Assembly: GCA_902579545.1 (NCBI GenBank)
Contig: CACHHO010000010.1
Span: forward strand, 1 to 36,985
Length of the DNA stretch: 36,985 bases
DNA from: Rhodospirillaceae bacterium
Lineage (GTDB): Bacteria; Pseudomonadota; Alphaproteobacteria; TMED109
Direction: 5' to 3'
In this document: in pieces, positions 1 to 36,985 of the stretch
Layout: each line of letters begins with the position of its first letter
How positions within the stretch are numbered: position 1 is the stretch's first letter
Program-made: the position numbers and the translations under genes
The notes under the pieces: generated by a model
What the model saw: the letters and a program-made list of their open reading frames with translations, nothing else
Databases searched by the model: none
What the model was told of the DNA's origin: nothing

Positions 1-83
1 TTAATAATGATAAAGCTCAAAGAGTTGCAGAAAAACTTCTTGATCTTGGTTATAGTACTATTTATAAAAATAATGAGGACTAA
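1..83 (+). CDS. rlpA: RlpA-like lipoprotein, C-terminal end of SPOR domain (partial)
   Basis: Only the last 26 codons are inside the window, read from base 3 to the TAA at 81-83. The peptide has the DKAQRVAEKLLDLGY pattern typical of the final helix and strand of a SPOR (peptidoglycan-binding) domain. In alphaproteobacteria the septal-ring lytic transglycosylase RlpA, which carries a C-terminal SPOR domain, lies directly upstream of a D,D-carboxypeptidase and tmk, and that order is present here. The assignment rests on this short peptide and the neighbourhood; another SPOR protein is possible. The next gene starts on the very next base. Confidence 0.6.
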   Translation, partial: NNDKAQRVAEKLLDLGYSTIYKNNED

Positions 84-1217
84 ATGAATTTAAAAATAAA
101 ATTACTATTACCTTTATTCTTTCTTGGTATTTGTGCTCACTCTGCACCTATTTCAACCAAGGCAAAATATGCAATTGTAATCGATTATGATACTGAAGCT
201 ATTCTTTTTGAGAAAGATGCTTACGAAAAAATTTATCCTGCCTCTATGAGTAAGCTTATGACTTTATATGTGCTATTTGATGAATTGTCCAAGGGTACAT
301 TGGATCTTGATACAGAATTTTTTGTTAGCAAAAAGGCTTGGAAAAAAGGTGGTTCAAAAATGTTTGTAGAACCAGAAAGTAAGATAAAGGTAAAGGAGTT
401 ATTAAAAGGAATTATAGTACAATCCGGAAATGATGCTTGCATAGTAGTTGCAGAAGGGATATCTGGCGATGAAGAAGCATTTTCAGACTTGATGAATGAA
501 AAAGCAAGAGAAATGGGTTTGAAAGGTAGTAACTTTACAAATTCAACTGGTTGGCCTGATGAAAACCATTATATGACTCCCTATGATGTTGCCATTTTAT
601 CAAAAAAAATAATAGAAGATTTCCCGAATTTTTTTAATATGTTTAAAGATAAAGAATATACTTTTAATAATATAAAACAAAATAATAGAAACCCTTTATT
701 ATATTCTTATAAATATGCAGATGGGTTAAAAACCGGCTATACTGAAGAGTCTGGTTTTTCGCTTGCTGCTACTGCAAAAAAGTCAAATAGAAGGCTTATA
801 GCTGTATTAAGTGGCATGGAAAACAATAAAGAGAGAAGAGATGAGACTACAAAAGTAATAGAATGGGCTTTTAGAGAATATACAAATGTAAGTCTTTTTA
901 AAGCAAATGAGCCAATTGTTGAAGCAGATGTATGGTTAGGCAATAAAGCAATAGTTGATTTAATAACAAAGTATGATGTTCAATTTACAATACCTAAAAA
1001 AAATTTAAAAACATATACAGCAAAAGTTTTGTATAATTCTCCTTTAGAAGCACCTATTAATAAAGATTCTATATATGGGAAATTACTAGTTTCTAATACT
1101 ATAAATGGTCAAATTGAATATCAATTATATGCTAATGAAGTCATTAAAAAAGCGGGAGTTTTTAAAAAATTATCTTCTGCCATAAGTTACTTTATTTTTG
1201 GAGGCTATGCAGAATAA
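84..1217 (+). CDS. dacC: D-alanyl-D-alanine carboxypeptidase (penicillin-binding protein 5/6 family)
   Basis: This serine D,D-carboxypeptidase removes the terminal D-Ala from peptidoglycan stem peptides in the periplasm. The 377-residue protein has a hydrophobic signal peptide (about residues 1-20) and the three active-site motifs of the family: SxxK at S54-K57 (PASMSK), SGN at 114-116 and KTG at 216-218. The C-terminal 110 residues match the beta-rich domain of PBP5-type enzymes, and the last residues (about 355-375) form a hydrophobic stretch that could anchor it to the membrane. GAGG-like purines (GAGG, five bases before the ATG) support the start. It abuts rlpA and overlaps tmk, so all three are probably one transcript. 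The exact symbol (dacA, dacC or dacF) is not resolvable. Confidence 0.93.
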   Translation: MNLKIKLLLPLFFLGICAHSAPISTKAKYAIVIDYDTEAILFEKDAYEKIYPASMSKLMTLYVLFDELSKGTLDLDTEFFVSKKAWKKGGSKMFVEPESKIKVKELLKGIIVQSGNDACIVVAEGISGDEEAFSDLMNEKAREMGLKGSNFTNSTGWPDENHYMTPYDVAILSKKIIEDFPNFFNMFKDKEYTFNNIKQNNRNPLLYSYKYADGLKTGYTEESGFSLAATAKKSNRRLIAVLSGMENNKERRDETTKVIEWAFREYTNVSLFKANEPIVEADVWLGNKAIVDLITKYDVQFTIPKKNLKTYTAKVLYNSPLEAPINKDSIYGKLLVSNTINGQIEYQLYANEVIKKAGVFKKLSSAISYFIFGGYAE

Positions 1218-1842
1218 CAAAAAAGGTTATTTAATATCTTTTGAAGGAATAGATGGTTCTGGAAAATCCACTCTAATTATAAATTTAAAAAAATACTTTG
1301 AAAAAAATTTAAAAAACAAATTTATTTATACGCGTGAACCTGGTGGCACAAAAGAAGCAGAAATTATTAGAAATGTATTATTGGATGCTAAAAATGATAT
1401 CTCCTATGAAAATAAAACCGAAATTTTACTTTTATTAGCATCAAGGTATGAACATTATACTAAGTTAATTAAACCAGCTTTAAAAGAAGGTAAAATAGTT
1501 ATATGCGATCGATTTATAGATTCTACAATAGCCTATCAATGCAACAACAATGATAGTCTTAAACAGTTTTTTTTAAATGTTTCTAGTTTTCTTATTAAAA
1601 ACTTTACACCAGATTTAACAATATTATTAGATATTAAAGCTGAACAAGCATTAGCAAGAATTAAAAAAAGAAATAAAAATAATAGGTATGATAAAAGAAA
1701 ATTAGATTTTTATAAAAAAGTCAGGCAAGAATATTTAGCACAAGAGAAAAAATTTAGTAGAATTAGCTTGGTGGACGCATCAAAAAATGCTGATTTAATA
1801 TCAAAACAAGTAATAGAAATAATATTAAATAAAATTAGCTAA
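1207..1842 (+). CDS. tmk: Thymidylate kinase
   Basis: Phosphorylates dTMP to dTDP for DNA synthesis. The protein has the P-loop FEGIDGSGKST near its N terminus, the REPGGT dTMP-binding motif, DRFIDSTIAYQ and an arginine/lysine-rich lid (RIKKRNKNN). At about 211 residues it has the normal family length. I chose the ATG at 1207; an in-frame TTG at 1198 is possible, but it would overlap the GGAGG sequence at 1200-1204 that should serve as ribosome binding site. The start overlaps the end of dacC by 11 bases and holB begins immediately after the stop, indicating translational coupling. Confidence 0.93.
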   Translation: MQNNKKGYLISFEGIDGSGKSTLIINLKKYFEKNLKNKFIYTREPGGTKEAEIIRNVLLDAKNDISYENKTEILLLLASRYEHYTKLIKPALKEGKIVICDRFIDSTIAYQCNNNDSLKQFFLNVSSFLIKNFTPDLTILLDIKAEQALARIKKRNKNNRYDKRKLDFYKKVRQEYLAQEKKFSRISLVDASKNADLISKQVIEIILNKIS

Positions 1843-2838
1843 ATGGAATTAAAAGCAAACAACATTATAGAAAAAGTATTAGGTAATAATGAGGAAATTA
1901 ATTTATTAATAAAAAATATAAATAATAGTAATGAGAGTAGGGCGTGGATGCTAAAAGGTCCTAAAGGTATTGGAAAGTCGTTTTTATTAAAATTAATATG
2001 CACTAAAATATTAAATATTGAAAACAATTTTGAAATAGCTAAAGCTAAATTTTACCATCCTGATTTAATAGTGTTACAAAAAGAAAGTGATAAAAAAAAC
2101 ATACCAGTTGAAGAAGTAAGAAAAGTTAGAAAATTCTTTAGTAAAACATCTTTTTCAGGAAATGCTAGAATAGCATTAATTGACTCTATTAATGATTTAA
2201 ATACTCATGGGCATAATTCACTTTTGAAAATTATTGAAGAACCTCCTAATAATAGCTTTATTTTTATAGTAAATCATATGAATAGTTATGTTCCATTAAC
2301 AGTTAAGTCTAGATGTAGGTCATATAATTTTAGGCAGTTAGATCATAGTGTTACAGCCAATATCTTAAGGCTACATGCAAAAGATAGAAGTGAAAATGAA
2401 ATCTTATTTTGCGCTTCATTATCTAAAGGGAGCGCTGGGGAAGCGATTAAACTATTGAATAGTAATGCTTTAAATACTTATAAAGAGTTATGTTTTTTTT
2501 TAAATAATATTAATAAACTTGATAATATAAATATTATAGAATATTTAGAATCTATATCTAAAAATAAATTGAACTTAGGGTTTTTATTCTTTAAACTTTT
2601 AATTTATCTATTTAATAAAGCAATTAAAATTAAGGCACTGAATAAAGAAGACTTTATTTTAAATGAAGAAGAAAAAACTATTAAGCACCTAACAAAAATT
2701 TATAATTTAGATGATTTTTTTAATTTAAGAGAAATTATAAATGATTCTTTTTTAAATTATAGTAACTTAAATACAGATTTACATTCTACTTTATATTCAT
2801 TAATAATAGAACTTACTAAAAATATAAAAAATAAATGA
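1843..2838 (+). CDS. holB: DNA polymerase III delta' subunit
   Basis: This is a clamp-loader subunit that helps place the beta clamp on DNA. The 331-residue AAA+ protein has a Walker A motif (GPKGIGKS, residues 39-46), the conserved VEEVRKVRKFF segment, a sensor/IEEPP stretch (LLKIIEEPPNNS) and SRC near residue 157. The C-terminal half is poorly conserved, lysine/asparagine-rich and helical, as often seen for delta' in AT-rich genomes. It follows tmk with no gap and its stop overlaps the metG start by four bases (ATGA). The tmk-holB-metG-tatD order is a classic alphaproteobacterial arrangement and supports the call. Confidence 0.9.
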   Translation: MELKANNIIEKVLGNNEEINLLIKNINNSNESRAWMLKGPKGIGKSFLLKLICTKILNIENNFEIAKAKFYHPDLIVLQKESDKKNIPVEEVRKVRKFFSKTSFSGNARIALIDSINDLNTHGHNSLLKIIEEPPNNSFIFIVNHMNSYVPLTVKSRCRSYNFRQLDHSVTANILRLHAKDRSENEILFCASLSKGSAGEAIKLLNSNALNTYKELCFFLNNINKLDNINIIEYLESISKNKLNLGFLFFKLLIYLFNKAIKIKALNKEDFILNEEEKTIKHLTKIYNLDDFFNLREIINDSFLNYSNLNTDLHSTLYSLIIELTKNIKNK

Positions 2839-4322
2839 ATAAAAAGAAATTTTACATAACTACTCCTATATATTATGTAAATGACAAGCCACATCTTGGT
2901 CATGCCTATACAAGTCTTGCAACAGATACATATGCTAGATATAAAAAACTTAATAAATATGAGGTTTTTTTTGCAACAGGAACAGATGAACATGGACAAA
3001 AAGTAGAAGATGCAGCAAAAAAGAAAAATATGAACACATATGAGTTTACAAATCTTGTATCAGAAAGATTTAAACAACTTACTAAAAAATTAGAACTCAT
3101 AAATAATGACTTTATAAGAACAACAGAGGAAAGACATAAAAAAAATGTAAGTAAAATTTGGAAAAAACTGCTTGATAAAAATGAAATATATTTAGGAGAA
3201 TATGAAGGTTGGTATTCAATAAGAGATGAGAGTTTTATAAGTGAGAATGAAATTACAATTGACAAAAACAATAATCGAATAGGTCCCTCTAAAGATATAC
3301 TTAAAAAAATAAAAGAACCTAGTTATTTCTTTAGACTTTCAAAATGGCAAAAACCACTTTTAGAATTTTATAAAAAACACGAAGATTTTGTTAAACCAAG
3401 ATCAAGGTATAATGAAGTAAAAAAATTTGTTGAAAATGGACTTGAAGATTTATCTATTTCTAGAACTAGCTTCAGTTGGGGAATAAAAGTTCCTGATAAT
3501 ACAACTCATGTAATTTATGTTTGGCTGGATGCTTTATTTAATTACATTAGTATATTAGATGAAGGCAATAATAAAAGTAATGTATTTTGGCCTGCTGATA
3601 TTCACATTGTAGGAAAGGATATACTAAGGTTTCACGCTGTTTATTGGCCCATATTTTTGTTAGCATTAGAGTATGAGATACCAAAAACTATATTTGCTCA
3701 TGGTTGGTGGACAATAAACGGTGAAAAGATGTCTAAATCTTTAGGTAATGTAATTGATCCTAATTATCTAGTAGATACGTATGGAGTAGATCAAGTCAGA
3801 TATTTTATGTTAAAAGAAATACCATTTGGTGAAGATGGGAATTTTTCAGAAGATCTACTTGTAAACAGAATAAATAGTGAACTATCTAATGACTATGGTA
3901 ACCTAATACAAAGAGTATTATCTATGTTACAAAAATATAAAGAAGGTGTTGTTCCAGAGCTAGAGTCAATAAATGAGCTAGACAAGTTACTTTTAAATAT
4001 GCCAGAAAATATATTTAAATTAGTAGAAAAATCTATGAATAACTTACAATTCAATCAAGCATTAGAAAATATATGGCAAATTATACGTAAAGCAAATGCT
4101 TATGTGGACACAAATAAGCCATGGGAGCTATCTAAAGAAAAAAATTCATCTAGGTTAAATACTGTTTTATATATCTTAATTAATACTATCTACAAAACTA
4201 ATATTCTTCTACAACCATTCCTTCCTAGTTCTAGTAAAAAAATTTTTAAACTTTTAAAACAAAAGGAAGAAATAAAATTTAATGAAATTTCAAAAAAACA
4301 TAGAAGCTGGACTTATTTTTGA
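2835..4322 (+). CDS. metG: Methionyl-tRNA synthetase
   Basis: Charges tRNA-Met with methionine (class I synthetase). The class I signatures are clear: HLGH at residues 20-23 (HIGH motif) and EKMSKS about residue 300. The family-typical GTDEHGQK and the WLDALFNYIS segment are also present. The 495-residue protein has no CxxC zinc-knuckle pairs in its connective-peptide region and no C-terminal tRNA-binding (EMAP) domain, so it belongs to the shorter form of MetRS found in many alphaproteobacteria. Its start overlaps holB by four bases. Forty-four bases separate it from tatD. Confidence 0.95.
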   Translation: MNKKKFYITTPIYYVNDKPHLGHAYTSLATDTYARYKKLNKYEVFFATGTDEHGQKVEDAAKKKNMNTYEFTNLVSERFKQLTKKLELINNDFIRTTEERHKKNVSKIWKKLLDKNEIYLGEYEGWYSIRDESFISENEITIDKNNNRIGPSKDILKKIKEPSYFFRLSKWQKPLLEFYKKHEDFVKPRSRYNEVKKFVENGLEDLSISRTSFSWGIKVPDNTTHVIYVWLDALFNYISILDEGNNKSNVFWPADIHIVGKDILRFHAVYWPIFLLALEYEIPKTIFAHGWWTINGEKMSKSLGNVIDPNYLVDTYGVDQVRYFMLKEIPFGEDGNFSEDLLVNRINSELSNDYGNLIQRVLSMLQKYKEGVVPELESINELDKLLLNMPENIFKLVEKSMNNLQFNQALENIWQIIRKANAYVDTNKPWELSKEKNSSRLNTVLYILINTIYKTNILLQPFLPSSSKKIFKLLKQKEEIKFNEISKKHRSWTYF

Positions 4323-4366
4323 TAGTCCTCAAGCTATTTTTTCCTAGGCATAATAAGGAGTAAAAT

Positions 4367-5149
4367 ATGATAATAGATAGTCATTGTCATCTTAATATGA
4401 AAGAATTTAATGATGATCTGGATTTAGTTATAAATAAGGCTTATCAAAAAAATATAAGTGGAATGTTAACTATTTCTACAAAAACAGAAGAGGTAAATTC
4501 AGTTATAGAAATATCTAATAAATATAATAATATATGGTACAGCATTGGAATACATCCTCATAATGTAAATAAAGATTTTAAGAACATTAATGAGAAAATG
4601 AATAATAATATTAAAAATAGTAAATTTATTGGCATAGGGGAGACTGGGCTTGATTATTATTATGAAAATACAGATAAAAATATGCAAAAAAAGTCCTTTA
4701 TAAATCATATAAATATGGCAAGAGAATTAGACCTTCCTTTAATTATTCATACAAGAGATGCAGACAATGACACCTTAGGTATACTTAAAACTGAATATAA
4801 AAAAGGTAAATTTAGAGGTCTAATCCATTGTTTTACTGCATCTAAAGATTTTGCAATAGAAGTGCTAAAGCTAGATTTTTTCATATCTATCTCTGGAATA
4901 ATTACATTTAAAAATGCTGATAAACTTAGAGATATTGTAAAAATTGTTCCCTTAGAAAGGTTATTAGTTGAGACTGATGCGCCCTATTTAGCTCCTGTCC
5001 CAATGAGAGGTAAAAGAAATGAACCATCATTTGTATCATATACTGCTACTTATTTAGCAGAACTGTTAAACATTCCTAGTGAGACTTTCTATTACAAAAC
5101 TACTGAAAATTTTTTTAATCTATTTAATAAGGCAAAATTGTTAAAATGA
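4367..5149 (+). CDS. tatD: TatD family metal-dependent hydrolase
   Basis: A TIM-barrel, metal-dependent deoxyribonuclease-like hydrolase, cytoplasmic. Metal ligands are visible in order: HxH at H6/H8 (DSHCHLN), the GETGLDYY glutamate, IHTRDA, HCFTAS and the ETDAPYLAP aspartate. At 260 residues it is full length. A good ribosome binding site (AAGGAG, six bases before ATG) marks the start, unlike the coupled genes around it. The stop overlaps the next gene by four bases. TatD proteins have been linked to DNA repair and quality control; the physiological substrate here cannot be told from sequence. Confidence 0.93.
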   Translation: MIIDSHCHLNMKEFNDDLDLVINKAYQKNISGMLTISTKTEEVNSVIEISNKYNNIWYSIGIHPHNVNKDFKNINEKMNNNIKNSKFIGIGETGLDYYYENTDKNMQKKSFINHINMARELDLPLIIHTRDADNDTLGILKTEYKKGKFRGLIHCFTASKDFAIEVLKLDFFISISGIITFKNADKLRDIVKIVPLERLLVETDAPYLAPVPMRGKRNEPSFVSYTATYLAELLNIPSETFYYKTTENFFNLFNKAKLLK

Positions 5150-5910
5150 AAATAACTGTTTTAGGATCAGGTTCTTCTGGAGGAGTTCCTTTAATAGGAA
5201 ACTATTGGGGTGAGTGTGACCCTAAAAATAAAAAAAACAATAGAATGAGGGTGTCAGTTTTAGTTTCATTAGATAATGGCAAAAATATACTAATTGACAC
5301 TTCTCCTGATTTAAGAGTTCAAGCCATAAATAATGAAATAAAGTCAATTGATGCCGTTTTGTGGACGCATGCTCACGCAGATCACGCTAATGGAATAGAT
5401 GATTTAAGGCAATTTTTGTGGACTAAAAAAACTCAACTTCCTGTTTTTGGATCTTCAGAAACAATAAACTCTCTAAAGAAAAGATTCGATTATGTGTTCA
5501 GTAAAGAAAATAATTATTTTAAACCTCCTTTAGATGTAAATATTATTAAAGAAGGCTTATTTGAAGTCTGCAAAACTAAAATATATGCCTTTAATCAACA
5601 TCACGGCTATGAATTTACATATGGGTATAGAATAGGAAACTTTGCTTATTCTACAGATGTAAAATCTTTTCCTATTTCATCTGAAAAATATTTAGAAAAT
5701 TTAGATCTTTGGATTGTGGATTGTGTAAGGTTTGAACCTCATTACAGCCATTCTCATTATGAACAAACTATTGCTTGGATAAAAAAATATAAACCAAAGA
5801 AAGCAATATTAACTCATTTGGGAGCTTGGTTAGATTATGAAAAGCTAAAGAAAATGTGTCCAAAAAATGTATTTCCTGGCTTTGATGGCCTCACTGTAAA
5901 AATAACATAA
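5146..5910 (+). CDS. MBL-fold metallo-hydrolase (PhnP-like)
   Basis: A 254-residue metallo-beta-lactamase-fold hydrolase with the HxHxDH zinc motif THAHADH (H75, H77, D79, H80), an early GSGSSGGVP loop and later STDVKSFP and LTHLGAW segments carrying the other metal ligands. It resembles the phosphoribosyl 1,2-cyclic phosphate phosphodiesterase/PhnP branch, but no phosphonate genes are nearby. In alphaproteobacteria this gene sits after tatD, as here, with a four-base overlap. A conserved housekeeping hydrolase of uncertain substrate is the safest description. Confidence 0.88.
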   Translation: MKITVLGSGSSGGVPLIGNYWGECDPKNKKNNRMRVSVLVSLDNGKNILIDTSPDLRVQAINNEIKSIDAVLWTHAHADHANGIDDLRQFLWTKKTQLPVFGSSETINSLKKRFDYVFSKENNYFKPPLDVNIIKEGLFEVCKTKIYAFNQHHGYEFTYGYRIGNFAYSTDVKSFPISSEKYLENLDLWIVDCVRFEPHYSHSHYEQTIAWIKKYKPKKAILTHLGAWLDYEKLKKMCPKNVFPGFDGLTVKIT

Positions 5911-5918
5911 TATATGTT

Positions 5919-6515
5919 ATGCGAAGTAAATACAACAACCTTTTAGATAAAATAATAGAGATACTTACTAATATTGATATAGATAAAAATAAAGATTTAG
6001 TTAATAAAGATGCCCTATTAAACTATATTAACGACGAGTTTCTGACTCTGGATGAATATAAAGCTCTTATACAGGATATTAAGCTATCAAAAGAAGATAT
6101 TTTAGAAATTTTTTATCAATTATTAACCTTGGTTAATAATGATGCAAAGAAATATAATAATGTTCATGAAACTGAACAACTAATTAGACTAGCTAATAAT
6201 TATGGATTTACATGGCCTAATAGTAATGATTGCTTTAAAAAGGTTGAAGAAGAGTTTATAGAGCTAAAAAATGCTATTAAAGAAGATAATGAAAAAAATA
6301 TTAAAGAAGAAATAGGTGATTTACTATTTACCTTGCATTGTTATACAAGCATAAAAAAATTTGATTATAATCAGATATTAAACACTGCTAATGATAAATT
6401 TGAAAAAAGATTTACAAAATTGTTAGAAATTGCAAAATCTAAAAATATAAATTTAGTAAAATGTTCTTCTGAAATAAAAGAAGAATTATGGAAAGAAGCA
6501 AAAAAATCTATTTAA
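5919..6515 (+). CDS. mazG: MazG-like nucleoside triphosphate pyrophosphohydrolase, degenerate N-terminal half
   Basis: MazG hydrolyses (d)NTPs to NMP and pyrophosphate, limiting misincorporation. The C-terminal half (about residues 95-198) is well conserved: a GFTWPN segment, EEEFIEL (the metal-binding ExxE helix), EEIGDLLF (ExxD) and the ANDKFEKRF helix. Standard MazG has about 260 residues and two tandem domains. Here the first domain is short and eroded: the usual CPWD start is missing, and the region aligning with EEAYE and DELGDLL lacks most acidic ligands. Catalysis is normally carried by the C-terminal domain, so activity may remain. It ends one base before a convergent gene. Confidence 0.82.
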   Translation: MRSKYNNLLDKIIEILTNIDIDKNKDLVNKDALLNYINDEFLTLDEYKALIQDIKLSKEDILEIFYQLLTLVNNDAKKYNNVHETEQLIRLANNYGFTWPNSNDCFKKVEEEFIELKNAIKEDNEKNIKEEIGDLLFTLHCYTSIKKFDYNQILNTANDKFEKRFTKLLEIAKSKNINLVKCSSEIKEELWKEAKKSI

Positions 6516-6516
6516 A

Positions 6517-7386
6517 CTATCTTAACAATTTAATTAAAGATGAGGTATCCCACCTCTTCCCACCAATATCAAGTATATTGGAATAAAATTGATCTATTAT
6601 TGCCGTAATTGGAAGTCTAGCCCCTACTTCATCAGCTTGTTCTAGGCAAATCTTAAGATCTTTCCTCATCCATTCCACAGCAAATCCAAAATCAAATTCA
6701 TTTTTAGCCATAGTTTGATGTCTATTTTGCATTTGCCATGAAGATGCAGCGCCATCCTTTATAACGCCTATTACTTTATCCATATCTAAGTTAACCTTTT
6801 GACCAAAATTTATAGCCTCAGATAATCCCTGTAGTAAGCCAGCTATGCAAATTTGATTAACCATCTTGGCTAATTGGCCAGCACCAGAGTTTCCTATTAA
6901 GGTTGAATTTTTTGAATAACTTTTTAAGAGAGGTTCAATTTTTAAATAAGCCTTCTCATCCCCTCCAACCATAATAGTTAACTGACCATTTTCAGCTCCA
7001 GCCTGACCTCCAGAAACAGGAGCATCTATAAAGCTTACATTCTTGGATGATTTGCAATAAATATATAATTCTTTTGCTATTCTAGCAGAAGCTGTAGTGT
7101 GATCTACAATAATTGAATCTTCTGGAATTGAAGACATAATGCCATTTTCTCCTCTTACAACCTGGTCTACATCATTATCATTGCCTACGCACATAAAAAC
7201 AATATCACAATCCTTAGCTGCTTCAGCAGGAGTAGTACTAACAGAGCCGTTAAACTTTGATAACCACTTCTCTGATTTTTCAATACTTCTATTATAAACT
7301 TTAATTTCTAAATTACTGTTTTTACTGATTAAATGACCAGACATTGGAAAGCCCATTACTCCCAGACCAATAAAAGATACTTTCAT
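6517..7386 (-). CDS. Beta-hydroxyacid dehydrogenase, 3-hydroxyisobutyrate dehydrogenase family
   Basis: An NAD(P)-dependent dehydrogenase of the 3-hydroxyisobutyrate/tartronate semialdehyde reductase family. It has the N-terminal Rossmann motif GLGVMGFPM, the substrate-binding signature DAPVSGGQAGAENG and the catalytic lysine region GAGQLAKMVNQI. Length (289 residues) is normal. An AAGGG ribosome binding site lies nine bases before the ATG. The specific substrate (3-hydroxyisobutyrate, 2-hydroxy-3-oxopropionate, gamma-hydroxybutyrate) cannot be told apart here, so no symbol is given. It is convergent with mazG, with one base between stops, and appears monocistronic. Confidence 0.9.
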   Translation of the reverse strand: MKVSFIGLGVMGFPMSGHLISKNSNLEIKVYNRSIEKSEKWLSKFNGSVSTTPAEAAKDCDIVFMCVGNDNDVDQVVRGENGIMSSIPEDSIIVDHTTASARIAKELYIYCKSSKNVSFIDAPVSGGQAGAENGQLTIMVGGDEKAYLKIEPLLKSYSKNSTLIGNSGAGQLAKMVNQICIAGLLQGLSEAINFGQKVNLDMDKVIGVIKDGAASSWQMQNRHQTMAKNEFDFGFAVEWMRKDLKICLEQADEVGARLPITAIIDQFYSNILDIGGKRWDTSSLIKLLR

Positions 7387-7401
7387 ATTTTTATACCCTT
7401 A

Positions 7402-7430
7402 ATTCTAGTTATATTCTTATCAATAAACAA
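7402..7430 (-). promoter_or_regulatory. Possible sigma70 promoter of the beta-hydroxyacid dehydrogenase gene
   Basis: On the minus strand TTGTTT (7425-7430) and TAGAAT (7402-7407) are separated by 17 bases, and the -10 box lies 15 bases before the ATG at 7386. In AT-rich DNA such matches arise by chance, so this is only a candidate. Confidence 0.35.
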
Positions 7431-7503
7431 AATAGTTGTATTCTTTGTTTTTGATTGTTTTCTATCAACTTAACTCTGTATTTATAATATATTTGAAGAT
7501 AAA

Positions 7504-7532
7504 AAAAAGCCATCAAAAAATGAAGGCTTTTT
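7504..7532 (-). terminator. Hairpin with A/T flanks, possible bidirectional terminator
   Basis: AAAAAGCC (7504-7511) pairs with GGCTTTTT (7525-7532), extended by an inner TCA/TGA pairing across an A-A mismatch, giving a U-tract on either strand. It lies about 185 bases downstream of the secreted orphan's stop, so it could end that transcript before the dehydrogenase promoter. Confidence 0.55.
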
Positions 7533-7715
7533 AATTTCTTAAAGCTTAGTAAAATGAAAATTAAATTCTAATCTCGTTTTTCAATTAACTTGTATATTGC
7601 CACTTTTAGAAATTCCTCTTTGAATAATTCATTATAGATTATACCTTAACAAAAAGAAAGTTAAAAGATAGATTCGTTAAATATTATAGGACAAATTAGG
7701 GTTTATAAAATTTAA

Positions 7716-8057
7716 TTATTTTTTAACAACTACTTTATAATTATTTCCTGTATATGTATTTTTCCAAGTAAGAGTGTTTTCCTCAATTATTACTTTTCCT
7801 CGCGATCCCGCTCTATTATTGTAAGTAATTTTGTTTACTTTTTTAATTTTGATTTTTCCAGGAGTTACTAATTTTCCATTAGATGCTATCCATTTGTATT
7901 TACAATTATTTTCAAATAAAATTGTTATATCGCCTTGATATCCTGCACCTTTTTTATTTCCTTTCCACTCTCCTTCGAAATATTCACAATTCAATTCTTG
8001 AGCAATAGATAGAGTAAAACTAAATGATAAAAAAAATAATGTAATAAAAATTTTCAT
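7716..8057 (-). CDS. Small secreted protein of unknown function
   Basis: I do not recognise this 113-residue protein. It begins with a clear signal peptide (a lysine, then a hydrophobic run to about residue 19 ending in SIAQ), after which the mature part is rich in glycine, lysine and alternating polar/hydrophobic residues (GEWKGNKKGAGYQGDI, then short beta-like strands), suggesting a small beta-sheet periplasmic domain. Two cysteines remain in the mature protein and could form a disulfide. It lies downstream of the groEL terminator, so it probably has its own promoter in 8058-8095. Codon use and AT content match its neighbours, giving no sign of recent transfer. Confidence 0.7.
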   Translation of the reverse strand: MKIFITLFFLSFSFTLSIAQELNCEYFEGEWKGNKKGAGYQGDITILFENNCKYKWIASNGKLVTPGKIKIKKVNKITYNNRAGSRGKVIIEENTLTWKNTYTGNNYKVVVKK

Positions 8058-8092
8058 TAAAAATATTCTACAAATTTTATAAGAAATAATAA

Positions 8093-8128
8093 ATAAAAAA
8101 AACCCCCGGAATTTTTAAAAACGGGGGT
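8093..8128 (-). terminator. Rho-independent terminator of groESL
   Basis: On the minus strand a GC-rich stem (ACCCCCG at 8122-8128 read in reverse, paired with 8102-8108) closes a 13-base loop and is followed by a run of eight T. It starts about 30 bases after the groEL stop. The long G/C stem stands out strongly from this AT-rich background. Confidence 0.92.
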
Positions 8129-8159
8129 ATTATAATTTTTAGGTCTAAACAGATGGGGA

Positions 8160-9857
<1,698 letters not shown>

Positions 9858-9872
9858 TTATTATATTAAAAA

Positions 9873-10163
9873 TTATTTACCAACAATACCCATAATGTCT
9901 GACTCTTTAACAATAACATAGTCAACATTATCAATATTTACTTCAGTACCTGACCATTTTCCAATTAGGACCTTATCTCCTTTTTTTACCTCAAGAGGCG
10001 TGATAGATCCATCCTCTGCCCTGTGACCTGAACCAACAGCAACAATTTTGGCATGCATAGGCTTTTCTTTGGCAGTGTCAGGAATTATTATGCCACCTTT
10101 TGTGACATCTTCTTCATCTTCTCTTTTGACCATAACTCGATCATGTAACGGACGAAAATTCAT
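9873..10163 (-). CDS. groES: Co-chaperonin GroES (10 kDa)
   Basis: Heptameric lid of the GroEL chamber. The 96-residue protein has the [10 protein letters not shown] start, the mobile loop region [13 protein letters not shown] that contacts GroEL, and the [14 protein letters not shown] and [13 protein letters not shown] segments. A ribosome binding site (AAGGA, eight bases upstream) supports the ATG at 10163. It is the first gene of the groESL operon. Confidence 0.98.
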
Positions 10164-10195
10164 AATTATTTTCCTTTTTTTAATAAGTTATAAAT

Positions 10196-10222
10196 TTAGC
10201 ACTCTAACCTACTGAGTGCCAA
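10196..10222 (-). promoter_or_regulatory. CIRCE operator (HrcA binding site) upstream of groES
   Basis: Read on the plus strand, TTAGCACTC is followed by nine bases and GAGTGCCAA; only one base differs from the CIRCE consensus inverted repeat (TTAGCACTC-N9-GAGTGCTAA). It lies 33 bases upstream of the groES ATG. CIRCE is the known binding site of the heat-shock repressor HrcA, so groESL is expected to be repressed by HrcA encoded outside this window. Confidence 0.95.
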
Positions 10223-10248
10223 CTATATATATGTTGTAGTTATATCAA
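10222..10248 (-). promoter_or_regulatory. Candidate groESL promoter adjoining CIRCE
   Basis: On the minus strand TTGATA (10243-10248) and TATAGT (10222-10227) are spaced by 15 bases, shorter than the optimal 17. The -10 box touches the CIRCE dyad, placing the transcription start inside the operator, as is usual for HrcA-controlled promoters. A heat-shock sigma factor site may be used instead. Confidence 0.4.
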
Positions 10249-10272
10249 TAAATATCAAGTATTAAAAGTAAA

Positions 10273-10476
10273 TTATTTAATAAATGCTATTGAATGCTTA
10301 TAAACTAATGATTTTTTATTATTAGAATCAATTAAAATTGAAAAATTATCTGAACTTATTATTTTACATTTCAAAACAATGCCATTTATTAAATTTATCT
10401 CTACATTTTTTTTTGTTTTCATTAATGCATTTAAAAATGTCTCTTGTACAGGTATAAACTTTTCTTTAGCTGTCAT
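10273..10476 (-). CDS. hfq: RNA chaperone Hfq
   Basis: An Sm-like hexameric RNA-binding protein that pairs small RNAs with mRNAs. At 67 residues it is a short, core-only Hfq. The Sm1 segment (QETFLNALMKTKKNVEINLINGI split over two strands) and the Sm2 signature YKHSIAF (usual form YKHAIS) are recognisable, although the middle is divergent. Gene order supports the call: ntrX-trkA-(dat)-hfq is standard in alphaproteobacteria. Its start overlaps the dat stop by four bases. hflX, normally next, is absent; groESL follows instead. Confidence 0.88.
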   Translation of the reverse strand: MTAKEKFIPVQETFLNALMKTKKNVEINLINGIVLKCKIISSDNFSILIDSNNKKSLVYKHSIAFIK

Positions 10477-11306
10477 TTTAAACTCAGTGAAATTATATTT
10501 TTAATTTTATTAATTAAACCACTATGGTCAATTTTTAATGTTTTTTTATTTAAACTAATAGCTTCTAGTAATAAAGAAGAACTATTGGATATGAAAGTAC
10601 CGTCAGCGGTATAAATATCTGAAATTTTAAACTTTTTCTCTAAAACTTTAATTTTTAATATGTTAGCAAATTCAATTATTTTTTTTCTGGTAACTCCAGC
10701 TAAAATATTACTGGATAAAGGAGTAGTAATTAACCTATTTTTTTTAATAATCCATACATTAGAAGTCGTAGCCTCAGTTACAAAACCTTTATCATCTAAC
10801 ATAATGCACTCCTGTGCATTTTTTAATAAAGCTTTTTGTTTAAGAAGTACATTAGGTAAAAGAGAAACACTTTTAATGTAGCATTTTTTCCATCTCATAT
10901 CATTGTCTGAAATTAAAGAAATTTTTTTTGCATTAGGGTTAAAAGTTTTTTTATAAATACAGGAAATTATAATCGAAGGTTTCAGGATGTTGCTCCAGTT
11001 ATGGTTTCTTTTTGCTATACCTCTAGAAATATGGATGTATATAATGCCTTCTTTTAAATCATTTTTTTTTATAAGCTCTAAGCAATTAAAATACAATGTT
11101 TCAAATTTTATATTATTTTTAATATTTAAGTGCTTTAAAGAATTTCTTAGTCTAGCTATATGATCATGCCAAAATAATAAGTTAAAATTGTAAACAGTAA
11201 TAACCTCATAAACTGCGTCTGCAAAATGTATAGATCTATCATTAATTGATATGTTCGCTTGATAATTTGGAACATATTTTCCATTTACAAAAGAATAACC
11301 TGACAT
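10473..11306 (-). CDS. dat: D-amino acid aminotransferase (branched-chain aminotransferase class IV fold)
   Basis: A PLP-dependent fold type IV transaminase, probably making D-glutamate or D-alanine for the cell wall. It has FVNGKYVP at the start, RSIHFADAVYEV, the PLP lysine at K145 in the CYIKSVSLLPN segment (compare DIKSLNLL in D-alanine aminotransferases) and VTEATTSNVWII near the cofactor phosphate site. Length is normal (277 residues). It starts one base after trkH and overlaps hfq by four bases. A branched-chain or aminodeoxychorismate-lyase role is possible in this fold, but the K145 context favours D-amino acid transamination. Confidence 0.88.
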   Translation of the reverse strand: MSGYSFVNGKYVPNYQANISINDRSIHFADAVYEVITVYNFNLLFWHDHIARLRNSLKHLNIKNNIKFETLYFNCLELIKKNDLKEGIIYIHISRGIAKRNHNWSNILKPSIIISCIYKKTFNPNAKKISLISDNDMRWKKCYIKSVSLLPNVLLKQKALLKNAQECIMLDDKGFVTEATTSNVWIIKKNRLITTPLSSNILAGVTRKKIIEFANILKIKVLEKKFKISDIYTADGTFISNSSSLLLEAISLNKKTLKIDHSGLINKIKNIISLSLK

Positions 11307-11307
11307 A

Positions 11308-12703
11308 TTAATATTTCTTAATAACTTTATTTAATAATAATAAATAACCAATATGTTCAAATCTACCACAAATCATTAAAATATTTAAAACAAAATAATA
11401 TTTTGGATTAATATACTCGTGTATATCAGATAAAACTATTAAACCTTCTCCTGTATTAGATAAAGCAGCTAAGACGTATACAAATGCACTTTTAAAATCC
11501 AAACCACTTATATTTAAGATAAGCATACAAAGTATAATAAAAAAAAGTAAAAAACATATTGTCGCATAAAAGCTATTTAATTCACTTTGAGAGGAACCAT
11601 CTTTTAATATATCTATACCTTTTACATTATACTGAAATAAGAATCTATTAAATTCCTCTTTAATATTAATGAAAAATAAAGACAATCTATTTAATTTTAT
11701 TCCTCCATTCGAAGTGCCTGAAAATGTTCCAACAAAAGCCATGAAAATAAATAATAAAACATAATTATCATATTGATTTAAAATATTAGTATTTTCAAAA
11801 TCATGAGGCAATATTCCTGTAGTTGTTATAATGGAAATAAAAAGAAGTAGATTTTTTTTTGGCTCCAACGGAGCAGTTAAAATAAAAAAAGTAATAACAA
11901 AGATTAAAAAAATGATGAAAAAAAAAGTATTTTTAAAAAACAATCTAATGGCATTTTTTAATAGCTTTTTATTATTTAATAATAAAAACAAAGGTAAAAA
12001 AAGGAGACTAAACAACATAAATGAAATTATTAAAAAATAGTTAATGTTATAATCTAGATATATTGAGTTATTAATTCTAATGCCACCACTAGAAAATATA
12101 ATTGCTGATAATGAAAAACCTTCAATTAAATCAAATTTATTTACCTTTAAAATTATTGTAAAAAAAATTAAATAAAATAAAAATAATAAATTTATTAGTA
12201 AAATATTATTTTTATTTATAACCATTATTTTATTGTTTTTATTAAGAAAAGTTGAAAAATACATAACAAAAACTAGTATAGTATAGAGGGCACCAATACA
12301 TTGAATTAGGGCAACCCATATTTTTAAAATTAATTCATCTTTATACATATAATTTTTTAAATCAAAGCCGGTAGTAGTAATAAGGCTTGTAGCAAAAAAA
12401 AACTTTTCATTAAAACTTTTATTTTCTAATAATTCCAATAAAGGTAATAAACTTACAGTTATTAGTAAAATCCAACACATAATGCTTAAATAGATAAATT
12501 TTAACCTATTAATTTCTAGGTTTTTTTTAAAAAAATTAAGTAAATAAATAATTAATATATTAAATAATACTGTAATAATAAGTATCGCTTGACTTCCAGA
12601 GTTTGTAATAAAAGATACAAAAAAATGTTAACAATGTTAGAAAACCAAAAGAAATAAAAATACTCTGGAAAGCAAAAAGAATAGAATTTGTCAACACAAA
12701 CAT
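11308..12703 (-). CDS. trkH: TrkH potassium uptake protein, reading frame broken once
   Basis: The integral membrane channel subunit of the Trk K+ uptake system, working with the neighbouring TrkA. Four selectivity-filter loops are visible: TTTGFD, SSGGIRI, TTTGILP and SNTGEG, between many hydrophobic segments. The longest open frame begins only at 12480, inside the protein. The true start is the ATG at 12703, directly after the trkA stop; reading from there, the frame is lost at a run of seven T (12619-12625 on the plus strand as A7) and is restored if one base is removed. The joined product is about 464 residues, normal for TrkH. See the finding on +1 homopolymer breaks. Confidence 0.85.
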
Positions 12704-14080
12704 TTAAATTAATTGATTGTCTTCTAATAAGAAGTCTTCAACTTTTTGAATTGCATCATGTAATAGACACATGATTATTTTGTCTCCTAATTCTATAACA
12801 GTTTTACCATTAGGAGATAATACTCTATTCTCTCTCACTATTGCTCCTATAAAAGTATTATCTGGCAATTTAGACTTACTAATCTCTGTTCCAGCTAAAG
12901 AAGAGCCTTCTTTTATTTGAAATTCTATAATTTCTGCCGAACCATCTTTTATTTCATGAACATCAGAAACTATTGCCTTTCTGATATATTTTAGAACTCT
13001 CGATACTGTTAGTTCTCTTGGAGAAATAATTCCATCTATGTCTAAATAAGGAATGACAGGTAAATATTTATCATCGTTTAATAAAGCATAACAGTTTTTA
13101 GCTCCTGCTTTTTTTGAAAGTATTGACACTAAAGTATTAATCTCATCACTATTTGTTACAGAAAATACAATATCAGCTTCAGATATTTGAGCCTCAGACA
13201 TAATTTCTTTTTCTACTGCGTCTCCTAGTAGTACATTAGCTTTTTCAAGTTGCATAGCAGCCTGCTCTGCCTGATTTTTGTCATTTTCTATAATTGTCAC
13301 GGATGCCTCAGGTTCATTTATCTCTAATATTTTTGCAATATTAATAGCTACTATACCAGCACCAATTATAATAATTTTTCTAGAATCGATTAGTTTTTTT
13401 CCAAAAACTGATAAAGTTCTCTTTGTATTTTTACTATCTGCTATCATATAAATGTCATCATGGGCCTGAAGTTGTTCCATTTTATTTGGTATAAATACTT
13501 TATTATCTCTCATCATTAATACTATAGTAGTATTTAAGTCAGGAAAAAGCTCAGTAAGCTGACTAAGTGGTGTATCTAAAACTGGACAATCCTCATCTAA
13601 TTTTAGACCTATCAATCTTACCTTATCTTCAGCAAAAGAAATCAAATCATGAGCTCCGGAAACAGCCACAAGTCTTGCTAACATATTAGCTACCTCATTC
13701 TCGGGAGAGATTATATTATCTACTTTTAACCCATCATTGGAGAAAAGGCTTATCCATTTTGCCTCAAGTAGTTCCTTTTCTCTAATCCTTGCAATGGTAT
13801 TAGGTAAATTAAATAAAATTTTTGATATTTGACATGATAAAATATTACTTTCATCATTTTCTGATACGGAAATTAGTAAATCTGCATTTTCTGCTCCAGC
13901 TTCCAATAAAATTTTTGGATTATAAGATCTACCTATTATAGATCTTACATCAATTGCATTGGTTATTTTTTTTAGCCTATTAATGTTATCATCAATTACA
14001 GTAACTTGCATGTCTTCGGATGCTAAATATTTAGCTAAACTAAATCCTACCTCACCTGCTCCACATATAATAATTTTCAT
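12704..14080 (-). CDS. trkA: Trk system potassium transporter regulatory subunit TrkA
   Basis: A peripheral membrane NAD(H)-binding regulator of TrkH. The 458-residue protein has the duplicated architecture of the family: a first Rossmann domain (IICGAGEVGFSLAKYL, with VIDDN at the end of the second strand), a TrkA-C domain, a second Rossmann domain (IIIIGAGIVAINIAKIL about residue 237) and a last TrkA-C domain with LGDKIIMCLL. The stop TAA runs directly into the trkH ATG, and ntrX ends four bases upstream, so ntrX, trkA and trkH are probably co-transcribed. Confidence 0.96.
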   Translation of the reverse strand: MKIIICGAGEVGFSLAKYLASEDMQVTVIDDNINRLKKITNAIDVRSIIGRSYNPKILLEAGAENADLLISVSENDESNILSCQISKILFNLPNTIARIREKELLEAKWISLFSNDGLKVDNIISPENEVANMLARLVAVSGAHDLISFAEDKVRLIGLKLDEDCPVLDTPLSQLTELFPDLNTTIVLMMRDNKVFIPNKMEQLQAHDDIYMIADSKNTKRTLSVFGKKLIDSRKIIIIGAGIVAINIAKILEINEPEASVTIIENDKNQAEQAAMQLEKANVLLGDAVEKEIMSEAQISEADIVFSVTNSDEINTLVSILSKKAGAKNCYALLNDDKYLPVIPYLDIDGIISPRELTVSRVLKYIRKAIVSDVHEIKDGSAEIIEFQIKEGSSLAGTEISKSKLPDNTFIGAIVRENRVLSPNGKTVIELGDKIIMCLLHDAIQKVEDFLLEDNQLI

Positions 14081-14084
14081 AATT

Positions 14085-15446
14085 TTAATTAAGTTTTAAA
14101 AGTTTTAATTTTCTGTGAAGAGCAGATCTTTCCATTCCTATAAAGTTAGCTGTTCTTGTCACATTATTATTGAATCTATTCATTTGTATTTTTATATATT
14201 CCCTTTCAAAATATTCTCTTGCTTTTTTTAAAGACAAACTTAGCATTTTCTTTTGTACTAGTGTTTCAAATCCTTCATCAGGCTTATTATCATCTAAATC
14301 TAAAGAATTAATAGTTATCTCTTCCTTACTTTTAGGTGACAATATTAGAATTTTTTCTATTTCATTTTTTAATTCTCTCAAATTTCCATGCCATTTTTTT
14401 GATTGTAAATAGTTATATCCCTCTTTTGAGAGCTTTATTGGTGGCATATCTAGATTTTTACAACATATAGTAATGAAATAATCTATTAACTCAGGTATAT
14501 CATCTATTCTATCGTTCAAATTAGGTATTTTAATTGGTACAACATTTAATCTGTAAAATAAATCTTCTCTAAATTTTTTATTATTTATTTCATCATGAAT
14601 ATTTTTTGATGTTCCACATATAATACGCACATCAATATCAATATTATACTTTCCTTCTACTCTTTTTATTGATTTTTCAGTTAACAGTTTTATAAGTTGC
14701 GATTGCAGTTTTTCATTAAGATTGCATATTTCATCTATATACAGAGTACCTTTATGAGCTTGTTCTATAAGTCCAATTCTTTTTACAATTCCTTCGGAAT
14801 CTTCTATTCCAAATAAATAACTTTCTAATTCATCTGCTAATATCCTTTTAGTAAAAGCAATAATAAAAGGAGCAATTTTTCTTTCTGATTTGTTATGTAT
14901 TAATTTTGCAAGATATTTTTTACCAGAACCAGAGGAGCCATTAATTAAAACTCTACTTTGAGTAGATGATATTTTATCTACTGTTGACCTTATATTAATA
15001 GCAGATTGCGACTTACCAATATAGCTACTAACGCTTACAATACCTTCTGTTAATTCTCTGTTTAAGTCTCTTAATTCAGTAATTTCTATAGCTCTTTTAA
15101 TGCTTGTTATTAATATGTTAGCATCAAAAGGTTTTTCTATAAAGTCATATGCACCAATTTTTAAAGCATTTATTGCCATATCAATAGTTCCATGTCCACT
15201 AATCATAATTATTGGAATATTAGAATAACTTTTTTTAATTATTTTAAGAATATCTATACCATCTGCATTACTATTATCTAGCCATACATCTAATAAAATT
15301 AATGATGGTATCCTTTTAGAAATTTCTATTTTTATACTATTTAAATCCCAAGCTTCCCTGGTTTCATAACCTTCATCATCTAATATACCTGATAATAACC
15401 TTCTTATATCTTGCTCATCATCTACTATAAGAATATTTTTTTGCAT
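14085..15446 (-). CDS. ntrX: Nitrogen/redox response regulator NtrX
   Basis: The response regulator partner of NtrY. Domains: receiver (residues 1-120) with the acidic pair DD at 9-10, phospho-acceptor D53 (LLDVWLD) and the KPF lysine; an AAA+ domain with Walker A (GSSGSGKK) and Walker B-like (GTLYIDEI) and an intact FREDLFYRLNV arginine segment; and a C-terminal Fis-type helix-turn-helix (MERSALHRKLK). The sigma54-contact GAFTGA loop is replaced by a short EDSEGIVKRIG segment, which is a known trait of alphaproteobacterial NtrX. All receiver residues needed for phosphorylation are present, unlike its neighbour NtrC. Confidence 0.93.
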   Translation of the reverse strand: MQKNILIVDDEQDIRRLLSGILDDEGYETREAWDLNSIKIEISKRIPSLILLDVWLDNSNADGIDILKIIKKSYSNIPIIMISGHGTIDMAINALKIGAYDFIEKPFDANILITSIKRAIEITELRDLNRELTEGIVSVSSYIGKSQSAINIRSTVDKISSTQSRVLINGSSGSGKKYLAKLIHNKSERKIAPFIIAFTKRILADELESYLFGIEDSEGIVKRIGLIEQAHKGTLYIDEICNLNEKLQSQLIKLLTEKSIKRVEGKYNIDIDVRIICGTSKNIHDEINNKKFREDLFYRLNVVPIKIPNLNDRIDDIPELIDYFITICCKNLDMPPIKLSKEGYNYLQSKKWHGNLRELKNEIEKILILSPKSKEEITINSLDLDDNKPDEGFETLVQKKMLSLSLKKAREYFEREYIKIQMNRFNNNVTRTANFIGMERSALHRKLKLLKLN

Positions 15447-15460
15447 AATAATATTCTACT

Positions 15461-17647
15461 TTAATTATTAATTATTGGAAATAGCAAGCTAACCTTAGCT
15501 CCTATACCATTTGCATTATTTTCCAATTCAATACTTCCCTTATGATCTTCCATAATCTTTTTTACAACTGCTAAGCCTAAACCTGATCCTTTTTTAGACC
15601 TTGATATATATGGTTCTGTTAAAAATTCTTTATCTTTTGGTAATCCTTTACCATTATCTATTATAATAAGTTTACAATAGTTTTTATCTTCAGTTAATTC
15701 TATATCTATTATTCCTTTGTAGTCTTTTAAATTATTATAATTTTTTTCATTAATTGAATTTATAGAATTTTGAATCAAATTGTTGAATGCTTGATTTATT
15801 AGGTTTGGGTCAGCTCTAAGTTTTATATCATTTGTTTTAGATAAATCACTTTTTATTAATATTTCTTTATTTGCTAGTTTAGTCATACTTACAAAGCTAT
15901 TAATCAATGTATTAATCTTAACAGACTCAAATATAGGTCTAGGCATCTTTGCAAATGTTGAAAAATCATTTACCATTCTATGAATTGAAGATACTTGTCT
16001 AATAATTGTATCAATACAATTTATAAATATTTCTTTATCTTTTTTAATGCTACTTAAATACTTGTGTTTTAATCTATCTGCAGACAGCTGAATAGGAGTT
16101 AATGGATTTTTTATTTCATGTGCAATTCTTCTAGCAATATCAGACCATGCAGCAGATCTTTGGATTTTAATTAAATCAGTAATATTCTCTATGGTAATCA
16201 CATAACCAGAATTTAGATTCTTATTATTTTCAAATGATATTCCAATAATAAAGATATATTTTTTTCCTTTTATAAAATATTCGATTTGCTTTTCTTTATA
16301 TTGCATTTCTGATGCTCTAATAGTAGATATAAAACTTTAATTGAGGGAAAGTATCGTAAACACTAAATCCTATTAATTTACTTGCATCTATATTTAATAA
16401 CTCTAAGGCAGACTTATTAACTAAAAATATTTTATCATCAGTTGATACTCCTAATACTCCTGACTTTACTCCAGTAAGAATTGACTCTGTAAACCTTCTT
16501 CTATTGTCAATTTGTTGATTTGCTGTAACCAAATCTTCTCTTTGGTCGTCAAGCTGTTTTATCATATTATTAAAGCTTAAAATAAGTTTATAAATTTCAT
16601 TATTTTTATTAATATTAGCTTCAATATTGAATTTTAGGTTACCATCACTAACTTTTTCAGATGCTTCAATCAATTTAGCAATTGGATAAGTGATAGAATT
16701 TGCAAACTTGATTCCTAACCAGACTGCTAGCAGAAGTAGTAGTATTGCAACTGATATAAAAACCATAGTAAAAGTAATTCTGCTGCCTGTGCTTTCCTTT
16801 TTTGCTAAATTATAATCATTTATTGCTTCTTTTACGCTTTTAAGATTGTAAATTATAATAGGATCTAAATATCTACTAAAATATAAGTATAAGCCAATAT
16901 GCCCTATAATAGGCGTAATTACATTAATTCTATTATTGTCAGTTTCTAGATAGACTATAGGAGAATCTACGTTGTTCATTTGTGAAAAAAATCTCAGCAG
17001 GAGATATATTGTTGGGCAAAAAATAACTATTTCTAGAAGCAAAAAGTATATTACCATTTGAAGCAATGACAGCTAGTTCGTTTGCACCTCTTTCTAAAGA
17101 CAGATTATTTAGCAGAAAATCTATTTTAGATTTATTTTTATAATTAATTTCTGAAATTTGAGATAGCCTTAAGGCTATAAAAAGAATATCTCCTTCAATT
17201 CTTTTTTTTAGTCTCAATGGTATAATTTTCAGCTATTGCTGCAGATTTTTCTAGAGCAGTTGATACCCTTTTACTAAACCATCCCTGTATACCTTTTTCG
17301 AAAAAAATTACTGCAAATATAGCTACTATTAAAACTGGAGTAATAGCTACAGAAGCGAAGACACCTATTATATTTTTTTGTAAGTTGGATCCAGCAGTAT
17401 TTGTTTTTAAATTTCTAAGTAAGGATATAACTTCATTAATAATTAATATAAATAAAATAAAAAAAGAAATAAGTCCTAAAAGCAGAAAAAGTAAAATTAA
17501 TTTTGGATTACTATCGGCAGAATTGTATATAGAATAAAGAGTACCTAATGCTGTAATAAAGGTAAATACACTAATAAAAATAAGCAAATACATCTTTAGA
17601 TTTTTATTCAAAAATACTTTTTTTGATATATTAATAGACTTCAACAT
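15461..17647 (-). CDS. ntrY: Sensor histidine kinase NtrY, reading frame broken three times
   Basis: A membrane sensor kinase for NtrX. Order of parts: three hydrophobic segments in the first 110 residues, a periplasmic portion, another membrane segment (MVFISVAILLLLLAVWLG), HAMP, PAS (TGVKSGVLGVSTDDKIFLVN) and kinase domains with the phospho-acceptor His in RRIAHEIKNPLTP, N box NLIQNS, G1 IDNGKGLP and G2 GSGLGLAVV. It is split into four open frames (17195-17647, 16939-17217, 16317-17066, 15461-16306). Each junction is repaired by removing one base from an A/T run: T8 at 17202-17209, A7 at 16985-16991, A4 at 16331-16334. The rebuilt product is about 725 residues, the normal size. It starts three bases after ntrC. 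Confidence 0.87.
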
Positions 17648-17650
17648 TAA

Positions 17651-19032
17651 TTAATCATTAGTTTTTTTTGTAACTTGAATATCATAATCAAACATTTTTT
17701 TTCTTAATGTATTTCTATTTATACCTAATATCTCTGATGATAAGAGCTGATTATGATTAGTAAAGTTTAATATTTCAATTAATAAAGGCTTCTCAAAATC
17801 TTTTAAAATTTTATAATAAAAAACCTGAGTCTATTTTCTTACTATTGTTTAGATAGCCTCTAACATTTTTAGAAATTAGATTTCTAAAATTAACTTTCCA
17901 GTTTTCTAAATAGTTTTTTTCTTCATATGCAAATTCAACAGATAACTCTTTAATTATAAAATCTTTATCCATAAACTTTTCCTTATTCACTTTTAAGCAC
18001 CTGAGAATAAAATTCTTAAGTTGTTTTATATTCCCTGGCCAAACATAATTAATTATATGAATCAACGCATCGTCGTGTATTTCTCTGAATGTATTATTTT
18101 GTTTATTAAATTCATTAATAAAACTTTTGACTAGAACTTCAATGTCTTCAGACCTCTCTCTAATTGGTATAGTAAATATATTATATAAATCTAACTGATA
18201 AAAAAGATCATTAGAAAAATTATTATTTCTGAGGCTATTTTTTATATTTTTATTAGTTGTTACTATAAACTTTCTATTTTTAAATAATTCTAATATATTT
18301 TTCTTTTTACTTTTTAATTCACTTGCAAATAATTCTTGTACATCAAGGTCCAGTGAGTCAATATTAGAAAATAAGATATAATCAGAAATTTCATCTAATT
18401 TTAACTTTTTTTTATTTAAAAAATCTTTAAAGCTGGTTTTTCTCAACAGAAGATTTTTAAAGCTATTGTTTGCATAATCAATACTAGAAAATTCTAGTAA
18501 TTTTTTTTTTGTTGACAGTTCGCTTATTGAATTCGCAATAAATTTTTTTCCGGTCCCATATTCGCCTGTAATCAAAACATTTAAATTATTATTAAGAATT
18601 TTAATTACAGCGTCATATATATGCTGTGTTTTTTCTGTCTTATCCATATTAGGTATGCTTAAGTTAGCATTATTAGCGCCAAATTCTAAAGAATTAATAT
18701 TTTCTAAAATATTTTTTAAAAAAAATAAAATTAAAAGGCTTTTTTATTAATTTTAAATCCAAATATGAAAATATTTCATTATTAAAGTTTGTTGTATTAT
18801 TATTTACTATAATTATTACTAACAGTTTTCTTTTTAATGAATTGATTTCTGAAATATTGCTTTTAGGGTTGTCTAACAAAGTTTCATTTAATACTATATA
18901 GGAAATATTTTTTTCTACTATTATTCTATTTATGTCTCGATAATTATCAGTAGTAAATGTATTATAATCTAGACTATCAAAATAACATGAAAGTAAGAAT
19001 ATAAAATTCTGATTGTTATCTGCTATTAATAT
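17651..19032 (-). CDS. ntrC: NtrC-like response regulator with lost catalytic residues; frame broken twice
   Basis: Position between ntrB and ntrY and the three-domain layout identify NtrC. Receiver: starts ILIADNN, ends IKKPFN, but the phospho-acceptor Asp is Asn (VLNETLL, codon at 18886-18888). AAA+ domain (from about 18647): Walker A GEYGTGKK is kept, the GAFTGA sigma54 loop is missing, Walker B is SNID, and FREDLFYRL is FSNDLFYQL, losing both arginines. C terminus: a Fis-type helix-turn-helix (GINRNTLRKK). Two frame breaks are each repaired by removing one base: T6/A8 tract at 18712-18725 and A6 at 17818-17823. No ATG, GTG or TTG exists in frame at the start; ATA at 19032 is the first codon after the in-frame stop. 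It may be a non-phosphorylatable DNA-binding protein. Confidence 0.78.
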
Positions 19033-19041
19033 ATATTAATT

Positions 19042-20112
19042 TTAATAACTCCTGTTGATAATTAAAGGTAAATAAAGATTAAATGTTGAACTATTTCTTT
19101 CCCTTTCATATTTAAAATAACCCCCATACTTAGAAACATTCAAATTTACAAAAGTTAGCCCTAAACCTTCAGCATTTTTTTTATTAGTTATAAATGGATA
19201 AAACATAAACTTCTCTATATCTTCATTAATTGAAGGGCCATCATCAGAGATTTTAATATGAATAGGAAGTTTTAAAACTTTTTGTAAATCTTCTGATCTA
19301 ATAAATATATTATGGTTAATTTTAGTAGTTATTTTTATTCTAGTATTTTTCTTAGCCTCAACTGCATTTAAGATAATGTTATAAAAGCATTGTATTAATT
19401 TCTCGTTATTAAATATCACTTCAGGAATAGATGGATCATAAGACTTATATATTTCTAATTTAGAAATATTATTAACATTTATTTGGTCAATAGCTTTATT
19501 TAAACACTCATGTATATTGGCCCTTTCATTATCAATTGATATAATGCTTTGCAATTCACTAATATTAAAAATATAGTTTTTAATTTTATTTCCTTCTTCA
19601 CTTACTATATTCAATAACTTCTTTAACAAGTCTTGATCATTTTTATTTTTTAGTATTAGGTCCATTGCAGCTAATAAATTCGTAATAGGAGCACTGATAT
19701 TTTTAGATAAACTATTAGAAAAACTTTTAATGAATATGTCCCCAAAAGTTTTGCTAGACTGAGTAAAATGTGTTTTAAAATTATCCTTTTCTTCTATTAT
19801 CAACAATATTTTATTTTTAAATATATTTTTAAAGTGTAAATTTACACTAACTTGATTTTCATTTAGGTCTATAAATTTATAGTCATAAGTAGATATTGAC
19901 ATATCATTAGCTGTTAACCTTTTTATTATATTCGATATATCTAAATGAAGGAATAGCTGAATTTTTACTTTACTTTTTTTTGAAACTTTACTGAAGTTAA
20001 ATTTATCCTTAAAAACTAAATTAGCCTCTTTTATGTACCCAAGACTATCCATTATTATAGCTGGCATAGGTAATAGTGAAATTAGTTCATTTAAAGTTTT
20101 TTTTTCTGTCAT
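19042..20112 (-). CDS. ntrB: NtrB-like sensor protein lacking the phospho-acceptor histidine
   Basis: A cytoplasmic PAS-histidine kinase homologue. Residues 1-110 form the PAS domain (LLPMPAIIMDSLGYIKEAN), 120-190 the dimerisation helices, and the rest the ATP-binding domain (NIILNAVEAK as N box, DDGPSI as G1, EGLGLTFV as G2). In NtrB the helix reads AHEIKNPL; here it is SKNISAPI, with Lys137 in place of the His (codon 19702-19704). The G1 box has Ser for the second Gly. The surrounding alignment is otherwise clean and the frame is open throughout, so this is a substitution and not a break. It is divergent from ispDF with 26 bases between, and ntrC follows after nine bases. dusB, usual upstream, is absent. 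Confidence 0.85.
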   Translation of the reverse strand: MTEKKTLNELISLLPMPAIIMDSLGYIKEANLVFKDKFNFSKVSKKSKVKIQLFLHLDISNIIKRLTANDMSISTYDYKFIDLNENQVSVNLHFKNIFKNKILLIIEEKDNFKTHFTQSSKTFGDIFIKSFSNSLSKNISAPITNLLAAMDLILKNKNDQDLLKKLLNIVSEEGNKIKNYIFNISELQSIISIDNERANIHECLNKAIDQINVNNISKLEIYKSYDPSIPEVIFNNEKLIQCFYNIILNAVEAKKNTRIKITTKINHNIFIRSEDLQKVLKLPIHIKISDDGPSINEDIEKFMFYPFITNKKNAEGLGLTFVNLNVSKYGGYFKYERERNSSTFNLYLPLIINRSY

Positions 20113-20138
20113 ATTCTGTTAAATAGTATTTTATATAT

Positions 20139-21325
20139 ATGAAAAATAAAAGAAATAAAAGTTTAGCTGTAATAATTCTTGCGTCTGGAAGTGGAGTTCG
20201 CATGAAAAACAATATACCAAAGCAGTATTTAAAAATAAGAAAAAAAACACTATTGGAAGAGAATATAATAAAATTTTCTAGTTTAAATATAGTAAAAAAA
20301 TTAATTGTAGTTGTTAACTATAAACATAAAAAATATTTTAATAGCGTTAAGGAAAATTATAAAAAAATTAGCTTTATTTTCGGTTCAAAAACACGCCAAG
20401 AGTCCTGTTATAAAGGTCTGAAGTATTTAGAAAAAGATCCTTACACATATGTATTTGTGCATGACGCTTCAAGGCCCTTTATTTCTCAAGAATTGATAAA
20501 GAACTTATATAAAAAAATATTAATAAAAAAAAGTGCTGTAATACCTGTAATAGCCATTAATGATAGTATAAAAAAGTGTTAATAATAATATTGTTTTAGA
20601 TAGTTTAGATAGGAAAAAAATATATTTATCCCAAACACCTCAAATTTTTAACTATAAATTACTATTAAATGCCTATAAATTAAATAAAAACAAACTAGAG
20701 CAATTTACAGATGATGCACAAATTTTTTTCACTTACTTCAAACAAAGTTTTTACTATAAAAGGGTCCATTGATAATATAAAAGTCACTACTAAACAACAA
20801 TGGGAGATGCTAAGAAAAATGACGACTAAAGAATATGAGATAAAAATAGGACAAGGTTTTGATACACATAAGTTAGTAAAAGGAAGAAATATAGTATTAT
20901 TTGGGCTAAAAATTCCATCAACTTATTCTTTATTAGGACATTCAGATGCAGATGTTGGAATTCATTCTATCATTGACGCATTATTGGGTTCATTAGCACT
21001 TGGAGATATAGGCATACATTTTCCTAATACTAAAAAAAAATATAAAGGAATTAGTTCATTATTAATGCTACAAAAAGTAAACGAACTTATAAGCTCTAAT
21101 TATGCAGAAATATCACATATTGACTGTACCTTAATAGGAGAGAAGCCAAAAATTTCTAAATATTCTAATAAAATGAGAAACTTATTGGCAAAAACACTAA
21201 AAATACCTGTAAAAAATATATCTATTAAAGCTACTACTACAGAAGGTCTTGGTTTCACGGGTAGATTAGAAGGCATTTCTTGTAGTTGTACTGCCACAGT
21301 AAAAAAATACATTAAAAATGAATGA
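20139..21325 (+). CDS. ispDF: Bifunctional IspD/IspF isoprenoid enzyme, reading frame broken twice
   Basis: Catalyses two steps of the MEP isoprenoid pathway: MEP cytidylyltransferase (IspD, to about base 20820) and MECDP synthase (IspF). IspD motifs: LASGSGVRMKNNIPKQY, HDASRPF, SQTPQIF, FTDDA and GSIDNIKVTT. IspF motifs: GQGFDTHKL, LLGHSDADVGIHSIIDALLGS, GDIGIHFP and ATTTEGLGFTGRLEG. Fusion of the two is typical of alphaproteobacteria. The open frames are 20139-20582 and 20711-21325; the part between (bases 20577-20722) encodes clear IspD sequence in a third frame. Removing one base from A6 at 20570-20575 and one from T7 at 20723-20729 rebuilds a continuous protein of about 395 residues. Essential function makes real inactivation unlikely. 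Confidence 0.88.
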
Positions 21326-21794
21326 TTATAATTATATATTTTCTAAAAATATATCTACATTATTTTATTTAGGTTTTTTCAGTAAAATGCCTGGAACTTT
21401 AGGTTCCTTAGCAGGATTAATAACTGGCTTTTTATTAATTAAATATTTTTCTATAATTATCTTTTATTTTTTCTTCTTTATTATTTTCTTAGCATCTTTT
21501 AATGTTGTTAGAATATATCAAAAAAAAGTAGGCGAAACAGATAAATCAGAAATTATAATAGATGAGTATGTAGGGCAATTAATTCCTTTAATTTATTTTC
21601 ATCACAGTTATAAAGATTTTCTAATTGCATTTTTTTTCTTTAGAATTTTTGATATTATAAAAATATTTCCAGCCAATATAATAGATAGAAAGTATTCCAA
21701 TTATTTTGGAGTTATATTTGATGATGTAATAGCCGGTATACAAACCTTAATTCTCATGCTAACTTTAAAATATTATAATGTCTTTTTATTATAA
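21318..21794 (+). CDS. pgpA: Phosphatidylglycerophosphatase A
   Basis: Removes phosphate from phosphatidylglycerophosphate to make phosphatidylglycerol, at the inner membrane. The 158-residue protein carries the family signatures SKMPGTLGSLAG near the N terminus, IIDEYVGQLIPL in the middle, and FFRIFDIIKIFPAN followed by GVIFDDVIAGIQT, which hold the conserved acidic residues. Several hydrophobic segments are membrane-spanning. It overlaps ispDF by eight bases and cinA by 17, consistent with one transcript. The ispDF-pgpA-cinA order is common in alphaproteobacteria. Confidence 0.93.
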   Translation: MNDYNYIFSKNISTLFYLGFFSKMPGTLGSLAGLITGFLLIKYFSIIIFYFFFFIIFLASFNVVRIYQKKVGETDKSEIIIDEYVGQLIPLIYFHHSYKDFLIAFFFFRIFDIIKIFPANIIDRKYSNYFGVIFDDVIAGIQTLILMLTLKYYNVFLL

Positions 21795-22265
21795 AAATTT
21801 AATAGATTTATGTATTAAGAATAATTTTACCATAAGTTTAGCTGAGTCCTGTACAGGTGGCATGATTGCCTCAAATTTAATCTCAATATCAGGAGCATCA
21901 AAAGTAATTGATTTTGGTTTAGTCACTTATTCTAATAATTCAAAAAAAAAAATTATTAAATATTCCTAAAATGAAAATTAATAAATACGGCGCAGTAAGT
22001 CAAGAAATTGCTCAATTCATGGTAGAAGGCTTACTTAAAAAAACTGATTCTAATATACTCATTGGAGTTACAGGAATAGCAGGGCCAAACGGTGGAACAC
22101 ATGAAAAACCTGTAGGATTAGTATATCATAGCTTTTACTTTAGAGAAAATAATGAATTAATTATCAAAAAAAAACTTTTTTAATGGTAATAGGACAAATA
22201 TAAGAAAAGATGCATCAAATTTTACAGTAGAGTTTATTTACAAAAAGTTAATATCATTTATATAG
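21778..22265 (+). CDS. cinA: CinA C-terminal domain amidohydrolase (NMN deamidase type), reading frame broken twice
   Basis: A stand-alone CinA C-terminal domain, known as nicotinamide-mononucleotide deamidase (PncC) in NAD recycling. Motifs: LAESCTGGMIAS, FGLVTYSN, KYGAVSQEIA, GVTGIAGPNGGTHEKPVGLVY. The frame is lost at A11 (21942-21952) and again in the A9-C-T6 tract (22166-22181). Removing one base at each restores a protein of about 161 residues ending at the TAG at 22263-22265, including the KKLLNIPKMKI link and the FNGNRTNIRKDA segment expected near the C terminus. It overlaps the convergent COQ10-like gene by 12 bases. Confidence 0.85.
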
Positions 22266-22688
22266 TTCTTTAGCTCTTCTTTCAAATGCATCTAACATTT
22301 TTATAGTTGCTCTTTTAAATAAACTTCCCATAATTTTTTCTAAGAAAAAAGACTTAAATTTATATTGTATGAAAAAGTCTACTTTGCAATTATTTTTATC
22401 AATATCATTAAAAGTCCAGGTGCTTTTAAGAAGTTTAAAAGGCCCAGATATTGCTTCTGAGTTAATTTCTTTATTTGTTATAGCATTAATTCTACTGACA
22501 TATTTTTCATCTAAAGCTTTATAACCTACAGATAATTCTGCATTAAAATTTGTATTGCTTATTTTTTCTATGATTCTTGAAGATGTACACCACGGTAAAA
22601 AAAGAGGATAACTTTCCACATCTATAACTATATCAAATAATTGCTTTGATGAATTTTTCATAATTATAGTATTTTTATAATTATTCAC
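22254..22688 (-). CDS. COQ10/RatA-like START-domain protein (coenzyme Q-binding)
   Basis: A 144-residue START-like polyketide-cyclase family protein of the COQ10/RatA type. Signature regions are [11 protein letters not shown] (usual form YPxFLPWC), [14 protein letters not shown] and [14 protein letters not shown]. Alphaproteobacterial members lie next to lipA and are linked to ubiquinone function, which fits the respiratory context here. A role as the E. coli RatA toxin is not supported. It overlaps lipA by eight bases and is the last gene of the long minus-strand run. Confidence 0.87.
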
Positions 22689-23604
22689 GTGTTTTTCTTA
22701 GTTTTTTAAAATCTTGATCAGCATGATATGAAGACCTAGTCAAAGGAGAACTAGAAACCATTGAAAAGCCTTTATTCCAAGCAATTTTTTCAAAATTTTT
22801 GAATTCATCTGGACTATAATATTTTATTAATTTTTGATGTAGTAGTGAAGGCTGTAAATATTGACCTATTGTAATAAAATCAACATTATTTGCTCTCATA
22901 TCATCCATTACTTCTATTATTTCCTCAAATTTTTCTCCTAAACCCAGCATAATTCCTGACTTTGTCCAAATCTTTCTATTAAGTTTTTTAATATTATTTA
23001 AAATATTTAAGCTATGTTTATAATTTGCCCCTTTTCTTATTTCTTTATACAGCCTAGGTACTGTTTCTAAATTATGATTAAATACATCAGGGTTTGCTTC
23101 AGAAATAATACTCAAAGCATTTTTTTTTCTTTGAAAATCTGGCACTAAAATTTCTATTGTGACATTTTTATCTAATCTTCTAATTTCACTTATACAATTA
23201 AAAAAATGTTTAGCTCCTCCGTCTTCTAAGTCATCTCTGTCTACTGAAGTTATAACAACATGATTTAGATTAAGTTTAGCTATAGCTAATGCAATTTTTT
23301 TAGGTTCCTCTGTATTAACTTTTTGCGGAAGTCCAGTAGATATATTACAAAAAGTACACTTTCTAGTACATACTCTACCTAAAATCATAATAGTTACGTG
23401 CTTTTCTTTCCAACATTCACCAATATTTGGACATGCAGCTTCTTGACAAACTGTATTAAGATTTAAAGAATTAATAAGTTTTTTTGAACTAAGATAGCCA
23501 GAAGAAACAGGTGCTTTAACCTTTATCCAATTTGGTCTTACAAGCTTGTTTTTAATCTTGTTATTCAAGTGTGACTTAGATATATAAGAAATATTTTTAT
23601 TCAT
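22681..23604 (-). CDS. lipA: Lipoyl synthase
   Basis: A radical SAM enzyme that inserts two sulfurs into octanoyl groups on lipoyl domains. Both iron-sulfur sites are visible: auxiliary cluster cysteines C53, C58 and C64 ([12 protein letters not shown]) and the radical SAM triad C79, C83 and C86 (CTRKCTFC). The final conserved serine lies in LTRSSYHAD. The 307-residue length is normal. It sits directly downstream of the pyruvate dehydrogenase genes (one-base overlap with lpdA), and its product matures the E2 subunit PdhC. Confidence 0.97.
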
Positions 23605-24998
23605 TATATATGTATTGCTTTATCAAAAGCGTTTAGTACAGATTCATGTATTGACTCAGATAATGTTGGATGAGGGAAAACAGTATTAATTATATCTTCC
23701 TCCGTAGCCTCTAATTTTATAGCTAGCGAAAATGTATTTATTAACTCTGTGACCTCTGCCCCAATCATATGTGCTCCTAGTATTTCACCTGTTTCATTAT
23801 CGAATATGGTTTTAATAAACCCTTCAGGCTCTCCTAAGGCAAGCGCTTTACCATTAGCAGACAATGGGAAAACCCCTATTCTTATATTTTTCTTTAAAGC
23901 CTTAGCCTTATTTTCAGTTATTCCTATAGATGCAACTTGAGGATTAGTATAAATACAGGACGGGATTAAGGTATTATTATGATATTTCTTTATTTTTTTA
24001 TTATCAAACATATATTCTACACATACTATACCTTCATGACTAGCCTTATGAGCCAACCATGGCAAACCAGCTACATCTCCTATAGCAAAAATATTTGGTT
24101 CATCTGTTTTATTATAATCATGAGTAATTATCTGATTATTTTTAACTTTAATTTTAGTATTTTCTATACCTAAATTTTCAATATTTCCTACAACACCCAC
24201 TGCTACCAATACTCTATCAAATAAAAAGGTTTTGTTTTCTGAGTTATTTAATCCAGTTAATTCATACTCTTTATTTTTAACTAGTTTAACTACATCAGTT
24301 TTTTTATGAAATATAATTCCTTTATTAGACATATTTTTTTCCAATTCTTTTGATATATCATGATCTTCATTAGGAGCAATTTTGTCTTGAAGTTCAAATA
24401 CTTCTACTTTAGTGCCAAGAGAATTAAAAAAACTGGCAAACTCTAAACCAATTGCACCTGAACCTACAATACCCAATTTATTTGGTAAAGAATCAGGAAG
24501 CAAAGCTTTTTTATAATCCCAAACATCATTTTTTAAATTTTTAAAAAAAGGTAAAACTCTAGGGCTGGCTCCAGTAGCTATTATAATCTTATCAGTTTTA
24601 ATTTGCTCATTATTATTATCATTTGTAATCTCAATAAGATGCTTTTCTTTTATATAGGCAGTTCCTTTTTTTAAAGTAATAGAATTCTTTTTAAATAAAA
24701 ACTCTATACCAGAAGATAATTTATTAGAAACTTTTCGTGATCTTTTTACCATTTCTTCTAAAGAAAAATTATTGTTTCCTTCTAATCCATATAATTTACC
24801 ATTTTTTGCATGTGTAAGAATTTCTGAAGACCTAAGTAAAGCTTTTGTAGGAATACATCCCCAATTTAAACAAATACCTCCGAGTTCACTTTTCTCGACA
24901 ACAAGCACATTTTTATTTAATTGAGCAGCCCTAATAGCTGCAACATAACCACCTGGCCCAGAGCCAATAATTGTTATATCATAATCAAATTTACTCAT
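23604..24998 (-). CDS. lpdA: Dihydrolipoyl dehydrogenase (E3)
   Basis: A flavoprotein that reoxidises the dihydrolipoyl arm of PdhC with NAD+. Features in the 464-residue protein: the FAD-binding [10 protein letters not shown] motif, the redox disulfide C43-C48 ([13 protein letters not shown]), the NAD-binding [13 protein letters not shown] motif, the second FAD motif [10 protein letters not shown], and the C-terminal HPHPTLSE with the catalytic His. It overlaps pdhC and lipA by one base each. It may also serve other 2-oxoacid complexes. Confidence 0.97.
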
Positions 24999-26296
24999 TA
25001 TAAAATCATTGCAGTTGGATTAGTTATATAAAAATTAAAATACTTTAAGAGTTTAGATGCTGTTGCCCCATCTACTATTCTATGGTCAACAGAAAGTGTA
25101 TAAGAGACAGTTTTACATAATTTAATTTCTTTGTTTTCAACTATAACATCCTCTATTATGCTCCCTAAAGCAATTATTCCTGATTGTGGAGGGTTAATAA
25201 TTGCAGAAAATTCATTAATGTCATACATTCCTAAATTAGATAATGAAAATGATCCGCCATTATAATCTTCTGGGAGCAACTTGCCTTCTTTTGCTTTTGT
25301 AGCTAAAGCTTTCATTTCCATTGAAATTACAGACAAGCTCTTTTTACAAGCACTTTTTATAATAGGTGTGAATAAACCTTCTTCTGTAGCAACGGCAATG
25401 CTTATATCAACTTCTTTAAATTTACTAATAGTCCCATCTCCATTCCAAATAGCATTCATTTCAGGGACATTTTTTAACGATAATGCAATAGCTTTAATAA
25501 AGAAGTCATTAAAACTAATTTTTAAATTTATATTTTCATCTTGGTAAAATGAGTTAATATTTTTTCTTTCATTAAATAATGAATTAACAACTACCTTACC
25601 TTTTAAGTAAAAATGAGGAACAGTAGATTTTGCTTCTTGAAGTCTTGATGCAATTGTTTTTCTAATATTAGATAGTTTTAATATTGTTACTTCATTATTT
25701 AAGCTAAACTTTTCTTTTGAATTAGCTTTTTCAACATTATTAATTTTATTTTCTAAATCTTTTTTTACTATTCTACCCTTAGGGCCACTACCATTAATAT
25801 TAGATATATCTATATTTTCTAAATCAGCAATTCTTCTGGCTAAAGGAGAAATTAATTTTCTCTTATTTTTACTAATATTATTATCAATATCTGTCGTGTT
25901 ATGTTCCTCCATAATATTTTGTGACGGTTTAATTGTGTCTTCTGTAGAGTTATTATCAGCTTTAATAGTATCTATTCCTTTAGCATCAGAAGTATCAGAA
26001 GAGCTAATGCTTTTATAATTCTTTATAAAATTTTTTATATCATCATCACTATCTTCTTCTAAAGAAATAACTCCTATTAATTCATTAACTGACACATTTT
26101 CCGAACCCTCTGGATACAATATAGAAGCAAGTTTTCCCTCGTCTACTGCTTCAACTTCCATTGTTGCTTTATCAGTCTCTACTTCAGCTATGACATCACC
26201 AGAAACTATATTATCTCCCTCAGATTTTAACCATTTCGCAATATTGCCTTCAGTCATAGTAGGAGAAAGTGCTGGCATTAATAGTGCTATAGGCAT
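24998..26296 (-). CDS. pdhC: Pyruvate dehydrogenase E2, dihydrolipoamide acetyltransferase
   Basis: The core acetyltransferase of the pyruvate dehydrogenase complex. Domain order: one lipoyl domain with the lipoylated K43 (VETDKATMEVEA), a polar Ser/Asp/Asn-rich linker (about 80-145), a peripheral-subunit-binding domain (SPLARRIADLENIDISNI, then GSGPKGRIVKKD), and a catalytic domain ending in SVDHRIVDGA with the catalytic His. At 432 residues it has the normal single-lipoyl layout. A GAGGA ribosome binding site precedes the ATG. pdhB lies 19 bases upstream. Confidence 0.97.
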   Translation of the reverse strand: MPIALLMPALSPTMTEGNIAKWLKSEGDNIVSGDVIAEVETDKATMEVEAVDEGKLASILYPEGSENVSVNELIGVISLEEDSDDDIKNFIKNYKSISSSDTSDAKGIDTIKADNNSTEDTIKPSQNIMEEHNTTDIDNNISKNKRKLISPLARRIADLENIDISNINGSGPKGRIVKKDLENKINNVEKANSKEKFSLNNEVTILKLSNIRKTIASRLQEAKSTVPHFYLKGKVVVNSLFNERKNINSFYQDENINLKISFNDFFIKAIALSLKNVPEMNAIWNGDGTISKFKEVDISIAVATEEGLFTPIIKSACKKSLSVISMEMKALATKAKEGKLLPEDYNGGSFSLSNLGMYDINEFSAIINPPQSGIIALGSIIEDVIVENKEIKLCKTVSYTLSVDHRIVDGATASKLLKYFNFYITNPTAMIL

Positions 26297-26315
26297 GAAT
26301 ATATCCTCACAATCA

Positions 26316-27290
26316 TTATAAACAAATATCCAAACATTTTTTTATTATTTCGTCAGAATTTGGCAAAGAATTTTTTTCTAAATTCTCTGCATAAGGCAAC
26401 GGTACTTCTTTACCACAGAACCTTATAGGTTCAGCATCTAAATAATCAAAAGCATTTTCTATTATAATAGATAAAACTTCTGATGCCACTCCAGATTGCT
26501 TCCAAGCTTCTTCAATAATAATTACTTTATTTGTTTTTTTTACAGATTTTATTATAGTATTTTTATCAAGAGGCTTTAAAGATCTTAAATTTATTACCTC
26601 TGCATATATATTTTTATCTTTTAAAGTATTTGCTACTTTTAATGCTGTTTCCACTGCTCTAGAGTATGCAATTATAGTAATATCACTACCATCTAACATA
26701 ATTCTAGCCTTTCCAATATTTAAGTATTCATTGTTTTCTTCTAATATAAACTTTTCATTGTACATTAATTCATGTTCGAGAAATATTACAGGATTAGCAT
26801 CTCTTATTGCAGATTTCATTAAACAATATGCATCCGAGGAGTCAAAAGGCGATAAAACTTTTAATCCAGGAACATGAGAATACCATGCTGAATAATCTTG
26901 GCTATGTTGTGCAGCTACTCTCGAGGCTCTTCCATTTGGGCCTCTGAATACAATAGGTATATTAATTTTACCTCCACTCATATAAAACGTTTTAGCAGCA
27001 GAATTTATTATATGATCTATAGCTTGCATAGCAAAATTCCAAGTCATGAACTCTACTAAAGGTTTTAATCCTTTCATAGCCGCCCCTACAGCAAGACCGG
27101 TAAAGCCAGCTTCAGTAATAGGCGTATCTACTATTCTATCAGGACCAAATTCATCTAGTAGTCCTTGACTAACCTTATATGCACCTTCGTATTCTCCTAC
27201 CTCTTCTCCTATTAAAAAGACCTTATTGTTTTGTCTCATTTCATGAGCAATAGCATCTCTAATTGCTTCTCTGACTGCAATAGCGCTCAT
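26316..27290 (-). CDS. pdhB: Pyruvate dehydrogenase E1 beta subunit
   Basis: The beta subunit of the thiamine-diphosphate-dependent E1, which forms an alpha2-beta2 tetramer with PdhA. Motifs: GEEVGEYEGAYKVSQGL, DTPITEAGFTGLAVGAAM, EFMTWNFAMQAIDHI, and IIEEAWKQSGVASEV in the transketolase C-terminal domain. At 324 residues it lacks the extra N-terminal lipoyl domain found on PdhB in many alphaproteobacteria. It overlaps pdhA by four bases. Confidence 0.97.
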   Translation of the reverse strand: MSAIAVREAIRDAIAHEMRQNNKVFLIGEEVGEYEGAYKVSQGLLDEFGPDRIVDTPITEAGFTGLAVGAAMKGLKPLVEFMTWNFAMQAIDHIINSAAKTFYMSGGKINIPIVFRGPNGRASRVAAQHSQDYSAWYSHVPGLKVLSPFDSSDAYCLMKSAIRDANPVIFLEHELMYNEKFILEENNEYLNIGKARIMLDGSDITIIAYSRAVETALKVANTLKDKNIYAEVINLRSLKPLDKNTIIKSVKKTNKVIIIEEAWKQSGVASEVLSIIIENAFDYLDAEPIRFCGKEVPLPYAENLEKNSLPNSDEIIKKCLDICL

Positions 27291-28579
27291 GGCAGTCTAT
27301 CCTTTGAATAATAAACATCCTCATAAAGTGTATCTTCATCAGGTAAAGGCATTTCTCTAGCTTTATCAGATGCAACCAGAACTTCATCCTTTATTTTTTT
27401 ATCTAAATTTTTAACTTCTATTTCATTCATAAATTCATTTTTAAGCAAAAATGATCTAACTCTCTCTATAGGGTCTCTATTATCTCTAGTTTCTTGAATT
27501 TCTTGTCTAGTTCTATATTTTCCAGGATCAGACATAGAATGACCTCTATACCGATATGTTTTTGCCTCAATAAGCACAGGTCCTAAATTTTCTTTTGCTA
27601 CTTTATTATATATATTTTTTAAATGATAATTTACTGCTAAAGGGTCCATCCCATCAATTTCATATCCTTTAATTCCAAAAGACTCTCCTCTTCTAAATAG
27701 TTCAGTCATTGCACTAGCTCTTTCTACAGATGTACCCATACCATATTGATTGTTTTCGATGATATAGATTATAGGTAGATTCCAAAGAGCTGCCATATTA
27801 AAGGCTTCATATACTTGTCCTTGATTTACAGCTCCGTCGCCAAAAAAGCAAAATGTAATTGCATTATTTTTTAAATATTTATTTGCAAAAGCAATACCTG
27901 TTCCTAGGGGCACTTGCGCCCCTACTATTCCATGTCCACCGTAAAAATTATTTTCTGATCTAAATAGATGCATAGATCCACCTTTTCCTTTAGATGATCC
28001 ATCTTTTTTACCTAGTAACTCACAAAAAATATTTAATAAGGGCTCACCTCTAGAAACCATGTGTGCATGACATCTATAACCTGTAATAAAACAATCTTTA
28101 TTATTAGCAATACTTTCTATGCCAGCAATAACACCTTCTTGTCCAATATATAAGTGACAGAAGCCACCAATCATACCCATGCTATATAGTTGTCCTACTT
28201 TTTCTTCAAACCTTCTAATTCGCATCATTAGTTTGTAAATTTTAATGCAAGTTTCTTTATCTACACTAAAGTCTATGTTTTCATCATTAGTTTTAAGAAC
28301 TTTTGACTCAGAAAATATCTGGATTGAATTGTTTGCAGATGTTAAGTTTTCACTGCTAATACCTGGAAGTAATAATTTATTATAGTCTCTTATATTGTGA
28401 TTATCTTCTAGTAAACATCTAGCTACTGCTACTTTCCATCTATCTGGAATTCCTTGCCTAACCCATGAATAAACAGTTTTTTCATTTATTAGTTCAGATG
28501 TTAGTTTCTTTAATCGGGCAGTTAATTTTTTTCCTCCACCTAATTTTTTGATGATATCACTACATTCTAAATTCTGCAT
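27287..28579 (-). CDS. pdhA: Pyruvate dehydrogenase E1 alpha with an N-terminal helix-turn-helix-like domain
   Basis: The E1 alpha subunit decarboxylates pyruvate using thiamine diphosphate. The core (from about residue 109) is complete: RRFEEKVGQLYSMG, GFCHLYIGQE, KGKGGSMHLF, the ThDP motif GDGAVNQG with ENNQYGMGT, and the HSMSDPGKYRTR loop. The protein is 430 residues; the family is usually 320-350. The extra N terminus (about 5-56) reads DIIKKLGGGKKLTARL, then TVYSWVRQGIPDRWKVAVARCL, which resembles the small Cro/YdaS-like helix-turn-helix proteins of proteobacteria (ALGG, VxxWxxRGIPxRW pattern). A polar linker (57-108) joins the two, in one open frame. It starts six bases after a strong -10 box, with no ribosome binding site, so the mRNA is likely leaderless. 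Inference: it may be an autoregulatory enzyme; protein-protein contact is an alternative. Confidence 0.93.
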   Translation of the reverse strand: MQNLECSDIIKKLGGGKKLTARLKKLTSELINEKTVYSWVRQGIPDRWKVAVARCLLEDNHNIRDYNKLLLPGISSENLTSANNSIQIFSESKVLKTNDENIDFSVDKETCIKIYKLMMRIRRFEEKVGQLYSMGMIGGFCHLYIGQEGVIAGIESIANNKDCFITGYRCHAHMVSRGEPLLNIFCELLGKKDGSSKGKGGSMHLFRSENNFYGGHGIVGAQVPLGTGIAFANKYLKNNAITFCFFGDGAVNQGQVYEAFNMAALWNLPIIYIIENNQYGMGTSVERASAMTELFRRGESFGIKGYEIDGMDPLAVNYHLKNIYNKVAKENLGPVLIEAKTYRYRGHSMSDPGKYRTRQEIQETRDNRDPIERVRSFLLKNEFMNEIEVKNLDKKIKDEVLVASDKAREMPLPDEDTLYEDVYYSKDRLP

Positions 28580-28585
28580 AATATA

Positions 28586-28614
28586 ACTATATGTTAAAAA
28601 TCATAAATTGTCAA
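28586..28614 (-). promoter_or_regulatory. Near-consensus sigma70 promoter of pdhA (predicted leaderless)
   Basis: On the minus strand TTGACA (28609-28614) matches the -35 consensus exactly, the spacer is 17 bases and TATAGT (28586-28591) is one base from TATAAT. Only six bases separate the -10 box from the ATG at 28579, so transcription should begin at or within a base or two of the start codon. No Shine-Dalgarno can exist in such a short leader. Confidence 0.75.
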
Positions 28615-28616
28615 TA

Positions 28617-28645
28617 AATTCTATATTATATAGAATTAAAATTCT
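28617..28645 (-). promoter_or_regulatory. Inverted-repeat operator candidate upstream of pdhA
   Basis: AATTCTATA (28617-28625) and TATAGAATT (28629-28637) are perfect 9-base inverted arms around a 3-base centre. A further AATTCT (28640-28645) forms a second palindrome with AGAATT (28632-28637). The dyad ends two bases upstream of the -35 box. No T-run follows, so it is not a terminator for ftsB. Symmetry suits a dimeric regulator, possibly the PdhA N-terminal domain itself (inference). Confidence 0.55.
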
Positions 28646-28657
28646 TTTTATGATAGA

Positions 28658-28942
28658 TTATTTTAATATTATATTATAAGCATTTTTTTCAGTTCCACCA
28701 TATAGATCTAATGCTTTTTCTTCTAAGTAATCAAGATCTATAGCATTAGGATCTAGTAGTTTTATTTTCTCTTTATACTTAATAATTTTATTTTCTAATA
28801 AATTTTGGTAGGTTTGCTGATTATTTAAAGTTTTTTTCTTTTCTACGTAAGCATTTATTCCATTATCAAAACCTATTAAATGATAAACTAGATAGGAAAT
28901 AGGTAAAATTGATAATATTAGAAAGAATTTAATTTTAAACAC
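28658..28942 (-). CDS. ftsB: FtsB/DivIC-like septum formation initiator
   Basis: A small bitopic division protein: a short N terminus, one membrane segment (about residues 5-24, FFLILSILPISYLVYHLIG), a lysine/glutamine-rich coiled coil, and a C-terminal PNAIDLDYLEEKALDLYG motif typical of the alphaproteobacterial FtsB family. Start choice: an ATG at 28960 gives 100 residues but has no ribosome binding site, while the GTG at 28940-28942 is nine bases after AGGAG (28952-28956). I prefer the GTG (94 residues). The eno-ftsB-pdhA order is conserved in alphaproteobacteria. It overlaps the eno stop. Confidence 0.82.
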   Translation of the reverse strand: MFKIKFFLILSILPISYLVYHLIGFDNGINAYVEKKKTLNNQQTYQNLLENKIIKYKEKIKLLDPNAIDLDYLEEKALDLYGGTEKNAYNIILK

Positions 28943-30206
28943 AAAAATATTCTCCTGCATAATTTAAATTTTTATTATTTTTTTCTATATATATAAGTCT
29001 ATTGTATTTAGCTCCCCTTTCTGATCTAGCTACAGAACCAGTTTTTATTAATCTTGAATTACTGCCTACAGATAAATCTGCTATAAAAGTATCTTCTGTC
29101 TCACCAGACCTGTGAGAGATTATATTTTCTATTTTATTAGATTGAGCTAGGTTAATAGTGTCTAATGTTTCTGTAAGAGATCCTATCTGATTTAGCTTTA
29201 TCAAAATAGAGTTAGCTGCATTTTTAGATATACCATATTCTAATCTTCTTTTATTAGTAACAAACAAGTCATCACCTACAATTAATGTTTTTTTTCCTAA
29301 ATTTGAATTTAACTCTGTCCACCCATTCCAATCATCTTCTGAACAACCATCTTCTATAGAAAATATGGGATACTTTTTAGTTATATCCTTCAAATAAGAC
29401 ACCATTTCTTTACTATTTAATTCTTTTTTATTGGAATCTAAAAAGTATTTTTTATTTTTATAGAACTCTGACGATGCTATGTCCAAGGATATTAGAACTT
29501 GTTTTTCCGGATTAAGTTTTGATTTTTTTATTGCTTTTATTAAATATTCTAAAGGTTCATAGTTATTTTTAAAATTTGGAGCGAAGCCTCCCTCATCTCC
29601 TACTGAGGTTGAGTAATTATTTTTTTTTAATATGTCTTTAAGATTAAAAAAAATCTCTGAACACCAACTTATTGCCTCTGAAAAACTTTTTGCTCCAACT
29701 GGTGCCAGCATATATTCTTGTATATCTAAGTTATTTATAGCATGAGCACCACCATTAATTACATTAACAAGAGGTACAGGCATATAGTTGGTATTTATAC
29801 CTCCTAAGTATTTATATAATTCAATATTTTCACTTTTAGATGCTGCTTTTGCAACAGCAAGACTCACTGATAGAATAGTATTAGCCCCCAATTTTTTTTT
29901 ATTTTTAGTTCCATCTAAGTCTATTAATAACTTATCAATATTTTTTTGATCCTTAACATCTAGACCTTGGAGGCTATCCAAAATAATTGACTTTATTAGC
30001 TCTATATTATTCAAAACTCCCTTACCCATATACCTTTTAAGATCTTTATCTCTTAATTCTAATGCTTCATAGATCCCTGTAGATGCACCAGAAGGGACTG
30101 CTGCTTTGCCGGAAATACCATTACTTAAAATAACTTCAGTAAGAAGTGTTGGAATGCCTCTGCTATCGATTATTTCATATGATTTTATATTTTCTATATA
30201 ACTCAT
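28935..30206 (-). CDS. eno: Enolase
   Basis: Converts 2-phosphoglycerate to phosphoenolpyruvate in glycolysis. The 423-residue protein has GKAAVPSGASTG (substrate loop), VGDEGGFAPNF, SIEDGCSEDDW and GDDLFVTN (magnesium ligands), the catalytic lysine region ILIKLNQIG and the SHRSGETED signature. It overlaps kdsA by four bases and ftsB by eight, inside the long minus-strand block. Together with tpiA and pdhABC it puts lower glycolysis and pyruvate oxidation in one gene cluster. Confidence 0.98.
   Translation of the reverse strand: MSYIENIKSYEIIDSRGIPTLLTEVILSNGISGKAAVPSGASTGIYEALELRDKDLKRYMGKGVLNNIELIKSIILDSLQGLDVKDQKNIDKLLIDLDGTKNKKKLGANTILSVSLAVAKAASKSENIELYKYLGGINTNYMPVPLVNVINGGAHAINNLDIQEYMLAPVGAKSFSEAISWCSEIFFNLKDILKKNNYSTSVGDEGGFAPNFKNNYEPLEYLIKAIKKSKLNPEKQVLISLDIASSEFYKNKKYFLDSNKKELNSKEMVSYLKDITKKYPIFSIEDGCSEDDWNGWTELNSNLGKKTLIVGDDLFVTNKRRLEYGISKNAANSILIKLNQIGSLTETLDTINLAQSNKIENIISHRSGETEDTFIADLSVGSNSRLIKTGSVARSERGAKYNRLIYIEKNNKNLNYAGEYFCV
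28952..28956 (-). promoter_or_regulatory. Ribosome binding site deciding the ftsB start
   Basis: AGGAG lies nine bases before the GTG at 28942 and inside the alternative reading that begins with ATG at 28960. It favours the shorter GTG-initiated FtsB. Confidence 0.6.
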
Positions 30207-31030
30207 TGTTTTACTATATCATCAATTTGCTTAAGTTTTATTAATAAATTTCTTAAATTTTTAATATCTAGCATATTTGGCCCATCACTGGGAGCATTAT
30301 CAGGATCTTGATGAGTTTCAATAAATATTCCTGAAACACCTGTAGCTATGGAAGCTTTTGCTAAGCAAGGCACAAACTCCCTTTGCCCTCCTGACTTATC
30401 TCCTTTACCACCAGGTTGTTGAACTGAATGAGTGACATCAAATATCACTGGCCATCCTGTTTTTTTCATAATAGGTATAGATCTCATATCTGATACTAAA
30501 TTATTATAGCCAAATGAAGTTCCTCTCTCACATAATAAAATATTATCAGCTCCAGCTGATACTAATTTTTTAATTATATTAGACATTTCCCAGGGAGCTA
30601 AAAACTGCCCTTTTTTAACCATGACAGCTTTATCTGTTTTTGCAGCGGCTATTAACAAATCAGTTTGTCTGCATAAAAATGCAGGTATTTGTATTACATC
30701 TACAATAGTCATAACTTCTTTACATTGTTCTTTTTCATGTACATCAGTAATAATATTTATCTTTAAGCTATTTTTTAAATACTCAAAAATCTTTAACCCT
30801 TCATCTAAACCTACACCTCTTTTACTATTAATACTTGTTCTATTAGCTTTATCAAATGATGACTTATAAATAAATTGTATATTTAGTTCTTCACAAATGC
30901 TTTTTATTGAAGAAGCCATATCAATTGCATGTTCTTTGCTTTCTATGGCACAAGGACCAGCAATCAAAACAAAAGGACTATTATTACTTATTTCAATATT
31001 ATTTAAGTATAATTTCTTTTGATCACTCAT
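30203..31030 (-). CDS. kdsA: 3-deoxy-8-phosphooctulonate synthase (KDO-8-phosphate synthase)
   Basis: Condenses arabinose-5-phosphate with phosphoenolpyruvate to make KDO-8-phosphate for lipopolysaccharide. The 275-residue TIM barrel has LIAGPCAIES, KSSFDKANRTS, the GVGLDEGLKI segment, QIPAFLCRQTDLL, and IFDVTHSVQQPGG. Its presence indicates that the cell makes LPS with KDO. It overlaps pyrG by eight bases and eno by four. Confidence 0.98.
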   Translation of the reverse strand: MSDQKKLYLNNIEISNNSPFVLIAGPCAIESKEHAIDMASSIKSICEELNIQFIYKSSFDKANRTSINSKRGVGLDEGLKIFEYLKNSLKINIITDVHEKEQCKEVMTIVDVIQIPAFLCRQTDLLIAAAKTDKAVMVKKGQFLAPWEMSNIIKKLVSAGADNILLCERGTSFGYNNLVSDMRSIPIMKKTGWPVIFDVTHSVQQPGGKGDKSGGQREFVPCLAKASIATGVSGIFIETHQDPDNAPSDGPNMLDIKNLRNLLIKLKQIDDIVKQ

Positions 31031-32679
31031 TGTTTTTCTTCTTTTCTAAGCTTGCTTCAATAAAAGAATTAAATACCGGATGAGGATTAAGAGGTTGTGA
31101 AGTCAATTCCGGATGGAATTGCACACCTAAAAACCAGGGATGATTTGTTAATTCAATTATTTCAGGTAATTTTCCATCAGGCGATCTGCCAGATATTATC
31201 AAACCATTTTTTTTAAATAGTTTTTCATAATTTATATTCATTTCAAACCTATGCCTATGTCTTTCATTTATAATATTCTTTTTATAAACACTCTTAGCTA
31301 AAGTAAAGTTATTAATTTTACATTTGTAACTGCCTAGACGCATTGACCCACCATAATCTGAATTAACACTTCTTTTTATAAATTTATTTCCTTTTTTCCA
31401 TTCGGTCATTAAACCAATAATATTTTCTGAATTTTTTATACTAAATTCACTAGAACTAGCATTTTTTAACCCAACAACATTTCGTGCATATTCAATAACA
31501 GCTAATTGCATGCCAAAACATATACCTAAAAAAGGTATTTTTTCTTCTCTTGCATATTTAATAAATTTAATTTTTCCATTTATTCCTCTTTTTCCAAAAC
31601 CACCAGGCACTAAAATGCCATTTAAATCCATAAAATTAGGTTTTTTATTAAGAGATTTTTCAGAGTCAATCCATTTAATATTTATCTTAGCAAAATTTCT
31701 AATTCCACTGTGAGAAAGTGCTTCAATAAGTGACTTATAAGCATCTTTTAATTGAATATACTTTCCTATAATTCCAATATTAACTGAATATTTTGGCTTG
31801 CTTTTGATTAAGCTTATTTTATTCCAACTTATTAGATTAGCTTTGTTTTTTGACTTTATATTAAAGCTCTCTAATACTCTACTATCTAATCCTTCTGCAT
31901 TTAAGAACGTTGGTAATTCATAAATACTATCCACATCTACAGCTTGAATTATATTTTTTATATTAATATTGCAGAATAAAGCTATTTTATTTTTATCAGA
32001 GTTAGAAATTTTTCTCTCACATCTACATATGAGAATATTTGGCTGTATTCCTATTTCTCTTAATTCTTTGACGGAATGCTGAGTGGGTTTAGTTTTTTGT
32101 TCATCTGCAGCTGTTAGATATGGAACTAATGTCAAATGTAAAAAAAATAGATTGATGTCTTTGTAGCTCATTGCTTAACTGTCTAATAGCTTCTAAGAAA
32201 GGTAGACTTTCTATGTCCCCGACTGTACCACCTACTTCCACTATTAAAAAGTCTACTTTTTTTAAACTTAAGCATATACTTTTTTTAATCTCATTAGTAA
32301 CATGAGGAATAACTTGAACTGTTTTGCCTAAATATTTTCCTTTGCGCTCATTATTAATTACATTTTGATAAACTCTACCTGCAGTTATATTATCATTTTT
32401 AGTTGCATTAACTCCTGTAAACCTCTCATAGTGACCTAAGTCTAAATCAGTTTCTGCACCATCATTTGTAACAAAAACTTCTCCATGCTGATTAGGATTC
32501 ATTGTTCCTGGGTCAACATTTAGATAAGGATCAAGCTTTCTTAACTTAACTTTGTATCCTCTTGATTGCAGAATAGCAGCTAATGATGCAGCAGTAAGAC
32601 CTTTACCAAGAGAAGAAACAACTCCTCCGGTTATAAAAATAATTTTTGTTTTAAAATTAGTTAACTTTGATATAACAAT
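31023..32679 (-). CDS. pyrG: CTP synthase, reading frame broken once, no canonical start codon
   Basis: Converts UTP to CTP with glutamine as amide donor. N-terminal synthetase domain: [54 protein letters not shown]-terminal glutamine amidotransferase domain: [10 protein letters not shown] (catalytic Cys), RHRHRFEMN and VQFHPELTS. The frame is lost at an A8 run (plus strand 32140-32147); removing one base joins [12 protein letters not shown] to LHLTLVPYL as the family requires. Upstream of the conserved ATG at 32502 another 59 codons of obvious CTP synthase sequence follow the secG stop, but no in-frame ATG, GTG or TTG exists there. ATT (32679) or ATA (32673, nine bases after GGAG) is the likely initiator unless a base is wrong. 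About 552 residues when rebuilt. Confidence 0.87.
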
Positions 32680-33000
32680 TTACTCCGTATCAGGTACAAT
32701 TGGTTTATTCTCTTCTATGTCTTTATCAATTATTTCTTCTATATCAGTATTATTCATAATTGATTTTTCTTTTAAGTTTCCTGATAAGATAGCTAACAAA
32801 AGGCTATTTCCTAAAAATAAAGCAGCTATAATAGCGGTTAGTTTTGTAAGAAAATTGGCAGAACTTCTTCCTGTAAGCATTCCTGAAAAACTTCCTCCCC
32901 CTATTCCACCTAACGCGCCTCCATCACTGCGCTGGATTAGTATGATTACTATTAATACTATAGCTAATAGAGCATGAAATATTAAAAAAATATTAAACAT
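32680..33000 (-). CDS. secG: Protein translocase subunit SecG
   Basis: The small accessory subunit of the SecYEG translocon. The 106-residue protein has the typical two membrane segments (about residues 3-21 and 56-75), the loop IQRSDGGALGGIGGG and the TGRSSANFLTKLTA segment, followed by an acidic tail. An AGGAG ribosome binding site is five bases before the ATG. In alphaproteobacteria it lies between tpiA and pyrG, as here; its stop TAA is directly followed by the first pyrG codons. Confidence 0.95.
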   Translation of the reverse strand: MFNIFLIFHALLAIVLIVIILIQRSDGGALGGIGGGSFSGMLTGRSSANFLTKLTAIIAALFLGNSLLLAILSGNLKEKSIMNNTDIEEIIDKDIEENKPIVPDTE

Positions 33001-33014
33001 AAATTCTCCTAAAT

Positions 33015-33749
33015 TTATAGACTATCATAAATTTTACAAAATTCACTAGCAATTAATGAGGCTCCTCCAATTAAACCACCATTAACACTTTTTAGTGAAA
33101 ATATATTCTTTGAATTGCTTGAATTAACTGAGCCTCCATAAAGAACTGGAATATTAGCGAAACTATATTTTTTTGATATAAATTTTTTAATAAACTGATG
33201 CATAATTTCTATCTCACTTAATTGGGGGGTTTTATTAGTACCTATTGCCCATACTGGTTCATAAGCTATAACTAAATTTTTAAAATCCATATCTTTATTA
33301 AAAATATTGTTTAACTGTTCTTTTAATTTTCTAGTACTTTTATTATTTTTATAGTCATCAAAGCTTTCCCCTACACAAAATATAATTTTTAATTTATTTT
33401 TTACTGCTAACTCAATTTTTTTAACTAGCATAGCATTATTTTCTTTATAATATATTCTTCTTTCTGAATGTCCTAGAAGTACATATTTACAGCCCATAAT
33501 CCTAATCATATTAGCTGAAATATCTCCCGTATAAGCTCCTTTATCAAACTGACTGCAATCCTGGCTTCCAAATATTATTTTATTTTTAAGTATATTTTTA
33601 AAATATAATATCGAATTTACTGGTGGTAATATGACAAACTTTTTATTTTTGTTATTTTTAATTCGTTTTTTTATTTTATTCAATAGTATAATACCACTCT
33701 TGTGATTATTATTCATTTTCCAGTTAGCAACTAAAAGTTTTTTCTTCAC
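33015..33749 (-). CDS. tpiA: Triosephosphate isomerase
   Basis: Interconverts dihydroxyacetone phosphate and glyceraldehyde-3-phosphate. Catalytic residues are visible: K11 in NWKMN, H94 in LGHSERR and E164 in AYEPVWAIGT (loop 6). Phosphate-binding segments YGGSVN and GGLIGGASL close the barrel. The start is a GTG at 33749, six bases after AAAGG. At 244 residues it is of normal size. It is the first gene of the twelve-gene minus-strand block and is divergent from ppiD. Confidence 0.97.
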   Translation of the reverse strand: MKKKLLVANWKMNNNHKSGIILLNKIKKRIKNNKNKKFVILPPVNSILYFKNILKNKIIFGSQDCSQFDKGAYTGDISANMIRIMGCKYVLLGHSERRIYYKENNAMLVKKIELAVKNKLKIIFCVGESFDDYKNNKSTRKLKEQLNNIFNKDMDFKNLVIAYEPVWAIGTNKTPQLSEIEIMHQFIKKFISKKYSFANIPVLYGGSVNSSNSKNIFSLKSVNGGLIGGASLIASEFCKIYDSL

Positions 33750-33822
33750 TTAATACCTTTCATAAAAATAATGTAAATAATTGTTTTATATTTATATAAA
33801 AATGTTAAATATAAATATTATT

Positions 33823-35688
33823 ATGATAAAAAAAATAAGTACGTCTATTAAAAATATTGGGACTAAGACTTTAATACTAATAATTGCCCTAAGTTTTGCT
33901 GTTTGGGGGATAGGTGATATTTTTACAGGAGACAGCAATCCAACTATAGCAACTGTTGGAGATTCAAAAATTAAATTAAAAAGATTTAATTTGGAATATC
34001 AAGCAGTACTTCAAAACCTTAGACAAAGCTCTGATCAGCCATTAACAGAGGAGTTTCTAAAATCTATGGGCTTACAAAATAGTGTTTTAAATAATATGAT
34101 AAATAAAGAATATATAAATATTCTTTCTAAAGAGTTGGGCATTAATATTACTCCAAAATATATTAAAAAAAGTCTTATTCAAAATAGAATTTTCCATGAT
34201 CAATTAGGAGTTTTTAATCAAGATTACTTTAACTATTTTTTAAATAGAAATAATATTTCTGAAAGTGAGTTACTTAGCATAAGTAAGAATGAATTAATAA
34301 ATGATATTTTTATTAAATCTTTAGAATTCTCAAGCTTTACTCCTAAAATTGTAGCCAATAACCTAATAAATAAAAGAGATTTAGTAAGGAAGGCTGAAGT
34401 ATACGAAATAGATACTTCAGCAATGCTAATTAATAAAAAGTTAAGTCAGAATGAAATAAAAGAAAAGTATGAAAAAGTAAAATCAAATATACTTAATCCA
34501 GAAAGAAGAAGTATAAATTTAATATTCATAAATAAAGATAATATTGATACTAACATATTATTAAAAGAAAAAGAGTTACTAGATATATATAATGCAAATA
34601 AAAAAAGTTATTCTAAATCAGAAAAAAGAAAATTAATGCAATTTATATTTGAAGAGAAAGAAGAAGCTGTAATATTTGCAGAAAATATTAAGAATATGAC
34701 TGATATAGATGAATATTTATCAAAAGAAGGTATTAAAAAGGAAAGTGTTACATTAGAAGTTGAAGAAGGAGAATTAGAAGAAAAAATAAATTTAGAAGCT
34801 TTCAAATTAAAAGAAAAGCAGTTTTCTAAGCCATTAAATAGTTCATTTGGCTGGAAGGTATTATATATAGAAAATATTATAGCTGAAAATATAACTACTT
34901 TTAAAGACGTTAAAGATGAAATAAAAAAGGATCTCACTACAGACTTGTTAAATGAGAGAATATATAAAAAAGCAAATCTTTTTTATGAAAGTTTTATTGA
35001 AAACAATAATTTAGAGGATTCCCTAAAAAAAACTAGCCTTAAAAAAATAAAATTAGAAAACATTGATTTAAATAATATTGCTCCTCTTCTTAAACAATAT
35101 GACTTAGACACAAAAGAAGATACTTTTATTAAGATTGTTTTTAACTTAAATGAAAATTCTATTTCTGATCCTATAGAAGATGAAGCTTTATCATTAGTTT
35201 TTGTACATTTAGAAAAGGTTACTCCCGCCTCTCCAAAGAACTTTAGTGATGCAAAAAATGATGTTATAGCAATACTAAACAGAGAAATCAAACAGAATAT
35301 AGCCCTTAAAAACTCAACTGAACTTCTAACTAACTTGCTAGAAAAGAAAAAAATAGATATTAACAAATATAAATATACTAAAACAGATTGGCTTACAAAT
35401 GATTCTAGAGTTAAGCCAGAATTTGATATTAAAATAAAAAATATTATTTTTAAAACTCCAATGAATAACTATTCACAAAATAAACAAATAGATGAATTTA
35501 AATATGTTATTGTTAAACCAATTGAACAAAGTAACAAATTATTAGATACTAAAAAAACTACCAGTACTGAAGAAATAAAATTAGAAGTAAGCAAACAAAT
35601 AGATAATGACTTATTAGGAGCAATGCTAGATGATTTAAAAACAGAGAAGAAAAGTTCAGTAAACCAAACTTTTTTAGACTCATTTTAA
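33823..35688 (+). CDS. ppiD: PpiD-like peptidyl-prolyl isomerase / SurA N-terminal domain periplasmic chaperone
   Basis: An inner-membrane-anchored periplasmic folding factor. The first 45 residues match PpiD (KNIGTKTLILIIALSFAVWGIGDIF, read as one membrane segment), followed by a SurA_N-like helical region and a degenerate parvulin domain (KRKLMQFIFEEKEEAVIFAEN to FGWKVLYIENI). Strict parvulin active-site residues are not evident, so it may act as a chaperone only. I start at the ATG at 33823 (about 621 residues) because the membrane helix follows closely as in PpiD; ATG 33802 and TTG 33781 are in-frame alternatives and none has a ribosome binding site. trpE begins on the next base after the stop, a conserved alphaproteobacterial junction. 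Confidence 0.87.
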   Translation: MIKKISTSIKNIGTKTLILIIALSFAVWGIGDIFTGDSNPTIATVGDSKIKLKRFNLEYQAVLQNLRQSSDQPLTEEFLKSMGLQNSVLNNMINKEYINILSKELGINITPKYIKKSLIQNRIFHDQLGVFNQDYFNYFLNRNNISESELLSISKNELINDIFIKSLEFSSFTPKIVANNLINKRDLVRKAEVYEIDTSAMLINKKLSQNEIKEKYEKVKSNILNPERRSINLIFINKDNIDTNILLKEKELLDIYNANKKSYSKSEKRKLMQFIFEEKEEAVIFAENIKNMTDIDEYLSKEGIKKESVTLEVEEGELEEKINLEAFKLKEKQFSKPLNSSFGWKVLYIENIIAENITTFKDVKDEIKKDLTTDLLNERIYKKANLFYESFIENNNLEDSLKKTSLKKIKLENIDLNNIAPLLKQYDLDTKEDTFIKIVFNLNENSISDPIEDEALSLVFVHLEKVTPASPKNFSDAKNDVIAILNREIKQNIALKNSTELLTNLLEKKKIDINKYKYTKTDWLTNDSRVKPEFDIKIKNIIFKTPMNNYSQNKQIDEFKYVIVKPIEQSNKLLDTKKTTSTEEIKLEVSKQIDNDLLGAMLDDLKTEKKSSVNQTFLDSF

Positions 35689-36985
35689 ATGTTAGAAGTA
35701 TTTCCTAAAAAAAATTATTTTTTAAAAAGTGTAAAAAAAAAAGAAAATCAAGTAATATGGGCAAAAGTTAAATCTGACCTAGACACACCTGTATCTGTCT
35801 ATTTGAAACTATGTTCAGGCCTTAAAAATACTTTTTTATTAGAATCTGTACAAGATGGTACCTATAGAGGAAGATATTCAATAGTAGGATTAAAACCTGA
35901 TATAATATGGAAATGTAAAAACGGTATTGCCTATAAAAAAATAATAAAAAAAAAAAGTAAAACAAACTTTACTAAAGAAGTTATACCTCCTTTAGTTAGC
36001 TTAAAAAATTTAATAAATGACTCAAAAATAAATATTCCCAAAAATCTTCCGCCTATGTCAGCTGGTCTGGTAGGCTACTTGGGCTATGAAACAATTGAAT
36101 TATATGAAAAAATGCCATTAAGAAAACATGAAGAATTAAACATGCCAGATGGTTTTTTTATAAGACCAACAGTTATGGTTATATTTGATGGAATTAAAAA
36201 TGAAATTATTTTTATTTGTCCTTATTGGTTTTCTAATCAAAATAATTTTAGTAAAGACTATGATGAAATTACAAAAAATATTAAAAATTTAATAGGTTTA
36301 ATCAATAAATTACCAAAGAATTATACCTTTAAAAAAAATAATAAAAAAATGTTAAAGCCTAAGTCTAATATGAGCAAAAAAAGATTCTTTAAAATGGTTG
36401 AAACAGCAAAAAAAATATATTTTTGAAGGAGATATATTTCAAGTAGTGCTTTCACAAAGATTTAAGGCTAAATTTACTTTACCACCATTTGAATTATACA
36501 GGTCTTTAAGAAGTTTAAACCCCTCACCATTTTTATTTTATATGAATTTGAAAGATGAAGCACAAAGTGACTTTTCAATTATTGGTTCTAGTCCTGAAAT
36601 ATTAGTCAAGTTAGAAGGAAAAAAAATTACAATAAGACCTATAGCTGGCACTAGAATAAGGGGAAAAAATAATATTGAAGATGAAAAACTTAAAAATGAA
36701 CTGCTTTCAGATCCTAAAGAGTTAGCAGAACATCTTATGCTTTTAGATTTAGGAAGAAACGACGTAGGAAGAATATCAAAAGTAAACTCTGTTAATGTAA
36801 CTGAAAAAATGAAAGTTGAGTTTTATAGTCATGTTATGCATATTGTGTCCAATGTTATAGGAATTGCAAAAAACCCTAAAAATATAATAGATATTTTAAT
36901 GGCAGGTTTTCCTGCAGGAACTGTATCAGGAGCACCAAAGATAAGAGCTATGGAAATTATTAATGAGCTAGAACCACAATCAAGA
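35689..36985 (+). CDS. trpE: Anthranilate synthase component I, reading frame broken once, truncated by window end
   Basis: Makes anthranilate from chorismate with glutamine-derived ammonia, the first step of tryptophan synthesis. Visible motifs: [18 protein letters not shown] (the LLES tryptophan-feedback segment), [58 protein letters not shown] and [16 protein letters not shown]. The first frame stops at 36426. Removing one base from the A8 run at 36408-36415 restores the expected [17 protein letters not shown] and an open frame to the window edge. The feedback motif suggests allosteric control by tryptophan. Confidence 0.9.

Follow-up and report, generated by a model that had tools for sequence, protein, structure and literature searches.

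A helix-turn-helix domain on pyruvate dehydrogenase E1 alpha and operator-like repeats in its own promoter suggest a self-regulating enzyme

The window, the whole 36,985-nucleotide stretch of DNA analysed, comes from a marine alphaproteobacterial family with AT-rich DNA; TMED109 and MarineAlpha9_Bin3 are among its named members (background in PMC8879329). Its pdhA gene (27287..28579, minus strand) encodes a 430-residue E1 alpha subunit of pyruvate dehydrogenase (PDH) that carries an N-terminal helix-turn-helix (HTH) domain. Residues 108-423 match TIGR03182 with 456.8 bits (cut-off, 393.85), which places the product among the E1 alpha subunits; about 100 residues precede this part, and the small HTH-like domain lies within them. 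Five genes follow in the same direction: pdhB, pdhC, lpd, lipA, and a RatA-like gene (22254..27290, minus strand; gene names read from the sequences). Because ORF coordinates show overlaps or gaps of at most about 20 nt throughout, pdhA and these five genes likely form one operon. On its other side, pdhA is preceded by a co-directional ftsB/DivIC-like gene (28658..28960, minus strand; Pfam DivIC) that ends 78 nt before it.

Elsewhere in the window, pyrG (31023-32502), an ispD/ispF pair (20139-21325), and an NtrY-like kinase gene (15461-17217) each appear split into separate or overlapping ORFs, which suggests frameshifts or sequencing errors. The window's genome (G000) also contains a second, divergent enolase gene (G000:C57:13-1227), whose product is 41% identical to the enolase encoded next to pdhA; several relatives have one too. 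The closest match to the window's MetG is in the same-genus genome G002. Both pdhA and the adjoining enolase gene are missing from all five same-genus genomes (G001-G005), probably through incomplete assemblies, although gene loss may also account for it.

Read along the minus strand, the region upstream of pdhA is AGAATTTTAATTCTATATAATATAGAATTTA-TTGACA-17-TATAGT-TATATT-ATG. The −35 box (28609..28614), the −10 box (28586..28591), and the ATG start codon (28577..28579), all on the minus strand (read as 28614-28609, 28591-28586, and 28579-28577), are arranged exactly as the original prediction had described, with a 17-nt spacer and 6 nt between the −10 box and the ATG. This promoter matches the consensus at 11 of 12 positions. 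Gene-start and operator statistics for G000 cover about 0.7 Mb (698 kb) of 1.24 Mb; in a scan for promoters whose −10 box ends 5-8 nt before a start codon, pdhA ranks first of 574 gene starts with 12.2 bits, the next scoring 8.7. Since promoters this close to the start codon are in only slight excess genome-wide, leaderless-type starts are a minority in this genome.

The arrangement recurs in all 13 fused pdhA genes: a −35 box (TTGAC(A/T) or TTTACA) and a −10-like hexamer (TAnnnT in most of them) are separated by 16-17 nt, and the start codon comes 6-7 nt further on. (G017 scores slightly better in an alternative reading, where the spacer is 18 nt and the distance to the start 8 nt.) No Shine-Dalgarno sequence precedes any of the 13, so that every fused genome combines this geometry with the lack of a ribosome-binding motif of that kind. 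An earlier start is possible in just one of these genes, at a single TTG in G008, and in the window no other start codon lies between the in-frame stop and the ATG. Given the promoter geometry, the missing Shine-Dalgarno, and the missing earlier starts, the natural reading is that the transcript starts at, or one to two bases from, the start codon (the A of the ATG being the predicted first base), and so is leaderless or nearly so. The leaderless start proposed originally is thus supported by comparison with relatives. The accompanying idea, that such initiation would change how the enzyme is translated under stress, finds no support: Caulobacter, an alphaproteobacterium mapped in detail, has 375 leaderless mRNAs that are translated as efficiently as other mRNAs during normal growth, and hence no stress role follows for pdhA (PMC4117421). 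What pdhA is predicted from its sequence to share with alphaproteobacterial leaderless mRNAs is the gap between −10 box and start codon, which is roughly one start-site distance long.

The HTH domain occupies residues 1-62 (28394..28579, minus strand). Across 12 family members, little or nothing varies in its best conserved stretch, NEKTVYSW..QG.PD.WK, which is expected to comprise the turn and recognition helix; over the whole domain, identity between clades is about 35-44% (12 sequences). All 12 N-terminal domains scanned match the carph-isopro profile NF046037 at E<=0.01. The window's copy does so over residues 7-54, with 27.4 bits (E about 3e-6), short of the 38 bits set as curated cut-off; in the genome search, G016 (39.4) and G022 (38.2) exceed that cut-off, G016 scoring 35.3 as a whole protein. 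AlphaFold2 returns a confident four-helix model for the domain (mean pLDDT 86.8); a first model that included the linker was poor. Foldseek matches this fold mostly to DNA-bound POU-specific and phage CI domains, with TM scores up to 0.72 and no E-value below 1. A PDB sequence search with the HTH alignment gave only weak, unrelated matches.

Thirteen genomes from genera g1-g6 encode the HTH-E1 alpha fusion; it is lacking in seven genomes of g8 and in all other class relatives sampled. (Of the carph-isopro matches in g8, the one inspected, L180, resembled an unrelated HTH.) In a tree of E1 domains, the fused sequences all fall on one side of a branch with 100/100 support and split into two clades: A, with eight genomes (g5, g2, and g4); and B, with five (g1, g6, and g3), including the window's. 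Each clade has its own operator-like pattern at the pdhA promoter, and the seven unfused g8 relatives have none of the features of either.

In the window, the candidate operator is a palindrome, AATTCTATA-taa-TATAGAATT (28617..28637, minus strand), with 9-base arms around 3 bases, spanning positions −58 to −38 relative to the start codon and lying just upstream of the −35 box. Within it is a 17-bp core, TTCTAT-N5-ATAGAA (28619-28635). A third half-site, AGAAT (28641..28645, minus strand), stands exactly 5 bp from the core, and the AGAATT at 28640-28645 builds a second palindrome with the dyad, AGAATT-tt-AATTCT. Both the dyad and the overlapping palindrome had been noted beforehand, and both are correct to the base. 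The five clade B genomes share the pattern (A/T)GAAT-N5-TTCTAT-N5-ATAGAAT, with fixed spacing and at the same place upstream of the −35 box. Its core 6-bp arms are perfect in four genomes (g1 and g6) and degenerate in g3 (G007), at a constant position relative to the −35 box; the third half-site keeps its 5-bp distance in all five, reading TGAAT in G010. The G, C, and G that mark the three half-sites are invariant amid variable AT-rich sequence, the G of the third half-site (dyad column −9) in five of five genomes. Across both strands of 698 kb of G000, the three-half-site form occurs once, at pdhA, even when the G007 variant is allowed.

Clade A is without this dyad and has instead two direct TATTCTnTA half-sites exactly 21 bp, or two helical turns, apart: one within the promoter spacer; the other extending into the start codon. 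(The upstream copy begins with A or T.) The exact double repeat is present at the pdhA promoter in seven of the eight genomes, with one mismatch in the eighth, and these genomes together hold just one further exact copy elsewhere. From −35 to −1, 24 of 35 columns are invariant, versus 1 of 35 just upstream (Fisher p 5e-9); with the two promoter hexamers left out, the figure is 14 of 23 (p 1e-6). A coding explanation for this conservation was rejected because third codon positions are fixed while some middle ones vary, and because several genomes have in-frame stops. The substitution pattern thus indicates that the constraint is at the DNA level. The dyad had been expected in relatives that share the fusion. 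Operator-like pdhA repeats do occur only with the fusion, but the dyad itself is confined to the five nearest genomes, the other eight having direct repeats whose half-site resembles that of the dyad.

A profile search with the HTH domain finds it in another alphaproteobacterial family (that of G076), at the N terminus of HisZ, the regulatory subunit of ATP phosphoribosyltransferase (loci L229, L231, and L233-L247; gene order in G076, hisS-hisZ-hisG). These domains match carph-isopro NF046037 and, weakly, P22 Cro and YdaS. The promoters of all 15 full-length hisZ genes contain two TTCATAnnnTATGAA-type palindromes (TTCATA-N3-TATGAA) at a spacing of exactly 39 bp. One palindrome, degenerate in G076, precedes a −35-like TTGATT; the other lies over the −10 region. 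In most HTH-HisZ genomes these are the only exact copies, and three genomes without a full hisZ have zero. Because several of the 15 genes are near-identical, they do not represent fifteen independent events. Even so, two unrelated proteins, PdhA and HisZ, each combine this HTH domain with a putative private operator in the promoter of their own gene.

The domain also begins a HemX/mitofilin-like membrane protein encoded behind hemC-hemD in genus g5 (L045:2078-3226, L046:1707-2861, L047:2460-2858, and L191:1397-2533). No private operator is evident in this hemC-hemD-hemX cluster, the region upstream of hemC included.

Sequence-level evidence, namely the fusion with its promoter and operator and the conservation of all three together, underlies the reading that we favor: HTH-E1 alpha is quite probably an autoregulatory enzyme with PutA-like logic, binding TTCTnTA-type half-sites in the promoter of its own PDH operon. 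The autoregulatory loop suggested by the original prediction gains support from the invariant recognition-helix region, the pdhA repeats seen only with the fusion, and the independent HisZ fusion with its private palindromes. The locus displays two features of a trigger enzyme, a concept described in PMC6245113: an enzyme and a predicted DNA-binding domain in one chain; and conserved, operator-like sites in its own promoter. Several considerations temper this reading. The window's HTH falls short of the curated carph-isopro score, and its structural matches lack significant E-values. The operator is laid out differently in the two clades, with inverted half-sites in B and direct ones in A, and is degenerate in G007; its half-sites are short and AT-rich. 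Moreover, PDH E1 usually resides in a large complex, which could hold the HTH off DNA.

A mechanism can be outlined. The Cro/CI-like HTH on E1 alpha would bind the operator half-sites and so make the PDH operon self-regulating. E1 of the pdhA type is normally alpha2beta2, so each particle would present two HTH heads. E1 outside the complex would bind the operator and block RNA polymerase, tying synthesis to the amount of free enzyme; that the free rather than the complex-bound form is regulatory is a guess. The sign of regulation is likelier to be repression than activation, because in clade A and in the HisZ parallel the −10 region or the start is overlain by the sites. Activation by the fused enzyme in the window's clade is rather unlikely: the dyad at −58 to −38 does sit where activators can, yet a promoter with 11 of 12 consensus positions should need little help.

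Might the repeats instead be the operator of a different, unlinked transcription factor, with the HTH-like domain of E1 alpha serving, for example, docking in the PDH complex? It is consistent with such a role that E1 subunits often assemble via N-terminal segments, and that the carph-isopro score of the window's HTH does not reach the curated threshold. Operator and fusion, however, share genomes, and both are missing in the unfused g8 relatives; the recognition region is the best conserved part of the domain; and the HisZ-fused HTH, too, has a private operator pair in front of it that is nearly unique in the genome. Several targets would normally be expected of an unlinked factor, yet exact and near-exact searches with the operator patterns over the family yielded no recurrent second target, and a promoter-plus-half-site pattern loosened to 3 mismatches was no commoner than its reversed control. 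We consider this explanation improbable.

That the dyad is a chance AT-rich palindrome beside an ordinary promoter is much less probable still. By itself, the dyad is indeed unremarkable in DNA this AT-rich: perfect arms of at least 9 bases are found in 8 of 574 gene upstream regions of the window's genome (1.4%) and in 2.7% of shuffled versions of the same 78 nt, and G000 has just one other exact dyad, an identical 17-mer on contig C7, within a coding sequence that G005 shares. It is conservation across relatives that makes the dyad convincing. Position, spacing, and third half-site are kept in related genera, the three-half-site form is unique in 698 kb, and the sister-clade repeats are conserved as well; this comparative evidence is decisive. 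Least probable of all is that the dyad belongs to the upstream eno-ftsB unit as a terminator or RNA hairpin, a reading prompted by its position between ftsB and pdhA and by an RNA fold of −5.2 kcal/mol, and rejected because a terminator scan found no intrinsic terminator between the two genes, the fold z-scores are just −1.6 and −0.9, and the direct repeats of the sister clade form no hairpin.

A self-regulating HTH-E1 alpha may exemplify a broader tendency. On balance we lean toward the view that small-genome alphaproteobacteria have repeatedly swapped stand-alone regulators for one small Cro-like HTH domain fused directly to metabolic proteins (PdhA, HisZ, and perhaps the HemX-like protein), PdhA and HisZ each having a private operator in its own promoter; the results would be single-target, self-regulating enzymes made from leaderless or nearly leaderless transcripts. 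If so, the enzyme that gates entry to the TCA cycle, pyruvate dehydrogenase, would regulate itself, and bacteria with small genomes and few transcription factors could retain feedback control by placing a DNA-binding head on the enzyme. Because HisZ supplies a second, independent case whose operator is very clean, such a rule is directly testable.

How does this arrangement compare with known systems? Our literature search was of limited coverage, such that absence proves little; it returned no paper naming carph-isopro and none describing an HTH fused to E1 or HisZ. PDH in gammaproteobacteria is regulated by PdhR, of the GntR family. Control of a PDH operon is the point of likeness; PdhR is a separate protein of an unrelated family, and no Pfam match to a GntR winged-helix domain was found at the present locus. 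PDH components are also said to contact promoter DNA elsewhere, as HTH-E1 alpha is predicted to do: the Azotobacter E1 reportedly binds at the fpr promoter, and the Bacillus thuringiensis E2 reportedly binds protoxin promoters. To our knowledge, neither has a dedicated fused HTH or targets its own gene. In contrast to carph-isopro (NF046037) and Cro/YdaS-type HTH proteins, the pdhA domain is fused to a catalytic subunit, and the window's copy falls below the family cut-off.

The nearest parallels are trigger enzymes: PutA, a proline dehydrogenase with an N-terminal ribbon-helix-helix repressor; and BirA, a biotin ligase with an N-terminal HTH repressor. Like them, HTH-E1 alpha is a metabolic enzyme with a DNA-binding domain, and control of its own operon is what we infer for pdhA. 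What sets it apart is its catalytic part, PDH E1 alpha; its DNA-binding domain, a carph-isopro/Cro-like HTH; and an operator apparently confined to its own promoter.
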